A stretch of 64,000 nucleotides of DNA from Rhodothermales bacterium (GTDB lineage Bacteria > Bacteroidota > Rhodothermia > Rhodothermales > UBA10348): NCBI GenBank assembly GCA_040221055.1, contig JAVJVN010000019.1, positions 62,001 through 126,000 on the forward strand, read 5' to 3'. This document shows, one piece after another, positions 1 through 64,000 of this stretch. How positions within the stretch are numbered: the first letter of the stretch is position 1; each line of letters begins with the position of its first letter. The notes beneath the pieces are model-generated. The model had not been told where the DNA came from. It was given only the letters and a program-made list of their open reading frames with translations, and did not search any database. Position numbers and translations under genes: made by a program.

Positions 1-2
1 GA

Positions 3-455
3 CCCACACGCATCCCGTCCGGCTCCGGCATCCTCCTGCTGACCGGACTGGTCCTGCTGGCCATCGTGCCTGCGCTCACCCCGTTCGTCGGGGAGGGACT
101 CCGGGCATCCCTCATGCAGGGCTTCTCCATGGTGTGCCACCAGATACCGGGACGGTCGCCGCATTCACATGGCGTGCAGTGGGCCATTTGCCATCGGGAC
201 CTCGGTATCTACTGGGGGTTGCCGGCGGGGGCGTTGGCGTACATCGTGACCGGATGGGCACCGTCCTGGATGAACAGGGGCATTCCATTCCTTTTCGCGG
301 CCGCGCTCGTACCGCTGGGTCTGGACTGGGGCCTGGATGCATTCGGTGTCCTGGCCAACTCGGCGCCGAGCCGGATAGCCACGGGGGCCGTTTTCGGAAT
401 TACGTCCGGGTTCATCCTGGCATGGACGGTACTGACGGACCGGTCCGTAAAATGA
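3..455 (+). CDS. DUF2085-like integral membrane protein (5' end outside window)
   Basis: The frame is open to the first base of the window, so the true start lies upstream; about 150 codons are visible. Residues before the first in-window GTG (66) already form a hydrophobic helix (GILLLTGLVLLAIVPAL). Three more membrane segments follow. The motif MVCHQIPGRSPHSHG...ICHRDLGIYWG, with paired Cys-His groups, is typical of the DUF2085 membrane family, whose function is unknown. The Cys/His pairs suggest metal or redox chemistry, but this is inference. The gene ends at a TGA and is followed by a 90-base gap before the next gene on the same strand. Confidence 0.7.
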   Translation, partial: PTRIPSGSGILLLTGLVLLAIVPALTPFVGEGLRASLMQGFSMVCHQIPGRSPHSHGVQWAICHRDLGIYWGLPAGALAYIVTGWAPSWMNRGIPFLFAAALVPLGLDWGLDAFGVLANSAPSRIATGAVFGITSGFILAWTVLTDRSVK

Positions 456-545
456 CAGATCATCGCATGGACGCGCGTATGTCATGATGCGGACGCTCGT
501 TTTGTGTAGATTGACGCATCCATCCAACCCAACCGCGTTTTCGCC

Positions 546-1049
546 ATGAACAGCAAAACCCAATCGCTCATTCTCGGGGGACTGGTAGCCGGACTGCTCA
601 GCACGTCCTACCTGGGCTTCATCAACATGATCTGCTGTCTGGGCGTCATAGCAGGCGCGCTTACGGCCGTCTGGCATTACACGACAACGTACGATGTGAC
701 CATACCGTCCGGTGAAGGGGCCGGCATGGGCGCGGTAGCCGGCCTCATCGGTGCGGTGGTATCGACCGTTCTGAACCTGGTACTCATGGCCGCCGGTATT
801 CGCCATGATCTTGCGGTGAACCAGTTCATGCTCGATCGTTTCGGCGATCAAATGCCGCCCGAGCAGTACGATCAAATGATTGCCATGATCGAGAAGCCGT
901 TCACGATCGGTGGATGGATGGCGGAGAACCTCGTGGGGCTCGTCATCGGTCTCGCCGTGTCCGCGGTCTTCGGTGCCATCGGCGGCGTGATCGGCGCGAA
1001 ATTGTTCAAGAAGGGCGGCGAAGAAGTCTCCGATCCGCTGGCGGCGTAA
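546..1049 (+). CDS. Small integral membrane protein, unknown function
   Basis: A 167-residue protein with about four hydrophobic segments. The first two lie near residues 7-22 and 27-43, the third near 57-82, and the last, glycine-rich one at about 127-152 (GLVIGLAVSAVFGAIGGVIG) looks like a glycine zipper. The loop between the third and fourth segments is polar and methionine-rich (QMPPEQYDQMIAMIE). The overall shape recalls small Bacteroidota membrane proteins of DUF4199/DUF5518 type, but I cannot assign it to a family firmly. The ATG start gives a full first membrane helix. It converges on the next gene, whose stop is 10 bases away. Confidence 0.65.
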   Translation: MNSKTQSLILGGLVAGLLSTSYLGFINMICCLGVIAGALTAVWHYTTTYDVTIPSGEGAGMGAVAGLIGAVVSTVLNLVLMAAGIRHDLAVNQFMLDRFGDQMPPEQYDQMIAMIEKPFTIGGWMAENLVGLVIGLAVSAVFGAIGGVIGAKLFKKGGEEVSDPLAA

Positions 1050-1058
1050 GACGCGGCC

Positions 1059-1592
1059 TCAATAACGCCGTTTCGAGACCGGCGGGCGCAGGATTTCCGA
1101 CAGGACCACGGCCTTCCGCATGGCGGCGATGTCGGTTGCCGGGTGCAATGTGGCGTCGCGCTCCTGCGGCAGGGGCTCCAAAACCAGCTCCGGCTTAGGC
1201 TTCGCTTTGGGCTTCGGTTGTGCCTTGAACGGATCCTTGGCCCTGGATTCTGATTTGGGCGTCGATGTTTGCCCGAACTCCATGTCTCCGAAGGTTTCCC
1301 AATGGGCCGGGGGGAGTTCGACCTCCTGAACCCGTGTGGGAGCAGGACGGCGTGTTGCCTGGGCCGCTGGATCTGACTGGGGCTGGGGCTCCGGACGTCG
1401 CAAGGGCTCACCGGTCAGGATACTGCGGATTTCCTCGAGCGCGGAATCCATGTCCGGTGACGATTCCACGGACGGATCCACCCCGTCGGGCGACTGCCCG
1501 GCGGGACCTTGCTGCGGTTTTTTCCGCCCGATGAACCCCTGCAGCAGGTAGATGGCTGCAATGGCAATCCAGAAGATGATGTCGAGATCCAT
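1059..1592 (-). CDS. Single-pass membrane protein with low-complexity cytoplasmic tail
   Basis: A 177-residue protein that begins with one clear membrane helix (residues 4-22, IIFWIAIAAIYLLQGFIG) followed by a basic stop-transfer patch (RKK). The rest is hydrophilic, rich in Pro, Ser and Gln, with a Lys-Pro segment (AQPKPKAKPKPE) and a basic C-terminus. This is an N-in anchored cytoplasmic-tail layout with no recognisable enzyme motif. It lies 31 bases downstream of mutY on the same strand and is probably co-transcribed with it. Its conserved position, if shown, would be the best clue to function. I cannot name a family. Confidence 0.6.
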   Translation of the reverse strand: MDLDIIFWIAIAAIYLLQGFIGRKKPQQGPAGQSPDGVDPSVESSPDMDSALEEIRSILTGEPLRRPEPQPQSDPAAQATRRPAPTRVQEVELPPAHWETFGDMEFGQTSTPKSESRAKDPFKAQPKPKAKPKPELVLEPLPQERDATLHPATDIAAMRKAVVLSEILRPPVSKRRY

Positions 1593-1623
1593 GGAGCTGT
1601 GTACGACGGGGAATTCGAGGGGT

Positions 1624-2778
1624 TCAATCAGTCATATCCTTGCGCACCAATCTGTCTGTCAAATGCCGGTTGGCGCGAGGAAACGGCAGGTCTTCCATTT
1701 CGGACGGCGTTGACCATGCGGAGCGAAGATCGGTCCGGGGCGGACGCGACGCATCGGTCAGGCGACAATGCCAGGCATGCAGCGTGATCCTGAAATGCGA
1801 ATAGGCATGCTGTATGGGCGGCTCCGGCTGCCCGATCTCAATGTCCGTGTCCAACTCCTCGCGGACCTCGCGTCGGAGCGCATCTTCCAGATCTTCTCCC
1901 GGCTTGCGTTTACCCCCCGGGAATTCCCAAAGGCCACCCAGCATGGCATCTTCCGGGCGGCGCTGGACGAAATACCGGCCTTCGGGGTCCCGGATGAGCG
2001 CGACCACGATGTCATGGTGGGGTACGCGATCCTTCTTCCGCTTGATCGGGTATCGCATCGGATCTCCTTCCGAAAGACCCACGCAGGCAAACGAGACCGG
2101 GCAGTCGCCACAACGGGGATTCCGCGGTGTACAGACCGTAGCTCCCAGTTCCATCATGGCTTCGTTGTGATGACCGGGTCGGGTCGGGTCCAAAAGACGT
2201 GAGGCCAGGTCGTCCAGGTGCTTCCGGGTGGCCGAGCGTGTGACATCTTCCGGGATGCCGGCCAGGCGGGTCAGGACGCGTATCACGTTTCCGTCCACGA
2301 CGGCGCGGGGCTCGCCGTGGGCCAGGCTGGCAATGGCGGCTGCGGTGTAGGATCCAACACCCGGCAACTCCAGCCATTCGGAATAGGTGGAGGGAAGGGC
2401 GCCGTCCCGCTCCCGTACGACCTGCCGGGCTGCAGCATGCAGATTCCGGGCGCGGGCATAGTACCCCAGGCCTTCCCACTTCCGGAGCACGTATTCCAGC
2501 TTCGCCGCAGCGAAATCGGCGACGGTGGGCCACTCCCGGATGAAGGCCAGGAAGTATGGCAGTCCCTGGTCCACGCGGGTCTGTTGGAGCATGACTTCCG
2601 ACAACCAGATGTGCCACGGATTCCGCGTGGTTCGCCAGGGCAAGTCCCGGGCATTGCGTTCGAACCACCGGGACAGCTCCGTACGCACGGCGATGAGGTC
2701 CGAGGATGGCCAAGGTCCTGCTTCGTCCGGCCGAGCCTCGTCCGGTCCGTCGGTGGTTCGGGGACCCGGTGCGCTCAT
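1624..2778 (-). CDS. mutY: A/G-specific adenine glycosylase MutY
   Basis: A DNA repair glycosylase that removes adenine mispaired with 8-oxoguanine. The start at 2778 gives 384 residues, close to the family norm; the frame stays open far upstream but carries no homology there. Visible elements are the catalytic Glu61 in EVMLQQT, the helix-hairpin-helix LPGVGSYTAAAIA (138-150), the catalytic Asp162 in VVDGNV, and a 4Fe-4S loop with Cys216, 223, 226 and 232 in the exact C-x6-C-x2-C-x5-C spacing. A C-terminal MutT-like domain carries the Nudix pattern GGKRKPGEDLEDALRREVRE (288-307), which recognises 8-oxoG. The start codon overlaps the 5' region of the divergent outer-membrane protein gene. Confidence 0.96.
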   Translation of the reverse strand: MSAPGPRTTDGPDEARPDEAGPWPSSDLIAVRTELSRWFERNARDLPWRTTRNPWHIWLSEVMLQQTRVDQGLPYFLAFIREWPTVADFAAAKLEYVLRKWEGLGYYARARNLHAAARQVVRERDGALPSTYSEWLELPGVGSYTAAAIASLAHGEPRAVVDGNVIRVLTRLAGIPEDVTRSATRKHLDDLASRLLDPTRPGHHNEAMMELGATVCTPRNPRCGDCPVSFACVGLSEGDPMRYPIKRKKDRVPHHDIVVALIRDPEGRYFVQRRPEDAMLGGLWEFPGGKRKPGEDLEDALRREVREELDTDIEIGQPEPPIQHAYSHFRITLHAWHCRLTDASRPPRTDLRSAWSTPSEMEDLPFPRANRHLTDRLVRKDMTD

Positions 2779-2794
2779 GATCGTTGAACGGGAA

Positions 2795-4570
2795 ATGTTG
2801 CCATTCCGAAAGATAGTGTGCCATCCTGTACGCTGTGTGCAGTCGAGGCGTTCGTCGTCCGCGGTGTTCGTGCTCGCTGTGCTCGCTGTGCTCGCGGCTA
2901 CGCCTGCCCGGTCGCAAGCCACGGCGGAATGGACCCTGGCGTACGAACAGATTGGAAAGGAGCCGGGTGGCGATGGCGGGGAGGCATCGGCGTCCAGTCC
3001 ATGGCCCGCCGGCCTGATAACGCCGGACGTACCGGGCGACCGGTGGCGGAATGACCTCGAGCAATGGCTGCACGCAAACGGATGGTTCCAGGCCCGGATC
3101 CTGCACGTGGATCGACAGAATCGGGCCGTTTCCGTGCGGCGTGGACCGGCAGCCCTCGTGTCGGCGGTATCCGTTGAAGGCTGGACGGGATTCGCCGCCG
3201 GGCTCGCGCCCGGCGATACGCTGACCGAACGGGCCCTGGAACGGGAGATGGACACCATCCTGGCCGCCACGACGCGTGCGGGTCGACTGGCCTCCCGCGT
3301 CCGTGTGGCCCGTCTCGAGCCCGACGGCGACCGGATCCGGGTCACATTCGCCGTGGAGCCGGGGCCCATGGCGATTGTGGAAGGGGTCGATTTCGAGGGG
3401 GACGAGCGGACCAAGCCCGTGTACCGGGCACGGGTCGCGGGGATCGTACCGGGGCAGGGGGCGGCGGGGCTGGACCTGGAACGGGCACGACGGCGCACCG
3501 CCGCCGCCCCCACCGTACGTCAGGCGGGCACCCCCAAATACGTCCTGACATCCGATTCCACGGCCCGGCTCGTCATTCCGGTTGAGCCGGCACCTCCGGG
3601 TCAATTCGACCTGACGGCCGGCTGGCTACCCGGCGCGAGCGGCAGTCGGGGACAACTCATCGGGGGCGGTCGCCTTAACCTGCTGAATGCGTTCGGGGCA
3701 GGCCGAGCCATTGACGTTGAATTGGATCGTCGGCCGTCGCAGGTCAGCCAGGCCTACATCCGCCTGTCCGACCCGATGGCCGCCGGCCTGCCGTTCGGCG
3801 TGGAGGCATCGTTCTCGGGCATCCAACAGGATTCAACCTATGCGGACAGGCGCTGGTCGGGGGCCGTCAACTACCTGCTGGATGATCGGCTGTCCCTCGG
3901 GGTGCGGTTGACCAAGGACGTGACGCGGCCGGGCCAGGCGGGGTTGCGGGTGGAGGACGGTCGGCAACGCATCCCCCGGGCGGAGGCCCTGTTCTGGGGG
4001 GTGCAGGTCGAACTCCGGAACGTGGACAGCGAATGGCAACCCACACGCGGCATCCTTTTCCGCTCGCTCTACGAAAGGGGGAATCGCACCACGCGTGCGC
4101 GGGTCGTGGCAGAAACCGGCGCCGAGGAAAGCACGATTGCCGAAACCAGCGCCGTGGAGCGGCTGGAACTGGCACTCCGGGCATTCCTGCCCACATCCGC
4201 ACGGACGGTCCTGGCCCTGGGAGCCGATGTGCGCGGCGTGCGAGGTGAGCAGCTCGACGAGAGCCAACGCATCCGGTTCGGCGGAGCCCGTTCACTTCGC
4301 GGATATGACGAGGACCGGTTCCTGGTCCGGAGTGCGCTTCGTACCTTTGCCGAGTGGCGATACGTACTCGAACGCGGTCAGCGCGTTTTCGCCTTCATGG
4401 ACCTGGGTTGGCTGGATGAGGGAGCGGGGTCCACGGGTTGGTATCCGGGATTCGGCGTCGGGGCCCAGGTGGAAACCGGGGCGGGCGTCATGGACCTGAC
4501 GTACGCCATGAATCCCGAGGAATCGCTGATCAACGGGCGCATCCACATCGGACTCTCTTTTGGACTGTAA
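2795..4570 (+). CDS. Omp85/BamA-TamA family outer membrane barrel protein
   Basis: About 591 residues with an N-terminal signal peptide (hydrophobic core FVLAVLAVLAATPARSQA). The N-terminal part holds one or two POTRA-like units (around VVSAVSVEGWTG and MAIVEGVDFEGDE), and the C-terminal half is a barrel of about 16 strands. GGARSLRGYDEDRF carries the RGY/RGF tip motif of the Omp85 loop 6. The last residues, IHIGLSFGL, form an outer-membrane beta signal. It is shorter than BamA (about 800) and has fewer POTRA units, so it is more like TamA or a patatin-type translocation barrel. The start is uncertain: ATG 2777, ATG 2795 or GTG 2837 all fit, and the last gives the tidiest signal peptide. A short GTGCTCGCT direct repeat encodes the signal core. 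Confidence 0.85.
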   Translation: MLPFRKIVCHPVRCVQSRRSSSAVFVLAVLAVLAATPARSQATAEWTLAYEQIGKEPGGDGGEASASSPWPAGLITPDVPGDRWRNDLEQWLHANGWFQARILHVDRQNRAVSVRRGPAALVSAVSVEGWTGFAAGLAPGDTLTERALEREMDTILAATTRAGRLASRVRVARLEPDGDRIRVTFAVEPGPMAIVEGVDFEGDERTKPVYRARVAGIVPGQGAAGLDLERARRRTAAAPTVRQAGTPKYVLTSDSTARLVIPVEPAPPGQFDLTAGWLPGASGSRGQLIGGGRLNLLNAFGAGRAIDVELDRRPSQVSQAYIRLSDPMAAGLPFGVEASFSGIQQDSTYADRRWSGAVNYLLDDRLSLGVRLTKDVTRPGQAGLRVEDGRQRIPRAEALFWGVQVELRNVDSEWQPTRGILFRSLYERGNRTTRARVVAETGAEESTIAETSAVERLELALRAFLPTSARTVLALGADVRGVRGEQLDESQRIRFGGARSLRGYDEDRFLVRSALRTFAEWRYVLERGQRVFAFMDLGWLDEGAGSTGWYPGFGVGAQVETGAGVMDLTYAMNPEESLINGRIHIGLSFGL

Positions 4571-4594
4571 CTGTCAGAACATGGTCGTCGCAGC

Positions 4595-5323
4595 ATGAAC
4601 GCAAAGCATCGTTTCTACTGTCCTCCTTCCTGTTTTTCGGACAAGCACGTGGTGTTTCCCGAGGATGAGGCGAGGCATGCCGTGAAGGTGCTGCGCCTGG
4701 CTCCCGGAGACCTCGTGACGGTGGTGGATGGCGTGGGCGGCGAGTTCCAGGTCCGCATGGAGACGCTGGCCAAACGAACGGTCATCGGGGCCGTCGAATC
4801 CCGGTCCACGGTGCAGGTGGAGCCGGCCGTCCAGGTGCGTGTGGGGTTGGCCTTGCTGAAGCAGTCGGCCCGGTTCGAGACCTTCCTGGAAAAGGCGGTT
4901 GAACTGGGGGCGCACGAAATCATTCCGCTGACCACGAGCCGGTCCGAAGCGTCGTCGTTCCGCCGCGCACGGGCCGAAGCCATCATGGTGAGTGCGCTCA
5001 AACAGTCCGGTCGATCGGTCCTTCCGGTACTCCGTGACGTCACCCGCCTGGAAGATGCGCTCCGTGAGCCCCCGCCCACGCCCGGTGGCGCACGGCTCCT
5101 GGCGCACGAGGGGACCGGACCCGCATCCCATATCCGTCACGTCCTGCCGGCCGATGCGTCGCATGTGACCGTCCTCATTGGCCCGGAAGGTGGGTTCACG
5201 GACGAGGAAGTCCAGGCAGGCCGCGAGCGGGATTGGACACCGGCCTGGTTGGGCGCCCGCCGATTGCGTGCGGAGACGGCGGCCATGGCGGCACTTGGAT
5301 TCATCATTATGTCACTTGAGTGA
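4595..5323 (+). CDS. rsmE: 16S rRNA (uracil-1498-N3)-methyltransferase RsmE
   Basis: A SPOUT-class (trefoil knot) methyltransferase that modifies U1498 of 16S rRNA using S-adenosylmethionine. The 242 residues match the family length. An N-terminal PUA-like RNA-binding region starts with HRFYCPP and HAVKVLRLAPGD. The knot follows with ALLKQSARFETFLEKAVELG, the conserved IGPEGGFTDEE loop and RLRAETAAMAAL at the end, which are hallmark RsmE motifs. The gene starts 24 bases after the Omp85 stop and is followed by secG. Its last bases appear to contain the -33 element of the secG promoter. Confidence 0.97.
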   Translation: MNAKHRFYCPPSCFSDKHVVFPEDEARHAVKVLRLAPGDLVTVVDGVGGEFQVRMETLAKRTVIGAVESRSTVQVEPAVQVRVGLALLKQSARFETFLEKAVELGAHEIIPLTTSRSEASSFRRARAEAIMVSALKQSGRSVLPVLRDVTRLEDALREPPPTPGGARLLAHEGTGPASHIRHVLPADASHVTVLIGPEGGFTDEEVQAGRERDWTPAWLGARRLRAETAAMAALGFIIMSLE

Positions 5324-5346
5324 ACGCCTGCGGATGTTGTATCTTG
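5316..5346 (+). promoter_or_regulatory. Bacteroidota-type promoter for secG
   Basis: TTG at 5316-5318 is followed after 21 bases by TATCTTG at 5340-5346, 31 bases before the secG ATG. This fits the primary-sigma pattern of Bacteroidota (TTTG or TTG, 19-21 bases, TAnnTTTG). The -33 element lies inside the rsmE coding end. This is pattern matching only; no transcript start is known. Confidence 0.45.
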
Positions 5347-5376
5347 ACAGGCTGGAAACCCAACTCTGTTTGACCC

Positions 5377-5751
5377 ATGTTTACTTTTATAGTGGTCCTT
5401 ATTTCGATCATCGCCGTCCTCATGACGCTGGCTGTACTCTTGCAGAGCGGAAAAGGAGGCGGCCTGGCCGGTATTGCATCCGGCGGTGCGACCACGCAGA
5501 TCCTGGGTTCCCGGCAGGCTCCGGACTTCCTGGAGAAAGCCACCTGGTATCTGGGCGGCTCCTTCATCGTCCTGTGCATCCTGTCGAACTTCGTGATTGA
5601 CCAGTCCACGGCGCCGAGCTCGGTCATCCAGGGCCAGTCACAGGGTCAGACGCAGCAGTCCATCCCGGTTCTTCCGCCCGCCGATGCCGGTGCCGAGAAT
5701 GCGACGGAAGGCGCTGTGAACCCGGACAACACGCCTCCGGACAACCAGTAG
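5377..5751 (+). CDS. secG: Preprotein translocase subunit SecG
   Basis: The small accessory subunit of the SecYEG protein export channel in the inner membrane. The 124 residues hold two membrane helices (about 1-21 and 51-70). Between them is the conserved cytoplasmic loop LLQSGKGGGLAGIASGG, which is diagnostic for SecG, followed by the loop residues TQILGSRQAPDFLEKATW. The C-terminal 45 residues are a hydrophilic Gln/Asn/Pro-rich extension, common in Bacteroidota. A strong hairpin terminator follows 38 bases after the stop. Confidence 0.96.
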   Translation: MFTFIVVLISIIAVLMTLAVLLQSGKGGGLAGIASGGATTQILGSRQAPDFLEKATWYLGGSFIVLCILSNFVIDQSTAPSSVIQGQSQGQTQQSIPVLPPADAGAENATEGAVNPDNTPPDNQ

Positions 5752-5788
5752 TTGCTGTAGGCTCAACGGACCAATGACCCGAATGAAA

Positions 5789-5823
5789 CAGGGGCGCTCC
5801 GCGTATGCGGAGCGCCCCTGTTT
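5789..5823 (+). terminator. Intrinsic terminator after secG
   Basis: A perfect 14-bp stem (CAGGGGCGCTCCGC at 5789-5802 and its complement at 5807-5820) with a GTAT loop, followed by TTT. It ends the secG transcript and also faces the 3' end of rnpB on the other strand, 13 bases away. Confidence 0.8.
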
Positions 5824-5835
5824 GCATTACGCGGC

Positions 5836-6230
5836 CATGCCGACCTGTAAGCCGAATTCTGTCTGACTGCGAAGCGCCGCCCTCGACGCAGTGAGATCAT
5901 CATTTATCTGGGACCGGTGTCACCACCGGCCTCATGCAGTCTACCCGCATCGCACTTCGACGGGCCGCCATATCCCTTGCGGGAGCGATGCTGCTTGACC
6001 TTGCACCCCATGGGGTTTGCCTGGCCACCCCGGTCACCCGGAATGCCGGTGGGCTCTTACCCCACCATTTCACCCATTGCCTGTGCCCTTGCGGGCCATC
6101 GGCTGGTTTGCTTTCTGTTGCACGTGCCGTCACGGTCCGAAGACCGTGCCTTCCTGTTAGGAAGCACGGCGCCCTGTGGTGTTCGGACTTTCCTCACCCG
6201 GAAACCGGGCGCGATGATCCGATCGGCATG
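5836..6230 (-). ncRNA. rnpB: RNase P RNA, bacterial type A
   Basis: The catalytic RNA of RNase P, which cuts the 5' leader from tRNA precursors. On the minus strand the 5' part carries the universal GAGGAAAGTCCGAAC block followed by ACCACAGGGC. The 3' part ends with AGAATTCGGCTTACAGG. The P1 helix can be drawn: CATGCCGA at 6230-6223 pairs with TCGGCATG at 5843-5836, which sets the ends. The region between holds the expected ACAGAAAGCAAACC and GGGTAAGAGCCCACCGG elements. Length is about 395 nt, as expected for a type A RNA. It lies just downstream of the zinc-ribbon-like gene, 7 bases from its stop, so it may be transcribed from inside or upstream of that gene. Confidence 0.96.
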
Positions 6231-6237
6231 ATTTGGT

Positions 6238-6999
6238 TTACAGCGAGAGGCTGTTGGCCGTCTCCTCGAACAAGTCGCCGTCGACAATAATCCGTCCGGA
6301 GTGCTCGCAGACCACGACGCGGTTGCGCTGACGGATTTCAAGCTGACGCTGGGGCGGTACGGCATATCCGGCAGCGGCACCCCGCTCGAGCGGGACCACG
6401 GCGCGGCCGTCACGGACGCGGCTGCGGAGTCGGTCGTAGGCGTTGATGTAACGACCTTCAACCGCATTCACGGCATCCTTGCGAAGCTTTTCAACCGCCG
6501 TCTGCTCGCTTTTCGTGTCCTTCAGCACTTCCGACAGTTCAGACTGCTTGGAGGCCAGGATCTCGTTCAGTTCCGCGAGACGGTTGGTCGCTTCCTCGAC
6601 CGCCACTTCGACAACCGGAGCGGCCGCCGCCAGCTCTTCGATTTTCGTCTGGCTGTCAATGATCCGCTGCTTCTGGGCTTCGATTTCCTTTGTCAGGGCA
6701 TCGTATTCCCGGTTGTTGCGGACCTGGAGTTGCTGCTCCTCATACTTCTTGATGAGGCCTTCGGACTCCTTGATGTCGTTGGCCGCCTGCGCCTTTGCAA
6801 CTTCGTTGTCCTTTTTTTCCTGCTCCAATTTCTCGAGCCGGATTTCAAGGCCTGCCTTTTCGTCCTCCATGTCATGGATTTCGTCAGGAAGGTCGCCCCG
6901 CAGCTTTTTGATCTGATCGATTTTGCTGTCGATGGTCTGAAGACGGACGAGGGCTTTCAACTGTTCGCCGATCGTCGTTTCCGTTGCAGTGGTGGGCAT
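6238..6999 (-). CDS. Coiled-coil protein of the C4 zinc-ribbon family, zinc ligands lost
   Basis: A 253-residue protein made of a long antiparallel coiled coil (about residues 10-190, heptads rich in E, K, L, Q) and a C-terminal piece matching the zf-RING_7 / C4-type zinc-ribbon family (YQfO/Nif3 neighbours). In the family this end has two CxxC pairs; here the first is replaced by Ala/Gly/Tyr (AAGYAVPPQRQLEIRQRN) and the second by CEHSGRIIV, so only one of four Cys remains. The surrounding fold residues (PPQRQLEIR, GRIIV) are kept. The gene follows nif3 by 96 bases on the same strand, the usual pairing. The role is unknown; nucleic-acid binding has been suggested for the family. Confidence 0.85.
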   Translation of the reverse strand: MPTTATETTIGEQLKALVRLQTIDSKIDQIKKLRGDLPDEIHDMEDEKAGLEIRLEKLEQEKKDNEVAKAQAANDIKESEGLIKKYEEQQLQVRNNREYDALTKEIEAQKQRIIDSQTKIEELAAAAPVVEVAVEEATNRLAELNEILASKQSELSEVLKDTKSEQTAVEKLRKDAVNAVEGRYINAYDRLRSRVRDGRAVVPLERGAAAGYAVPPQRQLEIRQRNRVVVCEHSGRIIVDGDLFEETANSLSL

Positions 7000-7095
7000 A
7001 TCGTATGTGTGTCGTTCTTTGGCAGACGGAGATGAACGATGCGTTCCTGATTTGGTTCAGTATAATTATCGTGAACCGGCGGGCTTTTCACGTAT

Positions 7096-8226
7096 TCAAT
7101 TGCCTGCCAGCCAAGTGCGTACCGGCGCCGTTCGCGTGCCCGTAACATGCCACGTGACGTCCGGAATGGCGTCCGCCAATCGGTCCCTCAGGAGATCCTC
7201 GGTCAGGCGTTCGGTTTCGTAGTGTCCAGGATCGACCAGCGCCATGGCGACGGATCCGTCGGGTGCCATGACGTCGAACCACGTATGGTACGTGATGTCG
7301 GCGGTAACGTACACATCGGCCCCGGCCCGCTGCGCAACGGGAATGAAATCCGATCCCGATCCGCCACAGACGGCAACGCGCTGGACCATGCGTTCGGGGT
7401 CCCCGGCATAGCGCAATCCCGGGGATGCGAGCGCGTCGGCGACCCGGTCCAGGAACGTGCCCAACGGGATGGACTCAGGCAACTGCCCGATGGCACCCAG
7501 ACCGGCATCCCGGTACGGTTGCTGCACCGGGTACAGGTCGTAGGCCACTTCCTCATAAGGATGCGCGTCGCGGAGGGCAGCCACGACGGCCGATACGCGA
7601 TGTGCCGCAACTTCCATTTCGAGGCGGATTTCCGGGACCGATTCAAGCGGCCCCCCGGCCGTTCCCGTGTGGGGGTTGGCCTGTGCGCCCGGACGGAACT
7701 GTCCCGTGCCGTCTGATCGGAAGGCACAGGCTTCATAGTGGCCAATCCGACCTGCTCCAGCCGCGGCAAGTGCCTGGTGGACCGCGTCGGCATCATCCGG
7801 CGGCACGAAGGTCACGAGTTTCCGGACGGCATCCTCCAGTCCGGACAGGAACGTCACGTCCCGGGCTCCCAGTCGGCGGGCCAATTCAAAACTGACGCCG
7901 TCCCGCGCGGCGTCCAGGTTGGTGTGGATGCTGTAGAGGGCAATGCCCTGTTCGGCCAGGCCGAGCACGAGGCCGGGAACGAGGCCGTCGGGCGTGACGC
8001 GCTTGATGCCCCGGAACAGCAACGGATGATGCGTCACAATGAGTTCCGCATGCATGGCGCGCGCCTCTTCCAGCACGTGCGGGGTCATGTCGAGGGCAAT
8101 GACGGCGCGGGTAACTTCGGCGTCCGGGCGGCCCACCTGGAGACCCACATTGTCCCAGGACTGGGCGGTTCCACCCGGCGCCCACGCTTCGAGGACGCGT
8201 GCTATTTCGGAAACGGTTGCGGACAT
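7096..8226 (-). CDS. Nif3-like dinuclear metal centre protein
   Basis: A 376-residue member of the Nif3/YqfO (UPF0135) family, toroidal hexamers that bind a pair of divalent metals. The function is not settled; GTP cyclohydrolase-like and regulatory roles have been proposed. Metal ligands are seen in VTHHPLLFRG (about 64-73), HTNLDAARDG and VDPGHYETE near the C-terminus. The middle, roughly residues 130-250, is the extra PII-like insert typical of the longer YqfO forms (EIRLEMEVAAHRVSAVVAAL, HPYEEVAYDLYPV). It is followed by the zinc-ribbon-like gene, an arrangement seen in other bacteria. Confidence 0.93.
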   Translation of the reverse strand: MSATVSEIARVLEAWAPGGTAQSWDNVGLQVGRPDAEVTRAVIALDMTPHVLEEARAMHAELIVTHHPLLFRGIKRVTPDGLVPGLVLGLAEQGIALYSIHTNLDAARDGVSFELARRLGARDVTFLSGLEDAVRKLVTFVPPDDADAVHQALAAAGAGRIGHYEACAFRSDGTGQFRPGAQANPHTGTAGGPLESVPEIRLEMEVAAHRVSAVVAALRDAHPYEEVAYDLYPVQQPYRDAGLGAIGQLPESIPLGTFLDRVADALASPGLRYAGDPERMVQRVAVCGGSGSDFIPVAQRAGADVYVTADITYHTWFDVMAPDGSVAMALVDPGHYETERLTEDLLRDRLADAIPDVTWHVTGTRTAPVRTWLAGN

Positions 8227-8277
8227 GGGGGAAATATAGGGCTCGCGTGGTTGGGCGGATTGGGCGGGTCAGGCGGG

Positions 8278-9567
8278 TCAGGCGGTGGGGCGGGCAGCCG
8301 ATGCGATGCCTTCGGCCTCGTTCACCCGGAGCAACAACAGGCCGCCAACCAGGAACAGCACGACGACCACGGCCACGCCGAACCGCATGCTGCCGAAAAT
8401 GACCGTCAGTTTGGCGAGCAGGAAGGGTCCCAGGAACGCCGTGAACTTGCCGGAGAAGGCGAAGAATCCGAAGAATTCGTTTTCGTGGTCGGGGGGCGTG
8501 AACCGGCCCAGCAACGAGCGGCTGGCACTCTGGTTGGGGCCGGCCAACAGGCCGACACCGATTCCGGCAACCCAGAAAAGGACCACACTCTGGCTGAGTA
8601 CGGCCAGAAGCGCGGCCGCAATAAGTCCTACGAGCGACACCAGGATGGTCCGCTTGCCACCGAGCACATCATCCAGGAATCCGAGGGCAAAGGCGCCCAC
8701 GCCGGCGGCCAGGTTCAGGGCAATCCCGAAAATCATGATGTCCTGAAAGCTGAAATCGAACACAACGGCCGCATACACGCCCCCGGCTCCGAATATGGTG
8801 ATGAGCCCGTCGTTGTAGATGAGCCGCGCAACCAGCAAACGGAACACCTGACGGTATTTGCGGACGTCATTGAAGACCCGTTTCAGGTCCTGCCATGCCG
8901 CGCGTACGAGGGTGCCCATGGAGGGCGGGTTCTCCACTTTCTTGTCCCCGACTATCAGGAACATGGGGAGACTGAAAAGCGCGAACCAGGCCGCAACGAG
9001 GAGATTCGTGGCCCGGACGTTTTCACCCGTGGCGGCGTCCAGTCCGAAGAGGGGAGGGTCGGGATTGATGAAAACGACCAGTCCGACGACCATACACAAC
9101 AGTCCGCCCACGTAGCCCAGTGCCCAGCCGAAGCCCGATGTCCGGCCAATCCGGTCGAGCAGGGTAATGTCCGGGAGGTAGGCATTGTAGAACACGTTGG
9201 CCATTTCGAACGCCACGTTGGCGACGACGAAGATTCCGATGGCCATCCAGACGTCTCCGGGCCCCGGGAAATACAGGGCCACCGTGCCGGCAATGCAGAC
9301 GATGGTGGCTCCAAGGAGGAATCTTTTCCGATGTCCGCCTTTGTCGGCCATGGCACCCACGAAGGGGGCCAGCACGGCTACGATGAGGGCCGAAATGGTA
9401 ATTCCCGTGAACCACATGTCCGCGCCAGTGGTCTCGTCCGGTGCAATGCCTTTGGTGAAGTAGGTGGCGTAGATGAACGTCACCACCAGCGTCGTGAAGG
9501 CCGAGTTGGCAAAATCGTACAGGGCCCATGCCGTTGTGGACCTTCGGGTTGGGACAGCAATGGGCAT
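8278..9567 (-). CDS. MFS transporter, UMF1/Atg22-like
   Basis: A 12-helix carrier of the UMF1 branch of the major facilitator superfamily. The opening motif TTAWALYDFANSAFTTLVVTF is the family signature, and the loop GAMADKGGHRKRFL matches the MFS motif A position. About 429 residues if the second Met (9567) is used; an ATG 10 codons upstream (9597) is possible but adds a non-conserved tail. A central loop (about residues 190-215, VGDKKVENPPSMGTLVRAAW) separates two six-helix halves. Substrate is unknown; yeast Atg22 exports amino acids from the vacuole. The short gap to nif3 (51 bases) holds GGCGGGTCA direct repeats. Confidence 0.88.
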   Translation of the reverse strand: MPIAVPTRRSTTAWALYDFANSAFTTLVVTFIYATYFTKGIAPDETTGADMWFTGITISALIVAVLAPFVGAMADKGGHRKRFLLGATIVCIAGTVALYFPGPGDVWMAIGIFVVANVAFEMANVFYNAYLPDITLLDRIGRTSGFGWALGYVGGLLCMVVGLVVFINPDPPLFGLDAATGENVRATNLLVAAWFALFSLPMFLIVGDKKVENPPSMGTLVRAAWQDLKRVFNDVRKYRQVFRLLVARLIYNDGLITIFGAGGVYAAVVFDFSFQDIMIFGIALNLAAGVGAFALGFLDDVLGGKRTILVSLVGLIAAALLAVLSQSVVLFWVAGIGVGLLAGPNQSASRSLLGRFTPPDHENEFFGFFAFSGKFTAFLGPFLLAKLTVIFGSMRFGVAVVVVLFLVGGLLLLRVNEAEGIASAARPTA

Positions 9568-9621
9568 GAGGCGGGACCAGGTGGGTGGGATCCGCAAAAG
9601 TAGCCGGTTCGAGCGGAGCGG

Positions 9622-10830
9622 TCAAGTCGTCGCCAAGCGAACGGCATCCGTGAAGCGATCAACCTCGTCCAGCGTATTGTAGGCGTGGATCGATGCGCGG
9701 ATCATGATCGGCAACCCTCGGCGCTCGGCGTCCAGTCGGGCCCAGTCCGGATCCGACAGGTTCACGTTCATTTTCAGGGCGGCCAGATGCGTCCGGATAT
9801 CGCTCGACGGCGTCCTTGCATGGGAAAACGTGACAATGCCGCATTGACGGACGCCCTCGTCATGGACGGTGATGCCCGGCAGGCCTGCGAGCTGTTGCCG
9901 CAGTCCGGCGGCCAGATCCCGGATCCGGGCCTCCAGGGTGGGCATTCCGATTTCCAGAGCGTACCGGACCGCTACGCCAAGCCCGATCTTTCCGGCCACA
10001 TAGCCCTCCCAACTCTCGAACCGGCGGGCGTCGGGCATGAGTTCGTACGCGTTGAGGGCTGACCAGCGGGCGGCGTGCAGGTCCAGGAAGGGCGGGTCAA
10101 GGAGATCCATGGCGTCCGAGCGCACGAACAGGAAACCGGTTCCGCGCGGTCCGCGCAGGTATTTCCGTCCCGTAGCGGAAAGGAAGTCACATCCTATGTG
10201 ATTCACATCCAGGTCCACCTGCCCGGCCGACTGGCACGCGTCGAGCAAATAAGGCAGACCGTGCTTCCGGGCCACTTCCCCGACGTCCTCCGCCGGATTG
10301 ACCAGACCGGAGTTGGTGGGTACATGGGTCAGGCAAATGAGCCGCGTCCGCGCCGAAATGAGGCCTTCGAGCGCATGGACATCCACCTGACCGTCCGCGT
10401 CGTTGGGAGCCACGTCGATATCAATGCCGAACCGGTCCCGCACCTGCATCATGGCCAGGTAATTCGAGGCATAGGACGCCTGCGCGGTCAGCACCCGATC
10501 GCCCGGCTTCCAGCGGATCCCGTAGAACACCATGTCCCAGGCGCGGGTGGCATTCTCCGCCAGGGCAATTTCCCCGGGATGCGCCCGGATGAGTTCGGCA
10601 ATGGCATGGTACGTGTCGAGATACGCCGGTTGCACGGCGGCAAACGCCTCGTATCCTCCGGTCGATGCCTCCAGGTCCAGATGCGTCTTCACGGCATCGA
10701 GCACCTGGCGGGGCATGAGTCCCGCCCCGGCATTGTTGAAATGCAGCACCTTCTCGCATCCCGGCGTTTCGGCTCTCAGGCGCGTTGTCAGTGGGTCCTC
10801 GGTACGGTTCTCGCGAGTCTTGTGGGTCAT
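9622..10830 (-). CDS. Class V aminotransferase-fold PLP enzyme (cysteine desulfurase-like)
   Basis: A 402-residue pyridoxal-phosphate enzyme of the class V fold. The phosphate-binding region contains ENATRAWDMVF, the cofactor-stacking aspartate is in LLDACQSAGQ (Asp198), and the Schiff-base lysine is Lys223 in LSATGRKYLRGPRGTGFLFV. This resembles isopenicillin-N epimerase and SufS/CsdA-like proteins, but no catalytic Cys loop of a true desulfurase is evident, so the substrate stays open. The start at 10830 is chosen because homology begins soon after (KVLHFNNAGAGLMP); upstream the frame runs into the tRNA gene on the other strand. It is divergent from tRNA-Arg. A second, distant class V enzyme lies at 37295-38443. 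Confidence 0.88.
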   Translation of the reverse strand: MTHKTRENRTEDPLTTRLRAETPGCEKVLHFNNAGAGLMPRQVLDAVKTHLDLEASTGGYEAFAAVQPAYLDTYHAIAELIRAHPGEIALAENATRAWDMVFYGIRWKPGDRVLTAQASYASNYLAMMQVRDRFGIDIDVAPNDADGQVDVHALEGLISARTRLICLTHVPTNSGLVNPAEDVGEVARKHGLPYLLDACQSAGQVDLDVNHIGCDFLSATGRKYLRGPRGTGFLFVRSDAMDLLDPPFLDLHAARWSALNAYELMPDARRFESWEGYVAGKIGLGVAVRYALEIGMPTLEARIRDLAAGLRQQLAGLPGITVHDEGVRQCGIVTFSHARTPSSDIRTHLAALKMNVNLSDPDWARLDAERRGLPIMIRASIHAYNTLDEVDRFTDAVRLATT

Positions 10831-10873
10831 GACGAGTTCTTCGTTTGGCAGCGTCGTTTGTCCGTGCAGTCCG

Positions 10874-10879
10874 TATTTT
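10874..10879 (+). promoter_or_regulatory. Possible -10 element of tRNA-Arg
   Basis: TATTTT lies 11 bases before the mature 5' end of the tRNA, inside the context CCGTATTTT that is also seen before carA and metG. No well-spaced upstream TTTG is present (candidates lie 13 and 26 bases away), so this is weak. Confidence 0.3.
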
Positions 10880-10890
10880 AAGGAATACCC

Positions 10891-10963
10891 GCCCTCGTAG
10901 CTCAGGGGATAGAGCACCGGTTTCCTAAACCGGGTGTCGGAAGTTCGAATCTTCCCGAGGGCG
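10891..10963 (+). tRNA. tRNA-Arg (anticodon CCU)
   Basis: All arms fold: acceptor GCCCTCG with CGAGGGC, D arm GCTC/GAGC, anticodon stem CCGGT/ACCGG around loop TTCCTAA (anticodon CCT, reading AGG), variable loop GTGTC, and T arm GGAAG-TTCGAAT-CTTCC. The discriminator base is G73 and CCA is not encoded. It stands alone rather than in a tRNA cluster, and the next reading frame starts one base after its end. Confidence 0.97.
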
Positions 10964-10964
10964 C

Positions 10965-11249
10965 ATGAGCGCAACCCTATCAGACGTGATTTCCAAAACC
11001 ACCGCCGTTTTCCTGGCCGTGGCAGGAATGGCGATTGGGCTTTCCGGCTGCTACGCGCTGTCGCGCGGAGACGACAACCCCTGCCGCGAGGCCGCTGCAC
11101 TGGTCATGGAACGGGAAGACCTGCGTCAGGACCTGGATGCTCAGCAGGACTACTACCGCCGCCGGGAAGTCCTGCTCAAGCTGAACCGGCTGCAGCGCGA
11201 GTTGGACAAAGCCGACGCGGCGTGCGAAAAATATCGGGCCCAACCGTAA
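10965..11249 (+). CDS. Small lipoprotein with coiled-coil body
   Basis: A 94-residue protein with a signal peptide ending in a lipobox (MAIGLSGC, Cys at about residue 29), so it should be a lipid-anchored envelope protein. The mature part (about 65 residues) is charged and helical (DLRQDLDAQQDYYRRREVLLKLNRLQRELDKADAACEKY), probably a short coiled coil. The ATG start is one base after the tRNA-Arg gene; a GTG at 10986 gives a more usual signal peptide and would leave room for tRNA 3' processing. No family recognised. A strong inverted repeat follows 10 bases after the stop. Confidence 0.65.
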   Translation: MSATLSDVISKTTAVFLAVAGMAIGLSGCYALSRGDDNPCREAAALVMEREDLRQDLDAQQDYYRRREVLLKLNRLQRELDKADAACEKYRAQP

Positions 11250-11258
11250 CAATGCATG

Positions 11259-11293
11259 GAAGTTCGAGGTATCACAGGCATACCTTGAACTTC
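11259..11293 (+). promoter_or_regulatory. Inverted repeat, likely PadR operator
   Basis: Arms GAAGTTCGAGGTAT (11259-11272) and ATACCTTGAACTTC (11280-11293) are complementary at 13 of 14 positions, with spacer CACAGGC. It lies 24 bases before the padR start, the expected place for an autoregulatory operator. It could also act as a hairpin terminator for the lipoprotein gene, but no T-run follows. Confidence 0.55.
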
Positions 11294-11316
11294 TATCCAT
11301 TGTCGAAGGCGGAAAA

Positions 11317-11655
11317 GTGATCTCAAAGGAACTCATTGGCGCGAGTGCACGCCCATTGTTGCTGACCATCCTGGCGCGCGGCGAATCGTACGGGTACGCC
11401 ATCCTGCAGCAGGTCCATGACCTGTCGGGTGGCACCATCGAGTGGAAAGACGGTACGCTCTACCCGGTGCTGCATCGTCTGGAAGATGAAGGGCTCATTG
11501 CGAGCACCTGGAAGACGCCGGCCGGGCAGCGGCGGCGCAAATACTACCACCTGACCCCGGCCGGCCAACGCGCGCTGGCCCATGAGCGTCGCCAGTGGCT
11601 GCAGGTCGATTCCGTGCTCGCCATGTTGTGGGGCCTTGAACCGCGGGTGGCATGA
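11317..11655 (+). CDS. PadR-family transcriptional regulator
   Basis: A 112-residue winged-helix repressor. The pattern RPLLLTILARGESYGYAILQQV followed by EWKDGTLYPVLHRLEDEGLI and KYYHLTPAGQRAL is the classical PadR signature. The GTG at 11317 is used as start. It overlaps the next gene by four bases (ATGA), so regulator and permease are translationally coupled, the usual arrangement in which PadR senses or controls an FtsX/MacB-type permease. A near-perfect inverted repeat sits directly upstream (11259-11293). Confidence 0.94.
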   Translation: MISKELIGASARPLLLTILARGESYGYAILQQVHDLSGGTIEWKDGTLYPVLHRLEDEGLIASTWKTPAGQRRRKYYHLTPAGQRALAHERRQWLQVDSVLAMLWGLEPRVA

Positions 11656-14315
11656 TGAACTTCAACGTCAACGTGGCGCTGGCAACGTGGCGCCGGTTCA
11701 TGGAGCGGAATCCCGCCCTTTCGTCCGAGGATATCGACGAAATGGAAGTCCACCTCCTGGACCATATGGACCGGCTCATCGCCGATGGGGAGGAACCTGA
11801 GGCGGCTTTCCGTGGCGCCACGCATCGGTTGGGCGGATACGATCTGCTCGAGCAGGAATTCGACAAAGTCCGGTGGGGGCGCACGTCGCGCAGCGCATCG
11901 ATCAAGAAAACCATTCTCGCCATGAAAGACATCCTGGGCACCTTCCTCCAGAGCAGCATTCGCGGTATCCGCCGGCATCCGGCCCATACCGGCATCAATC
12001 TCGTGGGACTGGCCATCGGGCTGGCAGCCGTGTTGTTCATGGCGCTGTTCATCCGGGACGAACTGGCCTACGACACCCAGCACGCGGACGGAGATCGGCT
12101 GTACCGGATCGGAAATTCGACAACCGGTTGGCCGTACGGCCGTCTGGTGATGGAAAACAACCCGGAAGTCGAAGACGTCACCTATTTGCGGTCCTATCCT
12201 GCGCTTTCCATCAAGCACGAGGGCCGGTATTCCTACAAGAATCAATTGTATGCAGATGGTGCGTTCCTGCGGATGTTCGACTTCCCGTTGCTGCTCGGCG
12301 ATCGGGAAACCGCCCTGGAGCGTCCGTTCACGGCGGTGGTCACAGAGCCCCTGGCCCGGGAGCTGTTCGGACACACCGACGTGCTGGGTGAGCCCCTGGT
12401 CATGAACGATTCGCTCGAAGTGACCATCACCGGAGTGACGCCGGCTCCGGAACGGTCACACATTGATTTCGATTTGTTGGTCTCGTTCTCGACCTTCCGG
12501 GCGTTCGATCCTGAATCCTTCGATAGTCAGATGCAGTCCGGATGGTTGAATCTGAACGTGGTGACCTACATCCGACTGGCCGAGGGCGTCGATGCAGAGG
12601 CATTCGAGGCGAAGATCGCCGGACTTCCCATGGAACACGCAGGGGATATGTTGCGCTCCTGGGGTGCCAACTATGCGCTCAGCCTGCACGGCGTCCAAGA
12701 TATTTATCTGGATCCGGACGCAGCGAATTCCATCGGGCCGTCCAGTTCCATCGAGGTCGTGTACCTGATGTCTGCCATTGCCGCCTTCCTGCTGCTCCTG
12801 GCCATCGTGAATTTCGTGAATCTGTCGACGGCCCGGTCGCTCCAACGGGCGCGGGAGGTGGGCATCCGGAAGGTGGCAGGGTCCTCAAGAGGCCTGCTCG
12901 TTGCCCAATTCATGATCGAAGCGGTGGTGTTGACCGGTCTGGCAACCATTCTTGCCGTCGTCCTGGCCACCGTCACGTTGCCGGTGTTCAATGGACTGGC
13001 GGGCAAGTCCTTCCTGCGTTGGGACCTGGTGGCACCGGGCATGGTCCTGGCCGTCGTGATGGCCGGGATCGTCGTCGGACTCCTGGCTGGCTGGTACCCG
13101 GCCCTGGTCCTGTCCCGATTCGCGCCGGCCCGTGTCCTGAAGGGCCTCCACGACCCTGAAGGAGGAGGCAGCGGATTCCGTCGGGCGCTTGTTGCCGTCC
13201 AGTTTGCCATCTCGGCCGTCATCATCCTGGGTACGCTGCTTGTGAACAACCAGGTGCGCTACATGCAGACGGCCCATCCCGGGTTCGATGCCGAGCAAGT
13301 CCTGCTCGTCGACGCCCGCCAGGTCCCCTATGCCGTTCGCGCCTCGAACATGGAGGCGCTCAAGAACGGATTGGAGTCCCATCCAGGCGTGCTGTCCATG
13401 TCCGCGGCACTGGCGGTACCGGGACGGAACGGCTGGCGCGGACAACTGTCGTTTCCCGAGGGGTGGGATCAGGATCAGTCCATTTCCCTGGAGTACATCG
13501 GCGTGGATCCATGGTACGTCGGCACGCTCGGCCTGGAAATCGTTGCCGGACGCGATTTCAATCCAGAAAGTGGTCTCGACGAACGGCAGTCGGTCATCAT
13601 CAATGAGGCGGCTGTCCGGGAAGTGGGCTGGTCATCTCCCGAGGAAGCCATCGGCAAGGGATTTGCCTCGCCCGGCTCCGGAAAACCGGACGGCGTGGTC
13701 ATCGGAGTGGTGCGCGATTTCCATCAGCACGGACTCCAGGAGGCCGTGCAGTCCATCATGTACGGCATCCGGCCATATGGCGGATTGCTGGCTGTACGGT
13801 TCCATCCGGAACAGGCGTCTGCGGTCCTCGAACACGTAGCAACCACCTGGAACGAAATGCTTCCGGAGTACACGCATGAAACGGTCTTTTTGGACCGCGA
13901 TTTTGCGCGTCAGTATGAGCAGGAAGACCGACTGCGCAAGGTGGCCGGCGTGTTCTCGTTCCTCGCCATCGTGATTGCCTGTCTGGGACTGCTCGGTCTG
14001 GTCTCGCACGAGACGTCCAGGCGAACGAAGGAAATCGGTATCCGGAAAGTCCTCGGGGCGTCGACGGCCGGGATCGCGCTCATGTTGTCCCGCCAAATGG
14101 TCCTCCTGGTGGTACTGGGGTATGCGGTGGCGGTCCCTGTCGCGTGGCTAGCCATCCGGGCGTGGCAATCGTCCTTCGCTTACGCAGCACCCATCTCCAT
14201 CGGCTGGATCCTGGTGGGCGGGTTGCTCCTCGTGCTCCTGGCCGTGATCACATCCGGGCAACAGGCCATCCGGGCCGCCATGGCCAACCCGGCGCAGAGC
14301 ATCCGGGCGGAATAA
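11652..14315 (+). CDS. ABC transporter permease, FtsX/MacB type with PadR-linked prefix domain
   Basis: An 887-residue inner membrane protein. Residues 1-90 form a soluble helical prefix (permease prefix domain often found next to PadR genes: LSSEDIDEMEVHLLDHMDRLIADGEEPEAAF). Then come two MacB-PCD/FtsX units: first helix near 112-135 (GINLVGLAIGLAAVLFMALF), a large periplasmic domain, three helices around 370-490, a second periplasmic domain, and three helices near 760-870. FtsX loop motifs are present twice (REVGIRKVAGSSRG; KEIGIRKVLGAST). No ATPase gene is adjacent, so the energising subunit must be elsewhere. This group is widespread in Bacteroidota; the substrate is unknown. Confidence 0.92.
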   Translation: MMNFNVNVALATWRRFMERNPALSSEDIDEMEVHLLDHMDRLIADGEEPEAAFRGATHRLGGYDLLEQEFDKVRWGRTSRSASIKKTILAMKDILGTFLQSSIRGIRRHPAHTGINLVGLAIGLAAVLFMALFIRDELAYDTQHADGDRLYRIGNSTTGWPYGRLVMENNPEVEDVTYLRSYPALSIKHEGRYSYKNQLYADGAFLRMFDFPLLLGDRETALERPFTAVVTEPLARELFGHTDVLGEPLVMNDSLEVTITGVTPAPERSHIDFDLLVSFSTFRAFDPESFDSQMQSGWLNLNVVTYIRLAEGVDAEAFEAKIAGLPMEHAGDMLRSWGANYALSLHGVQDIYLDPDAANSIGPSSSIEVVYLMSAIAAFLLLLAIVNFVNLSTARSLQRAREVGIRKVAGSSRGLLVAQFMIEAVVLTGLATILAVVLATVTLPVFNGLAGKSFLRWDLVAPGMVLAVVMAGIVVGLLAGWYPALVLSRFAPARVLKGLHDPEGGGSGFRRALVAVQFAISAVIILGTLLVNNQVRYMQTAHPGFDAEQVLLVDARQVPYAVRASNMEALKNGLESHPGVLSMSAALAVPGRNGWRGQLSFPEGWDQDQSISLEYIGVDPWYVGTLGLEIVAGRDFNPESGLDERQSVIINEAAVREVGWSSPEEAIGKGFASPGSGKPDGVVIGVVRDFHQHGLQEAVQSIMYGIRPYGGLLAVRFHPEQASAVLEHVATTWNEMLPEYTHETVFLDRDFARQYEQEDRLRKVAGVFSFLAIVIACLGLLGLVSHETSRRTKEIGIRKVLGASTAGIALMLSRQMVLLVVLGYAVAVPVAWLAIRAWQSSFAYAAPISIGWILVGGLLLVLLAVITSGQQAIRAAMANPAQSIRAE

Positions 14316-14321
14316 ACGGAC

Positions 14322-14810
14322 TTACGGCCGGAGCGTATCGGTCAACAGCTGCTTGAGCTGACGCATCTGCTCCATCCCGAGATGCCGCCCCATCTGTCCG
14401 GCAGCGTAGACGAGGGCAGCCGCTGCCGCAGCCGCCGGTCCGCTCCAGAACGCCATGCCTGAGCCGCCAAGGGTCCAATCGGCCCAGCCGTAGATGACCC
14501 CCATGCTTCCGGCGAATCCGATGCCCACGTAAAGCGCCACGAACAGGCTCCAGATGGTCGGGCGCGGCCCGAACAGTCCATGCACGACCGAGCCGGACGG
14601 CAGATGGGGGTCTACGGAAACGCTTAGTTGGGGACTCCAGAAGTGGAACGCTTCGGGCGGCACGGTCAAGACGGCCGAAGAGGCGAAAATCTTGCCCGTA
14701 ACTGACGCCGACGGGTCCCGTAGCACGTGGTCGAGCCGTCTCAGCACATCGTTGGGTTCGACAGCAACGATCATGTCGAACCGGGGTCTTAACCGGAGAT
14801 CCGTCTTCAT
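14322..14810 (-). CDS. Hypothetical protein with two C-terminal membrane helices
   Basis: A 162-residue protein. The first 80 residues are a soluble region (LRPRFDMIVAVEPNDVLRRLDHVL, then SPQLSVSVDPHLPSGSVVHGLFGPRP), followed by two hydrophobic segments (about 87-105, WSLFVALYVGIGFAGSMGVIY, and 118-138, Ala-rich). The soluble part looks like a compact alpha/beta domain of unknown function. It ends 7 bases from the permease stop (convergent) and is divergent from the next gene with only 14 bases between starts. I do not recognise a family. Confidence 0.6.
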   Translation of the reverse strand: MKTDLRLRPRFDMIVAVEPNDVLRRLDHVLRDPSASVTGKIFASSAVLTVPPEAFHFWSPQLSVSVDPHLPSGSVVHGLFGPRPTIWSLFVALYVGIGFAGSMGVIYGWADWTLGGSGMAFWSGPAAAAAAALVYAAGQMGRHLGMEQMRQLKQLLTDTLRP

Positions 14811-14824
14811 ACACCAAAGGTATT

Positions 14825-15295
14825 ATGAAAAAAGACATTCTGCCCGCCCTCGTCCTCATTTTGGCTGCGGGTTTTTTCGCCGTCAGCCTGACAGCCCATT
14901 CTGCACACGCCCAGTCAGGGGACATGGATGACACGGAAGCCGTCCACGCGGCTGTCGTGGACTACGTGGAAGCCCTGTACAGCGTCGAACCGGAGCGCAT
15001 TGCCCGGAGTGTCAGCACGGATCTGGTGAAGTTCGGATGGTTCAAGTCGAACGGAGCCTACGTGCCGGCGCCCATGACGTACGAGCAGTTGGTCCGGCTG
15101 GCCGGATCATGGAACCGGGACAACCGGCAGAACATCACCGACGAGACCGTCCGTGATATCGTGGTTTACGACGTTCTCGACAAGACGGCCGTCGCCAAAC
15201 TCACGGCGCAGTGGGGGATTGACTACTTCCAGCTCGAGAAAATCGACGGAACGTGGAAAATCCGGCACATCCTGTGGCAGAGCCACCCGGACTGA
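14825..15295 (+). CDS. Secreted NTF2-like protein (putative lumazine-binding family)
   Basis: A 156-residue protein with a signal peptide (residues 1-30, cleavage near AHAQSGD) and an NTF2-like cone fold. The pattern DDTEAVHAAVVDYVEALYSVEPERIARSVSTDLVKFGW and the closing FQLEKIDGTWKIRHILW match the putative lumazine-binding (Lumazine_bd_2) group of the NTF2 superfamily. Members are common in Bacteroidota as exported proteins without known activity. No catalytic residues can be assigned. It is monocistronic by appearance, convergent with the TonB-like gene downstream (20-base gap). Confidence 0.8.
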   Translation: MKKDILPALVLILAAGFFAVSLTAHSAHAQSGDMDDTEAVHAAVVDYVEALYSVEPERIARSVSTDLVKFGWFKSNGAYVPAPMTYEQLVRLAGSWNRDNRQNITDETVRDIVVYDVLDKTAVAKLTAQWGIDYFQLEKIDGTWKIRHILWQSHPD

Positions 15296-15315
15296 CCCAC
15301 TTCTTCAACAGCCTT

Positions 15316-16020
15316 CTAAATCCCGAACCGCAGCGCCACCGTCGTCCAGCTCTGGACAATCTTGCCCTCCTCGCGCGCCGGACTGAACATCCACTGACGG
15401 GCGGCATCCAGGGCGGCCTCTTCAATGCCGTAGCCGATGGTGGCCACGGATTCGTCCCGCGACCCGTCATCCTTGCTGAGCAGATAGCGTTCAACGATCT
15501 CGGTCTGCTCCACGCGGCCGGAGCGGTTCACCAGGACGCGCACCACGACTTCGGCCCGGACATTCCGCCGCCGGGCCTCCCGGGGATATTGGGGCTCCAC
15601 AATCCGGCGGGGCTGCGGACCACGGTCGGCCCGGGCAGCGGCTCCGGTCGTTTCGGCTGTGCCTTCCTCAAGCTCCATGTCGGTTCCGGGGTCATCCACC
15701 GGGAGCAGATTGTCGTCCAGGTCCAGCTCGACTTCTTCGAATTCCTCATCGTTGGGTACAAGAACAGGGACGAGGGGGCGCGGTGGCGGTGGTCGCCGGG
15801 CGCGCTGCGTGGTCTGCTGGATGTCCTCGACCTGGATGGTTTCCGGGCTGCGCGCATCGTACACGAAATCGTCGTCCCCGCCCCAATCCGATGGCCACCA
15901 CCGGACGAGCACGTTCGCCAGGATGAGCGCGGCAAGCATCCCCCACATGACATGCGTGGGATACCGTTCATACCGCCGGGTATTTCTATCGAGTTTCTTC
16001 ACGGTATGCACTAACGACAT
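15316..16020 (-). CDS. TonB-like energy transducer protein
   Basis: A 234-residue protein with a short basic N-terminus, one membrane helix (about 25-40, MWGMLAALILANVLV), a linker and a C-terminal TonB domain (IVEPQYPREARRRNVRAEVVVRVLVNRSGRVEQTEIVERY ... AALDAARQWMFSPAREEGK). The linker has the Pro/Arg block RARRPPPPRPLVPV and then a strongly acidic stretch (EEFEEVELDLDDN), rather than the long Pro-Lys rod of enterobacterial TonB. It should pass proton-motive energy to an outer-membrane receptor, but no ExbB/ExbD or receptor gene is nearby. Start chosen at 16020 so that the membrane helix lies near the N-terminus. Confidence 0.88.
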   Translation of the reverse strand: MSLVHTVKKLDRNTRRYERYPTHVMWGMLAALILANVLVRWWPSDWGGDDDFVYDARSPETIQVEDIQQTTQRARRPPPPRPLVPVLVPNDEEFEEVELDLDDNLLPVDDPGTDMELEEGTAETTGAAARADRGPQPRRIVEPQYPREARRRNVRAEVVVRVLVNRSGRVEQTEIVERYLLSKDDGSRDESVATIGYGIEEAALDAARQWMFSPAREEGKIVQSWTTVALRFGI

Positions 16021-16102
16021 GCGTGCTATGGGGTTCGGGCAAATCGTCGAACAGGCAAAAGGGCCCGCCGGACGGGAGTCGGGGCATTGTGGACAGTTTT
16101 GG

Positions 16103-16133
16103 TTTGTGGGGAAGGAGCCATCGCCGTATTTTG
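16103..16133 (+). promoter_or_regulatory. Bacteroidota-type promoter for carAB
   Basis: TTTG (16103-16106), a 20-base spacer and TATTTTG (16127-16133) match the Bacteroidota consensus closely. A transcript would start near 16140, leaving a leader of about 155 nt before carA that includes the terminator at 16213-16244. Confidence 0.55.
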
Positions 16134-16187
16134 ACCGAAACGCATAAGAGACGACGTGTCCCACCGAACAGCTCGGACCTGCCACAC

Positions 16188-16304
16188 ATGCCGATGACCA
16201 TTCGCTGGTCCAAACCTTCCCGGGTTGCGGGGAGGTTTTTTTTTGGGCATCACGTAAGGGACACGATCAACGAGACCCACACAGGAGACAATCCGGATGA
16301 TTGA
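16188..16304 (+). CDS. Possible leader peptide of carAB
   Basis: A 38-codon frame starts at ATG 16188, runs through the leader terminator, reads the T-run as three Phe codons (GRFFFG), and ends at 16304, overlapping the carA start by 8 bases. No good ribosome-binding site precedes it. The layout resembles the E. coli pyrBI leader, in which coupled translation through a U-rich attenuator senses UTP. It could equally be a chance open frame in GC-rich DNA. Confidence 0.25.
16213..16244 (+). terminator. Intrinsic terminator inside the carAB leader (putative attenuator)
   Basis: AACCTTCCC (16213-16221) pairs with GGGGAGGTT (16229-16237) with one G-U pair and a GGGTTGC loop, and nine T's run from 16236 to 16244. 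It lies 52 bases before carA on the coding strand, while the upstream gene is on the other strand, so it can only act on the carAB transcript. A long-range 8-bp helix (16155-16162 with 16258-16265) could form in read-through RNA. Confidence 0.65.
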
Positions 16305-17445
16305 ACGAATGGAGCCATGCAAACTGGCACTCGCGGACGGCACCGTCGTGACCGGCGAAGCGGTCGGCTATCGCGGGGAAACGAGCGGGGAGTTGTGCTT
16401 CAACACCTCCATGACGGGCTATCAGGAAATCTTCACCGATCCGTCCTACCACGGACAGATCATGATGATGACCTATCCGCACATCGGAAACTACGGCGCC
16501 ATGGACATCGACATGGAAGCCCGGGAGCCGATGGTGGCGGGCGTGGTGGTGCGGCAGTTCTCACACCGGTATTCGAACCATATGGCCGACGAATCGCTGG
16601 ACTCCTTCATGAAGCGGTTCAAACTGGTCGGGATTTCCGGAGTCGATACGCGACGTCTGGTCCTGCACATCCGCGACCAGGGGGTCATGAACGCCGTGAT
16701 TTCGTCGGTGGATCTGGATGATGCGTCGCTGGTGGAAAAGGCCCGATCCTGGCCCAGTATGGCCGGCCTGGAACTGGCCTCCCGGGTCACGACGGCAGAA
16801 GCGTACGATTTCTGCGAGGGATCCGGCCCACGGATTGCGGTCTACGACTACGGGGTGAAGCAGAACATCCTGCGTTCATTCAAGGCGCGCGGATGCACGG
16901 TCCGTGTTTTCCCGGCCGACACGGACTTCGCGGTCATCCGGACCTGGGATCCCGATGGGGTCTTCTTCTCAAACGGACCGGGCGACCCGCGTGCCATGGA
17001 GGGGGCCATTGCCACCGTGAAGGAGGCCACGGCCTCCGGACTTCCGTTGTTCGGCATCTGTCTGGGGCATCAACTCATGTCACTCGCCGCCGGACTGGAT
17101 GTGTACAAGATGTTCGTCGGCCATCGGGGCGCCAACCATGCCGTCAAGAACCTGCAGACGGGGCAGGTGGAAGTGTCCACGCAGAACCACGGTTTCGCCG
17201 TCAACAAGGACTCCCTGTCGCCGGACGTGGCCGAGTTGACGCACATCAACCTGAACGACCAGACCCTTGAGGGCGTCCGTTTCAAGCAGTTCTGCGGATT
17301 CTCTGTCCAGTACCATCCCGAAGCTTCGCCGGGTCCGCACGACAGCCAGTACCTGTTCGATGCCTTCATGGCTGACATCAAGGAAAAACGGGGCGTCCAG
17401 GCGACGCACCTGAAAGACGACCACATGATTTACGCCGGACGATAA
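16297..17445 (+). CDS. carA: Carbamoyl-phosphate synthase small subunit
   Basis: The glutaminase subunit that releases ammonia from glutamine and channels it to CarB, for pyrimidine and arginine synthesis. The 382 residues match the family. The N-terminal domain carries the typical [21 protein letters not shown] block. The class I glutamine amidotransferase domain has nucleophile Cys255 in FGICLGHQ, and His340 and Glu342 in [13 protein letters not shown] ribosome-binding site AGGAGA lies 11 bases before the ATG. The gene is followed after six bases by carB, forming carAB. The leader upstream contains a promoter and an intrinsic terminator. Confidence 0.98.
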
Positions 17446-17451
17446 CGACCC

Positions 17452-20280
17452 ATGCCCAAACGCACCGACATCAAGAAAATCCTCCTCATCGGATCCGGTC
17501 CGATCGTCATCGGCCAGGCCTGTGAATTCGACTATTCCGGCAGTCAGGCCTCCCGTGCCCTCCGGGCAGAAGGGTACCATGTGGTCCTGGTGAACTCGAA
17601 TCCGGCCACCATCATGACCGATCCCGTCACTGCGGACACGGTCTATCTCAAGCCGCTCACCCCCGAATCCATCAAGGAAATCGTGGAAAAGGAGCGCCCG
17701 GACGCCGTGTTGCCGACCATGGGTGGGCAGACCGCCCTCAACCTGGCCAACAAGCTCCACGAGCAGGGCTACTGGGAAAAAATGGGCGTGGAGGTGATCG
17801 GCGTGGACATCGACGCCATCAACATCACCGAGGACCGGCAGCAATTCCGCGACCTCATGGAGCGGATTGGGGTCGATCAGGCCCGGAGCAAGGTGGCGAA
17901 AAGCCTCCTCGAGGCCAAGGAAATCACGCAGGACCTGGGCGGACTTCCGGTCGTCATCCGGCCGTCGTTCACGCTCGGCGGCAGCGGGGGCGGCATTGTC
18001 TGGGCCCCCGGTGAGTTCGACAAGAAAGTCATGCGCGGCCTGGAGCTGTCTCCCGTCCACGAGGTGCTGCTGGACGAATGTCTGGTCGGGTGGAAGGAGT
18101 ACGAGCTGGAACTGCTCCGCGACAAGAACGACAACGTCATCATCATCTGTACCATCGAGAATCTCGACCCCATGGGGGTCCATACGGGGGATTCGGTGAC
18201 CGTGGCGCCCAGCCAGACGCTCACCGACAAGCAGTTCCAGAAGATGCGCGACGCCGCCATCAAGATGATGCGCTCCATCGGTACCTTCGCCGGCGGATGC
18301 AATGTGCAGTTCGCCGTCGAGCCGAAGACGGGTCGCATGATTGCCATTGAAATCAATCCGCGCGTCTCCCGGTCGTCCGCGTTGGCCTCGAAGGCTACCG
18401 GTTACCCGATTGCCAAGGTCGCGGCCAAACTGGCCGTGGGGTATACCCTGGACGAATTACCGAACGATGTCACGGGCACGACCAGCGCCTGCTTCGAGCC
18501 GTCCATCGACTATGTCGTTACCAAGATCCCACGGTTCAACTTCGACAAGTTCGAGGGCGTGGACGAGGAGTTGACGACCCAGATGAAGGCGGTCGGCGAG
18601 GTCATGGCCATCGGCCGGACGTTCCCCGAAAGCCTCCAGAAGGCGTGGCAGAGTCTGGAGAACGGATACAGCGGGTTGGGATCGGACCGCGAAGAATCTT
18701 CCCGCAACGAAATCCGGGACCGGCTGAAGAAGTCCTATTGGGATCGCACCCTGCAGATCAGGAATGCCTTCAAGATGGGCGCGAGCGTGGATGAGGTCGC
18801 GGACGTGTCGAAGGTGGATCCGTGGTTCCTGTACCAGATCCAGGATATCGTATCGATCGAGGAGAGCATGCAGTCGAAAACGCTCGGCGAGCTCGATGAA
18901 GCGACCCTGCGTACCATCAAACGATACGGATTCTCCGATCTCCAGATTGCCTGGAACGTGCTGGACGATGTAACGGAAGCAGATGTGCGGGCGCATCGGT
19001 TGGCGCAGGGCGTGAAACCGGCCTTCCTGCTCGTGGATACGTGCGCGGGTGAGTTCCCGGCCCAGACCCCGTACTTCTATTCATCCTACGAAACCCACTC
19101 GGAAAGCGTGCGCTCGGACAGGCAGAAGATCATCATTCTCGGAAGCGGGCCGAACCGGATAGGGCAGGGCATTGAATTCGATTACTCCTGCGTGCATGCC
19201 GTCCTGGCGTGCCGGGAATTGGGGTACGAAGCCATCATGGTGAACTGCAACCCCGAGACGGTTTCAACCGATTTCGACGTGGCCGACAAGCTGTACTTCG
19301 AGCCCGTCTTCAAGGAGCGGGTCATGGACATCATTGACCACGAGCAGCCCATGGGCGTCATCGTTCAGATGGGCGGGCAGACCGCGCTGAAACTGGCCGA
19401 GCACTTCCACAAGGAAGGCATTCCCATCATCGGCACGTCGTATCGGGACATGGACATGGCCGAGGACCGGGGACAGTTCTCCGACCTGTTGAAGGCCCTC
19501 GAAATCCCGTATCCCCCGTATGGTGCTGCGCGAAGCGTGAACGAAGCCGTTACGACGGCCGAGAAGATCGGATATCCGTTGTTGGTCCGCCCGAGTTACG
19601 TGCTGGGCGGTCAGGGCATGCGGATTGCCATCAACAAGGAAGAAGTCGAACAGTATGTGGGCCAGATCTGGAAATTGTTGCCCGACAATGTGATCCTGTT
19701 GGACCTGTTCCTGGAGAATGCCATCGAGATCGATGTCGATGCCATCTGTGACGGGGATGAAGTGTGGGTGGCCGGGATCATGCAGCACATTGAACCGGCC
19801 GGGGTCCACTCCGGGGATTCAACGGCGGTGGTCCCGCCGTACTCCATTCCGGAGCACGTCCAGGACAAGATCCGGGCGTATGTGACGTCCATCGCATCGC
19901 ACATGAACGTGCGGGGCCTCATCAACGTCCAGATGGTCATCACCGGAGAGGACGTCTTCGTGATTGAAGCCAATCCTCGTGCATCCCGGACGGTACCGTT
20001 CCTGGCGAAGGCGATGGGCATTCCGCTCTCGAACATCGCGACGAAGGTCATGCTCGGTCAAAAACTTGCAGACTTCCGGAAGCGGGGCGAATTGGAGTCC
20101 AAGCTGGTGGGTTATGCCGTCAAGGAGCCGGTCTTCTCGTGGGACAAATTCCCTGAGGTCCGGAAGGAGCTGGGTCCTGAAATGAAATCCACCGGCGAGG
20201 CCATCGCGTTCATCCAGGACTTCGACGACGAACATTTCCGCAAGCCGTTCGAAATGCGGAACCTGTATCTGTCCCGGTAG
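17452..20280 (+). CDS. carB: Carbamoyl-phosphate synthase large subunit, lacking the C-terminal allosteric domain
   Basis: Makes carbamoyl phosphate from bicarbonate, ammonia and 2 ATP. Two homologous ATP-grasp halves are visible: the first with [20 protein letters not shown], the second with [20 protein letters not shown] (about residue 560), each followed by NSNPAT/NCNPET and MGGQTAL motifs. The glycine-rich grasp loops LGGSGGGIV and LGGQGMRIA are intact. The protein has 942 residues against about 1070 in E. coli. It stops right after [11 protein letters not shown]...EMRNLYLSR, where the roughly 130-residue MGS domain that binds UMP, IMP and ornithine should begin. I recall similar truncated forms in other Bacteroidota, so this is probably clade-wide. 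Confidence 0.97.
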
Positions 20281-20283
20281 GCG

Positions 20284-21576
20284 TCAGGGCAGCATGGCCA
20301 TCAATCCGTTGGCCAGCATGGGGCCAATCCGGACCGTACATATCTCGCCAGTCTGCGATTCGTCGAACGGGGCCTGTACCCGGATGTGGTTGTCCGTGAA
20401 GCCGGACATCGTGCCGCCGTCCTGGGCGTATTCCCAGAGGACAGGGCGCTCCGTTCCCGTGAACTGCCGGTAAAACGCGGCCCGCTTCTTCTCCGAGAGC
20501 AGCCTGAGGCGCCGGTTGCGCCGGGATCGATCGGCCTTGGGTACCGGCGAGCCACCCAGCCGGTCCACGGCCACGGTCCCTGGCCGTTCCGAGTAGGTGA
20601 ATACGTGGAAATACGATGCTGGCAGGTCGGCCAGGTACGCGAAGGTGTTTTCGAAGCGTTCCGGTGTTTCGTTCGGGAAGCCCACAATCACGTCCACACC
20701 GATGGCGGCATGGGGCATGGCGTTGTGGATCCGTTCCACGCGCTCGGAATAGGTCTCCCGGCGGTACCGGCGTCGCATGGCCCCGAGCACGTCATTGTCG
20801 CCGCTCTGCAGCGGGAGATGGAAATGAGGAACGAAAGCGCGTGATTCCGCCACGAAATCAATGATGCCGTCCGTGAGCAGATTGGGTTCGATGGATGAAA
20901 TCCGGTAGCGATCAATGTCCGTCACTCCGTCCAGGGCCTTCAGGAGGGGAAGCAGCTCCTCGCCACGCTCCTGACCGAACAGGCCTATATTGACGCCACT
21001 GAGCACGATTTCCCTGTAGCCCCTGCCGGCAATGGTCCGGGCCTGGTCCACGATGTCCTGAACCGTAGCGGACCGGCTCGGTCCACGGGCTGCCGGAATG
21101 GTACAGAACGAACACGAGTAATCGCATCCATCCTGGACCTTGAGGAAGGCACGCGTTCGCTCGGTCGCGGAAAACGCGGAGCCGAACGACGTCACGCCAT
21201 CAATACAGGATACATCGATTTGTGTCCGCTCCCCTTTGTGAAAGGCCGACACGTACCGGAAGACGTCGAACTTTTCCTGCGCGCCCAGGACGACATCAAC
21301 GCCTTCGATTCCAGCAATCTGTTCCGGGCGGAGCTGGGCAAAACACCCGGTCACAATGACGAACGTATCCGGGTTCTTGCGCAGGGCACGGCGGATGGTC
21401 TGACGGCATTTCCGGTCGGCCTCCTCGGTGACCGTGCACGTATTCAACACCACGGTATCGGCGTGCTCGCCGAACGGTACGATTTCCCACTCTCGGGCAC
21501 GGAATTGCTCGGCGATTGAACCGGTCTCGGCGAAATTGAGCTTGCATCCCAGCGTATGAAAAGCAACAGAAGGCAA
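20284..21576 (-). CDS. mtaB: tRNA (t6A37) methylthiotransferase, MtaB type
   Basis: A radical-SAM enzyme that inserts a methylthio group into t6A37 of tRNAs reading ANN codons. About 430 residues with the three family domains: N-terminal UPF0004 (FHTLGCKLNFAETGSI, NTCTVTEEADRKCRQ, VTGCFAQL: three Cys for the auxiliary cluster), the radical-SAM core with DGCDYSCSFCTIP (CxxxCxxC), and a C-terminal TRAM RNA-binding domain (about 370-430). No ATG precedes the conserved start; TTG at 21576 (PSVAFHTLGCK) is the most likely start. It is 4 bases past carB (convergent) and divergent from psd. Confidence 0.92.
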   Translation of the reverse strand: MPSVAFHTLGCKLNFAETGSIAEQFRAREWEIVPFGEHADTVVLNTCTVTEEADRKCRQTIRRALRKNPDTFVIVTGCFAQLRPEQIAGIEGVDVVLGAQEKFDVFRYVSAFHKGERTQIDVSCIDGVTSFGSAFSATERTRAFLKVQDGCDYSCSFCTIPAARGPSRSATVQDIVDQARTIAGRGYREIVLSGVNIGLFGQERGEELLPLLKALDGVTDIDRYRISSIEPNLLTDGIIDFVAESRAFVPHFHLPLQSGDNDVLGAMRRRYRRETYSERVERIHNAMPHAAIGVDVIVGFPNETPERFENTFAYLADLPASYFHVFTYSERPGTVAVDRLGGSPVPKADRSRRNRRLRLLSEKKRAAFYRQFTGTERPVLWEYAQDGGTMSGFTDNHIRVQAPFDESQTGEICTVRIGPMLANGLMAMLP

Positions 21577-21673
21577 CAGAACGGGGGATGATGGGCAGAT
21601 GGAAACGTGTGCGGCAAGTACGAAAGAGGTATTTTCGGGTTTCCGACACCCCACCCCAACCCATCCGGAATCG

Positions 21674-22345
21674 ATGTTCGCCAAAGAAGGAATTGCCCTC
21701 ATTCTTGCCTCACTCCTGATTGGAGCGGCTATTGGTGTGTTGGCGTGGCAATTTCCGGGACCGGTGCGATGGCTGATCATGATCCTCGCCGTTGCGGTCC
21801 CGTTGTTCACCATGTACTTTTTCCGGGATCCGCAACGTACGCCACCGGCCGACACGACCAACCTCGTCCTGGCGCCGGCCGACGGCAAGGTGGTGGTCAT
21901 CCAGGACGTGGAAGAGCCGCTCTATCTCCAGGGTCCGGCCAGGCAGGTGTCCATCTTCCTGTCTCCGCTGAACGTGCATGTGAACCGTGCACCGGCGGAT
22001 GGGGTGATCGAGTTCGATGAATATGTCCCGGGAGACTATCTCGTAGCCTGGCATGAGAAGGCGAGTGAATTGAACGAACGTTCCCAACTTGGATTGCGGC
22101 ATCCGACGGGCCAGAAAATCCTCTTCAAGCAGATTGCCGGCGCCGTTGCGCGTCGGATTGTGTATCACATTTCCATCGGGGATGCGGTCAAGGCCGGGGA
22201 ACGGTTCGGAATCGTGAAATTCGGATCGCGTATGGACATCCTGGTCCATCCGGATACGGAAATCCTGGTTGGACTCGGCGACAAGGTGACGGCCGGTGAG
22301 ACCCTTCTGGCTCGACTGTCGCCGGAGGCGAAGCATGCCGAATAA
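21674..22345 (+). CDS. psd: Phosphatidylserine decarboxylase proenzyme
   Basis: Turns phosphatidylserine into phosphatidylethanolamine at the inner membrane, using a pyruvoyl group made by self-cleavage. Two N-terminal membrane helices (about 7-26 and 32-49) lead to FFRDPQRTPP and the catalytic domain with LAPADGKVV, SPLNVHVNR and the processing site VKFGSRMDI, where Ser185 should become the pyruvoyl residue. At 223 residues it belongs to the short Psd form with an FGSRMD rather than LGST site. An in-frame ATG 25 codons upstream lacks homology. It overlaps pssA by 11 bases, so the two steps of PE synthesis are co-expressed. Confidence 0.95.
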   Translation: MFAKEGIALILASLLIGAAIGVLAWQFPGPVRWLIMILAVAVPLFTMYFFRDPQRTPPADTTNLVLAPADGKVVVIQDVEEPLYLQGPARQVSIFLSPLNVHVNRAPADGVIEFDEYVPGDYLVAWHEKASELNERSQLGLRHPTGQKILFKQIAGAVARRIVYHISIGDAVKAGERFGIVKFGSRMDILVHPDTEILVGLGDKVTAGETLLARLSPEAKHAE

Positions 22346-23186
22346 CGGATCCCGGAAGAACGGTCGGCGCCCGGGCCTCAAGCAGCGCCGATTCCGTCAG
22401 CGGCTCTCCGCGTACCGGGAATCCCGGGCCGGTCGTGCGCCCCGGCGGATTCCGCGTGCGGCCGTGCCGTCCTTTTTCACGCTCATGAACCTGTTCTGTG
22501 GATTCCTGGCCATCGTCCAGGTACACGAAGGACAGTTCGTGACAGCCGGATGGTTGATTGTGCTGGCGGGTTTCTTCGATGCGCTGGACGGCATGATGGC
22601 ACGGCTCACCAACGGCCAAAGCCTGTTCGGGGTCGAACTCGACTCGTTGTCGGACATCGTCAGTTTCGGCGTGGCACCGGCCTTTCTCATGTACGTGTAC
22701 GCCCTGAACGGTCACGGCACGGCGGGACTGATTGTGGCGTCGCTGCCTGCCATGTGCGGGGCGGTCCGACTGGCCCGGTTCAACGTGTCCTTCGACGGGG
22801 ACAAGAAGGAGTTTTTCACCGGGCTACCCATTCCCATGAGTGCCGCCGTATTCGTCGCAGTCATCCTGAACGCGGATTCCCTCGCCTTCCTGTCTCCGGA
22901 TGCGGAAAGCCATCGGGTGCTGTTGACCACGGTCATCGTGATTTCCGGACTCATGGTGTCCAATGTCCGGTTCGATACATTGCCCAAGCCGTCGGCGGCC
23001 AGCTTCCGGGAGAATCCGACGAAGGGGTTCCTGTCGGTGGCTGCCATCCTCATGCTGGTTTTCTTCAGGGAGATGGGGCTGTTGATTGTCCTCGTGGTCT
23101 ATTTGCTGTTGGGCATGGGACGGGGACTGTATGCGTTCGGACGCAGTGTCTGGGTCGCCGAATCTTCAACGGAAGCCGATGCCTGA
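22335..23186 (+). CDS. pssA: CDP-diacylglycerol--serine O-phosphatidyltransferase
   Basis: Makes phosphatidylserine from CDP-diacylglycerol and serine, the step before Psd. The CDP-alcohol phosphotransferase motif is complete: DG-x2-AR-x8-G-x3-D-x3-D in LDGMMARLTNGQSLFGVELD followed by SLSD. The 283 residues include about eight membrane segments after a basic N-terminal stretch of 45 residues (rich in Arg), which is longer than usual. RFNVSF and FTGLPIPMSA are further PssA family marks. It starts inside the end of psd (11-base overlap). Confidence 0.95.
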   Translation: MPNNGSRKNGRRPGLKQRRFRQRLSAYRESRAGRAPRRIPRAAVPSFFTLMNLFCGFLAIVQVHEGQFVTAGWLIVLAGFFDALDGMMARLTNGQSLFGVELDSLSDIVSFGVAPAFLMYVYALNGHGTAGLIVASLPAMCGAVRLARFNVSFDGDKKEFFTGLPIPMSAAVFVAVILNADSLAFLSPDAESHRVLLTTVIVISGLMVSNVRFDTLPKPSAASFRENPTKGFLSVAAILMLVFFREMGLLIVLVVYLLLGMGRGLYAFGRSVWVAESSTEADA

Positions 23187-23229
23187 CGACGTATCTTTCT
23201 GTTCAAATCCCTGTCCAGTGACCTGAATC

Positions 23230-23484
23230 ATGAAGTTTACCGCACACGTTACCGTCACGCTCCGACCGTCCATCCTGGATCCGCAGGGCAAGGCCACGCA
23301 TCATGCCCTTACGCAGCTCGACTTCACGCAGATCGGTAGCGTGCGGATCGGCAAGTTCATCGCGTTGGAAATTGAAGCGGGATCCGAGGATGAAGCGCGT
23401 CAGATTGCCGAGAAGGCCGCTGGCCAGTTGCTTGCGAACCCGGTCATGGAGGACTTCCATGTGGTCATCCATCACGCATCCTGA
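23230..23484 (+). CDS. purS: Phosphoribosylformylglycinamidine synthase subunit PurS
   Basis: The small structural subunit of the three-part FGAM synthase (PurL-PurQ-PurS) in purine synthesis; it links the glutaminase PurQ to PurL. The 84 residues have the expected pattern: KFTAHVTVTLRPSILDPQGKATHHAL, then FTQIGSVRIGKFIALEIEA and a closing NPVMEDFHVVI. purQ and purL are not in this window, so the pur genes are dispersed here. It starts 43 bases after pssA and lies 19 bases before clpS. Confidence 0.94.
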   Translation: MKFTAHVTVTLRPSILDPQGKATHHALTQLDFTQIGSVRIGKFIALEIEAGSEDEARQIAEKAAGQLLANPVMEDFHVVIHHAS

Positions 23485-23503
23485 TCGAACGCGTCGGGCA
23501 CCG

Positions 23504-23776
23504 ATGACGGTGCCGACACCGGAACCGGCCCAGCCGGACGTGGCTTCCGACCAACCCTGGCACGTCCTGCTGTTCAATGACGACGTGCACACGTTCGAAG
23601 AGGTCATTCTGCAACTCATGAAGGCTACGGGGTGCACACAGTCCACGGCCGAAGGGCAGGCCTGGACCGTACACACGAAAGGCAAGTGCACGGTCTTCAC
23701 CGGGACGTTCGAAGCCTGCCTTTCCGTGCAGGGCGTCCTGAACGAGATTGCGTTGCTGACCGAAATCAGGGGCTGA
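23504..23776 (+). CDS. clpS: ATP-dependent Clp protease adaptor ClpS
   Basis: Delivers N-end-rule substrates to ClpAP. The 90 residues match the family core: an acidic, Pro-rich N-terminal tail and then HVLLFNDDVHTFEEVILQLMKATG, in which NDD are the residues that hold the substrate's alpha-amino group, and later TVHTKGKCTVFTG with the pocket His. Start at ATG 23504; an in-frame ATG 15 codons earlier would overlap purS and is less likely. The ClpA partner is not in the window. Confidence 0.92.
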   Translation: MTVPTPEPAQPDVASDQPWHVLLFNDDVHTFEEVILQLMKATGCTQSTAEGQAWTVHTKGKCTVFTGTFEACLSVQGVLNEIALLTEIRG

Positions 23777-23948
23777 TTTTTCCGGGTCCACGGAAAAGAA
23801 TTCCCCGGAATGACCTGTTTCCGGGACACAAGGACGGGATTTGACGGTCCGAATGGCCCGGAACGCCGTTCCAACGCGAATGTCCATACGTGGCACGGCA
23901 ATTGGATGTCCCAAGCCACAAACCAACCCCTCCTCTCGGGACACAACC

Positions 23949-24764
23949 ATGAAATACATTTCCTCACTTTCCATCTTCATCCTGATGGTCGGCTTTGCGT
24001 TGCCAACCGCGCATGGCCAGCTTCTGGCCACGGCCGACGGATCCAACGGAACGGCCAGCTATTACCATGAAGGGTATCACGGCTCCACTACGGCGAGCGG
24101 TGAACAATACGATCACAATGCGCTTACGGCGGCCCACCGGACGCTGCCGTTCAATACGCTCGTCCGTGTAACCCGCGTCGACAATGGACGCGCGGTCATC
24201 GTACGCGTAAACGATCGCATGGCCATGGGACCAGGCAAGACCATCGACCTGTCGGGCGCCGCTGCAAAGCGACTCGATATGATGACGGAAGGTGTGGTCG
24301 ACGTCCGAATTGATGTCCTGGATACGGGATCCGTTACGGCTTCGGCCGACGTCGATTCGCGTCCCCGCGTCATTGGCTGGTCCTCCCGGACCCGTACGAC
24401 AGCATTGGATTCGAAGCCAGCGCCCGTCCGTACCGCCGTTGCTGCGCCGGATGGCCCACCGGCTCCGGTCCGCACGGTTGCGGACGCATCCGAGCCCGAT
24501 CCCACCGGAATGAAGAAGGCTCCTTCGCGCGATTTGCGTCCCATCGTGTTCACTCTCCAGATCGGCTCGTTCACGACCCGTGAAGGAGCCCGCGAAATGG
24601 CGCAGGCATACGATTCCGCGTGGGTCGACGAGGTCGTCGTGAACGGCGCGGAAATCTGGCGTGTGTACTATTCCCGCTATACGGTCGAACAAGACGCCCG
24701 GAATGCACAGAAGGTACTCTGGCAGGATGGACAGGACAGTTTCCTTCGACGGGTAACGTCCTGA
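23949..24764 (+). CDS. RlpA-like protein with SPOR domain
   Basis: A 271-residue exported protein. A signal peptide (1-22, ending AHGQ) is followed by a double-psi beta-barrel of the RlpA type (about 30-125: GTASYYHEGYHGSTTASGEQYD, ALTAAHRTLPFNTLVRVTR, NDRMAMGPGKTIDLSGAAAKRL). A Pro/Ala-rich linker (about 135-190) leads to a C-terminal SPOR domain (about 198-268: FTLQIGSFTTREGAREMAQAY), which binds glycan strands stripped of stem peptides at the septum. RlpA is a lytic transglycosylase in Pseudomonas; whether this one is active is unknown. The 172-base gap upstream shows no gene. Confidence 0.9.
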   Translation: MKYISSLSIFILMVGFALPTAHGQLLATADGSNGTASYYHEGYHGSTTASGEQYDHNALTAAHRTLPFNTLVRVTRVDNGRAVIVRVNDRMAMGPGKTIDLSGAAAKRLDMMTEGVVDVRIDVLDTGSVTASADVDSRPRVIGWSSRTRTTALDSKPAPVRTAVAAPDGPPAPVRTVADASEPDPTGMKKAPSRDLRPIVFTLQIGSFTTREGAREMAQAYDSAWVDEVVVNGAEIWRVYYSRYTVEQDARNAQKVLWQDGQDSFLRRVTS

Positions 24765-24779
24765 CCGTATCTTCCCGGT

Positions 24780-25388
24780 GTGACCGCGGACGATACATAC
24801 ACGACCATTTCGGCCCCCTCAACAGCCGAAATCAAGGAAAAGGCCTCTCGCTTCATTGCGGAGGCTTTTCCTGTTTCTTCCCCGGACCAGGCGGAAGCCC
24901 GCATCCTGGAGGTCCGGAAGCGGGAGTACAACGCCACCCACGTCTGCAGCGCCTGGCGTGTGGGGCCTACCGGCGATCCGTTCCGATTCAATGATGACGG
25001 CGAGCCCGGCGGGAGCGCCGGAATGCCCATCCTGCGCCATATTGAAGGCCGGTCGCTGACGAACGTCCTGGTGACGGTCACGCGCTACTATGGCGGCACG
25101 AAACTCGGCACGGGTGGGCTGGTCAGGGCCTACGGCGATGCCGCCTCGCTGGCCCTCGACGCGGCACCGACCCAGGTGGTCGTGCTTCGGGACGACGTGA
25201 AGATCACATTTGCCTACGACGACACCTCACCGGCCATGCACGTAATCGGTCTGTTCGATGCGGTCATGGGGGATGCGACGTACGACGAGAGAACCCATCT
25301 GACCGTAGCCGTCCGGCGGTCGGAGACGGCCCGGTTCCGCGCCGCGCTCATCGATGCGCTCAGTGGGCGGGTGGTTATTGAAGCTTGA
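24780..25388 (+). CDS. YigZ / IMPACT family protein
   Basis: A 202-residue UPF0029 (IMPACT/YigZ) protein. The signature is GEPGGSAGMPILRHIEGRSLTNVLVTVTRYYGGTKLGTGGLVRAYGDAA (about residues 72-122), with NATHVCSAWRVG before it. The C-terminal 70 residues are the DUF1949 ferredoxin-like fold (VKITFAYDDTSPAMHVIG). Bacterial function is unclear; the eukaryotic relative IMPACT affects translation through GCN1. GTG start at 24780, 15 bases after the RlpA gene. The gene end overlaps the convergent rnhA by 14 bases. Confidence 0.92.
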   Translation: MTADDTYTTISAPSTAEIKEKASRFIAEAFPVSSPDQAEARILEVRKREYNATHVCSAWRVGPTGDPFRFNDDGEPGGSAGMPILRHIEGRSLTNVLVTVTRYYGGTKLGTGGLVRAYGDAASLALDAAPTQVVVLRDDVKITFAYDDTSPAMHVIGLFDAVMGDATYDERTHLTVAVRRSETARFRAALIDALSGRVVIEA

Positions 25389-25809
25389 GTGCTTCCACGG
25401 CCAGGCGATCCACCCGGTTGTTGAGTTCGTCGTCCGCGTGGCCCTTCACCTTGACGAACCGGACCTCATGCCGGGCCATCTGGGCCAGCAGATCCTTCCA
25501 CAGGTCCTGGTTCTTGACCGGCTTCTTGCCGGCCGTCATCCAGCCCTTTTTCTGCCAGTTGTCAATCCAGCCCTGTTGGAAGGCGTTGGCAATGTAGGCC
25601 GAATCGGTGTGGACGGCCGCCTTCACCGGTTCCTTGAGCACCCGCAGGGCTTCCACGACGGCAGCCAATTCCATCCGGTTGTTCGTGGTATTGCGTTCGG
25701 CCCCGGTAATGACGCGTTCCTTGCCCTGGTACATCAGGAGCGCCGCCCATCCGCCGGGTCCCGGATTGCCGCTGCATGCGCCGTCGGTGTAAATGGTTAC
25801 GTCTTTCAT
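25375..25809 (-). CDS. rnhA: Ribonuclease HI
   Basis: Cleaves the RNA strand of RNA-DNA hybrids. The 144 residues show the complete active site: Asp9 in YTDGACSGNPGPGGW, Glu47 in TTNNRMEL, Asp69 in VHTDSAY, His124 and Asp134 in KGHADDELNNRVDRLA. The length and order fit E. coli RnhA. The start at 25809 is the Met just before the first conserved strand; the frame is open further upstream without homology. The 3' end overlaps the YigZ-type gene by 14 bases (convergent). Confidence 0.96.
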   Translation of the reverse strand: MKDVTIYTDGACSGNPGPGGWAALLMYQGKERVITGAERNTTNNRMELAAVVEALRVLKEPVKAAVHTDSAYIANAFQQGWIDNWQKKGWMTAGKKPVKNQDLWKDLLAQMARHEVRFVKVKGHADDELNNRVDRLAVEALKLQ

Positions 25810-25899
25810 GTAGAAGGGTCTTCGTTGGGCGGGACTTCGGTGCCGGTCGCAAGTATACACACGCTGTTGTCCAGTCCCCATGAAGACCTTGTTTGAAGC

Positions 25900-26931
25900 A
25901 TGAAGTTTGTTGATTACGTGACCGTGACCGTCCGGAGCGGAAAGGGCGGCAAGGGTGCCATGTCCCTCCGCCGGGCAAAATACGAACCGAAAGGTGGACC
26001 GGACGGAGGCGACGGAGGCGACGGAGGCTCTGTCATCCTGGAAGGGGACAAGCAACTCTATACCCTGCTCGATCTGCGCTACAACCGGCATCATTTTGCG
26101 CAAAACGGGGGTCCGGGCGGTGGCAATCAGCGATCCGGGAAGAAGGGGGACGATATCCTGCTGCGCGTGCCGCTGGGTACCGTGCTCAAGGACTCGGACA
26201 CGGACGAGTACATTGGCGAGGTTACGGAGCACGGCGAGCGCCTGGTCCTGGCCCGCGGTGGGCGTGGGGGGAAGGGGAATACGTTTTTCAAGTCATCCAC
26301 CAACCAGACGCCCCGGCACTCCCAGCCGGGAGAGCCCGGAGAAGAGCGGAATGTGACTTTTGAGCTCAAGCTGCTGGCCGACGTCGGTCTGGTCGGTTTT
26401 CCCAACGCCGGGAAGAGCACGCTCGTATCCAGTCTTTCGGCTGCTCGACCGAAGGTGGCCGACTACCCCTTCACCACGCTCGAGCCGTCCCTGGGTGTGG
26501 TTTCCGTCGGGGACTTCAAGTCGTTCGTGATGGCCGATATCCCGGGCATCATCGAAGGCGCCCACGAGGGCAAGGGACTGGGTATCCAGTTCCTGAAGCA
26601 CATTGAGCGCAATGCGGTGCTGTTGTTCGTGATTCCCGTCACCTCGGACGACGTGGCCGCGGAGTACGACACGCTCCTGCACGAACTGGAAATGTTCAGT
26701 CCGGACATGCTCCGTAAACCCCGTATGATTGCGCTCAGCAAGATGGACCTGGTGCCCGTCGACGACGTGGAGACCAAGGTCGAAGAGGCCCGGGCGGGAT
26801 TGCCGCCGCCGGTCGAGTTGTTTCCCATCAGCGCCGTCTCCCGCACGGGCCTTGACGATCTGAAGCGCGCGCTCTGGCGGTACATCGAGGAGGACCGGGA
26901 GGAAGACCTGGTGGATGACGTGACCGGATGA
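25900..26931 (+). CDS. obgE: Obg GTPase
   Basis: An essential ribosome-associated GTPase linked to 50S assembly and stress control. The glycine-rich Obg fold fills residues 1-158 (VTVRSGKGGKGAMSLRRAKY, GGDGGDGGS, FAQNGGPGG, RGGRGGKGN). The G domain follows with G1 VGFPNAGKST, the switch I/II regions (YPFTTLEPSLGVV; DIPGIIEGAHEGKGLG), G4 SKMD and G5 ISAVS. At 343 residues it lacks the variable C-terminal OCT domain, which many homologues also lack. The stop overlaps the dprA start by four bases (ATGA). Confidence 0.97.
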   Translation: MKFVDYVTVTVRSGKGGKGAMSLRRAKYEPKGGPDGGDGGDGGSVILEGDKQLYTLLDLRYNRHHFAQNGGPGGGNQRSGKKGDDILLRVPLGTVLKDSDTDEYIGEVTEHGERLVLARGGRGGKGNTFFKSSTNQTPRHSQPGEPGEERNVTFELKLLADVGLVGFPNAGKSTLVSSLSAARPKVADYPFTTLEPSLGVVSVGDFKSFVMADIPGIIEGAHEGKGLGIQFLKHIERNAVLLFVIPVTSDDVAAEYDTLLHELEMFSPDMLRKPRMIALSKMDLVPVDDVETKVEEARAGLPPPVELFPISAVSRTGLDDLKRALWRYIEEDREEDLVDDVTG

Positions 26932-28121
26932 ACCTTTCCCGCGGTGAATATGAAGCGCGCGTACGCCTCATGATGGCGGAGGGGGTGGGGCCGGTCCGGC
27001 TCCGCGCCCTCGTGCCTCCCGGCATTACGGCCCAGGAATTCCTGGACGGTGGCCCGCACCTGTGGAGCCGGACCGGCCCGCTTTCCCCGTGGATGCGGCA
27101 GGCCCTGGAGGACGTTCGCGGCCGTCCGGTCACCGTGCGGCCTCCGGACGGGTGGTCGCTGTGGTGGATGAACGACCCCTGGTATCCGACCCTGTTGGGG
27201 CAGATTGCCGGTCCGCCGATCATCTGGGTAACCGGTCGCACCGAGCTGTTGGCACGGCCCTGTATTGCGGTCGTGGGCACGCGTCGCTGCACCGACTACG
27301 GCCGTCGGATGGCTTACAAGTTGGGCGAGGCCCTGGCCGAAGCGGGCGCCTGTGTGGTGAGCGGGCTGGCCTATGGGATCGATGCGAAGGCGCATCGCGG
27401 AGCGCTCAATGCAGGCGGCGCAACGGCGGCCGTATTGGGATGTGGCCCGGGACAGTCCTATCCGGCGGGCAACCGGGATCTGCAGGCCAGGATTGCCGGG
27501 GATGGGGTGCTGATCAGCGAGTTCATGCCGGGCTCGGAGCCGGTACGGGGGCATTTTCCGCGCCGGAACCGGATTATCAGTGGCCTGTCGGCGGCCACGG
27601 TGGTCGTGGAAGCCTATGACCGGGGCGGCGCATTGATAACGGCCGATCTGGCCATGGAGCAGAACCGGGACGTCTATGCCGTGCCCGGGAGTGCGGAGCA
27701 TTTGGCATCGCGCGGCAGCAATCGGCTGCTGGCCGACGGAGCGGGCCTCGTGGTGAGTGAGCAGGACCTGGTTGAGCGGCTGAGGGCCAGCGGGTATTTG
27801 CCCCCGCCCGCGTCCTTGTCGGAGTCCAGCCAACCGGTGGAAGGGCACAACCCGGGAAGACTACGCGCTCCCCAAGCCGCACGCGGAGCCAGACCAGCTG
27901 CGGAACAGGCCATTCTCGCCGCTTTGGAGCACGGGGAGCAGTCCGTGGACGAGCTTGCCATGAATGCGCGTATCTTGCTGAACAATCTCTGGCTGCCCTT
28001 GGCCCGCCTCGAGAACGAAGGAGCCATCTGTCAGGGTACGAGCGGGCGCTTTGCGCTGTCCGTGGAAAAACCACAAAACGGACGCAAGCCGACCGCCCCC
28101 ACCAGACGATCGGCTTGCTGA
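26928..28121 (+). CDS. dprA: DNA-processing protein DprA
   Basis: Binds incoming single-stranded DNA and loads RecA during natural transformation. The 397 residues show a N-terminal helical region (about 1-85), the Rossmann-like core (IAVVGTRRCTDYGRRMA, VVSGLAYGIDAKAHRGAL, LGCGPGQSYPAGNRDL, SEFMPGSEPVRGHFPRRNRIISGLS, VVEAYDRGGALITADLA), and a C-terminal winged-helix segment (about 325-385, QAILAALEHGEQSVDELAMN). Complete and typical. A 9-bp inverted repeat (28084-28092 with 28110-28118) sits in its last codons without a T-run and may be a weak terminator. With the TfoX-C gene at 51.6 kb it hints at competence. Confidence 0.96.
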   Translation: MNLSRGEYEARVRLMMAEGVGPVRLRALVPPGITAQEFLDGGPHLWSRTGPLSPWMRQALEDVRGRPVTVRPPDGWSLWWMNDPWYPTLLGQIAGPPIIWVTGRTELLARPCIAVVGTRRCTDYGRRMAYKLGEALAEAGACVVSGLAYGIDAKAHRGALNAGGATAAVLGCGPGQSYPAGNRDLQARIAGDGVLISEFMPGSEPVRGHFPRRNRIISGLSAATVVVEAYDRGGALITADLAMEQNRDVYAVPGSAEHLASRGSNRLLADGAGLVVSEQDLVERLRASGYLPPPASLSESSQPVEGHNPGRLRAPQAARGARPAAEQAILAALEHGEQSVDELAMNARILLNNLWLPLARLENEGAICQGTSGRFALSVEKPQNGRKPTAPTRRSAC

Positions 28122-28201
28122 CATTCAGAGGAGGCGTGTTCGAGATCCCCGTCTGACTCTTTTTCTTGACGGCAATTCCCCGACATAAGTTGCACCCACC
28201 C

Positions 28202-29302
28202 ATGGAAGAAACACTCGTCACATTCGATGTACCCCCGGGATACCGGGAGGGAGAGCGCCTGGACGTCTATTTGACGGGGTTCATCCAGAATGCGACCCGG
28301 ACCAAAGTCCAGAAGGGCATCAAGGACGGCCGCGTGGAGGTGAACGGCAAGATCCACGATAAACCCTCGTATGTGGTACAGGCGGGCGATCGCATTGCGT
28401 GTCGTCTGCCGCGGCCGCCGGCGCTGGAAATCGTACCGGAGGATCTCGGTCTGGACATCGTGTACGAGGATGACGATCTCATCATTGTCGACAAACCGGC
28501 CGGAATGGTCGTCCATCCGGCCTATGGGCACCGTTCAGGGACGTTGCTTCACGGCCTCCTGCATCACCTGGGTGCCGGGCCGTTCCGGATGGAAGACGAC
28601 GCGGACGCAGACGCGGACGACGATGCCGATCCCGAAACCGACCCCGGACTGTCAACGGTGAACGCCGCACCCCGGTTCGAAGGGGACGTCGCGCTCCGTC
28701 CGGGCATCGTGCATCGACTGGACAAGGACACCAGCGGATTGCTGGTCATTGCCAAGAACGACATCGCCCATGCGCGGCTGGCGGCGCAATTCGCCGACCA
28801 CACCATCAATCGCCACTACATTGCCCTGGTGTGGGGCATCCCCGCCGAGGAGTCGGGCACCATCCGGAGCTGGTTGGGTCGCGACCGGCGGGATCGTCGC
28901 CGGGTAAGTGTGACCCCGGAGGGCACGGGGAAGCACGCCGTGACACACTGGAAACGACTGGAGTCCTTTGCGGACACGAGTCTGCTCGAATTCCGCCTGG
29001 AAACCGGTCGGACGCATCAGATCCGGGTCCATTCCAGCCACATGGGACATGCCATATTCGGCGACACGACCTACGACGGCGACCGCATCCGGTACGGTCG
29101 GAAGGACGGGTCCCGAAAGGGGTTCTACCGGAATCTGTTCAAACGCCTGCCCCGACAGGCCCTGCACGCCGCATCCCTGGGTTTCGTGCATCCCACAACC
29201 GGCCGTGAGGTATATTTCGAATCGCCCCTGCCGGACGACATGACCGACGTCGTGCAGCGAGTTCGTGCGAACTTGACGAACGTATTCGGCGGCGAAGGGT
29301 AG
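28202..29302 (+). CDS. rluD: Large-subunit pseudouridine synthase RluD type, with acidic insert
   Basis: Isomerises uridines of 23S rRNA helix 69 (by family). An N-terminal S4 RNA-binding domain (about 15-70, ERLDVYLTGFIQNATRTKVQKGIKDG) is followed by the RluA-type catalytic domain with IVDKPAGMVVHPAYGH and Asp174 in HRLDKDTSGLLV, then LETGRTHQIRVH. Residues 131-148 form an unusual insert made almost only of Asp, Ala and Glu (DDADADADDDADPETD) encoded by imperfect GAC-GCG/GCA repeats. Start ATG 28202; an in-frame TTG 12 codons upstream is possible. The next gene begins 24 bases later. Confidence 0.94.
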   Translation: MEETLVTFDVPPGYREGERLDVYLTGFIQNATRTKVQKGIKDGRVEVNGKIHDKPSYVVQAGDRIACRLPRPPALEIVPEDLGLDIVYEDDDLIIVDKPAGMVVHPAYGHRSGTLLHGLLHHLGAGPFRMEDDADADADDDADPETDPGLSTVNAAPRFEGDVALRPGIVHRLDKDTSGLLVIAKNDIAHARLAAQFADHTINRHYIALVWGIPAEESGTIRSWLGRDRRDRRRVSVTPEGTGKHAVTHWKRLESFADTSLLEFRLETGRTHQIRVHSSHMGHAIFGDTTYDGDRIRYGRKDGSRKGFYRNLFKRLPRQALHAASLGFVHPTTGREVYFESPLPDDMTDVVQRVRANLTNVFGGEG

Positions 29303-29326
29303 ACGCCGTCCAATCCATCGAAATCC

Positions 29327-29797
29327 ATGCATATCTCCCAATACCTAACGCCCGGGTCGGTTGCGGTCGGTCTGGACGCCGCCGACAAGGAATCGTTCAT
29401 CAACGCCGTGGTCAACCTTCTTGAAGGCCGGCCTGAAGTCAGGGACCTGGATGAGGTACGCCGCAGTGTCCTTGAGCGGGAGTGGCTCATGTCGACCGGC
29501 GTGGGCAAGGGTCTGGCGCTTCCACACGCCAAGACGAATGCCGTGAGCGGTACCGTGGCGGCTCTCGTGGTCACGCGTTCGCCCGTGCCGTGGGACGCCA
29601 TTGACGGGGAGCCCGTCCGCCTGGTCTTCCTGCTGGTCGGCGTTCCCGATGCCAAGTCCGAACATGTCAAGGTCTTGAGCCGGATATCGCGGATCATGAA
29701 CCGGGATGCCGTGCGAAAACAATTGGCTGAGGCGGCCTCCCCGGACGAACTGCTCGAGACGCTCAGGAACGCTGAGGAGAGTCTGCTCGATGAGTAA
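29327..29797 (+). CDS. ptsN: PTS EIIA-type (nitrogen/fructose) phosphoacceptor protein
   Basis: A 156-residue PTS EIIA-2 domain protein. The phosphorylatable His67 lies in the canonical TGVGKGLALPHAKTNAVSG. No EIIB, EIIC or fused domains are present and no sugar permease lies near, so a regulatory EIIA (PtsN-like) role is more likely than sugar transport. The C-terminal LLVGVPDAKSEHVKVLSRISRIM is also family-typical. It overlaps hisS by eight bases. The phosphodonor (EI/HPr) genes are not in the window, so the symbol is tentative. Confidence 0.85.
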   Translation: MHISQYLTPGSVAVGLDAADKESFINAVVNLLEGRPEVRDLDEVRRSVLEREWLMSTGVGKGLALPHAKTNAVSGTVAALVVTRSPVPWDAIDGEPVRLVFLLVGVPDAKSEHVKVLSRISRIMNRDAVRKQLAEAASPDELLETLRNAEESLLDE

Positions 29798-31082
29798 TCC
29801 CTTCCGGAATATTCCCGGTACGTTCGACATCCTGCCGAATGCCCAGACCAGCAGTGATGACCAGATTGCCGGTTCGCGGGCCTGGCAGCATGTGGAGGAG
29901 GTCATCCGCCGCGTCATGCACCGGTATGGCGCCCAGGAAATCCGCACGCCCGTCCTGGAACCCACTGAACTCATTGCGCGCGGAGTCGGGCAGCTGACCG
30001 ACATCGTTTCGAAAGAGATGTTCGCCTTCGAGCGCGGCGACACGAATTATGTGTTGCGGCCGGAAGTCACGGCGCCCGTCATGCGGGCCTGGTTGCAGCA
30101 CAATCTGGGACAGCTGGGCGGGGTGCAGCGGCTGTTCTATATCGGGCCCTGTTTCCGGGCCGAGCGACCGCAGAAGGGCCGGTACCGCCAATTCCATCAG
30201 TTCGGCGTCGAATACATTGGTTCGGAAGACCCGAGGGCCGATGCGGAGACCATCCTCATGGCCATTGATATCTACCGGGAGCTGGGGTTGGATGAATTCA
30301 CGGTGCGTCTGAATTCGCTGGGCGATGCCGAATCGCGCCCACGCTACAAGGAGGCCCTCGTTGCGTTCCTGACGCCTCACGCGGAAGCGTTGAGCGAAAC
30401 CAGCCGTCAGCGACTGGAAGGGAATCCACTCCGCATTCTGGACACCAAGAATCCTGACGAGCGGGCCCTGCTTGCGGATGCTCCCCGGCTGTCGGATTTC
30501 CTGGATGATGCGAGCCGCGCGCACCACGCGGCCGTGAAGGCCTGTCTGGATGCGGCCGGCGTGGCCTACGTGGAGGATCCGTTCCTGGTGCGCGGTCTCG
30601 ACTACTATACGCGTACGGCGTTCGAGATCGAGAGTCCGGTGCTGGGCGCCCAGGGCACCTTGGCCGGTGGTGGTCGATACGATCTACTGGCCACCGACGT
30701 GGGTTCCAAGCAACCGGTTCCGGCTGTCGGTTTTGCGGCCGGTATGGAGCGCCTGTTCCTGGCCCTGGGTCGGGCGGGTGTGGAATTGCCGGCATATGAA
30801 CCACCGGACGTGTTCGTGGTAGCGCTCGGGGATGCCGCCGCTGAGTGGGCGTTCGGAGCCGCCAACGCGTTGCGGCAGAATGGCATACGGGTCATGTACG
30901 ACCTCCGGGGTCGTTCGATGAAGGCCCAGATGCGGGAGGCGAACCGGCAGGCCGCACCGCGCGTGCTGATTGTGGGTGACGAGGAACTGGCCGCCGGTCA
31001 GGTCATTGTGAAAAACATGGAATCCGGCGAACAGGTAACGGCTGACTGGCTGACCGTGTTGAACGAATCCGATGGGCACTGA
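29790..31082 (+). CDS. hisS: Histidine--tRNA ligase
   Basis: A class II aminoacyl-tRNA synthetase that charges tRNA-His. The 430 residues show motif 1 (PVLEPTELIARGVG), motif 2 (FRAERPQKGRYRQFHQFGVEYIG), the histidine-binding loop VRGLDYYTRTAFEIES, motif 3 (GGGRYDLL ... VGFAAGMERLFLAL) and the C-terminal anticodon-binding domain (from about residue 335, FVVALGDAAAEWAFGAAN). Start ATG 29790 gives FRNIPGTFDILP, the expected N-terminus; it overlaps ptsN by 8 bases. lgt begins three bases after its stop. Confidence 0.97.
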   Translation: MSNPFRNIPGTFDILPNAQTSSDDQIAGSRAWQHVEEVIRRVMHRYGAQEIRTPVLEPTELIARGVGQLTDIVSKEMFAFERGDTNYVLRPEVTAPVMRAWLQHNLGQLGGVQRLFYIGPCFRAERPQKGRYRQFHQFGVEYIGSEDPRADAETILMAIDIYRELGLDEFTVRLNSLGDAESRPRYKEALVAFLTPHAEALSETSRQRLEGNPLRILDTKNPDERALLADAPRLSDFLDDASRAHHAAVKACLDAAGVAYVEDPFLVRGLDYYTRTAFEIESPVLGAQGTLAGGGRYDLLATDVGSKQPVPAVGFAAGMERLFLALGRAGVELPAYEPPDVFVVALGDAAAEWAFGAANALRQNGIRVMYDLRGRSMKAQMREANRQAAPRVLIVGDEELAAGQVIVKNMESGEQVTADWLTVLNESDGH

Positions 31083-31085
31083 TCC

Positions 31086-32027
31086 ATGTATCCCCGACTG
31101 AGCGACATTTTCCAGGACCTGTTCGGGTTTTCCCTCCCCATCCCGATCTATTCGTTCGGATTCATGGTGGCCGTGGCCGTCATGATGGCAGCCTGGTTGC
31201 TGCAGAAGGAACTGGATCGCAAGTTCCGGGCAGGCATCATGGGCAGCGTGCGCGTCCCGGACCCCGAGGCGTCCGCAAAAGGGAAAGCCGGACGCGGGTC
31301 CCGGATGGTGGATGCGAGTCCGTCCGTACTGGTCGGCAGCATCACCATGCTGGCCGTGTTCAGTGGATTCGCCGGGGCCAAGCTGTTCCACATCCTGGAA
31401 AACCTGGACCAATTCGCCCGGGCTCCGCTCGACATGATTTTTTCGACGGGGGGATTCACGTTCTATGGTGGATTCGTCGTGGCCATGCTGGTCGTGTCCC
31501 GGTACCTGAAGGGCAAAGGTGTGAGCGTGGGAGCCGTTTCCGATGCGGTAGCACCCGGACTCATGTTGGCTTATGGTATTGGTCGCATTGGTTGCCATCT
31601 GGCAGGCGACGGGGACTGGGGGATAGCCGCCAACCTGGCCGCCAAACCGGATTGGCTCCCGATGTGGCTCTGGGCGGAGACCTACCCGAACAACATCCTG
31701 GGCATTGACCTGTCTGCCGCCCCGGTCTATCCCACACCCATCTATGAGTTCGTCGCCGCTCTGGCGCTTTTCGGTGTCCTGTGGTCGCTTCGCCGCCATG
31801 CCCACCGTGCAGGCTGGTTGTTCTGGATGTACGTGGTCTTTGCGGGCGTGGAGCGGTTCTTCATCGAGAAAATCCGCGTGAACAACGAGTTCGACCTCCT
31901 GGGATTCGCCGTTACACAGGCCGAAATCATTTCCGTCCTGCTCGTGGTCGCCGGATTGGTCGGTATGTGGGTTTTTCGAACGCCAGGGGCCGCTGCCGTC
32001 GATGCAACATCGCGTGCTGAAACATGA
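31086..32027 (+). CDS. lgt: Prolipoprotein diacylglyceryl transferase (Lgt), divergent
   Basis: Adds a diacylglyceryl group to the lipobox Cys of prolipoproteins in the inner membrane. The 313 residues have about seven membrane segments; FSTGGFTFYGGFV corresponds to the conserved SGGLSFHGG region and LAYGIGRIGCHLAGDGDWG to the Lgt signature GRIGNFINGE. The signature is altered: Cys-His-Leu-Ala replaces Asn-Phe-Ile-Asn. The second half has PTPIYEFVAA and WMYVVFAGVERFFIEKIR with the conserved Arg. A basic loop (about residues 49-75) is longer than usual. The gene overlaps rlmB by four bases. I recall similar Cys-His variants in Bacteroidota, so it may still be the housekeeping enzyme. Confidence 0.88.
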   Translation: MYPRLSDIFQDLFGFSLPIPIYSFGFMVAVAVMMAAWLLQKELDRKFRAGIMGSVRVPDPEASAKGKAGRGSRMVDASPSVLVGSITMLAVFSGFAGAKLFHILENLDQFARAPLDMIFSTGGFTFYGGFVVAMLVVSRYLKGKGVSVGAVSDAVAPGLMLAYGIGRIGCHLAGDGDWGIAANLAAKPDWLPMWLWAETYPNNILGIDLSAAPVYPTPIYEFVAALALFGVLWSLRRHAHRAGWLFWMYVVFAGVERFFIEKIRVNNEFDLLGFAVTQAEIISVLLVVAGLVGMWVFRTPGAAAVDATSRAET

Positions 32028-32782
32028 GCGAGGAACGAAGCCGACACGTTGCGGGTCGGAATCCCGTCAGGGAATTGCTGGAGCAGGATGCCGACCGGAT
32101 CGAGAAAGTGCTTTACCTGGCGTCCGGTGGGGGATCCCTGGGCGAAATCCGGCGCATGGCCGATGCCGCCGGCATTCCGGTACAGGCGGTCCCGCAAGGC
32201 AAGTTGAACAGCCTGGTGCCCGGCGTGAACCATCAGGGGATCGTGGCGGTCGTGTCACCCATCCGCTATATGGACGTCGACGAAATGCTGTCGTCGGTGG
32301 CCGCCACGCTCAACGAGGTACAGGAGCGCAAGCCCATCATTCTCATCCTGGATCACATCCAGGACCCGCACAATCTGGGGGCCATCATCCGCTCGGCGGT
32401 GGCGGCCGGTGCCGGTGGTGTGGTCATTCCGGAGAGGGGCGCGGCACCCGTGACCGCTGCTGCCGTCAAAACCAGTGCGGGGACGGTCTCGCAGATTCCC
32501 ATTGCCCGCGTCGGCAACATCAAGATGGTCATCCAGGCCATGAAGGAGCGGGGGTACTGGATTGCCGGTGCGGAAGGATCGGGACCTACGACCCTGTGGG
32601 ACATGGACTGGGATCGCGCCATCGGCCTCGTCATCGGCTCGGAGGAGAAAGGCATGTCGCGGACCGTAAGGGAGTTGTGCGACTACGAAGTCAGCATTCC
32701 CATGCGCGGGCCGGCGGAGTCCCTGAACGCATCGGTCGCCGCGGCCGTGTTGCTGTTCCAAGCCATCCGCTGCCGCGTCTAA
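32024..32782 (+). CDS. rlmB: 23S rRNA (guanosine-2251-2'-O)-methyltransferase / TrmH family
   Basis: A SPOUT-class RNA 2'-O-methyltransferase using SAM. The 252 residues begin with a small L30e-like substrate-binding domain (about 1-80: HVAGRNPVRELLEQDADRIEKVLYLA, VPQGKLNSLVPGVNHQGIVAVVS) and continue with the knot domain motifs LILDHIQDPHNLGAIIRSAVAAGAGGVVI, LVIGSEEKGMSRTV and IPMRGPAESLNASVAAAVLLF. These match RlmB well. It starts inside the end of lgt (ATGA overlap) and closes the obgE-rlmB gene run; a terminator hairpin lies just after. Confidence 0.94.
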   Translation: MSEERSRHVAGRNPVRELLEQDADRIEKVLYLASGGGSLGEIRRMADAAGIPVQAVPQGKLNSLVPGVNHQGIVAVVSPIRYMDVDEMLSSVAATLNEVQERKPIILILDHIQDPHNLGAIIRSAVAAGAGGVVIPERGAAPVTAAAVKTSAGTVSQIPIARVGNIKMVIQAMKERGYWIAGAEGSGPTTLWDMDWDRAIGLVIGSEEKGMSRTVRELCDYEVSIPMRGPAESLNASVAAAVLLFQAIRCRV

Positions 32783-32822
32783 AAAAAGATCACCCCGGCC
32801 CGGCGAATGCCGGACCGGGGTG
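32782..32822 (-). terminator. Intrinsic terminator between rlmB and the convergent small gene
   Basis: A 14-bp stem with one mismatch (32791-32804 with 32809-32822, GAAT loop). The A-run at 32781-32787 becomes a T-run when read on the minus strand, so it ends the transcript of the small gene at 32876-33148; as a hairpin it may also slow the rlmB transcript. Confidence 0.7.
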
Positions 32823-32875
32823 CCCACCTTTCAAGCGCGCCCGTCACCTATCGGGTCGGGGCAGCACCTGAAATA

Positions 32876-33148
32876 TCACGGCTGATCGGACGTGGATGCC
32901 GCCCCACCCATGCGGTACACGATCTTGCGGATGGTGTCGAACTGGAGATAGGGATACTCTTCACGCAGATGCTCGATGGCATCGTACGCGGAGACATTCT
33001 CGCGCCGCATGGAGCGGAATACCCGCCGGATGCGGTAGTCCCTGACACCCTTCTCGTTCAACAGGTTCTGTTGAGCCAGCACTTCGTATTGATCGGTGCT
33101 GATGATCCCTTTCAGCGGGTTTCCGTTCAGTTGGTCCGTGGCTTGCAT
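32876..33148 (-). CDS. Small helical protein, possible HTH, unknown function
   Basis: A 90-residue charged protein with no membrane segment. The sequence GIISTDQYEVLAQQNLLNEKGVRDYRIRRVFRSMRRENVSAYDAIEHLREEY predicts several helices; VSAYDAIEHLREEYPYLQFDTIRKIVYRM could form a helix-turn-helix. The start at 33148 (MQATDQLNGN) is the most upstream sensible Met; GC-rich non-coding sequence lies beyond. It is monocistronic with its own terminator on the minus strand. I cannot name a family. Confidence 0.6.
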   Translation of the reverse strand: MQATDQLNGNPLKGIISTDQYEVLAQQNLLNEKGVRDYRIRRVFRSMRRENVSAYDAIEHLREEYPYLQFDTIRKIVYRMGGAASTSDQP

Positions 33149-33307
33149 GATGGTTCGGAGTTTCGGTGCGACTTCACTGCCTCTTCCGGATGGCAATGTG
33201 AGAGTAGGGCATGGCTCCGGGCCTGCAAAGTGAAATGGCCTGAACGGTTGGACGCGGGGGGCGAGCCGCCTCAACAAGCGTTCAAAGGGCGAAAACGACT
33301 GGAGAGA

Positions 33308-35641
33308 TCAGGGCAGGTGCCGGGAGAGGGCGCGGCGCAGCGCTGGACGGGTCTCCAGGGCCAGCGCGGCTTCGAGGGCCTGCGGGGTGATGGCGTCGTC
33401 GGGCAGCACGTCCAGCGCTGCTATGGCGGCCGCGCGCAACGCGGGGAGCGCATCGGGCAACCAGGCAGCGGTACGGCGGCGGACCGTGGCGTTCCCGGGC
33501 TCCACGCGCGCGGCCGCCAGAAGCGCTTCGCCGCGCGTCACCGGATGGTGGGGATTCTCCGTGAGCGGCAACAGCGCGGCGACACGCTCCCGCGCCCCCC
33601 GGCTGCTTCGTTCAACCAGTCGGATGGCTGCCCGTCGGATGCGGTCGGCATCGCTGTCCGTGACCAGGGCCGACTGCAGGACGGACCACGCCAGATCCTC
33701 TCGCCGTTCGACCAGGATCCGCACGGCTTCCTCCAGCAGGAAACCATTCTGACTGGTGTTTGCCGTCCGCAGGGCTTCCTCGGCAGCGGCCGGACCCGGC
33801 CAGGCGGCGAGCGCGCGGAGCCAGGCCAGGCGAACGCCCGGGTCGGTGGCCGAGGACTGCTCCTGGACCATGCGCAGCGCCGACGTCGACGGGGCCATGC
33901 CCGCCAGGACCGGCAGGGCAGCCTGAAGCACATACGGGCCGGATCCGGTCAGTGCCGGCCGCAGGCCGATGATCAATTCCGGTTCGGCGCCGCCCCGGGC
34001 CAGCAACGAGAGGGACCGGATCCGGCCCCCTGCTGTTTGGGCATCCCCGAGCTGGGATGTCACGTCGTCCAGGTCAGGGTCGGACGAAAACGCATACAGT
34101 AGATTTGCCGTTTCGTCCAGGTGAACGTACCGGGGCCGCAACGGAGCCTCATACACGAACCGGACCTCATTCGCGTCCAGGTGCACCGGGTGCCGTTCCA
34201 GTCCGGCCAGGGACGAAATGACGATGTCGGTATGGATGTCGAATACGTCCGGGACCAGCGGTCCATCCTGCTCCTGGGTAAGGATGACGGCCAGTTGCCC
34301 GGCTTCCGGGCGGTGGGAGTAGATGAGCGTGAAGACCGGATGACCGGCGCCGTACACCCACGTATCGAAAAAGGCACTCCGGCCACCGACCAATTGGCGG
34401 AAGGTTTCGGTATCCACGGCCGCGGAGGCGGCCTGCGCATCCAGGTCCGTGGCCGCATCGAGCACCCGCTCCACCCCGATTTCCTCGGCCAGCATGTGAA
34501 GGACCCAAAGGCCTTTCCAGGTGGCGTGTGCGTCGTTCAGGTCGGAGGGCGTATACCAGCGATCCCAGATCAGCGGCCGGACGTAGCGTTCGGCTTCCTC
34601 CAGGTACCGCGTGCGGGCTGTTTCCAGGATCAATCCGTAGGCCCCGTCGCCATGCTCCTGGCGGAGCGCCTGGGCGGCCGCGAATACCGGGATGGCTCGC
34701 GACAACCAGGCATCCGTCGGGAAGACGTTCGTCTGGAGGCTTCCGAACCGGGCCTGGAAGCGTGCTGCACGGGTCGCCAGATCGGCCATGAGTGGGGAAT
34801 CTTCCAGCAGCGCCGGATCGGATTCGAGACGGAGACCGTTCCAGATCTGCGTGGGATAGCCCGGCGGCAATGCAATGGACCGGCCGGTGCTTCCACCGGT
34901 CGAGTCCACCTCAACCGTCACGAATCCGGATTCAGCCGCGAGAAAGCCGACGGCATGTGTCAGGCGTTCTCCCTCGGGCTGCCAGATGTGCGTTGTGGCT
35001 TCCGGTCCGAGCACTGTGCTGTTGGGGCCATCGGGCCAGAATACGTCCCATCCTGACGGAACCGTCACGCGGATGTCAGCCGAGTACGCATCGAACCACT
35101 CGAGGGGCGCCGGTATCCAGTGCGTTTCATCGGCCCGGCTCGGGGTCCATGCCGCCTTCCATCCACCCCGATCGCGGATATCGTAACCTGCGCGGGAGGT
35201 CTCGTAATCCACCTGGACCACGACTTCTTCCGCACCCCCGTCCGGCAGCGCGATGTACAGGGAATCCCCCGAGGTCGTCCAGCGCGTCGAATCGGAAAAC
35301 ACGCGGACGTCACGTATGTCCACGGCACCCGCGCGCAGGATGAATCGCCGCGCTGTCGACGTGGCATCAACCGAAACACGATAGACCGCCGAGCCCACAA
35401 GCCGACGTTGCTCGGGCATCAACAGGACCGATGCCTGGACATGATGGATATTGATGCCCGGTGCAAGATCCGATTGGACGGGGGCCTCCATCGGATGGTA
35501 CGCATCCCGTGACACCGCTTCCAGCACCTGCGCACGGACGCTCAAGGGCGAGCCCACGAGGACGGCAACCAGCAGAACCCACCGCACCATGCCCTTCGGA
35601 ACGGCGGTCAGAACAGTCATGAATGGGCCGGAACGCGTCAT
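33308..35641 (-). CDS. M1-peptidase-like exported protein without catalytic motif, with HEAT-like C-terminus
   Basis: About 777 residues with a signal peptide (core VRWVLLVAVLVGSPLSVRAQ). Residues about 45-240 resemble the M1 aminopeptidase beta-sandwich (INIHHVQASVLLMPEQRRLVGSAVYRV; AWTPSRADETHWIPAPLEW), and about 330-460 resemble the M1 helical part (WKGLWVLHMLAEEIG, FFDTWVYGAGHPVF). The zinc site HExxH-x18-E and the GAMEN loop are absent, so it should not be a peptidase. The last 220 residues are Ala/Leu/Arg-rich helical repeats of HEAT type. Its start overlaps the stop of the upstream flippase-like gene (ATGA), so translation is coupled. A binding or scaffold role in the envelope is my inference. 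Confidence 0.75.
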   Translation of the reverse strand: MTRSGPFMTVLTAVPKGMVRWVLLVAVLVGSPLSVRAQVLEAVSRDAYHPMEAPVQSDLAPGINIHHVQASVLLMPEQRRLVGSAVYRVSVDATSTARRFILRAGAVDIRDVRVFSDSTRWTTSGDSLYIALPDGGAEEVVVQVDYETSRAGYDIRDRGGWKAAWTPSRADETHWIPAPLEWFDAYSADIRVTVPSGWDVFWPDGPNSTVLGPEATTHIWQPEGERLTHAVGFLAAESGFVTVEVDSTGGSTGRSIALPPGYPTQIWNGLRLESDPALLEDSPLMADLATRAARFQARFGSLQTNVFPTDAWLSRAIPVFAAAQALRQEHGDGAYGLILETARTRYLEEAERYVRPLIWDRWYTPSDLNDAHATWKGLWVLHMLAEEIGVERVLDAATDLDAQAASAAVDTETFRQLVGGRSAFFDTWVYGAGHPVFTLIYSHRPEAGQLAVILTQEQDGPLVPDVFDIHTDIVISSLAGLERHPVHLDANEVRFVYEAPLRPRYVHLDETANLLYAFSSDPDLDDVTSQLGDAQTAGGRIRSLSLLARGGAEPELIIGLRPALTGSGPYVLQAALPVLAGMAPSTSALRMVQEQSSATDPGVRLAWLRALAAWPGPAAAEEALRTANTSQNGFLLEEAVRILVERREDLAWSVLQSALVTDSDADRIRRAAIRLVERSSRGARERVAALLPLTENPHHPVTRGEALLAAARVEPGNATVRRRTAAWLPDALPALRAAAIAALDVLPDDAITPQALEAALALETRPALRRALSRHLP

Positions 35642-36639
35642 GAGCGGGCGGGGCGGTTGCCGAGATACAGGATTCCGAGGAAGCCGGCAGCCACATACAT
35701 GACCATCTGTCCCGTGTGGGTCAGCAGGGCGTATGTGGCCGCATCGGTTTCGGGCACAAGATACAGCAGGCCAAGGGCCTGGACGGTAATGAAGTGGTAG
35801 GTGCCGATGCCCCCCGGAGCCGGGATGACCACACCGATGGACCCGATGAGCATGATTCCGAGGGCATCGAGCATCGAGAAGTCCGTCATGTGAAGCATGG
35901 CAAACGGGACCCAGGCCATGAATACGTAGCAGGCCCACATGGCCACGGACTGGACAATCAGCGTCCCGGTCCGACCGGTGCGGAGAACGGACAGCAATCC
36001 CGACCGGAAGGTCTGGATGAGGCGCCCCAGGCGCGATTCGCCGCTTGACCGTCGGAGGACCACCAGCCAGAATACGACGCCGCCTCCGACCAGAGCCGCT
36101 CCGGACAGCAGCAGCCAAGTCCCTGTCGACACCGATCCGAGCGGACGTCCCAGAGCGTCGATCAGGGCCGGGAGCTCATTGCCGTAGATGAGCGGGAGCA
36201 TCAGCAGCCCCAGCCCGAGCATGACGACGTCGAGCACACGCTCCACGACGACCGTGCCCAGCAAGGTGGAGAACGGAATTTTTTCATGGGCGGCCACGTT
36301 TCCGGTGCGGATGAGTTCGCCCACCCGGGGGCCGGCGTAGTTGGCCATGTAACCCACCATGAGGGACAGGAAGGCCACCACGCGGGAGGTTCGCCTGGAT
36401 TGGCCGGGCAGTTTGTCCATCATGAGGCACCACCGTTCTGCGCGCAACCAGTGGCTCGCGTAGGTCGCGACGACGGCGGGGGGCATCCACCACCAATTGG
36501 CCTGTTTCAGGGCCGTGCCCACGGCCGCGAAATCGGCATTCCGGAGGGCAAACCAGAGCAGGACGGCTGCGATCGCAAAACTGCCCGCGCGGATGGCCCA
36601 GGTCCTGGCGCGTGAGGATAGCGCGTTGGAGTTTCCCAC
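35638..36639 (-). CDS. Flippase-like membrane protein (LPG synthase TM / UPF0104 family)
   Basis: A 333-residue protein with about eight membrane helices, matching the lysylphosphatidylglycerol synthase transmembrane (UPF0104, AglD/MprF-N-like) family: SHWLRAERWCLMM, LSLMVGYMANYAGPRVGELIRTGNVA, LGTVVVERVLDVVMLGLGLL and GSIGVVIPAPGGIGTYHF are typical blocks. The C-terminal synthase domain of MprF is missing, so it should be a lipid flippase-like protein. GTG start at 36639, two bases after the LolA gene; the stop overlaps the next gene. It is in the middle of a four-gene overlapping operon with an aminotransferase and LolA. Confidence 0.88.
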   Translation of the reverse strand: MGNSNALSSRARTWAIRAGSFAIAAVLLWFALRNADFAAVGTALKQANWWWMPPAVVATYASHWLRAERWCLMMDKLPGQSRRTSRVVAFLSLMVGYMANYAGPRVGELIRTGNVAAHEKIPFSTLLGTVVVERVLDVVMLGLGLLMLPLIYGNELPALIDALGRPLGSVSTGTWLLLSGAALVGGGVVFWLVVLRRSSGESRLGRLIQTFRSGLLSVLRTGRTGTLIVQSVAMWACYVFMAWVPFAMLHMTDFSMLDALGIMLIGSIGVVIPAPGGIGTYHFITVQALGLLYLVPETDAATYALLTHTGQMVMYVAAGFLGILYLGNRPARS

Positions 36640-36641
36640 GC

Positions 36642-37298
36642 CTACTGCAGGTCTATGACTTCAACGCCGTCCGGAATGGCGAACGAAAAGGCGTCTTCCG
36701 CCAGGGAGGGATTGAATTCGACGTCGGACAGGTGGAAGGTCATCTGTACGTCGTTCAGGTCAACGACATGCATCCGCAGGACGGCCAGGTCCGCGGGGCG
36801 AATCCACATCGTAACGGTCTTGAAGGAGGCGAAGGCATCGGTCGGCGTCAAGCCGAGGACGTGCATCCGTGTGCCATCCAGAGACGCATCGGCCTCCTGC
36901 CGGATGGCATACGCCGAATCGAACTCACCCAGGAACGACGTCAGCGAGAAATCCTCCATGTCGTCCTCCACGGTATTGATGAGCACTTGCCGCTCGGCGT
37001 GGTTGTGGATCCAGGTGCGTTCGCCGTCGCTCACGATGGTCTGACTGCCCGTTTCAATCCGGTAACGGTCGCCGGCAATCCAGACCCGACCGGAATACCG
37101 CTCATCCATCTCCAGGAACTCGGAGGAGATGGTCTGGACAAACCGGGCCGCCATGGTAGTCTCCGCACCGTAAAGCGCGCGGACCTGGTCCGCCAGCGGT
37201 TGCGCCCCGGTCGGAGCAGTGAACGCGCCGGAAAGGAGAATGCCCAGCAGAACGGTCAGCGCGGCGGTCGGGAGTATGGACAGGTGTCGGGTTGTCAT
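36642..37298 (-). CDS. lolA: Outer-membrane lipoprotein carrier LolA family
   Basis: A 218-residue periplasmic protein with a signal peptide (core LTVLLGILLSGAFTAPTGAQ). The mature part has the LolA open beta-barrel pattern: ARFVQTISSEFLEMDERYSGRVWIAGDRYRIETGSQTIVSDGERTWIHN and later MWIRPADLAVLRMHVVDLNDVQMTFHLSDVEFNPSLAEDAFSF. In Proteobacteria it shuttles lipoproteins from LolCDE to the outer membrane; Bacteroidota usually carry LolA-like proteins too. The start (37298) lies in an ATGA overlap with the upstream aminotransferase gene. The neighbours (flippase-like, M1-like) suggest an envelope lipid or lipoprotein task. Confidence 0.9.
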   Translation of the reverse strand: MTTRHLSILPTAALTVLLGILLSGAFTAPTGAQPLADQVRALYGAETTMAARFVQTISSEFLEMDERYSGRVWIAGDRYRIETGSQTIVSDGERTWIHNHAERQVLINTVEDDMEDFSLTSFLGEFDSAYAIRQEADASLDGTRMHVLGLTPTDAFASFKTVTMWIRPADLAVLRMHVVDLNDVQMTFHLSDVEFNPSLAEDAFSFAIPDGVEVIDLQ

Positions 37299-38443
37299 GG
37301 TGACAACAGTACGTCCACCAGGGCCTCCAGGTCCCGTTCCGTGTTGTAGACATGCGGTGAAATCCGCACGGCCGTACCACGAAGCGACACATGGACGCCG
37401 GCTGCGCGCAGCTGCTCCTGGACCGTCGCCGGTTCCAGGCCGGCGGGCAGGGAGAGGCCGAACAGGTGGTGGCCCCGATCGGTCACGGGCGCCGTATGGA
37501 ATCCATGCCCTTCCAGTTCGGCCAGGGCCGGCGCCATCAATCGCCGACACCAGTCCTGTATGCGCTCCGGCTGCCATTCCAGCAGCAACGCGAGGGCGGC
37601 TTCCACCATGGGCAACAGCAGGAAGTTCGACCGTTCCCCGACATCGTACCGGATGGCCCCCGGCGCATAGTCATCCACGTAATCCACGAGGCCGGCAAAA
37701 TTGCTGCTTCCCTTGCGGGCAATCCAGTTTTCCTCAAGCGGAATGCCGTCCAACAGACGTTCTCCCCACCAGGCCAGTCCCGTCGCGTAGGGGCCCATGA
37801 GCCACTTGTATCCGGCTGCCGCCACCAGGTCGGGCTGGATGGCAGGCAGGTCCATGGGCAGGGCGCCGACCGACTGCGTGCCGTCAATGATCAAGTACGC
37901 ACCGACGTCCCGGACGCGCTGGCCGACCGCCTCCAGGTCAAACAGGGTTCCGTCCGTCCAGTGGACATGGGGTACGGCCACGATCCGGGTCCGCGGTGTA
38001 ATGGCTTCGAGCAGGCGCACATTCCATCCGGCCGCGGTCGGAGCCCGGGGTATGGTGCGTACGGTGGCGCCACGCTCGGTCGCGAGCCGCCGCCATGCAT
38101 AGACATTGCTCGGAAACTGATCCTGCAGATGAACGATTTCGTCGCCGCGGCCTATCGGGATGTTGCGGGCGGCCGTGGCGATGGCGTAGGAGGCAGCGGG
38201 AATGAGCGATACGCGCTGCGCCGTTTCCGGAACGCCGAGCAGCCGGGCAAAGGCGCTTCGGATGCGTTCCGCGGGTTCGAAGAAGCCGCTCCCGGACAGT
38301 CCGGAAGGGTCGCGGGATGCCACCAGGGCCTGGATGCCCGCCTCTTCCACGGCGCGCGGCGTGGGGGACATATAGGCGCAATTCAGCCAGTGGACCGCAT
38401 CCGGGATCTGAAAAGCGTGGCGTTGGCTTTCGAGAGGGTTCAT
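37295..38443 (-). CDS. Class V aminotransferase-fold PLP enzyme
   Basis: A 382-residue PLP protein distantly related to the one at 9622-10830. Cofactor residues seen are Asp187 in LIIDGTQSVGALPMD and the Schiff-base Lys213 in AAAGYKWLMGPYATG; substrate-side features include VPHVHWTDGTLFDL and a C-terminal small domain with VHVSLRGTAVRISPHVYNTERD. It belongs to the isopenicillin-N epimerase / kynureninase-like part of class V; the substrate is unknown. It is the first gene of a minus-strand operon, overlapping lolA by four bases. Start at 38443 (MNPLESQRHAFQ), 100 bases from the next upstream gene. Confidence 0.88.
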   Translation of the reverse strand: MNPLESQRHAFQIPDAVHWLNCAYMSPTPRAVEEAGIQALVASRDPSGLSGSGFFEPAERIRSAFARLLGVPETAQRVSLIPAASYAIATAARNIPIGRGDEIVHLQDQFPSNVYAWRRLATERGATVRTIPRAPTAAGWNVRLLEAITPRTRIVAVPHVHWTDGTLFDLEAVGQRVRDVGAYLIIDGTQSVGALPMDLPAIQPDLVAAAGYKWLMGPYATGLAWWGERLLDGIPLEENWIARKGSSNFAGLVDYVDDYAPGAIRYDVGERSNFLLLPMVEAALALLLEWQPERIQDWCRRLMAPALAELEGHGFHTAPVTDRGHHLFGLSLPAGLEPATVQEQLRAAGVHVSLRGTAVRISPHVYNTERDLEALVDVLLSP

Positions 38444-38543
38444 CCCTCCAATATACGACCGCGGCGGCGGGGTCCACCCCCTGAACCCCGCGCCGCAGTC
38501 GCCATGGACCGGCCCCTCATCTGGAGGCACCGGTCAACGGTTA

Positions 38544-38912
38544 CTATTGTGTCTTGACGATCACTTCGACTTCAGCGATTGCGGCTGCTTCGGCAGAAAT
38601 CCGTGCCTCCAGCTTCCGCAGATCCCGCTCCAGGTCGTCCGTGTTGAATTCCCACGATGAAGGGGCCGAATGCCGATGGATGCGGATCAGGCGGTGGACA
38701 TCCGGCACTTCGATTTCAACGAGATGAGGAATGGCCGGCACTTCGGCGATGGCCATGGCTTCCGTCGTGCGGCCGAACAGCGGCAGGTCGGGCCAGAAAT
38801 GGCGCGCGACGACGGCCGTGATATTGGCGGAGAGGAGCAGGATGGCCAGGATGCCCAGACCCATCACGACTTTTTCGCGACGCCCGCTGGCGTCCGGTTC
38901 AGTTGTGGACAT
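38544..38912 (-). CDS. Single-pass membrane protein, unknown function
   Basis: A 122-residue protein. A short charged N-terminus (MSTTEPDASGRREK) leads to one membrane helix (about 15-36, VVMGLGILAILLLSANITAVVA), then a probably periplasmic domain with EIEVPDVHRLIRIHRHSAPSSWEFN and a C-terminal amphipathic helix (DDLERDLRKLEARISAEAAAIAEVEVIVK). No family recognised. It lies on the minus strand between hisA (39 kb) and the class V aminotransferase operon with short gaps (59 and 100 bases), so it may belong to either transcript. Confidence 0.6.
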   Translation of the reverse strand: MSTTEPDASGRREKVVMGLGILAILLLSANITAVVARHFWPDLPLFGRTTEAMAIAEVPAIPHLVEIEVPDVHRLIRIHRHSAPSSWEFNTDDLERDLRKLEARISAEAAAIAEVEVIVKTQ

Positions 38913-38971
38913 GATTCGCGTTCGGCAGGTTATAGTAATCCGACCTGTTCAGAACGCGAATGGTTGGCGCC

Positions 38972-39802
38972 TTATTGCCCGGATGGGCCACAATTTCCCG
39001 GATTGCCGTTCGGGTCGCCGCCGGGGCCGTGCAGGCGGGCGGTGGAGAATTGTCCGAGGTCCACGTCGTCCTTCTGGTTCCAGCACCAGAATTGCTGGCA
39101 GGGGAACCGGTTCTCATAGAGGGCCCGTCCGACAATGACCGAGTCCACCCGGTACGGCTTAAGACTGGCAATGGCCATCAGGTCGCGGTAGTCGCCCACC
39201 CCACCGGAGGCCGTAATGCGGGCACGCGTCAGGCGAGTGCCGAGCTCCCGATAGGCCTCCACATTGGGTCCTTCCAACGTGCCGTCGCGAGCAATATCCG
39301 TATACACAATGCGACAGCAGCCGGCCTCTTCCATTTTCAGGGCAAACTCCACGGCATCCTGTCCGCTGCCCTCCAACCATCCGTCCACGCGGACCTCGCC
39401 GTCGCGCGCATCGATCCCGACCACAATCCGACTCGACCCGAAGCGGGCCACCGCTTCCTTCACCAGATCCGGCTCCCGGAGCGCCGCCGTCCCCAGGATG
39501 ACGCGGTACACACCGGCTTCCAGGGCTTGCTCAATATCCTCCATCGTCCGGATGCCGCCGCCCTGCTGCACGGGAATGTCGAGCGTGCGGCAGATTTCGT
39601 GGATAACGGCCCGGTTATGCTCCTCACCGCCACGGGCCGCGTCCAGATCCACGACGTGGAGCACCTTGGCGTTCTGGATACGCCACAGCCGTGCCATCTT
39701 GACCGGGTCCTCGAAATAGACTTTCTCTTTTTCGTAGGATCCCTGGTACAGGCGAACGCAGCAGCCGCCGCGCAGATCTATGGCCGGAATGACGAGAATC
39801 AT
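38972..39802 (-). CDS. hisA: HisA, phosphoribosylformimino-5-aminoimidazole carboxamide ribotide isomerase
   Basis: A TIM-barrel isomerase of histidine synthesis (step four). The phosphate-binding and catalytic motifs are clear: VIPAIDLRGGCCVRLYQG (Asp9), VVDLDAARGG, VQQGGGIRTMEDIEQALEAG, VILGTAA, YTDIARDGTLEGPN and ITASGGVGDYRDL. The barrel ends near residue 240; a C-terminal tail of about 35 residues (ENRFPCQQFWCWNQKDDVD and beyond) is not usual for HisA and is rich in Cys, Trp, Gly and Asn. No other his genes are in the window, so the pathway is dispersed. PriA-like bifunctionality cannot be judged from sequence. Confidence 0.93.
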   Translation of the reverse strand: MILVIPAIDLRGGCCVRLYQGSYEKEKVYFEDPVKMARLWRIQNAKVLHVVDLDAARGGEEHNRAVIHEICRTLDIPVQQGGGIRTMEDIEQALEAGVYRVILGTAALREPDLVKEAVARFGSSRIVVGIDARDGEVRVDGWLEGSGQDAVEFALKMEEAGCCRIVYTDIARDGTLEGPNVEAYRELGTRLTRARITASGGVGDYRDLMAIASLKPYRVDSVIVGRALYENRFPCQQFWCWNQKDDVDLGQFSTARLHGPGGDPNGNPGNCGPSGQ

Positions 39803-39918
39803 GGGTATCGGTAGGGTCGGCGGCTGAAACGGAGGCAGTCGCCGGGGGTTTCCCGACCCAACGTGCGGTTTTTATGCGGATTCCTCGGACCGTCGTCCGG
39901 TGTCGCCTTGGCATGCCG

Positions 39919-39925
39919 TATTTTG
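39919..39925 (+). promoter_or_regulatory. Possible -7 element upstream of metG
   Basis: TATTTTG at 39919-39925 lies 34 bases before the metG ATG, in the same CCGTATTTTGAC context as the carA promoter. No TTTG is present at the right distance upstream, so support is partial. Confidence 0.3.
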
Positions 39926-39959
39926 ACGTTTTGCTACCTGTTCATTTTTCTGCGACGTG

Positions 39960-42095
39960 ATGTCCTCCTTCAAGCGCATCCTGGTAACCGCCGCCCTGCC
40001 GTACGCCAACGGACCCATCCATCTGGGTCATCTGGCGGGCGCGTATCTGCCCTCCGATCTGTTCTGTCGCTATCAGCGTCTGAAAGGGAAGGACGTGGCC
40101 TTCATCTGCGGCTCGGACGAAATGGGGGTCGCCATCATGGTCCGAGCCCGGAAGGAAGGCATTGACCCCAAGGAACTCGTGGACCGGTACCACCCCATGA
40201 TCACGGATGCGTTCGAGCGGTTCGGCATGTCGTTCGACCACTACGGGCGCACCACCTCGTCCGTGCACGCGGAAACCAGCCAGGCCTTTTTCAGCGATTT
40301 GGCTGCCAAGGGAACGTTCACGCTCCGCACGGAAAAACAATTGTTCGACCCTGAGGCCGGAATATTCCTGGCGGACCGGTTCGTTGTCGGTACCTGTCCG
40401 GTCTGCGGGAATGCGAACGCCTATGGTGACCAGTGCGAGAAGTGCGGATCGTCGCTCAGTCCCCTGGAATTGAAGGATCCCCGAAGCACGCTGTCCGATG
40501 CTACGCCGGAGTTGCGCGAAACCACGCACTGGTACCTGCCGCTCGGCGACTTCCAGGACCGGTTGTCCACGTGGTTGGACACGCACGCAGACTGGAAGCC
40601 GAACGTGTTGGGTCAGGTCAAGTCCTGGCTGAAGGATGGGTTGCGTGATCGCGCCATCACGCGCGATGTGCCCTGGGGCGTTCCTGTTCCTGAAGATGCT
40701 GCCGCCGCGGTAGGTGTGTCCGCCGAGGGCAAGGTCATCTACGTGTGGTTCGATGCGCCCATCGGATACATTTCGGCCACCAAGGAATGGACGGCGGCAC
40801 AGGGCCATCCCGATGCATGGAAAACCTGGTGGCAGGACGAGGAAACCCGCCTGGTCCACTTCATCGGAAAGGACAACATCGTTTTCCACTGCCTCATGTT
40901 TCCGGCCATGCTCATGGCCCACGGGGCATTCGTGTTGCCGGACAACGTTCCGGCAAATGAATTCCTGAACATCGAAGGCGACAAGCTCTCCACGTCCCGG
41001 GGCTGGGCCGTCTGGCTGCACGAGTACCTGGACGAATTCGATCCAGACCTCCTGCGCTATGCGCTGGCCACGACGCTGCCCGAAACCAAGGACGCCGACT
41101 TCACGTGGGGCGAATTCCAAACGCGGGTCAATTCCGAACTGGCCGATGTGCTGGGTAACTTCGTCAACCGGACCATGACATTCGCGACCCGGTATTTTGA
41201 CGGTGTCGTCCCGGAATTGAAAAATTCGTCCGCCGTGGACTCGGAAACCCTCGCTGCCATCGCCGACTTCCCGGAGCGGATTGGACGCGCGTACGACAAT
41301 TACAAGATGCGCGAGGCCGTGTTCGAAACGATGGCCCTGGCCCGACTGGGCAACAAATACTTCAACGATACGGAGCCGTGGCACACGCGCCGGACGGACA
41401 TGCAGGCGTGCGCCAACACCATCCACGTATCGCTCCAGATCTGTGCCTCGCTGGCCGTACTCATGGACCCCGTGCTGCCGTTCTCAGCCGAGAAACTGCG
41501 CCGGATGTTGAAGTTGGAAGGTGTGCGGTCCAGTATGCCGGCGGACGGCGATGCGAATGGCGCAGCCGCTGGTGCGCCGGCCGGAATCGGGTGGGATGCC
41601 GCTGGTCAGCCTTTGATGTCGGCCGGCGCCTCACTGGGCGAATCCGAAATCCTGTTCACGAAAATCGAAGACGACGCCATGGAAGCCCAGATGCAGAAAT
41701 TGAAGAAAGCAGATCCTCAGGGCGGCGGGGCTGACGGGGCAGAAGAAGAAGCATTGCCCTATGCGCCCGTGGCAGACACCGCTACCTTTGACGACTTCAT
41801 GAAAATGGACTTCCGTATGGGTACCGTCCTCGAGGCCGAGCCTGTGCCGAAGTCGAAGAAGCTTCTGCGCCTGGTCATCGATCTGGGCTTCGAGAAGCGT
41901 CAGATCCTGGCCGGAGCGGGCCAACACTATTCGGCGGAAGAGATGATTGGTCGGCGGGTGGCCGTCGTGGCGAACCTGGCCCCCCGCAAGATGATGGGTC
42001 TCGAGTCGCAGGGCATGGTGCTCATGGCCGAAGACCGCGACGGTGGACTCTTCCCGATCACGTCGGGCGGAGAAGACGGATCGGTCATCCGTTAA
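39960..42095 (+). CDS. metG: Methionine--tRNA ligase with C-terminal tRNA-binding domain
   Basis: A class I synthetase of about 711 residues. The nucleotide motif is YANGPIHLGHLAGAYLPSDL, the zinc knuckle is CPVCGNANAYGDQCEKCG, and the second signature appears as DKLSTSRG (KMSKS-type, with Leu-Ser-Thr-Ser). The anticodon-binding helical domain follows. The C-terminal 110 residues (DFMKMDFRMGTVLEAEPVPKSKKLLRLVIDLG ... RKMMGLESQGMVLMAED) form the EMAP/Arc1p-type tRNA-binding domain that dimerises the enzyme. A long Ala/Gly/Asp-rich linker (about residues 520-545) joins them. GTG 39957 and ATG 39960 are adjacent; ATG is preferred. Confidence 0.97.
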   Translation: MSSFKRILVTAALPYANGPIHLGHLAGAYLPSDLFCRYQRLKGKDVAFICGSDEMGVAIMVRARKEGIDPKELVDRYHPMITDAFERFGMSFDHYGRTTSSVHAETSQAFFSDLAAKGTFTLRTEKQLFDPEAGIFLADRFVVGTCPVCGNANAYGDQCEKCGSSLSPLELKDPRSTLSDATPELRETTHWYLPLGDFQDRLSTWLDTHADWKPNVLGQVKSWLKDGLRDRAITRDVPWGVPVPEDAAAAVGVSAEGKVIYVWFDAPIGYISATKEWTAAQGHPDAWKTWWQDEETRLVHFIGKDNIVFHCLMFPAMLMAHGAFVLPDNVPANEFLNIEGDKLSTSRGWAVWLHEYLDEFDPDLLRYALATTLPETKDADFTWGEFQTRVNSELADVLGNFVNRTMTFATRYFDGVVPELKNSSAVDSETLAAIADFPERIGRAYDNYKMREAVFETMALARLGNKYFNDTEPWHTRRTDMQACANTIHVSLQICASLAVLMDPVLPFSAEKLRRMLKLEGVRSSMPADGDANGAAAGAPAGIGWDAAGQPLMSAGASLGESEILFTKIEDDAMEAQMQKLKKADPQGGGADGAEEEALPYAPVADTATFDDFMKMDFRMGTVLEAEPVPKSKKLLRLVIDLGFEKRQILAGAGQHYSAEEMIGRRVAVVANLAPRKMMGLESQGMVLMAEDRDGGLFPITSGGEDGSVIR

Positions 42096-42118
42096 ATGTA
42101 ACCTGGCAGGTTACATTT
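42094..42118. repeat. Perfect 25-bp palindrome at the metG stop codon
   Basis: Arms AAATGTAACCTG (42094-42105) and CAGGTTACATTT (42107-42118) flank a single G. The TAA stop of metG overlaps the first arm. The site is between convergent genes, which suits a bidirectional terminator, but there is no U-tract on either side. It could also be a protein-binding or dispersed palindromic element. Confidence 0.6.
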
Positions 42119-42135
42119 GAATACGGGCCGTCGGG

Positions 42136-42546
42136 TCAGCGCCGGATGACGGGCTCCGTGATTCGTGCTCCGAGAGGAAGGATGAAGGTGGCGATGATGA
42201 CCGTCGGGGTGTCTCCCGGGTTCACGGTCTCGTGGATGACGTTGCGTCGGTTCTCATACGCCTCTCCGGCCGCGACGCGGCGCACCGTGCCGTCTGCTCC
42301 GTGGATTTCCAATTGACCTTCAAGTACCACGGCCCGTTCGTCGCCCGGGTGCAGGTGCCAACCGGTGGTGCCGCCGGGCGCAAATGTTGCCCGGATGGTG
42401 ACCGACATCAGGGAGTCGGAGACGGACAGCGGAGACTCGTGGAGGACGTCCAAGGTAATGCCTTGCTGCTGTGCTGGGCTGTGTCGCGGAGACACGGCCA
42501 GCCAAGTGGTCAGTAAGGCAAATACGACAGCCGCGTGCTTGAGCAT
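42136..42546 (-). CDS. Exported cupin-domain protein
   Basis: A 136-residue protein with a signal peptide (residues 1-25, core AAVVFALLTTWLAVS, cleaved near SPAQQQ) and a single cupin domain. Metal-type cupin motifs are present: GGTTGWHLHPGDERAVVLEGQLEI (His, His, Glu) and later NRRNVIHETVNPGDTPT. The start at 42546 sits 41 bases after the ECF sigma stop, so it is probably the last gene of the peptide-sigma-cupin unit. Cupin folds occur in ChrR anti-sigma factors, but this protein is secreted and lacks a cytoplasmic anti-sigma domain, so that role is unlikely in the same form. Confidence 0.82.
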   Translation of the reverse strand: MLKHAAVVFALLTTWLAVSPRHSPAQQQGITLDVLHESPLSVSDSLMSVTIRATFAPGGTTGWHLHPGDERAVVLEGQLEIHGADGTVRRVAAGEAYENRRNVIHETVNPGDTPTVIIATFILPLGARITEPVIRR

Positions 42547-42586
42547 GGAGTTCAGCCAAAAGAGGACCGCTCGGACGAAACGACCG

Positions 42587-43150
42587 TCATGGGCAGTCGC
42601 CTGTGCAGGGTTCGCCGGTTCCACAGTGAGCCTCAAGAACGCCTCCGCGGCTGTCAAAGGCAACCCGGCAGCACGACAGCAGGTCGTCTTTCAGACGACT
42701 ACGGGCGCGTTGGACGCGGGACTTGGCTCCGGACACGGAGAGGCCCAGACGCTCGCCCATCTCAGCCTGGGTCAACCCCTGGAACTCCGTCATTTCAACG
42801 GCCATCCGCCAGTCTTCAGGGAGATCCTCCAGGAACGGAAGCAGGCAGTTCGAGAGCGCAGCGTAGGCTGACATGTCCAAGGATTCTCCAGACAGGTCCG
42901 TTTCGTCGTTCAGCGGTACCGTCCGATCGGGTTTGGACCGCCGCCAATAATCCGTAACCGCATTGCGCGCAATGGCATACAGCCACGGGAGTATCCGGTC
43001 CTCGGATTTAAGGGTATCCTGGCGCTGCCAGACGCGCACGAGGATGTCCTGAACGACATCCTCGGCGTCGTCAGACGTGCGTACGCGGCTCTGGACGTAG
43101 TCCAGGAGCCGCGTACGCAGCGCGTCGAGTTGGTTGCTGCTCAGCAGCAT
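42587..43150 (-). CDS. ECF sigma factor, SigZ-like, with Cys-rich tail
   Basis: A 187-residue extracytoplasmic-function sigma factor. Region 2 (LLDYVQSRVRTSDDAEDVVQDILVRVWQR, DRILPWLYAIARNAVTDYWRR) binds the -10 element and core polymerase; region 4 (ALSNCLLPFLEDLPEDWRMAVEMTEFQGLTQAEMGERLGLSVSGAKSRVQRARSRLKDDL) holds the helix-turn-helix. After LLSCCRVAFDSRGGVLEAH a tail with five to six Cys (CGTGEPCTGDCP) follows, as in SigZ relatives, where a CC-x-FD-x-R-G pattern recurs. The tail suggests metal or redox sensing without a classical anti-sigma gene. The start ATG at 43150 overlaps the end of the Cys-rich peptide frame by 10 bases. Confidence 0.9.
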   Translation of the reverse strand: MLLSSNQLDALRTRLLDYVQSRVRTSDDAEDVVQDILVRVWQRQDTLKSEDRILPWLYAIARNAVTDYWRRSKPDRTVPLNDETDLSGESLDMSAYAALSNCLLPFLEDLPEDWRMAVEMTEFQGLTQAEMGERLGLSVSGAKSRVQRARSRLKDDLLSCCRVAFDSRGGVLEAHCGTGEPCTGDCP

Positions 43151-43239
43151 CCGCCGCCACCGCAGGTGCAATTTCCGTCAGAGCAGGTACAGTTGCTGCA
43201 GGTACATTTCGTGCAAGTACAGTTCATGATGATCACCAT
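43141..43239 (-). CDS. Metallothionein-like CxC-repeat peptide (not in standard gene size range)
   Basis: A 32-codon frame (28 if the inner ATG at 43227 is used) directly before the ECF sigma gene on the same strand. From the inner Met it reads Met-Asn, then four CTC triplets separated by TK, SN and SDGN, and ends GGGGCC: ten cysteines in 28 residues. Regular CxC spacing is a metal-thiolate pattern as in metallothioneins, though no known family is matched. The final codons TGC TGC TGA overlap the sigma ATG by ten bases, so the two are probably translationally coupled. lpdA ends 76 bases upstream on the same strand. Confidence 0.6.
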   Translation of the reverse strand: MVIIMNCTCTKCTCSNCTCSDGNCTCGGGGCC

Positions 43240-43315
43240 GTGTTCCGGTTAACGCAGGACCCGAGTGGACCCGCTTCACCTGTACAGACGCACGTTTCCC
43301 GAAAAGGACGCAGGA

Positions 43316-44737
43316 TCAGGTATTCATGGGGATGCCGTAGGCCACGCGGGTGGCTTCCATGATGGCTTCCGAAAGCGTCGGATGCGGATGGATGGAATCC
43401 ATGATCTCGTGGGCGGTCGTTTCCAGCGTGCGGGCCACGACCACTTCGGCAATCAGTTCGGTCGCATCGTATCCAATGATGTGGCAGCCCAGGAATTCGC
43501 CGTATTTCGCATCGAAAATGACCTTGACGAATCCTTCGCTGTGACCCATGGCCACGGACTTGCCGTTGATGGAGAACGGGAATTTGCCCACCTTGAGGTC
43601 GTATCCGGCCTCTTTTGCTTTCTCTTCGGTGTAGCCGACGCTGGCAATCTGCGGCTGGCAGTAGGTACAACCGGGAATGTTGGACTTGTCGAGGGCATGC
43701 ACGTCCTTGCCGGCAATCTTCTCGACGCAGATGACGCCTTCGTGGGAGGCCTTGTGGGCCAGCCACGGGGGTCCGGCAACGTCGCCGATGGCATAGATGT
43801 TGTCGACGCTCGTGCGGCCGAATTCGTCAATGACAATGGCACCGCGCTCGGTTTTCACGCCCACCTTTTCCAGGCCGAGGTTTTCGATGTTGCCGGCCAC
43901 GCCGACCGCCGATAGGACCTGGTCGCATTCAATGACTTCCTCGCCCTTCTTGGTCTTGACCGTGGCCTTCAGGGTCTTGCCCTTGGTATCGACTTTCTCG
44001 ACCGACGCGCCTGTCAGGACATTGATGCCCATCTTCTTGAATGCCTTCGCGAGTTCACGCGAGACGTCCTTGTCTTCGACCGGGACGATGCGGTCCATGA
44101 GCTCGACGATCGTGACTTCCGTACCCATGTTGTGGTAGAAGTAGGCGAACTCGACCCCGATGGCTCCGGCGCCGACAATGACCAGACGCTTGGGCTGCTC
44201 TTTCTGGAGCATGGCCTCGGTGGACGAAATGATCTTCTTGCCGTCAATGGGCAGGGAGGGCAGTTCGCGGGGGCGGGCACCGGTGGCAATGATGATGTGC
44301 TTCGCCTTGAGGGTGGCCTTGTCGCCCTGTTTGTTGCCGTCCATGTCGGTGGAGGGCTCGACCTGGATGGTATCCTTGGCGGTCAGTGTGGCGAATCCAT
44401 AATGCACGTCGATCTTGTTCTTCTTCATGAGGAACTCGACGCCCTTGTTCATCTGGTTCGCGACGCCGCGGCTGCGGTCAATGACCTTGGCGAAGTCCGC
44501 GGTGACCGACCCTTCGATGTTCAGCCCGTAGTCGGCCGCGTGACGGGTGTACTCCATGATTTCGGCGCTCTTGAGCAGCGCTTTCGTCGGAATGCAGCCG
44601 ATGTTGAGGCACACGCCACCCAACTTGTTCTTTTCGACGATGGCCGTCTTGAGGCCGAGTTGTGTGGAGCGGATGGCGGTCTCGTAGCCTCCGGGGCCCG
44701 AACCGATGACGACGACGTCGTAGGATGCTGCAGCCAT
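43316..44737 (-). CDS. lpdA: Dihydrolipoyl dehydrogenase
   Basis: The FAD/NAD E3 component that reoxidises lipoamide in 2-oxo-acid dehydrogenase complexes or the glycine cleavage system. The 473 residues contain the FAD motif VVVIGSGPGGYETAIRSTQLG, the redox pair Cys43/Cys48 in GGVCLNIGCIPTKALL, the NAD motif VIVGAGAIGVEFAYFYHNMG, YAIGDVAGPPWLAHKASHEG, and the dimer-interface HPHPTLSEAI with the catalytic His. No E1 or E2 genes are adjacent, so it is shared or orphan. A hypothesis of a thiol/redox link with the downstream Cys-rich peptide and sigma gene rests only on position. Confidence 0.97.
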   Translation of the reverse strand: MAAASYDVVVIGSGPGGYETAIRSTQLGLKTAIVEKNKLGGVCLNIGCIPTKALLKSAEIMEYTRHAADYGLNIEGSVTADFAKVIDRSRGVANQMNKGVEFLMKKNKIDVHYGFATLTAKDTIQVEPSTDMDGNKQGDKATLKAKHIIIATGARPRELPSLPIDGKKIISSTEAMLQKEQPKRLVIVGAGAIGVEFAYFYHNMGTEVTIVELMDRIVPVEDKDVSRELAKAFKKMGINVLTGASVEKVDTKGKTLKATVKTKKGEEVIECDQVLSAVGVAGNIENLGLEKVGVKTERGAIVIDEFGRTSVDNIYAIGDVAGPPWLAHKASHEGVICVEKIAGKDVHALDKSNIPGCTYCQPQIASVGYTEEKAKEAGYDLKVGKFPFSINGKSVAMGHSEGFVKVIFDAKYGEFLGCHIIGYDATELIAEVVVARTLETTAHEIMDSIHPHPTLSEAIMEATRVAYGIPMNT

Positions 44738-44836
44738 GACCTGGGGATTGAAATGATGGAACGTAACAGTCCCGAATGATACGGCATGCAGCCTTCACGG
44801 TGCCCCGCCGTCCGGTTCAAATGCGGTGAAAACCGG

Positions 44837-45475
44837 CTACCGCGACTCCATGTCCGTCATCTTGTCGACCCGCTTGGCATGACGGCCGCCCTCGAACGAC
44901 GTCTCCAGGAAAACACGCAGGATGCCCTTGATGACTTCAATGCCCAACGTTCGACTGCCCAGCGTGAGGACGTTGGCATTGTTGTGGGCCCGTGCGTTCC
45001 AGGCCGTGAATTCATTGTATGCGCAGGCGGCGCGGACGCCCGGGACCTTGTTGCATACCATGCTGGAGCCGATGCCGGCGCCATCAATCATGATGCCGTA
45101 CGCCGCTTTTCCGGTGGCGACCAGGCGGGCTACACCATAGGCAAAGTCCGGGTAGTCACACGATGCGGGCGAGTCCGTCCCGATGTCAATCACATGCCAG
45201 CCGTCCTTGCGGAGCTGTTCGGCGAGCGTCTGCTTGAGTTCGAATCCACCGTGATCGGCGCCGATGGCCAGGGTCCGTGGGGGTGGGGCGTGGTGCGGAG
45301 GGGACGCCGAGCCCGGTTCAGGTGGCACACCCCGGACCAGTTCAATTCCTGCCGCGCGGGCGGTGTCCGCAGCGAGGGGAGTCACGAGCGCCCGTGGTGG
45401 AACGATCAATTGTCGCTGCCCGGCCCGGACAGCCGTGCGTACGTGGTCTTCGGTTATGACGGGTTTTCCTGGCAT
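44837..45475 (-). CDS. RpiB/LacAB-family isomerase with N-terminal extension
   Basis: A 212-residue protein. Residues 68-212 match the ribose-5-phosphate isomerase B fold: LAIGADHGGFELKQTLAEQL, SCDYPDFAYGVARLV, GIMIDGAGIGSSMVCNKVPGVRAA, AHNNANVLTLGSRTLG. The nucleophilic Cys of E. coli RpiB (in its ICGTGIG motif) is replaced by Asp131; M. tuberculosis RpiB also lacks it. The first 65 residues are an extra module (VITEDHVRTAVRAGQRQLIVPPRALVTPLAADTARAAGI) like the N-terminal segments found on microcompartment-associated proteins, but no shell genes are here. It could be rpiB or a related sugar-phosphate isomerase. Start ATG 45475. Confidence 0.85.
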   Translation of the reverse strand: MPGKPVITEDHVRTAVRAGQRQLIVPPRALVTPLAADTARAAGIELVRGVPPEPGSASPPHHAPPPRTLAIGADHGGFELKQTLAEQLRKDGWHVIDIGTDSPASCDYPDFAYGVARLVATGKAAYGIMIDGAGIGSSMVCNKVPGVRAACAYNEFTAWNARAHNNANVLTLGSRTLGIEVIKGILRVFLETSFEGGRHAKRVDKMTDMESR

Positions 45476-45492
45476 CGGGGCAAGCTACAACT

Positions 45493-46737
45493 TTATCGCG
45501 GAGCCAACCATCGCGCGGGATCGACCGGCACGGCATTCTCGAAAATACTGAAGAATACGGCATTACCCCGGGGTTCGTTGGTCGTGCCGCCGCGCCCGAT
45601 GACATCGCCCGGTTCGATCATCGCCCCGGCCTGCGTGTAGATGAGCGAGAAATTGCCGTAAACAGTGTGGTAATCCCCATGTTCGACAATGATGTACGAC
45701 CCGATATCCGGCATGACATCCACCGTGGACACCCGACCGGCCGCCACGGCCCGGATTTCCGCCGAGGGACCCGTGGCAATCAGGATGCCTGGATTCGGCG
45801 TGCGTGTTCCGTAAACGGGATTCGTGACTTCCCCGAACGGCTCCTGGACACTTCCGGTGGCCGGCCACGGCATACGACCCTGGGCCGAACGGAAGGAGGC
45901 ACCGAGCGCTGAAAGTGTGGCCGCATCCAGGGATCCGGCACGGGGAAAGCCCCCAGCGACCGCACCGGGCTCTGCGGGCACGGGCCGGGCACTCGCAATG
46001 AGTGCGGCAATCCGGTCACTCAGCTCCCGCGCCATGGTCCGCTTGTTTTCCAGTTCCTGGGACAGGTCGACGCGGAGCGAACGCAGACGACGGACCTCCG
46101 TCTCCCGATCGGTTTTCAGATTGGCCAGCCGTTCCTGCTCGCGATCGGCCTGGGTAAGCAGGATCTGCATGTCGACCAGTCGCGCCGACAGCGCCTCCCG
46201 GGCTTCATTCAGTTGCTGGTTCGCATCGTTCAGCGCATTCAGGCGCCCCCTCCGTTCGTTCGAGAAGCGCCGCAGGTACCCGATCCGGATGAGCATCTGG
46301 TTGATGGACTCGGCCGCCAGGATGAGCGCCACGTCGTGTTGCCGCCCGTATTTGTAGGCGTGCGTCGCGCGCGCCGTATAGTCCCGTTTGAGTTCGGCCA
46401 GATCGGCTTCCTGGGATGCGACGAGGGATGCCAACGAGTCTTCCTCGGCCCGCATTTCGGAAATCCGCTTCGCATAGACGTCCACGAGCTCCTCGCGCAT
46501 GGCGATCTGACGGTTGAGGTCGGCCAACTGGCGGGCTGACGCCTGCTCCTCCTGCTCGGTGGATTGGAGTCGGAGTTCATCGTCTGCGATCTGCTGGCGC
46601 AACTGCTGGAGGCGCGCCTCGGTCTCCCTGACGGCCGTTTCCTGCGCGAACGCGTGAGGAACTGCCAGTCCCGAGAGTCCAGCCGCGACCAGGAATACCG
46701 CAATCCGGCAGAGGGGATATGTCCGCATGGCCTTCAT
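45493..46737 (-). CDS. EnvC-like murein hydrolase activator (M23/LytM fold, zinc site lost)
   Basis: A 414-residue exported protein. A signal peptide (1-31, ending AFAQE) is followed by a long coiled coil (about 33-255) and a C-terminal LytM/M23 domain (about 295-414: MPWPATGSVQEPFGEVTNPVYGT, VSTVDVMPDIGSYIIVEHGDYHTVYGNFS, VIGRGGTTNEPRGNAVFFSIF). The zinc ligands HxxxD and HxH of active M23 enzymes are not seen, as in EnvC, which only activates amidases. An amidase gene is present at 56.3 kb. The gene overlaps the DUF4292 gene by four bases, the third of a TPR-DUF4292-EnvC operon conserved in Bacteroidota. Confidence 0.9.
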   Translation of the reverse strand: MKAMRTYPLCRIAVFLVAAGLSGLAVPHAFAQETAVRETEARLQQLRQQIADDELRLQSTEQEEQASARQLADLNRQIAMREELVDVYAKRISEMRAEEDSLASLVASQEADLAELKRDYTARATHAYKYGRQHDVALILAAESINQMLIRIGYLRRFSNERRGRLNALNDANQQLNEAREALSARLVDMQILLTQADREQERLANLKTDRETEVRRLRSLRVDLSQELENKRTMARELSDRIAALIASARPVPAEPGAVAGGFPRAGSLDAATLSALGASFRSAQGRMPWPATGSVQEPFGEVTNPVYGTRTPNPGILIATGPSAEIRAVAAGRVSTVDVMPDIGSYIIVEHGDYHTVYGNFSLIYTQAGAMIEPGDVIGRGGTTNEPRGNAVFFSIFENAVPVDPARWLAPR

Positions 46738-47501
46738 TCGATCACGTAGCGCTTCACATCCGACGCAAGGCCCAGATCGAAGGCAAGTTGGCCCGGCGAT
46801 GTATCGAGGCGGCTCAATGCCATGACGAGTCGGGTTTTCTGAATGGGATGCGATACGCTGACACGCCGGGGCACGCGTATGCCGTCCATGTCGTCGAACG
46901 ATGCGTACCAGCGTTGTTCACGGATGGCACCGTCCGGGTTCCTGAACTCCACGAAGACGACGCGCCATTCCACGGGATCGATGAGCCAACGGTCTCCGGT
47001 GTCGGGTGCACGCAATTCATACAGCAGACTGTCCGTCCGGACCTGCCAATCAAGCCGTGGATCCGGATGGATGAAGCCCGTTGCAAGGGTCACCAGATCC
47101 GTACCTGCCACCGCAACCGGCAGGACGGCCGAAATGTTATCCGGTGTCCCGGCGACCAGGGTGCCTTCCGTTCGGTCGTAGACGAACGCGGAATCCCGGG
47201 TGACCAGGACGCGCGCGCCTTCAATGCCCAGCGGAAACCGGATGCGGACGAGCATGGAGTCGTCCCGCCTGTAGGCAATGCGGGCAGAAAAACGTCCGGA
47301 TTCTTCCGGAGACGCCACGCTTACTTCGGCGACCGCTGAAAGCTCGTCCAGGTCGGATGGAGCCATTGGGAGGTGGCGCAGGATATCCCGGGCCGTATGG
47401 TTCGGCCAACCGGCCACGTCCGCGTTCGACACGACCACGGGCCCCGAAGCGCAGGCCGCAAGCAGCACGGCCGGCAACAGCACAGCCAGTACGCACCTCA
47501 T
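46734..47501 (-). CDS. DUF4292 lipoprotein
   Basis: A 255-residue lipoprotein of the DUF4292 family. The signal peptide ends in lipobox LLAAC (Cys17), and the mature body has alternating beta strands (ELSAVAEVSVASPEESGRFSARIAYRRDDSMLVRIRFPLGIEGARVLVTRDSAFVYDRTEGTLVAG) resembling a LolA/LolB-like or LppX-like fold, as described for related families. It overlaps the TPR gene by four bases upstream and the EnvC-like gene by four bases downstream, so all three are translated in a coupled way. An outer-membrane placement is likely, since Bacteroidota lipoproteins commonly end there. Confidence 0.85.
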   Translation of the reverse strand: MRCVLAVLLPAVLLAACASGPVVVSNADVAGWPNHTARDILRHLPMAPSDLDELSAVAEVSVASPEESGRFSARIAYRRDDSMLVRIRFPLGIEGARVLVTRDSAFVYDRTEGTLVAGTPDNISAVLPVAVAGTDLVTLATGFIHPDPRLDWQVRTDSLLYELRAPDTGDRWLIDPVEWRVVFVEFRNPDGAIREQRWYASFDDMDGIRVPRRVSVSHPIQKTRLVMALSRLDTSPGQLAFDLGLASDVKRYVIE

Positions 47502-48625
47502 TGTGGACTGTCCAAGGCCGTCAGAAGGCGTCGCAGGGGGGCGGTCCAGGGGTCGGACTCGCGGGAACGTTCAAGCGCGGAACGGGCCATGGCTACGGCC
47601 TCGGCGGTGCGTCCGTCGGCCGCCAGTGCCTCGGCCGTAGGAAGGACGAGGGGCCCGTAATTGGGGTACAGCACCAGGCCGTCCGTCCCCAATGCGGCCG
47701 CACGTTTCCATTCGGACAGGGTGTTCAGCGCCGTTACGCCCTCCACCCACAGGTCCAGCTGCCGGGGATCCTTTTCCACCAGCTCTTCAATGGTCCGGGC
47801 GGCCTCTTCCAGTCGTCCGGCATCCAGCAGCGTTCTGGCACGGACATCCAGGGGCACGGTTTCAGAGGGCGCGGCGGCACCCGTCACATCCGCGGCCCTG
47901 ATTTCCGCGCGAAGCGCAGGATCGGCAATCCGGTCGACGACGGCGGCCAGATTTTCCTGTGCCTTGGCGTCGGGCAGCAGGTCCAGCCAGATTCGAGCGG
48001 CCGCCTGAAGGTCATTGTTGCGGGCATGGGCCTCGGCAAGGCGTTGGTCCACGTTCCGGTAGGCGGCGACCTCCTGCAGAAGCGAAATGAGGCGGGGCAG
48101 CTCGCCGGCACGCTCCAGTGCATCGGCCCGCAGCGTCACCAGGTCGGGATGGGCTCCGAACTGCGCAGCGAGCGACGCATCCATGGCCACGGCGTCCGGA
48201 ATGCGGTCAAGTTGCAGGTACAGCGACAGCAGGCGCGTAGCAGCCTGGAGGTCCGTGGGGTGGGCATCGACCATGCCTTGAAGCACGTGGAGCGCATCGT
48301 CCATACGCCCGGAACCGAGCAAAACGTTGGCATGCACGTGCAGGACTTCAACCCGGTCCGGGGCCAGGCTGGCCGCAGCCGAACTGTAGAACAGCGCCGA
48401 TTCAGGATCGCCGGACGCGTACTGGGCCTCACTCATGGCCACCAGCAGGGCGGGCTCCTCGGGCGCGGCGCGGATGGCCTCCATGAAGACGGCTATAGCG
48501 GCGTCCCAGTTGGCGGTGCGCATGTGCGTCAGGCCGCGGACAAGGGCTTGTTCCGAAGCGGAGCCACCCGACTGCGCCATTGCCGACGGGGCCAGGAGGG
48601 CCAGAAGTAAGAGGATTCGGAACAT
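47498..48625 (-). CDS. Exported TPR-repeat protein
   Basis: A 375-residue protein with a signal peptide (residues 1-17, MFRILLLLALLAPSAMAQ) and about eight to nine tetratricopeptide-like repeats (for example NWDAAIAVFMEAIRAAPEEPALLVAMSEAQYASG, MDDALHVLQGMVDAHPTDLQAATRLLSLY, RLEEAARTIEELVEKDPRQLDLWVEGV). It should act as a periplasmic protein-binding scaffold. First gene of the minus-strand TPR-DUF4292-EnvC trio; divergent from the GCS2-CBS gene with 66 bases between the starts. No enzyme motif. Confidence 0.88.
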   Translation of the reverse strand: MFRILLLLALLAPSAMAQSGGSASEQALVRGLTHMRTANWDAAIAVFMEAIRAAPEEPALLVAMSEAQYASGDPESALFYSSAAASLAPDRVEVLHVHANVLLGSGRMDDALHVLQGMVDAHPTDLQAATRLLSLYLQLDRIPDAVAMDASLAAQFGAHPDLVTLRADALERAGELPRLISLLQEVAAYRNVDQRLAEAHARNNDLQAAARIWLDLLPDAKAQENLAAVVDRIADPALRAEIRAADVTGAAAPSETVPLDVRARTLLDAGRLEEAARTIEELVEKDPRQLDLWVEGVTALNTLSEWKRAAALGTDGLVLYPNYGPLVLPTAEALAADGRTAEAVAMARSALERSRESDPWTAPLRRLLTALDSPQ

Positions 48626-48691
48626 GCCTTCGAATAACGGCAGCCACTTTGGCAGGTTTCGTATACTTCAAGTCCACCAATCCACGGCCTC

Positions 48692-50614
48692 ATGGGACAA
48701 CACGACGTCTCCCAGCATTTTGACCCGGCGACCATCCGGCGTTTTACCCGGCAACTCATGAATGACGTGCGTGCCATGGAGTTCATGCTGACCGAAGGTA
48801 TGTTCGAAAGTGGCGTGCACCGGATAGGAGCCGAGCAGGAACTGTTCCTGATTGATCACAGGCATCACCCGGCGCCACTCGCCGAGGAAGTTCTGGCGCT
48901 GTCGGAGAATCACCGACTGGTCAACGAGCTGACGCGCTTCAATCTGGAAATCAATCTGGACCCCCACGATTTCAAGGGCACGTGCCTTTCCGACGTCGAG
49001 CGGGATTTGAATGAGATGCTGGCCTATACGCGCACGTTGACCTCCCAGGTGGGGGCGGACATCGCGTTGGCGGGCATTTTGCCGACCATCCATGCGTGGG
49101 ATCTGCGCATTGAAAACATGGCGCCGAAGCCCCGGTATTTTGCGCTGAACGATACGATCATGGCGTTGAAGGGGGGGCGGGCGCAGTATCACATCCGGGG
49201 CACGGACGAACTGTTCTTCCAGCATGACAACATCATGATGGAGGGGTGCAACACCAGTTTCCAGATCCACTTCCAGGTGTCGCCTGAGGATTTCGCCCAC
49301 TACTACAATATTGCCCAGCTGGTATCGGCACCCTCCCTGGCGGCTGCCACGAACTCACCGGTGCTGTTCGGGAAGCGACTGTGGCGGGAAACCCGGATTG
49401 CGCTCTTCCAGCAGGCCGTCGACACGCGCAGCAGCAACATGTATCTGCGGGAAATGAGCCCGCGCGTGCACTTCGGTTCGGAATGGGTGAACGAGTCGGT
49501 GCTGGAGATATTCCAGGAGGACATTGCCCGCTTCCGGATAATCATGACCAGTGACTACGAGAATCCCTTCGATGTGCTCAAGGCGGGTAAAATCCCGAAG
49601 CTGCAGGCCCTGCAATTGCACAACGGAACGGTCTACCGGTGGAACCGGGCCTGTTACGGGATCAGTAACGGCAAGCCCCACGTCCGCATTGAGAACCGCC
49701 TCATCCCTTCCGGACCCACGCCCGTGGATGAAGTGGCCAATGCCGCGTTCTGGCTTGGACTGATCAAGGGGATTGCCCGCCAGCACGACGACATCCGGCC
49801 CTTGTTGGACTTCGACGATGCCAAGAGCAATTTCATTGCGGCTGCGAGGCAGGGGCTGGCATCGGAAATCAACTGGATTGACGGTCGCCGATGGCCCGTC
49901 GTGGATCTTATCCGGGAGCGCCTGATCGAGGTGGCGCGGGACGGGTTGGAACACTCCGGCATCAGTACGGCCGACATCGACAAGTACATCGGCATCATTT
50001 CGGAGCGGGTCTCAGCCCGGATGACGGGATCGCAGTGGCAGCTGCTGTCCCTGGCCAAGATGAAACGGGAAGGCAGTACACGTGCTGAACGGCTGGACGC
50101 CCTGGTCGCCGCCATGGTGGAGCATCAGAAGACCGGTGAACCGGGTCATACCTGGGCATTGGCGGATTTGAACCGTCAACCACTGAAAGGCATCCGGGGC
50201 ACGCGGGTGGAGCACTTCATGACCACCGATCTGTTCACGGTGCGGCAGGATGAACTCATCGATTTCGTGGCCGTCCTCATGAACTGGCGACACATCCGGC
50301 ACGTGCTGGTCGAGGACCGGCAGCACCGGCTTGTGGGCCTGGTAACGAACCGGGCGCTGCTGCGCGCCCTGGCCGAATACAAGGCCGCGGGCAACACGGA
50401 TGACATTCCCGTGTCGGAGATCATGGTGAAGGAACCCATCCACGTGGGGCCCGAAACGCCCACCATCGACGCCATCCGCCTCATGCGGGAAAGCGGGGTG
50501 GGGGCGTTGCCTGTCGTCCACATCGGCGAACTGGTCGGCATCATCACCGAGACCGACTTCAATCGCCTGGCGGCGCGGTTCTTCGACGAGGAAGCGGCGC
50601 CAGACGTCAGTTGA
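48692..50614 (+). CDS. GCS2-family glutamate-cysteine ligase-like protein fused to a CBS pair
   Basis: A 640-residue protein. Residues about 25-460 match the glutamate-cysteine ligase 2 (GCS2, COG2170) fold: GAEQELFLIDHRHHP, FNLEINLDP, TSFQIHFQVSPEDFAHYYNIAQL, SPVLFGKRLWRETR, HVRIENRLIPSGPTPVDEVANAAF. Residues about 505-630 are two CBS motifs (VEHFMTTDLFTVRQDELIDFVAVLMNWRHIRHVLVED and VSEIMVKEPIHVGPETPTIDAIRLMRESGVGALPVV), which usually bind adenine nucleotides. A glutamate-amine ligase controlled by an adenylate sensor is the natural reading, but the amine substrate cannot be told; GCS2 members also include carboxylate-amine ligases of unknown use. Confidence 0.85.
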   Translation: MGQHDVSQHFDPATIRRFTRQLMNDVRAMEFMLTEGMFESGVHRIGAEQELFLIDHRHHPAPLAEEVLALSENHRLVNELTRFNLEINLDPHDFKGTCLSDVERDLNEMLAYTRTLTSQVGADIALAGILPTIHAWDLRIENMAPKPRYFALNDTIMALKGGRAQYHIRGTDELFFQHDNIMMEGCNTSFQIHFQVSPEDFAHYYNIAQLVSAPSLAAATNSPVLFGKRLWRETRIALFQQAVDTRSSNMYLREMSPRVHFGSEWVNESVLEIFQEDIARFRIIMTSDYENPFDVLKAGKIPKLQALQLHNGTVYRWNRACYGISNGKPHVRIENRLIPSGPTPVDEVANAAFWLGLIKGIARQHDDIRPLLDFDDAKSNFIAAARQGLASEINWIDGRRWPVVDLIRERLIEVARDGLEHSGISTADIDKYIGIISERVSARMTGSQWQLLSLAKMKREGSTRAERLDALVAAMVEHQKTGEPGHTWALADLNRQPLKGIRGTRVEHFMTTDLFTVRQDELIDFVAVLMNWRHIRHVLVEDRQHRLVGLVTNRALLRALAEYKAAGNTDDIPVSEIMVKEPIHVGPETPTIDAIRLMRESGVGALPVVHIGELVGIITETDFNRLAARFFDEEAAPDVS

Positions 50615-51386
50615 GGCGGAAGCGGACCGGCAGTGTCATGTACACGCGAACCGGACGGCTGCGCTGCATGGCTGGTTCGAACCGGAGCTGCATGACACCC
50701 TCGATGGCCGCATCGTCCAGGACCTTGTGGACGCCGCGTGCAATGGTCGGGTCGGACGGTGTGCCGTCCGCATTCACGACGATCTGTACCACGACGGTGC
50801 CTTCCAGGCCGGACTTGCGGGCGAGTGCGGGATACTCGACCAACTCATACAGTTTCTGCAGTCCGCCAATGATTTCCGGTGCCTGCTCGACGACCGTGAA
50901 GATCTCATTTTCATCTTCTTCCACTTCTGCTGGTCCCGGCGGGAGGGGTGGAGGCAGGTCGGACGGCGCATCCATGTCCAGGAAGGCATCCAGATCCAAT
51001 TCCTCTTCGTCGAGGTCAATGTCGTCGGGGACTTCCACCGGCACCGGAGGGCGAGGCGGCGGCGGAGGCTTCGGGACCTGCTGGGTCTGCAGGATTTCCT
51101 CCATCTGGACCACTTCCTGGTCGGGCGCATTGTCGAACGTGACCGCATCGGCCGTGAAGTCCAGGCGGAAGGCCACCAGCATGAGACCGATGGACAGAAC
51201 GACACCGGCCTGGCCGGTCGTGAGGTACTCGTTGCGGCGGGCCCGGTAGCTGCTGCCGCGCTCCGCGAACCGCGCTTCGAGGGTTTCTTTCGGGATGGCC
51301 CCGTCGGTCAACGGGGTCTTCGGAAGACGGCCGAAGGAACGGCCATAAGCAGGGAGGAATTTTCCGATCAGGAAGGGGTGACGCAT
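50607..51386 (-). CDS. TonB-family energy transducer protein (second)
   Basis: A 259-residue protein with one membrane helix (about 55-70, AGVVLSIGLMLVAFRL), a Pro-rich linker (KPPPPPRPPVPVEVP) that changes to a strongly acidic segment (DDIDLDEEELDLDAFLDMD) and a C-terminal TonB domain (LYELVEYPALARKSGLEGTVVVQIVVNADGTPSDPTIARGVH ... AIEGVMQLRFEPAMQRSRPV). Start ATG 51386 is proposed; the frame is open for 57 more codons upstream without homology. The end overlaps the convergent GCS2-CBS gene by 8 bases. No receptor or ExbBD gene is adjacent. It shares the acidic-linker design with the TonB at 15.3 kb. Confidence 0.88.
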   Translation of the reverse strand: MRHPFLIGKFLPAYGRSFGRLPKTPLTDGAIPKETLEARFAERGSSYRARRNEYLTTGQAGVVLSIGLMLVAFRLDFTADAVTFDNAPDQEVVQMEEILQTQQVPKPPPPPRPPVPVEVPDDIDLDEEELDLDAFLDMDAPSDLPPPLPPGPAEVEEDENEIFTVVEQAPEIIGGLQKLYELVEYPALARKSGLEGTVVVQIVVNADGTPSDPTIARGVHKVLDDAAIEGVMQLRFEPAMQRSRPVRVYMTLPVRFRLN

Positions 51387-51576
51387 GAAGATGCCGAAGG
51401 GATGACGGTTGGGTTTCGTCCGCACTACGACCCGTTCGAGCCGATTGTTGGGGCAGGTTTCGCGAAGAGTGGAGCCTTCACATATTCTTGCGCCCGGGTG
51501 CACACGTTCTTTGCCGAACGAGTCATATTCGCGTAACACGATCGTACGCAGCGGCATCCGGCTGCGCGCGCTGGGT

Positions 51577-51858
51577 TCAGCGCATGCCCAGAGGTTCGTC
51601 CGCCTCGGCCTTCAGGGCGTCTTTTTCTTCCTTGCTCAAATCCTGCCAGTGCCTGTCCTCGAGCGCGGCATGGAGTGCGTGGAGAAGCAGGAGATTGGCT
51701 TCGGGATGACGCTGTCGGACAATTTTCCACGCCAGGACCGCACCGAGCTTCCTGAGATCGCCCACGGTCACGATATCCACATTCCGAAGCCATTCTGCGG
51801 ATGCGGGACCGAGGTTCCGGAGAGCCGTGACCGGTTCATGATCACCAGGCAATGACAT
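51577..51858 (-). CDS. TfoX C-terminal-domain protein
   Basis: A 93-residue protein matching the TfoX_C helical domain (LRNLGPASAEWLRNVDIVTVGDLRKLGAVLAWKIVRQRHPEANLLLLHALHAALEDRHWQDLSKEEKDAL), which resembles a helix-hairpin-helix-like bundle. In gamma-proteobacteria TfoX/Sxy activates competence genes, but stand-alone TfoX_C proteins are common and of unknown function. Start ATG 51858 (MSLPGDHEPVT), with ATG 51867 as an alternative; divergent from the M28 peptidase gene with about 50 bases between the starts. Confidence 0.82.
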   Translation of the reverse strand: MSLPGDHEPVTALRNLGPASAEWLRNVDIVTVGDLRKLGAVLAWKIVRQRHPEANLLLLHALHAALEDRHWQDLSKEEKDALKAEADEPLGMR

Positions 51859-51909
51859 ATGCGGCATGCGACACGTAGATTGAAGGAAATTCAGATACCC
51901 GCTTGGATC

Positions 51910-53274
51910 ATGCGTTCTTTGTTCTGTTCCCTTGCCCTGCTCTTTACTCTCGGCTCCGCGGCCAGACCCGCCACTGCCCAGGCCACCCTTCCGCCCGACG
52001 ACAACGTCGAAAGGATCATTGAAGCCGCCATGGCGGACAGTGCCGCGTGGGACCGCCTGGCCTATCTGACCGATACATTCGGTCCTCGATTCTCTGGCTC
52101 CGCCAACTTGGAGCGGGCCATTGAATGGATTCAGGAGGAAATGAAGCGGGACGGACTTGAGAACGTCCGCGGAGAACCCGTCATGGTCCCGAACTGGGTC
52201 CGTGGCGACGAGAAGCTGGTCATCCTTGAACCCCACGAACGCGAATTGGGCGTGCTGGGGCTCGGCGGTTCCATTGGCACGGGTCCTGGTGGCGTGACCG
52301 GCGAGGTACTCGTAGTGAACTCCTTCGATGAACTCGCTGCGGCACCGGAGCGGGCGGTCGGGAAGATCGTGCTCTGGAACGTGGCCTTCACCTCCTATGG
52401 CGCGACCGTCGCGTACCGATCCCAAGGCGCCATCCGCGCGGCTGCGGCGGGCGCCATCGCCAGCCTGGTCCGGTCTGTCGGTCCGTTTTCCATGTATACC
52501 CCGCATACGGGCAACTCGGCCTACGATGAAAACATTCCCCGCATTCCGCACGCGGCCATCACGGTGGAAGATGCCATGATGATGCAGCGCATGCAGGACC
52601 GGGGGCAGACCATCCGGGTGCGCCTGGAGATGGATGCCCAGTGGCTGCCCGATGCGCTCTCGCACAACGTGGTGGGAGAAATCACGGGATCCGAGTTTCC
52701 GGACGAAATCATCGTGATGGGCGGCCACATCGATTCCTGGGATGTCGGTACGGGGGCCATGGATGATGCCGGGGGATGCGTCGTGGCCTGGGAGGCCCTG
52801 CGCATCATGAAAGATCTGGGCCTGCGCCCGAAGCGTACCATCCGGGTAGTCATGTGGACCAATGAAGAGAACGGGCTGAGGGGCGGCAATGCCTATCGGG
52901 ATGCTCATGAAGCTGAACTCGACAACCATGTGCTGGCCATGGAATCGGATGCCGGCGTGTTCAAGCCCATCGGGTTCGGGTTCACAGGCAGCAATCGGGC
53001 CTTTGACCTCATCCAGGCCATCGGGAAACGACTGGAGCCCCTCGGTTCTGGTACCATCACCCGGGGCGGAGGCGGAGCCGACATCGGCCCCATCATGCAG
53101 CGCGGCGTCCCGGGGATGGGGCTGAACGTGGACGGCTCGAAATACTTCTGGTACCATCACACGAACGCCGACTACGTAGACAAACTGGACCCCCACGACG
53201 TGGCCCTGTCCACGGCGACCATGGCCGTCATGGCCTGGTCGGTGGCCAACATGGACGAGAGGCTGCCCCGCTGA
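51910..53274 (+). CDS. Exported M28 zinc aminopeptidase (carboxypeptidase Q-like)
   Basis: A 454-residue protein with a signal peptide (1-22, FCSLALLFTLGSAARPATAQ). A PA-domain-like insert (about 90-210) is followed by the M28 catalytic core with ligands in VMGGHIDSWDVGTGAMDDAGG (His and Asp), WTNEENGLRGG (Glu pair), MESDAGVF (Asp) and WYHHTNADYVDKLDPHD (His). It releases N-terminal residues or splits dipeptides in the periplasm or outside. Start ATG 51910; an upstream ATG in frame gives a poorer signal. It ends 5 bases before the type III PKS gene, so it may be the first gene of that operon, though its function appears unrelated. Confidence 0.93.
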   Translation: MRSLFCSLALLFTLGSAARPATAQATLPPDDNVERIIEAAMADSAAWDRLAYLTDTFGPRFSGSANLERAIEWIQEEMKRDGLENVRGEPVMVPNWVRGDEKLVILEPHERELGVLGLGGSIGTGPGGVTGEVLVVNSFDELAAAPERAVGKIVLWNVAFTSYGATVAYRSQGAIRAAAAGAIASLVRSVGPFSMYTPHTGNSAYDENIPRIPHAAITVEDAMMMQRMQDRGQTIRVRLEMDAQWLPDALSHNVVGEITGSEFPDEIIVMGGHIDSWDVGTGAMDDAGGCVVAWEALRIMKDLGLRPKRTIRVVMWTNEENGLRGGNAYRDAHEAELDNHVLAMESDAGVFKPIGFGFTGSNRAFDLIQAIGKRLEPLGSGTITRGGGGADIGPIMQRGVPGMGLNVDGSKYFWYHHTNADYVDKLDPHDVALSTATMAVMAWSVANMDERLPR

Positions 53275-53279
53275 GCACG

Positions 53280-54416
53280 GTGCCGAATGCCCATATCGTT
53301 GGTTGGGGCACGGCCGTCCCGGCGCACAGGTATGCCCAGGAAGACATCGGTGCCATCCTCGGGCGCGATCTGGAGCCCGGGTCCCGCAATGCGCGGTTCC
53401 TGGATCTGATTTACCGCCAATCGGGGATTTCCTGGCGGCACAGCGTGATTCCGGACTGGCGGACCGGCAAGGCCGACGGTGTTTTCTTCAAGGGTGAAGA
53501 AGGCCGGTGGCTGTCCCCTTCGACGGGTGAACGGAATGCCATCTACGAGCGGGAGGCGCCCGGGCTGTTCGAGCAAGCCGCACGTCAGGCCATGGACGGG
53601 ATCCCACCGGAATCGGTGACCCATGTCATCACGGTATCCTGCACGGGCTTTTTTGCCCCGGGCCCGGACTTCGTACTGGCGCAGCGTCTGGGTTTGCGGC
53701 CGGGCGTGGAGCGGTATCATCTGGGATTCATGGGATGCTATGCGGCGTTGCCTGCACTGAAGATGGCGCGGCAATTCGTTCTGGCACAGGAGGATGCGGT
53801 CGTGCTCGTGGTATGCGCCGAGCTGTGCACGCTGCACCTCCAGTCCGCCGGTTCCTTGGACAGCATGATTGCTGCCAGCGTGTTCGCGGATGGGGCGGCG
53901 GCGACGGTCGTCGCCGCCGCCCCCAGGGAAGGGTCGTACCGGCTGGACGGTTTCGCCAGTTTCGTGGCCCCGGACAGCGAAGCCGACATGGCCTGGCGGA
54001 TAGGGGATCGCGGATTCGACATGATCCTGTCCACGTACGTCCCGGATATCCTGAAGGCCAACATCCGGGGGATTGTGGAGAGTCTGGGGTTGGCTGCCGG
54101 TGGCGGGAATGAGCAGGGATTGGTGGAAGTGGATACCTGGGCGGTGCATCCCGGTGGACGGGCCATCCTGGACAAGGTCACGGAAGGGCTGGGGTTGGAG
54201 CAGGGGCCCGCACATGGACCGGATGCAGGAACCGAAGATCCGCTGGCGCCCTCGCGGCAGGTATTGGACCGGTATGGCAACATGAGCTCGCCGACCATCC
54301 TGTTCGTGCTGGAGGCACTCCGGGCGCAACCCCCGAAAGGTCCGTCGGACCGGGTCTGTGCCATGGCGTTCGGACCCGGCCTGACGGTCGAAACCATGCT
54401 CTTGACGCGAACGTGA
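53280..54416 (+). CDS. Type III polyketide synthase (chalcone/stilbene synthase family)
   Basis: A homodimeric KAS-like enzyme of 378 residues that builds phenolic or pyrone rings from a CoA starter and malonyl-CoA. The catalytic triad is visible: Cys153 in GFMGCYAALPAL, His290 in AVHPGGRAIL and Asn334 in YGNMSSPTILFVL. The sequence VTHVITVSCTGFFAPGPD is also a family mark. GTG start at 53280. It precedes a methyltransferase (one to four base overlap) and a flavin hydroxylase, the same trio used for alkylresorcinol or alkylquinone lipids (compare Streptomyces srsABC). I infer a phenolic-lipid product; the starter acyl chain is unknown. Confidence 0.95.
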   Translation: MPNAHIVGWGTAVPAHRYAQEDIGAILGRDLEPGSRNARFLDLIYRQSGISWRHSVIPDWRTGKADGVFFKGEEGRWLSPSTGERNAIYEREAPGLFEQAARQAMDGIPPESVTHVITVSCTGFFAPGPDFVLAQRLGLRPGVERYHLGFMGCYAALPALKMARQFVLAQEDAVVLVVCAELCTLHLQSAGSLDSMIAASVFADGAAATVVAAAPREGSYRLDGFASFVAPDSEADMAWRIGDRGFDMILSTYVPDILKANIRGIVESLGLAAGGGNEQGLVEVDTWAVHPGGRAILDKVTEGLGLEQGPAHGPDAGTEDPLAPSRQVLDRYGNMSSPTILFVLEALRAQPPKGPSDRVCAMAFGPGLTVETMLLTRT

Positions 54417-55135
54417 TGCGCCGGCGCGATACCACGCTGACCGAGTTCATGGACCAACCGGATTGCGATCCGGACCGACTGGTCGCCACATTCCGGTCCT
54501 TTGGATCGGTCAATCGCCTGCTTTCGGGCTGGAACCGGGTCTACCGACGCGAAATCCGCCCCATACTGCGAAGCATGCCTGCCGGAGGGCCCGTGACGCT
54601 GCTTGACGTGGGTTGTGGGGGCGGAGATGTGCTTCACGCACTGGTCTTCCGCGCACGGCGGGAAGGCTACGATGTGCAAGGCACCGGCGTCGACCCGGAC
54701 CCGAGGGCCATCGCATTTGCCCGGGACCGGGGCCTGGAAGGCATCCGTTTCGTGGAAGGGCGCCTGGAAGACACGGACCTGGAAGCCGATATCGTAATTT
54801 CGAACCACGTCCTGCATCATCTTTCCGATCCGGAAGTGGCTGGGTTGCTTGTGCTTTCGCGGGAGCGGGCGCGCAGCGCGGTCATCCACAACGATATTGC
54901 CCGCAGCCGGACCGCGTTGGTGCTGTTCCAACTGCTCCGACCCTTTTATCCAGGCAGTTTCATCTGCGCGGACGGCACACGGTCCATCCGGCGCTCGTTC
55001 CGCCCTGCGGAATTGAAGGAGCTGGCCAGGCAGGCGGTGAAGGCGTCGAAGGCGGACGGAGGGTGGCGGCTCTTGCGCGCCGGACCATTCCGCACCGGTC
55101 TGGTCTGGACGGCCCGATCTGAGGCAGCCCAGTGA
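54416..55135 (+). CDS. Class I SAM-dependent methyltransferase
   Basis: A 239-residue methyltransferase. The SAM motif is VTLLDVGCGGGDVLHAL, the acidic strand-2 end is GTGVDPDPRAIAFAR, and motif IV-like DIVISNHVLHHLSD precedes a helix. The N-terminal extension (TLTEFMDQPDCDPDRLVATFRSFGSVNRLLSGWNRVYRREIRP) is a known cap region in this subgroup, which is often found beside type III PKS genes. It overlaps the PKS stop by one base (or four, if GTG 54413 is the start) and the next gene by four. Probable role: O- or C-methylation of the PKS product; inferred from context. Confidence 0.88.
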   Translation: MRRRDTTLTEFMDQPDCDPDRLVATFRSFGSVNRLLSGWNRVYRREIRPILRSMPAGGPVTLLDVGCGGGDVLHALVFRARREGYDVQGTGVDPDPRAIAFARDRGLEGIRFVEGRLEDTDLEADIVISNHVLHHLSDPEVAGLLVLSRERARSAVIHNDIARSRTALVLFQLLRPFYPGSFICADGTRSIRRSFRPAELKELARQAVKASKADGGWRLLRAGPFRTGLVWTARSEAAQ

Positions 55136-56241
55136 GTGGCCCGTCGGTTGGCATCGTCGGGGCGGGTCCGGTTGGCATGTATCTGGCCTTGCGCCTTGTC
55201 CGGTCGGGCTTCGATGTGCGTGTCTACGACGGCCGGCGCGAGGTCCGTCCCCACAGCCGGTCCATCGGCATCCATCCACCGGCTGTCGCCCTGCTGCGTG
55301 ACCTGGGTCTGGGGCCCCGGCTGCTGGAACGGGCGTGTGTGGTGACCGCTGGCCAGGGGTGGTGGAACGGTCGGCCCGTGGGCCGCGTGGCGCTGGATGG
55401 GCTCGGCAGTCCCTTGCTGACGCTGCCGCAGCATGAGACGGAGCAGGCCCTCCAGGATCTGCTCCAACAGGAGGCGCCGGGCGTACTGCGTCTGGGGGAG
55501 AAGATGTCGGAGTCGGATGTTGAGGCGCTGGCGTCGGATTCGGGAGTCGTCGTGGGGTGCGACGGCAGGAATTCCGTCGTGCGAAAGTGGGCTGGATGTG
55601 CCTGGGAGGGTGGTTCGTATAGTCTGTCGTACGTCATGGGCGATGCCCCGGATACGACGCCCTTCGGTACCGAGGCGGTCATCATGCTCGGACGGAAGGG
55701 GCTCGTGGAGTGCTTTCCGCTGCCGGGAGGTGCGCGGCGATGGGTGGTCCGGCTCATGGCCCGCCCCGATATGGATGCCACGCTGCGTTCGGTGCTGAGC
55801 TCGGCGGTGGCGGACAGGACGCCCTTCAGGATCCATCCGGCGGCGTTCACCATGACATCGGCCTTCGGCGTTGAACGCTTCGAGAGCCGGCCCATGACCC
55901 GAGGTAAGGCGTTCCTGCTGGGGGATGCGGCGCACATCCTGAGCCCCATTGGCGGCCAGGGCATGAACCTGGGCTGGTTGGATGCCGAGGCGCTGCACCG
56001 TGCACTGATAAGGTTGCGGGCGGGGAGCGTCGGGGCCGGGAAAATCGCAAACCAATTCGCCGGGGAGCGCCGACGCGTTTTCCGGGCGGCCGCGCGCCGG
56101 GCCGAATTCAACATGTGGATGGGGGCGGCGTGCGGGCCCGGCGGCGCGGCCGCCCGGCGTTCGCTCATGGCCGTCGCCTTGGCACCGCGCATCCGTGATG
56201 CCTTCTTGCGCCGATTCACCATGGAAGGGTTGTCTGCCTAA
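55132..56241 (+). CDS. FAD-dependent monooxygenase (PHBH-fold aromatic hydroxylase)
   Basis: A 369-residue flavoprotein. The Rossmann motif is VGIVGAGPVGMYLALRLVRSGFDVRVYD, the second FAD motif is VVVGCDGRNSVVRKWAG (DG motif), and the third is RGKAFLLGDAAHILSPIGGQGMNLG (GD motif). These three mark the p-hydroxybenzoate hydroxylase/UbiH group. The GTG start overlaps the methyltransferase stop (GTGA). In related clusters such an enzyme oxidises the phenolic lipid ring to a hydroquinone or quinone; that is my inference here. The operon appears to end here, 50 bases before the amidase gene. Confidence 0.9.
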   Translation: MSGPSVGIVGAGPVGMYLALRLVRSGFDVRVYDGRREVRPHSRSIGIHPPAVALLRDLGLGPRLLERACVVTAGQGWWNGRPVGRVALDGLGSPLLTLPQHETEQALQDLLQQEAPGVLRLGEKMSESDVEALASDSGVVVGCDGRNSVVRKWAGCAWEGGSYSLSYVMGDAPDTTPFGTEAVIMLGRKGLVECFPLPGGARRWVVRLMARPDMDATLRSVLSSAVADRTPFRIHPAAFTMTSAFGVERFESRPMTRGKAFLLGDAAHILSPIGGQGMNLGWLDAEALHRALIRLRAGSVGAGKIANQFAGERRRVFRAAARRAEFNMWMGAACGPGGAAARRSLMAVALAPRIRDAFLRRFTMEGLSA

Positions 56242-56291
56242 AGACATGCGGAAATGGGCCGATACCCCGCAAAAGGAGACAAACCCCGCCC

Positions 56292-57275
56292 ATGAATCGC
56301 ATGCGCATCTTTTACAGCCTGCTATTTGCCGTCATCACCTTGGCCACGCCGGCCCTTGCTCAGACGGTTACGCCGACCGCCGGGGAAGGCATCTGGTCTG
56401 TCCTGCGCCGAAGCGGAATTACGCCCACGCCGGAATCTGTTGCCGAATTCAAATCCTTGAATGCGGATGCGTTGCGTGGCGGTTCGACGCTGCATGCCGG
56501 ACGCGCCTATCGTCTTCCCGAATCGGAAGACGTCCAAACAGAACCGCTGTTCGGACCGTCTTATGAGCGGGTGGACCGGATAAGCGATGTCCTGGAGGAC
56601 CATGTCTACTATCTGGTATCCGGCCACGGAGGCCCCGATCCGGGCGCCATCGGACGCTATAACGGAACGCGGATCTACGAAGACGAGATTGCCTACGATA
56701 CCATGCTGCGCACCGCACGCGAGCTCATGCGTCACGGGGCCACGGTGGAAATCATCATCCAGGACCCCGACGATGGCATCCGCGACGTGGAAATCCTGTC
56801 CGGGGACACCGATGAGCGGCATGCCGATGGCACGCTCATTCCGGCCAACCCGGTCAAGAAATTGCGTCAGCGGACCGAACTCATAAACACGCTGGCCAGG
56901 AAACATGCCCGCACGGCGAAGGTCCAGCGGGTGCTCTCCCTCCATGTGGATGCCACGGGCCTCAAGAATGAACCGCAGATTGATGTCCACTTCGTGCACG
57001 CCACGCCCGCGGGATACCGCATTGGGCGCACCCTGTCGAATACGATCAAGGCCAACTACGACGAGCATCAGCCCGGTCGGGGATACCGGCAGCGGATTGA
57101 GCGCCGGAACCTGTATATCCTGCAGAACACCATTCCTCCAGCGGTTCTGGTCGAGCTCGGAAACATCCGCCATCGGGGCGATCAATACCGCCTGATGAAG
57201 CCGGCCAACCGACAGGCACTGGCCGAGTGGCTGACGCAGGGCGTTCTTGCCGAAGCGGGTGCCGTGAAGTCCTGA
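56292..57275 (+). CDS. N-acetylmuramoyl-L-alanine amidase (AmiC/CwlM type, Amidase_3)
   Basis: A 327-residue exported amidase that cuts the bond between MurNAc and L-Ala of peptidoglycan. A signal peptide (1-23) is followed by a LysM-like cell-wall segment (about 30-78: GEGIWSVLRRSGITPTPESVAEF, LHAGRAYRLPE). The Amidase_3 catalytic domain (about 105-320) shows zinc and catalytic residues His112 in YLVSGHGGPDPGA, Glu in EDEIAYDTML, His in LSLHVDA and Glu in VLVELGN. It may be the target of the EnvC-like activator at 45.5 kb. The gene is preceded by a short gap with AAGGAGA nine bases upstream of the ATG, a good ribosome-binding site. Confidence 0.92.
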   Translation: MNRMRIFYSLLFAVITLATPALAQTVTPTAGEGIWSVLRRSGITPTPESVAEFKSLNADALRGGSTLHAGRAYRLPESEDVQTEPLFGPSYERVDRISDVLEDHVYYLVSGHGGPDPGAIGRYNGTRIYEDEIAYDTMLRTARELMRHGATVEIIIQDPDDGIRDVEILSGDTDERHADGTLIPANPVKKLRQRTELINTLARKHARTAKVQRVLSLHVDATGLKNEPQIDVHFVHATPAGYRIGRTLSNTIKANYDEHQPGRGYRQRIERRNLYILQNTIPPAVLVELGNIRHRGDQYRLMKPANRQALAEWLTQGVLAEAGAVKS

Positions 57276-57360
57276 CGCGTGCATTTTTTCGTACGCTGCA
57301 AGAGCAACCTCCTGCGGGTCCAATCGTAGTGCGGGGCATCACCCCAAAACGATTGAAACC

Positions 57361-58077
57361 ATGGCCCGTACCAGCACGCCCGTTCTACTCTTCTTGCTTG
57401 CTTTCATCGCACTCCCGGCAGCGGGTCAGTCCGCATTCCGTGGCGAAGGCGGTGTGTCGTTCATGATCGGTGTTCCCCAGGGTGACTTCGGGGACCAGGT
57501 TGACAACCTCGGATTCGGTGGATCGCTGTATGGGGCGTTCGGTCCGGCATCGTCCCCCATCCTCGTCGGAGCCGATCTGGGTTTCCTGATCTATGGCCAT
57601 GAGCGGCGCAGCGAACCCTTCTCCACGACCATTCCGGACGTGACGGTCGACGTGACGACCTCGAACAACCTGGTTTCCGGGCATCTTTTTGCCCGTCTGC
57701 AGCCGGCCGAGGGCCCCTTCCGTCCGTATCTGGATGCGCTCTTCGGATTCAAGTACCTGTTCACGGAGACGAGCATCCAATCCGAAGGATTCAACGATGG
57801 GAACGGCAACGTGGCCAGTTCAACCAACTTTGATGACACGGCCGTCAGCTACGGATTCGGCGGTGGCGTACAGATCCAGGTCTATGACGGAGCGAACAAT
57901 CCGGACGCACCCTCGGCGGTCTATATCGAACTCGGAGGTCGATACCTGCTGGGCGGAGAGGCCGACTATCTGAAGGAGGGATCCATCCGGCGTGAGAATG
58001 GCCGCGTTGCCTTTGACGTGACCCGTTCCCGGACCGATTTGATGACGGTCAATCTGGGCGTCGGGATCCGGTTCTGA
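57361..58077 (+). CDS. Outer-membrane beta-barrel protein
   Basis: A 238-residue protein with a signal peptide (MARTSTPVLLFLLAFIALPAAGQS) and a barrel pattern of about eight to ten strands rich in aromatic and Gly residues (GGVSFMIGVPQGDFGDQVDNLGFGGSLYGAF, YIELGGRYLLGG). The last residue is Phe in VNLGVGIRF, an outer-membrane targeting signal. It resembles the OMP_b-brl family used by many Bacteroidota, function unknown. The 3' end overlaps the convergent small gene on the other strand by 29 bases. Confidence 0.85.
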   Translation: MARTSTPVLLFLLAFIALPAAGQSAFRGEGGVSFMIGVPQGDFGDQVDNLGFGGSLYGAFGPASSPILVGADLGFLIYGHERRSEPFSTTIPDVTVDVTTSNNLVSGHLFARLQPAEGPFRPYLDALFGFKYLFTETSIQSEGFNDGNGNVASSTNFDDTAVSYGFGGGVQIQVYDGANNPDAPSAVYIELGGRYLLGGEADYLKEGSIRRENGRVAFDVTRSRTDLMTVNLGVGIRF

Positions 58078-58318
58078 TCCGGCCCACATCATCTCCGGTC
58101 GCGCCTTTCTTCAGGTCGCTGAAAACGCCTTCTTTGAGGTCCCGATCTATTTGCTCGGACACCCATTCCTGTTCGAGGAAGGCCATCATTTCGACGCCGT
58201 ACGTGTCCACGAAATAGGTGGCCAGTGCGCGCGTCTGGGGAATGGACGGGTCGACCTGGATGCCGGCATTCAACAGGAACGACTGGATCTTGAGCGAGAG
58301 GCTGTCTACAGGATGCAT
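58049..58318 (-). CDS. Small soluble protein, uncertain
   Basis: An 89-residue frame. The core DSLSLKIQSFLLNAGIQVDPSIPQTRALATYFVDTYGVEMMAFLEQEWVSEQIDRDLKEG looks like a real helical protein, but no family is recognised. The C-terminal 20 residues (GATGDDVGRIRTGSRRPD) overlap the end of the barrel gene on the other strand, so the real stop may be the natural tail of a short gene. It sits downstream of the dimeric-barrel gene by 50 bases on the same strand and could be the last gene of the PP2C-STAS operon. Confidence 0.45.
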   Translation of the reverse strand: MHPVDSLSLKIQSFLLNAGIQVDPSIPQTRALATYFVDTYGVEMMAFLEQEWVSEQIDRDLKEGVFSDLKKGATGDDVGRIRTGSRRPD

Positions 58319-58368
58319 GCGATAACGGAAAGGATCGTGCTTTTCCCGGTTATCGGATGATCGTACTC

Positions 58369-59124
58369 CTATTTCAAGTTTGATCCGGCAATGACGGAAT
58401 ATCCTTTCACCGTCACCTCGTCACTGGTCCGGGTGCGCTCGCGGGTGCTCGGGTTCAGCGTCATTTTCCACTGGTACAAGGACGACAGCATGGGCTCTGC
58501 GCGCGACAGCAGTTCGGAGAATTTCCCGCTGTTCTCATAGGCGATGGCCTGCTCATGGCTGTCCCATACCGTGATGGACAGGCCTTCATGCTTTTCCTCC
58601 ATGCCGATGAGGAAAGCGGCACGGCATCCGTCCACCTTCAGCAGCTCGGGGACGAGTTCATCGTTGTACAACGCACTCAGTGCATCGAATTTGCCAGGGA
58701 GAACCTTGGAATGCAGGATGCGGATATACGTATTGTCCGTCAACTCCGGCAAGACCTCTTCCTCGGGCGTCCCTGCGACGACAGGCATGGCCTGAACCAC
58801 AGGCTCCTCGCGTACGGGGCGGTACTCCAGCGTATTGTCGGCCGAGAGCTGGATTTTCCATTCCGTGGAAACCGCCTCGAACGGCTCGTTTTCGGAAAGC
58901 AGACTCACGTATTCCGGGGATGACTCCCAGGCGTGTGCCTTCTCGGCCGACTCCCAGAGCGTGAACGACATGAAGTCGCCCACGACATCCGTGTTGTGGA
59001 TGAGGGTCGCGAACCGGCAACCGTCTATGGCGCGCAGCGTGGGGCCAATGCGGTGCTCATAGAACCGGACAAAGGCCGCGGCCGATTCCGGCTTGATGGT
59101 CAGGTCGACGAATCGCATGAACAT
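58369..59124 (-). CDS. Tandem dimeric alpha/beta-barrel (ABM-like) protein
   Basis: A 251-residue soluble protein made of two repeats of the ferredoxin-like dimeric alpha/beta barrel. Repeat one spans about 1-95 (MRFVDLTIKPESAAAFVRFYEHRIGPTLRAIDGCRFATLI ... FTLWESAEKAHAWESS) and repeat two about 130-225 (YIRILHSKVLPGKFDALSALYNDELVPELLKVDGCRAAFLI ... ITVWDSHEQAIAYENSGKF). Such folds occur in antibiotic-biosynthesis monooxygenase, EthD and heme-degrading enzymes, but no catalytic residues can be named. A linker rich in Val, Pro and Glu joins them. It lies 14 bases after the STAS gene in a PP2C-STAS operon. Confidence 0.8.
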   Translation of the reverse strand: MFMRFVDLTIKPESAAAFVRFYEHRIGPTLRAIDGCRFATLIHNTDVVGDFMSFTLWESAEKAHAWESSPEYVSLLSENEPFEAVSTEWKIQLSADNTLEYRPVREEPVVQAMPVVAGTPEEEVLPELTDNTYIRILHSKVLPGKFDALSALYNDELVPELLKVDGCRAAFLIGMEEKHEGLSITVWDSHEQAIAYENSGKFSELLSRAEPMLSSLYQWKMTLNPSTRERTRTSDEVTVKGYSVIAGSNLK

Positions 59125-59138
59125 GGGCGAACCTCACG

Positions 59139-59480
59139 TCAGTTGAATGATTTCGCCGCTTCTTCCACTGAGTCGTAGTTGTCGAAAACCGGGCCCAGCA
59201 GTCGGGTCAGCAGGAAGAGGTTCTTGATCCGGTCCTTCATGCCGGCCAGCTTCACATCGCCCCCGGCCTTCTTCATGGTTGTGAGCGCTCCGATAAGCGT
59301 TCCGATCCCGGATGAATCCATGAAATCGGCCTTGGAAAGATCAATGATGACGCGGGTCTTTCCGGCATCCTTGAAGTCTTCCAGCTTCTCCTTGAAGTCG
59401 GGGCCTTCTATGCTTCCGAGGAACTTGCCTGAGATGGAGACAACGACGGCCTCGTATTTTTCGCTTGTACTGAACGGCAT
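59139..59480 (-). CDS. STAS-domain anti-anti-sigma factor (SpoIIAA/RsbV-like)
   Basis: A 113-residue STAS domain protein. The phosphorylation loop is KADFMDSSGIGTLIGAL, with Ser56/57 at the site where SpoIIAA-type proteins are phosphorylated. Together with the PP2C gene directly upstream (61 bases) it forms the phosphatase-substrate half of a partner-switching system. The anti-sigma kinase (RsbW/SpoIIAB type) that would hold a sigma factor or another target is not in this window. The C-terminal helix (NLFLLTRLLGPVFDNYDSVEEAAKSF) is typical. Confidence 0.93.
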   Translation of the reverse strand: MPFSTSEKYEAVVVSISGKFLGSIEGPDFKEKLEDFKDAGKTRVIIDLSKADFMDSSGIGTLIGALTTMKKAGGDVKLAGMKDRIKNLFLLTRLLGPVFDNYDSVEEAAKSFN

Positions 59481-59541
59481 GATGAACAGGTTGAATTGGA
59501 TCGGTAAGGGAAACGGACACTACCCCACGCTGACAAAATAG

Positions 59542-60834
59542 TCAACAGCGGCGAACCACAAGCATGGTAATGTCATCATTTTGGGGAGCGGATCCGGCGT
59601 GGGCCCGCACGGCTTTGCGGACACGCTGTACAACATCGACGGCCGGCGCGGACTGAAGCTCCGCCAGCAACGCCTCCAGGCGTTCTTCCTCGAACTGGTC
59701 GTGGGCCTCGTTCATGGCCTCCGTCACGCCGTCCGAGTAGATGAAGAGGGTATCGCCTTCATCCAGCGTCAATGTGGATTCTGTGTACTTCTGGGTCTTC
59801 AGGAAACCCACTACCAGACCGCCCAGGTCGAGTTTTTCAATGCGACCGTCACGGCGCAGCACGTACGGCTTGTTGTGTCCAGCGTTCACATAGGTGACGA
59901 CATGGGTTTCAGGATTCAATACCGCGTAGAAGAGCGTGACGAAGGAGCCGCGTTTGATGCTTTCGCTCAGGAGCTTGTTGGAGCGCTCAATGGTTCCGTG
60001 CGCGGTATCCATGACGAGCGCCTGCCCGCGCAGCGTGGCCTGTACGTTCGACATGAGGAGCGCAGCGGGCATGCCCTTGCCGGAAACGTCCCCTACACAC
60101 ACCGCCAGGCGACCATCCTCCATGGGGATGTAATCGAAATAGTCGCCCCCCACGCTCTGGGCCGGAATGGAGACACCCGCCAGGTCGTAACCCGGAATGT
60201 CCGGCGCGGCAGCCGGAAGCAATTTGTTCTGGATGTCGTAGGCCAGCGACAATTCCTGGTTCACGACGGCGAGCTTCCGCTCTTCCTCATAGAGGCGGGC
60301 CGTTTCCACAACCTGGGCGGATTGGCCGGCCAGGATGGAAAGCAGGCGTTGGTCTTCGCTTGTGAAGCCGTCCTGATGCTTCTTGTTGTACAGCGTCAGG
60401 ATGCCGACCAGGCTGGAGTGGACCAACAGCGGCACGGACACCAGGGAGCGTACCGACTGGGTCCAGCGGACGCCTTTGAAACGCGTATCGCTCCCGGGAT
60501 CGTTGACCACCAAGGGGCGGCGGTTCAGGTACATCCATCCCAGCAGGTTCTGATCGGGAGAGTAGGCCTCGCGATCGCCCGAACTGGCCATGGTGCGAAC
60601 CAGGGTCTGCGTGGGATCCGATTGGTCCTTTCCAACGAGCGTGATGACCCCCTGCTCTGCGCCAACAGCCTTTATGGACCGGCGGATGATGGTCTGGATG
60701 ATGTCGTCCGTGCTCCGGGAAGAGCTGATGGCAAGCGACAACTCATTCAGGATGGAGAGTTCTTCCACGGCACGTCGGAGCTGGACGTTTTCACGTTCCA
60801 GCGCGTTCAAGCGTGCGGTCAGGGCGTCTGACAT
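59542..60834 (-). CDS. PP2C-type serine phosphatase with GAF sensor (RsbU/SpoIIE-like)
   Basis: A 430-residue cytoplasmic signalling phosphatase. A short coiled coil (1-35) precedes a GAF domain (about 40-175: AEQGVITLVGKDQSD, LVSVPLLVHSSLVGILTLYNKK) and the SpoIIE PP2C domain (about 215-428). Metal-binding aspartates are in VGGDYFDY, VGDVSGKGMPAALLMS and QNDDITMLVVR, plus AGHNKPYV and IYSDGVTEAM. The start at 60834 gives an N-terminus with good coding pattern; the open frame extends 160 codons further without homology. It should dephosphorylate the STAS protein encoded next, in response to a ligand sensed by GAF. Confidence 0.94.
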   Translation of the reverse strand: MSDALTARLNALERENVQLRRAVEELSILNELSLAISSSRSTDDIIQTIIRRSIKAVGAEQGVITLVGKDQSDPTQTLVRTMASSGDREAYSPDQNLLGWMYLNRRPLVVNDPGSDTRFKGVRWTQSVRSLVSVPLLVHSSLVGILTLYNKKHQDGFTSEDQRLLSILAGQSAQVVETARLYEEERKLAVVNQELSLAYDIQNKLLPAAAPDIPGYDLAGVSIPAQSVGGDYFDYIPMEDGRLAVCVGDVSGKGMPAALLMSNVQATLRGQALVMDTAHGTIERSNKLLSESIKRGSFVTLFYAVLNPETHVVTYVNAGHNKPYVLRRDGRIEKLDLGGLVVGFLKTQKYTESTLTLDEGDTLFIYSDGVTEAMNEAHDQFEEERLEALLAELQSAPAVDVVQRVRKAVRAHAGSAPQNDDITMLVVRRC

Positions 60835-60930
60835 GGGTGTGGGCGTGGGTGGTTCCGGACAATGTACGGCACGGGGATGGATCTGTGACGGCGCGCATGC
60901 GTTTCCGGACCGACTCACCACCAACCGCCC

Positions 60931-62727
60931 ATGGGATCCCTTCGACGACTGAACCGCTATTACTGGACGTACAGGTACCTGTTCATCCCGGGGCTGTGCT
61001 TTGCGGTCATCTCGTCCATCTTCGCCCTGATCGTCCCCACGGTGGTCCGTCGGGCCATCGATGCCATTCCACAGTTCGTGGCCACATACGGCGGGGTTCA
61101 GGGGACGCCGGTTGAGGACCTTGTCTATTGGGACCTGTTCTTCACGTTGGCATTCATGGCCTTGGTCATCATCGGCCTGAGCATCCTGAGCGGCGCGTTC
61201 TCGTTTCTCATGCGACAGACCATCGTGGTCGCATCCCGTCACATCGAGTTCGACCTGCGCAACCGCCTGTTTGACCACCTCCAGAAATTGTCGTGGGATT
61301 TCTACCAGTCGCATCCCACGGGCGACCTCATTACGCGCTCCACGTCGGACATCGAGCAGGTCCGTCGTTACATCGGTCCGGCCGTCATGTATTCCACGCG
61401 AGCCGTGGTGACGATTGTGACGGCGCTCACCATCATGTTCATCATTTCACCGAAACTCACGTGGTATGCGCTCATCCCCATGCCCTTCCTCGCGGTTTCG
61501 GTGTTTTTCGTGATGCGCCTGGTCCACGAGCGTTCCGATGCGCTGCAGGCGCAGTATTCGGTCCTCACGTCCCGGGTGCAGGAGGCACTCTCTGGCATCC
61601 GCGTATTGAAAGCATACCGCCGTGAGGCGTCGGAAGCGGAGGCCTTCGATGCGGAAAGCAGCGCATACAGGACCCGGAGTCTGGACCTTGCGCTGGTGGA
61701 AGCCGCCTGGCGGCCGGTCTTCGTGCTGCTGGTCGGACTTTCGAGCATCATCGTCGTCTGGGTAGGGGGGCGGCTCGTCATGGACGGGACCATTACGCTG
61801 GGCAACATCGCTGAATACATGATTTACGTGGCGCTCATGACGTGGCCGGTAGCCTCCATGGGCTTTGTCATCACCATGATCCAGCGCGCCGCGGCGTCCA
61901 TGGAGCGGCTGGCGGAGGTGTTCGATTCCATGCCATCGATTTCGGATCGGGACGGTGTTGTGGACGGCCCGATCTCCGGCGCCTTGGAACTCCGCAACGT
62001 CGGGTTCAAGTATCCCGATGCGGAGGAATGGGTTTTCCGGGACGTGTCGGTTTCGGTGCCGGCCGGTTCCACACTGGCCATCGTGGGCCGGACAGGGGCG
62101 GGAAAGACGACCCTCGTGGAATTGATTCCGCGCCTGCTCGATGCAACCGCCGGGCAGGTCCTTGTGGACGGGCGGGACGTCCGGGACATTCCCGTGCGGC
62201 GGCTCCGCGAATCCATCGGGTACGTACCCCAGGAGGTCTTCCTGTTTTCCGACACCATCCGCAACAACATCGCTTTCGGACACATGGAGGCCAATGAAGG
62301 GGCGGTGGAAGATGCGGCGCGGGAGGCCGACCTGCTGGAGAACGTCGCGGATTTCCCGCAGGGCTTCGAGACCTTCGTGGGCGAGCGCGGGATTACGCTT
62401 TCCGGCGGGCAGAAACAACGGACTTCCATTGCGCGGGCGCTCATTCGTCGCCCGGACATCCTGATTTTGGACGATGCGCTTTCGGCCGTGGATGTGAACA
62501 CGGAACGGACCATCCTGGGGCATTTGCGTCAGCAATTCGGGCGACGCACCATCGTGATCGTAAGCCACCGGGTTTCCGCAGTCCAGGATGCCGACCGGAT
62601 CATCGTATTGGATGAAGGACGCGTCGCCGAACAGGGGACCCACGCCTCCTTGCTGGCCGAAGATGGATTCTATGCAGCCCTGTACAGGAAACAACAATTG
62701 GAAGCGGAAGTGGAGGCCTACTCTTGA
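60931..62727 (+). CDS. ABC exporter, MsbA/multidrug type (half-transporter)
   Basis: A 598-residue fused permease-ATPase. Six membrane helices fill residues about 15-330. The ATPase (about 345-590) has Walker A GRTGAGKTT, Q-loop YVPQEVFLF, signature LSGGQKQR, Walker B ILILDDALSAVD and switch His in VSHRVS. Spacing to the next gene is a 4-base overlap, so both are expressed together and may form a heterodimer; alternatively each forms a homodimer. The substrate is unknown (lipid or drug). The 96-base gap on the other side separates it from the divergent PP2C gene. Confidence 0.93.
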   Translation: MGSLRRLNRYYWTYRYLFIPGLCFAVISSIFALIVPTVVRRAIDAIPQFVATYGGVQGTPVEDLVYWDLFFTLAFMALVIIGLSILSGAFSFLMRQTIVVASRHIEFDLRNRLFDHLQKLSWDFYQSHPTGDLITRSTSDIEQVRRYIGPAVMYSTRAVVTIVTALTIMFIISPKLTWYALIPMPFLAVSVFFVMRLVHERSDALQAQYSVLTSRVQEALSGIRVLKAYRREASEAEAFDAESSAYRTRSLDLALVEAAWRPVFVLLVGLSSIIVVWVGGRLVMDGTITLGNIAEYMIYVALMTWPVASMGFVITMIQRAAASMERLAEVFDSMPSISDRDGVVDGPISGALELRNVGFKYPDAEEWVFRDVSVSVPAGSTLAIVGRTGAGKTTLVELIPRLLDATAGQVLVDGRDVRDIPVRRLRESIGYVPQEVFLFSDTIRNNIAFGHMEANEGAVEDAAREADLLENVADFPQGFETFVGERGITLSGGQKQRTSIARALIRRPDILILDDALSAVDVNTERTILGHLRQQFGRRTIVIVSHRVSAVQDADRIIVLDEGRVAEQGTHASLLAEDGFYAALYRKQQLEAEVEAYS

Positions 62728-64000
62728 GCGCGGATGCCGAAAAAGGACTCGACGGGCGTCTGTTGCGACGGATTGTAACGTACCTGGCGCCGTACAAGTG
62801 GTGGGTTGGACTCGCGTTCATAACCGTGCTGGTATCGGCCTGGTTGGGGCCGCTCATCCCCAAGCTCGTCCAGGTGACGATTGACGATTATGTGGTTGTG
62901 GGCGATGCCGAGGGACTCACGCGCATGATTGCGTTGCTGGTGACGGTGCTGGCCGGGGAAGCCGTGCTGTCCTTTGTGAATGCCTACTTGACCCAGTGGA
63001 TCGGCCAGCAGGCCATCTATGACCTGCGCAAGAAGATTTACCGGCACATCCAGCGGCAATCGCTCCGGTTCTTCGATTCGCAGCCCATTGGCCGTCTGAT
63101 TACGCGGGTGACGAGTGATGTGGAATCGTTGAGTCAGGTGTTGTCGGCGGGCGTTGTCACCATACTGGGCGACCTGTTCCGGCTGTTTTTCATTGCCTGG
63201 TTCATGTTCTCGCTGGATTGGCGCCTGGCGCTCGTCACTATTTCCGTCATGCCCCTCATGTTGTGGGCCACGTTCTGGTTCAAGCGGAAGGTGCGGGATG
63301 CCTATCGCGATACGCGGAAGCAGGTGGCGCGGTTGAATTCCTTCATGCAGGAGCACGTATCGGGCATGCGGATTGTCCAACTCTTCAGCCGGGAATCGGA
63401 GGAAATGCGGCGCTTCGAAGAGGTCAACGACGATCATCGCCAGGCCCATATCAAAACCATCTTCTATTTCGCCCTGTTCTGGCCCGCCATCGACCTGGTT
63501 TCGTCGCTTGCACTCGGCCTGGTCATCTGGTACGGAGGGGTGGGGGCCATGCAGTCCACGGTCACCATTGGTGTCCTGATTGCGTTCATCCAGTACGCCC
63601 GGCAGTTCTTCGAGCCCATCCGCAACCTGTCCGACCAGTTCAATACGCTGCAGAGCGCCATGGCCGGTGCCGAGCGGATTTTCGACCTGCTCGACACCGA
63701 CGCGTCCATTCCAGACACGGCCCCGGAAGGCGACGTCCGCCTGGAGGGCACCATCGAGTTCCGGAATGTGTGGTTCAGTTACGATCCGGCCATCGACGTG
63801 GCTGACGATGAGGCCGAATGGATCCTGCGGGATGTCAGTTTCCGGGTGGAGGCCGGCTCTTCCCTGGCCATCGTCGGGGCAACGGGCGCCGGGAAGACCA
63901 CGATCATCAATCTCCTGCTGCGCTTCTACGACATCCAGCGGGGCGAAATCCTGGTCGATGGGAAGTCTTTGCGGGACATTCCTTTGGCCGCCCTCCGTGA
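62724..64000 (+). CDS. Second ABC exporter half-transporter (3' end outside window)
   Basis: Starts with TTG at 62724, overlapping the upstream ABC gene stop by four bases, and runs open to the window end (about 425 codons seen). It shows six membrane helices (first near RIVTYLAPYKWWVGLAF, ITVLVSAWLGPLIP; then QQAIYDLRKKIYRHIQRQSLRFFDSQPIGRL typical of the ICL region) and the start of the ATPase domain with Walker A IVGATGAGKTTIINLLLRFYD at about residue 385. The first 20 codons lack an ATG. Signature, Walker B and switch motifs lie beyond the end. It forms an operon with the preceding exporter, which suggests a heterodimeric pump. Confidence 0.9.
   Translation, partial: MSADAEKGLDGRLLRRIVTYLAPYKWWVGLAFITVLVSAWLGPLIPKLVQVTIDDYVVVGDAEGLTRMIALLVTVLAGEAVLSFVNAYLTQWIGQQAIYDLRKKIYRHIQRQSLRFFDSQPIGRLITRVTSDVESLSQVLSAGVVTILGDLFRLFFIAWFMFSLDWRLALVTISVMPLMLWATFWFKRKVRDAYRDTRKQVARLNSFMQEHVSGMRIVQLFSRESEEMRRFEEVNDDHRQAHIKTIFYFALFWPAIDLVSSLALGLVIWYGGVGAMQSTVTIGVLIAFIQYARQFFEPIRNLSDQFNTLQSAMAGAERIFDLLDTDASIPDTAPEGDVRLEGTIEFRNVWFSYDPAIDVADDEAEWILRDVSFRVEAGSSLAIVGATGAGKTTIINLLLRFYDIQRGEILVDGKSLRDIPLAALR

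Follow-up and report, generated by a model that had tools for sequence, protein, structure and literature searches.

Organization of the locus

As summarized in Table 1, the minus strand of the window (the whole stretch of 64,000 nucleotides analysed here) carries, between lpdA and metG, a short Cys-rich peptide gene, a gene for a SigZ-like ECF sigma factor and a gene for a secreted Cupin_2 protein. The ten-Cys CxC frame of the initial annotation (MVIIMNCTCTKCTCSNCTCSDGNCTCGGGGCC) was found as described and indeed overlaps the start codon of the sigma gene, the overlap being 10 bp long with the sigma ATG lying within ATGCTGCTGA, the ten bases that end the peptide gene; the two genes are probably translationally coupled in the window. 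Since GGTGATCATCATG is common to the same-family relatives (n = 4) while the first ATG of the frame is missing in two of the four, the peptide start was assigned to the second ATG at 43227, and the alternative at 43239 was dropped.

No anti-sigma gene adjoins the sigma gene at this locus, lpdA and metG being the flanks, in agreement with the initial annotation. It had also placed a secreted cupin 41 bases 3' of the sigma gene; the cupin is there, and the gap after the sigma stop codon measures 40 nt. A stretch with ten Cys within 28 aa occurs once in the whole window, and 60 first-order Markov shuffles of the window gave at most eight Cys per 28 aa and never the CxC pattern, the regularity of which is thus beyond chance, as had been asserted.

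Table 1. Features of the peptide-sigma locus in the window
Feature	Position	Strand	Description
Predicted ECF-type promoter TGCGTCCTTTTCGGGAAACGTGCGTCT	43312..43286	minus	Pattern match; same element in relatives
-35 element TGCGTCCTT of the promoter	43312..43304	minus	
-10 element CGTCT of the promoter	43290..43286	minus	
Full frame MVIIMNCTCTKCTCSNCTCSDGNCTCGGGGCC	43239..43141	minus	
CxC peptide gene	43227..43141	minus	28 aa, ten Cys; alternative start 43239
SigZ-like ECF sigma gene	43150..42587	minus	187 aa; TIGR02959, ECF fold
Codons of the sigma C-terminal Cys tail	42673..42587	minus	CC, then three further Cys; candidate metal/thiol sensor
Cupin_2 protein gene, secreted	42546..42136	minus	136 aa; Pfam Cupin_2 E 5.7e-15

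Properties of the CxC peptide

The window peptide contains 10 Cys among its 28 residues, arranged as four CxC and one CC, with no H, F, W or Y, and thereby has the composition of a metallothionein (short, Cys-dense with CxC/CC, free of aromatics). Sequence searches of Pfam, NCBIfam and the PDB gave no family or structure match for it, metallothionein families included, and no Pfam or NCBIfam family covers the recurrent Cys peptides of 26-48 residues described below. We term it metallothionein-like, and metal binding is predicted from its composition. SmtA is a metallothionein under the metal sensor SmtB. Another metallothionein, MymT, is controlled by RicR (PMC10141476). Like these two, the window peptide is very small, consists of Cys to about one third, carries CxC/CC, lacks aromatics and is found beside or under the control of a putative regulator responsive to metal, whereas this regulator is a sigma factor rather than a repressor and the peptide is without a sequence-family match. 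The literature search found no paper naming SigZ together with metallothionein, and the main text of a flavobacterial TSS paper (PMC9723704) mentions neither.

In one clade, 29 peptides were alignable across 28 columns, where the Cys codons vary between TGT and TGC only, an invariance that is not independent evidence because the peptides were gathered with a pattern that included the Cys columns. At the non-Cys sites of this alignment pN/pS was 0.57, in line with the purifying selection by which the peptide was to be judged. A Gly and an Asn were each kept in 28 of the 29 peptides. Between clades, the sequences are strongly divergent except for Cys.

Properties of the sigma factor

The best family match of the window sigma, across its full length, was NCBIfam TIGR02959 (SigZ, as in Bacillus subtilis), with 157.7 bits and an E-value of 2.3e-46; as this score lies under the equivalog cut-off of 168.65, the protein is called SigZ-like rather than a formal member of SigZ. 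The literature search yielded neither a signal nor a regulon reported for SigZ. Pfam Sigma70_r2 and r4_2 both exceeded their gathering scores, and the AlphaFold model matched ECF sigmas in Foldseek, being that of an ordinary ECF sigma with a short beta-hairpin predicted to follow the invariant CC; model confidence is low at the end of the tail. The Cys cluster previously noted at the C-terminus was confirmed, five Cys falling within the final 28 residues, and in 30 aligned sigmas the CC is invariant and one later Cys nearly so.

CorE and CorE2 (former ECF44, now ECF238) are likewise ECF sigmas with no anti-sigma gene and with a Cys-rich C-terminal extension, which senses metal, and metal sensing by a Cys-rich extension has also been suggested for ECF287/288 (PMC8999054). 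The window sigma shares with CorE/CorE2 the ECF type, the Cys-rich extension and the lack of an adjacent anti-sigma gene, and the control of metal-resistance genes by the latter (PMC8999054) is a further likeness to the proposed role of the window module. In contrast, the CxC of the CorE sigma2-sigma4 linker is absent from the window sigma, which has a single Cys (C102) in that region; the window-type tail is shorter and of a CC plus C..C type; and the putative targets at window-type sigmas are a CxC peptide, ArsM or ArsI/CadI.

Conservation of the module

A search of genome contigs for related loci returned one distant sigma only, and no such sigma was found in three genomes of the same genus. 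In four genomes from another genus of the same family, a Cys/Gly-rich ORF is kept 5' of the sigma gene, with lpdA 5' of this ORF wherever the contig extends that far. Both close relatives whose contig extends past the sigma gene have metG 12 bp after it and no cupin. The cupin is probably co-transcribed with the sigma gene in the window, but the trio of peptide, sigma and cupin is thereby dismissed as a conserved unit: the peptide-sigma pair is conserved, and the cupin does not belong to the conserved core of the module.

Relatives of the sigma, defined as matches to the TIGR02959 model, were surveyed in 114 genomes of the order, 395 of the phylum and 251 of one large family (probably the Flavobacteriaceae), giving 95 distinct loci. 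A short Cys-rich ORF lies beside the sigma gene at 46 of them, 41 times upstream and five times downstream, compared with 1 on the opposite strand as control, and short Cys frames thus recur near SigZ-type sigma genes elsewhere, as would be expected from the initial annotation; an earlier, narrower ATG-based count had given 41 Cys-rich ORFs and 0 on the reverse strand. Another 15 loci have an ArsM or ArsI/CadI gene behind the sigma gene, and 34 have neither such a gene nor a Cys-rich ORF by the criteria applied. In one large clade the upstream peptide is present in 29 of 29 loci, and on a maximum-likelihood tree of the sigmas the locus labels require 11 changes, compared with 43 when shuffled. 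The window sigma, which sits on a long branch that leaves its exact position unsure, has as its neighbours on the tree (support 85/68) two sigmas, one with MEKSCECSNCTCKNCTCGTCCMGTTTTTCC 5' of it and the other with a Cys peptide of 48 residues, inside a supported clade of seven.

A profile search of the 251 genomes of the large family detected 38 peptides, 30 of which lie at a SigZ gene. For the other eight, CxC peptides of the same type (loci L252 and L254-L260), there is no SigZ gene in the stretch of about 1-2 kb read, and the sigma-type promoter is present at 0 of the 8. The stand-alone peptide of L257 has lost three Cys, as if decaying.

Predicted promoter and intergenic hairpin

In the window, the predicted promoter TGCGTCCTTTTCGGGAAACGTGCGTCT is flanked by lpdA and the peptide gene; it is the sole site without mismatch in the window genome. 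A common ECF-type promoter of the form TGCRTCYTTT..CGTC precedes most sigma-linked peptides, taking the form TGCATCTTTTT..CGTCTA 5' of the peptides in the large family. Among the 41 upstream loci, the strict pattern placed it no more than 200 nt 5' of the peptide in 27 and the relaxed pattern in 30, with none on the reverse strand; near the sigma gene it occurs on the sense strand at 35 of the 95 loci (3 on the reverse strand, none in Markov shuffles). In 25 genomes, the strict pattern matched solely at sigma loci. From this linkage, the predicted promoter is probably read by the window sigma. A wider regulon in the window genome was rejected, since two-mismatch sites were no more frequent there than with a reversed-pattern control.

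At L144 and L151, a sigma-type promoter 3' of the sigma gene precedes an unexpected target, a PAP2-like phosphatase (by eye) with a pair of Cys at its C-terminus (..GCAKTCE). At L133, a promoter-like element 3' of the sigma gene precedes a secreted Cys-rich protein of 57 aa (MKNKMYITLAALVLSAGSIFAYANLSKTDAKKNCTEKCSTHCCSDDSGTCAPKDCKK).

A strong stem-loop (mean z -3.8) is predicted in each of the 31 peptide-sigma gaps that measure 35 nt or more, followed in 23 of them by a T-rich stretch. This fits a terminator-like hairpin through which peptide transcripts would outnumber those of the sigma gene. At the window locus the genes overlap, and hence there is no intergenic gap.

Detoxification genes in the same position

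At peptide-less sister loci, the same promoter is placed behind the sigma gene and precedes ArsM or ArsI/CadI, which score above the NCBIfam cut-offs where tested; at five loci, the promoter behind the sigma gene precedes a CxC peptide in place of an enzyme. The peptide therefore takes the slot of a metal(loid)-detoxification enzyme. These observations, together with the phylum-wide recurrence and the common promoter, supported the earlier idea of a metal- or thiol-responsive regulator paired with a peptide, except for the membership of the cupin.

Arsenite or a different thiophilic metal is the most likely inducer. A separate ArsR-like/ArsM pair is encoded in the window genome, so that the signal may be other than arsenic, and ArsI/CadI, being named for arsenic as well as heavy metals, would fit either. 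As further targets of the sigma in the window genome, ArsI/CadI was discarded because the gene is absent there, and ArsM because an ArsR-like gene of its own precedes it and because same-genus genomes without the sigma likewise have it. The frame of this ArsR-like regulator (L266, G000:C4) ends in TTCC. ArsI/CadI and ArsM are missing from most of the peptide-bearing genomes tested.

At L114 (G054), a 71-aa Cys-rich ORF (..SSCCEP..TCCEP..SCCG..ACGC) at about 2056-2390 on the plus strand lies between the same promoter and the sigma gene, followed by ArsO-like and ArsK-like genes that score below cut-off; the Cys-density criterion left this ORF out of the Cys-rich count. Behind the window-like peptide-sigma pair of L224 (4663-7829) are genes for a CueO-like multicopper oxidase, which scored below cut-off, and for two proteins with no match in NCBIfam; this arrangement may hint at copper.

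Alternative explanations

The peptide might target the sigma itself, serving as a metal donor or as a small anti-sigma dependent on redox state or zinc rather than as a protective chelator, and the tight linkage of the pair, the Cys-richness of both partners and the lack of a separate anti-sigma gene would suit such a role. It is nonetheless unlikely, given that ArsM or ArsI/CadI fill the same promoter slot at sister loci, that stand-alone peptides occur and that the peptides diverge so strongly between clades outside Cys. The CxC frame could be a polycysteine leader at which ribosome stalling on Cys codons under cysteine shortage regulates the sigma gene, the peptide itself having no task. 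Polycysteine uORF attenuators are reportedly known from mycobacteria, and they share with the present loci a short Cys-dense ORF close upstream of a possibly controlled gene, which in the window overlaps the sigma gene; the hairpin in every gap of at least 35 nt would also suit this reading. However, the five peptides downstream of the sigma gene with their own promoter and the eight without a sigma gene in the 1-2 kb or so read disfavour a Cys-codon attenuator, as does the complementarity of the stem-loop arms to the ORF, which amounts to 7.1 bases versus 7.8 for shuffled ORFs and thus shows no excess of an antiterminator kind. Moreover, the Gly and the Asn are conserved alongside Cys and the window leader structure is unremarkable (z about 0), and we regard such attenuation as rather improbable.

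A role as RiPP precursor, in which a Cys/Gly core would be turned into a modified natural product, is very unlikely: a leader-like N-terminus, MLNVFLGPLDVEA, does precede such a core in the same-family relatives, yet most peptides are leaderless, none matches a RiPP family, and no modification enzyme or exporter recurs at the loci whose neighbours were listed. That the frame is a chance ORF without product, as its shortness and its lack of a Pfam or NCBIfam family might suggest, is hardly credible in view of the Markov shuffles, the strand-controlled recurrence across the phylum (46 versus 1) and the pN/pS value at non-Cys sites.

Proposed function and significance

Taken together, a conserved module of peptide, sigma and promoter is well supported, and we consider it likely that it is a self-contained system, a one-component sigma factor responding to soft metal(loid)s together with a metallothionein-like peptide dedicated to it. 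In the proposed mechanism, the Cys tail of the sigma would probably bind a soft metal or metalloid and thereby activate the sigma, which would then transcribe from TGCGTCCTT..CGTCT, 5' of the CxC peptide and the sigma gene, as their linkage suggests. The ten-Cys peptide would be the output, a chelator sequestering the metal, and the lowered level of free metal would switch the sigma off again; in many relatives, the terminator-like hairpin between the genes would leave more peptide than sigma transcript. We propose both the chelating role of the peptide and the sensing role of the sigma tail with moderate confidence, and it is plausible that the peptide buffers the very metal that the tail senses, as initially supposed.

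On balance, it also appears somewhat probable that the Cys-tailed SigZ-type sigmas of the phylum are one-component soft-metal(loid) sensors, each with one or a few detoxification outputs, namely ArsM, ArsI/CadI or unannotated CxC metallothionein-like micropeptides including that of the window. If so, this would provide a signal for SigZ-type factors, along with a promoter and a set of targets, none of which we found described for them in the literature searched. The survey also brings to light a recurrent group of 26-48 residue Cys peptides outside the Pfam and NCBIfam families, and the peptide-sigma pair, being small and directly testable, could be used as a metal sensor that is compact and brings its own chelator.

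Follow-up and report, generated by a model that had tools for sequence, protein, structure and literature searches.

We observed that three genes on the forward strand of the window, the whole stretch of 64,000 nucleotides that was analysed, follow one another with overlaps of a few bases. They encode a type III polyketide synthase (PKS), a SAM-dependent methyltransferase (MT) and a FAD aromatic hydroxylase (FMO), and are located as follows, together with the PKS codons discussed below.

53280..54416, + strand: type III PKS, predicted 5-alkylresorcinol synthase (378 aa; GTG start; PF00195 86.5 bits, PF02797 76.2 bits; AlphaFold2 pLDDT 91.3)
53736..53738, + strand: codon of PKS Cys153, catalytic (aligned with PKS18 and curcuminoid synthase)
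53994..53996, + strand: codon of PKS Trp239, at the position of CHS Gly256 and ArsB Trp281, the aldol/resorcinol determinant
54021-54023, + strand: codon of PKS Met248, at the position of CHS Phe265 and ArsC Met293
54147-54149, + strand: codon of PKS His290, catalytic (aligned as for Cys153)
54279-54281, + strand: codon of PKS Asn334, catalytic (aligned as for Cys153)
54413..55135, + strand: class I SAM-dependent MT of the PRK06202 family (240 aa; GTG start; NF004851)
55132..56241, + strand: class A (PHBH-fold) FAD aromatic hydroxylase, FMO (369 aa; GTG start; PF01494 134 bits)

The stop codon of the PKS gene (TGA, 54414-54416) lies within GTGATG, giving an overlap of 4 bases with the GTG start of the MT gene, or of 1 base with the ATG. 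Likewise, the MT stop codon (TGA, 55133-55135) lies within GTGAGTG and overlaps the FMO gene by 4 bases. The sequence-only reading had described three overlapping genes for a type III PKS, a SAM methyltransferase and a PHBH-type monooxygenase, and the coordinates, joins and family matches confirm this description. A single type III PKS in the genome passes the family cut-off. A promoter and terminator scan of the operon gave a result at chance level.

Five bases upstream of the PKS GTG, an M28 peptidase gene ends with its stop codon at 53272-53274, and its protein (PF04389), like the PKS, MT and FMO, matches a family model above the curated cut-off (Pfam/NCBIfam). The same reading had suggested that this gene may share the transcript. 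We consider it extremely unlikely that the peptidase acts in the pathway and is co-transcribed for that purpose: the gene also lies upstream of the triad in a congeneric genome (L121), but it is absent beside the triad in the eleven other family genomes that were read and in two Deinococcus loci. Since it adjoins the triad in the same genus only, and not in the family's other genera, the M28 gene is a neighbour and not part of the unit. In L121 (G001:C35:30811-31888), the FMO reads as two segments (residues 5-209 and 238-369) because of a frameshift, either in the gene itself or from the assembly.

The first protein of the operon has a complete catalytic triad, matches PF00195 and PF02797 above cut-off and adopts the chalcone-synthase fold, which identifies it as a type III PKS. 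Its Cys153, His290 and Asn334 line up with the active-site triads of PKS18 and curcuminoid synthase and are conserved in all 67 aligned sequences, so the triad was rightly read as complete. Also invariant in the aligned sequences are Cys121, which occupies the site of the second active-site thiol in bacterial enzymes, and His186, which is equivalent to CHS 197. The top PDB matches of the AlphaFold2 model are the Ectocarpus PKS, the long-chain enzyme PKS18 and other type III PKSs; the rank of PKS18 and the Ectocarpus enzyme among them argues for a phenolic-lipid pathway. At the tunnel positions the match to PKS18 is mixed, with Cys183 in common, His186 in place of Asn208 and Leu187 in place of Ala209. 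The readable residues do not specify how long the starter is, and the best NCBIfam match is DpgA (NF042429, 127.4 bits). Both points would suit a short-starter product of the acylphloroglucinol, tetrahydroxynaphthalene or 3,5-dihydroxyphenylacetate type instead of a lipid. We regard such a product as unlikely, because the DpgA score is far under the cut-off of 425 bits, the PKS has Trp at the 256 position where THNS has Tyr, the scanned neighbour genes include none resembling dpg pathway genes, and the gene make-up of the operon fits alkylresorcinol pathways.

We then considered the residues that govern ring closure, with equivalences drawn from the PKS18 and curcuminoid synthase alignments and from PMC6274091, and with ArsB and ArsC compared by description. 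The choice between alkylresorcinol and alkylpyrone depends on Trp281 of ArsB, the counterpart of ArsC Gly284; the W281G exchange switches the product of ArsB from resorcinol to pyrone, and Trp at this site pushes Met293, nine residues on, into the cavity (PMC6274091). The operon's PKS carries Trp239 at this position, as expected of an ArsB-like alkylresorcinol synthase, and Trp occurs there in 67/67 aligned sequences. At position 248, 56 of the 67 have Met and the other 11 have Ile, and the spacing of nine residues between this position and Trp239 equals that of the ArsC 284/293 pair. The assignment to CHS 256 and 265 was checked independently with curcuminoid synthase, whose Met265 and Gly274, equated with these two CHS positions (PMC6274091), fall on the Trp239 and Met248 columns of the alignment. 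Met at the Phe265 position is also reported for HidC-clade enzymes (PMC8086630), and Trp281 serves as the resorcinol marker for polyketide-quinone operons of M. smegmatis and Streptomyces with the order PKS-MT-oxidoreductase (PMC9927152). A large side chain at CHS 256 is found in small-starter enzymes as well (PMC6274091), and Trp239 is therefore evidence for ring closure, not for starter length.

Judged by these residues, the Trp239/Met248 pair supports a predicted resorcinol-type ring closure over pyrones. Several bacterial type III PKSs do make pyrones (PMC6274091), and PKS18 is among the top structure and sequence matches of the PKS, which would fit an ArsC/PKS18-like alkylpyrone synthase operon with a pyrone-modifying MT and FMO. 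We consider this quite unlikely, given that all 67 sequences have Trp at the cyclisation position, compared with Gly in ArsC and Leu in PKS18, and that a PHBH-type hydroxylase suggests a phenolic substrate. An unrelated, unannotated PKS from a Streptomyces plasmid, included as a contrast sequence, also has Leu at the Trp239 position.

The second protein, the MT, scores 245.4 bits against NF004851 (PRK06202), just above the cut-off of 243, and also matches the class I models Methyltransf_11 and Methyltransf_25. It carries the motif LLDVGCGGGD, and its D65 and G69 are invariant in 42 aligned sequences. A PDB search with the MT profile returned generic class I relatives only and gives no methylation site. 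The FMO contains GAGPVG near residue 10 (GxGxxG), the DG motif (D144-G145) and the GD motif (G264-D265), and its profile matches rifampin monooxygenase and polyketide hydroxylases. The best PDB matches of its AlphaFold2 model (pLDDT 94.6; two alignment rows from plasmid records were left out) are p-nitrophenol 4-monooxygenase, protocatechuate hydroxylase and PHBH. The three motifs and the PHBH fold place the protein among the class A aromatic hydroxylases (PHBH/UbiH group), and the resemblance to phenol-hydroxylating monooxygenases is a further argument for a phenolic-lipid pathway.

Gene neighbourhoods were read from BLAST-anchored positions. The PKS is present in 24 of the 27 genomes of the window's family, and of the three that lack it, two have a completeness of 74% or less. 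The FMO occurs in 80/146 genomes of the class, which belong to the window's family and families f17, f18 and f21, almost always as a single copy; among the listed genomes, none from other families of the order has it. Five loci from sister families of the same order were read, and here the PKS, where present, is of a separate branch and has no adjacent MT or FMO. Outside the family, we found the unit PKS>MT>FMO in Balneolota, in Actinomycetota, in Deinococcota, among them D. radiodurans, and in a single Armatimonadota MAG, and the three genes are thus kept together in at least five bacterial phyla. Of the 93 loci with a complete triad, some of which overlap within a genome, 91 show the order PKS>MT>FMO, and the two deviating loci are possibly ORF-calling artefacts. 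The arrangement is therefore not due to chance. Pairwise distances of the three proteins correlate with Mantel r of 0.85-0.89, a value reached in 0/999 permutations, although shared species history, whose effect the test does not remove, contributes. The joint rise of the distances speaks for the pathway proposed below, as does the occurrence of the FMO as a single copy in nearly all carriers.

In Deinococcus, Arthrobacter and Balneolaceae, the triads have the same order and the same three families, with proteins roughly 35-60% identical to those of the window, whereas the neighbour genes differ. The triad of D. radiodurans (M7777_RS15120-15130) is of the window type throughout. We found no characterised member described among the triads of these three groups, and none of the PKSs in the operon's clade of the tree (100 rows, support 97) could be linked to a product that has been measured, which counts against the pathway proposed below.

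Comparable operons have been described before. The srsABC operon of Streptomyces griseus and the pkqABC operon of Mycobacterium smegmatis, compared here by description, have the same order of PKS, methyltransferase and oxidoreductase and include a FAD hydroxylase step; SrsC is presumably a PHBH-type flavoprotein. The order of pkqABC is the same in its Streptomyces homologue, and both pkqA and the homologue from Streptomyces MNU77 have Trp at the ArsB 281 position (PMC9927152), as does the operon's PKS. The methyltransferases differ, since SrsB is an isoprenylcysteine carboxyl methyltransferase (ICMT; PMC6669644) and the MT of the operon is a class I protein of the PRK06202 family, not of the SrsB type; the earlier claim that the MT is unlike that of srsABC was right. 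Its parallel with srsABC stands as regards gene order and needs correction in one respect, in that the nearest described parallels also include hidABC (PMC8086630) and pkqABC (PMC9927152). With the Azotobacter system, the operon's PKS shares the aldol-enforcing Trp of ArsB and the predicted C2-C7 tetraketide chemistry, but the ars operon, unlike the one here, includes a gene for a fatty acid synthase component, ArsA (PMC6274091).

Methyltransferase, oxidoreductase and PKS are also combined in hidABC and in 58 planctomycete operons, and when planctomycete PKSs from operons of the order MT-oxidoreductase-PKS were expressed in C. glutamicum, they yielded pentadecyl- and heptadecylresorcinols (PMC10896814). 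The operon resembles hidABC, the hierridin operon of Cyanobium, in Met at the CHS 265 position, as reported for the HidC clade, in a FAD enzyme and in the order hidC>hidA>hidB. Three hid-like operons were read as stand-ins: Paludisphaera (MT-FAD-PKS), Roseomonas (PKS-MT-FAD) and Psychrobacter (MT and FAD genes facing the PKS). All three PKSs have Trp at the position of Trp239, and that of the planctomycete Paludisphaera shares the same W/M/H186/C183 set with the operon's PKS and stands beside an MT of the PRK06202 type. For the MTs of Paludisphaera, Roseomonas and Psychrobacter, the best model is PRK06202, with 232, 136 and 108 bits, respectively, all below the cut-off of 243. Their FAD enzymes differ from the FMO and have their best match, below cut-off, in the geranylgeranyl-reductase superfamily (TIGR02032-like); BLAST of the window's FMO against the Paludisphaera and Roseomonas FAD enzymes gave short motifs only and no full-length match. 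The three PKSs likewise branch outside the operon's PKS clade in the tree. With an MT of the hid-like family and a PHBH-like FMO, the operon, on the evidence of its proteins, would mix two known types, a hid-type MT and an srs-like hydroxylase class, the hid side being judged by the three stand-ins and the srs side by description. The closest parallels are srs and pkq for gene order and hid for the MT.

We consider it likely that the operon is a self-contained unit for a decorated alkylresorcinol membrane lipid, in which the product of the PKS is hydroxylated and methylated. The PKS-MT-FMO order and the tight joins of the genes point to such a pathway, and the reading of the locus as a phenolic-lipid operon parallel to srsABC, with an MT unlike SrsB, finds support in the order, the class I MT and the Trp/Met pair. 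In the proposed route, the PKS would take over a fatty acyl chain from a CoA or ACP carrier and add three malonyl units to give a tetraketide, which would undergo C2-C7 aldol condensation with loss of CO2 to a 5-alkylresorcinol. The PHBH-type FMO would then put a hydroxyl on the ring and the PRK06202 MT would methylate the ring compound, most likely by O-methylation; the resulting methoxylated alkyl-hydroquinone or phenol could oxidise to a benzoquinone. The ring closure has sequence support, and the tailoring steps are deduced from enzyme class and described relatives. By analogy, we infer a long-chain starter, the order of tailoring, the site of methylation and a role as membrane phenolic lipid or accessory redox carrier, with a quinone as a possible end product. 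Counter-evidence comes from the G. maris MT and oxidoreductase, which in C. glutamicum led to apparent C-methylation and no quinone (PMC10896814).

A hierridin-like product, a methoxylated and hydroxylated alkylphenol that forms no quinone and acts as a released or membrane bioactive lipid, is possible, although we do not favour it. Hierridin B has a C4 hydroxyl and two O-methylated positions (PMC10896814), hidC>hidA>hidB is one of the two known hid gene orders in cyanobacteria (PMC8086630), and the operon has its MT family in common with the hid-order Paludisphaera operon, with related MTs in Roseomonas and Psychrobacter. It is nevertheless at odds with the FAD enzyme, which is PHBH-like here and geranylgeranyl-reductase-like in the three hid-like operons, and with the place of the operon's PKS outside the branch of the hid-like PKSs.

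Two further readings were considered. A prenylated (agq-type) product made with a nearby prenyltransferase was rejected, as the genome's four UbiA-family genes all lie outside the 64-kb window; the weakest of them is on the contig of the PKS, ~64 kb away from it. MenA is present in the genome (185 bits, cut-off 102), so the product would not replace menaquinone and is unlikely to be the only respiratory quinone. A broader proposal, which we make tentatively and regard as rather doubtful, is that the triad represents a separate polyketide-quinone operon lineage, defined by a class I MT and a PHBH-type hydroxylase, carried by nearly all members of the window's family and common in Balneolaceae-type families, whose product would be a standing accessory membrane quinone or lipid beside menaquinone.

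A few model bacteria use alkylresorcinols and their quinones in their cyst and spore stages. Such lipids contribute to beta-lactam tolerance in S. griseus and to accessory electron transport in mycobacteria, while S. maiorica, a planctomycete, showed no growth or ampicillin phenotype when its PKS was deleted (PMC10896814); in Streptomyces there is a developmental switch from menaquinone to such lipids (PMC9927152). The combination of a PKS, a PRK06202 MT and a PHBH-type FMO was found described nowhere, nor did we find a pathway for such a lipid described in the literature on Deinococcus. If the triad makes such a lipid, this would be a mostly single-copy trait across whole Rhodothermia/Balneolia families and also in Deinococcus, and as D. 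radiodurans has this unit, the question could be addressed in a laboratory strain.

Several further observations concern the surroundings of the genes. A record labelled Vibrio cholerae strain 35D (WNZI01000046.1; L056:3149-6240) carries the triad, with a PKS that falls within the Arthrobacter branch, and is probably mislabelled or contaminated. In Desulfuromonadales and Verrucomicrobiales relatives (seven loci, by eye), the PKS stands beside an MMPL/RND-like transporter, a UbiE-like methyltransferase and YceI-like and small secreted proteins, without a PRK06202 MT, and this neighbourhood looks like a different lipid pathway. Upstream of the triad in Balneolaceae (eight loci, by eye), a MATE-like transporter and a large sensor kinase recur. 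The triad of D. radiodurans (L117:4998-10711) lies on a secondary replicon, with a glycosyltransferase gene and a phospholipase D-like gene close behind, and it is plasmid-borne in other Deinococcus species too.
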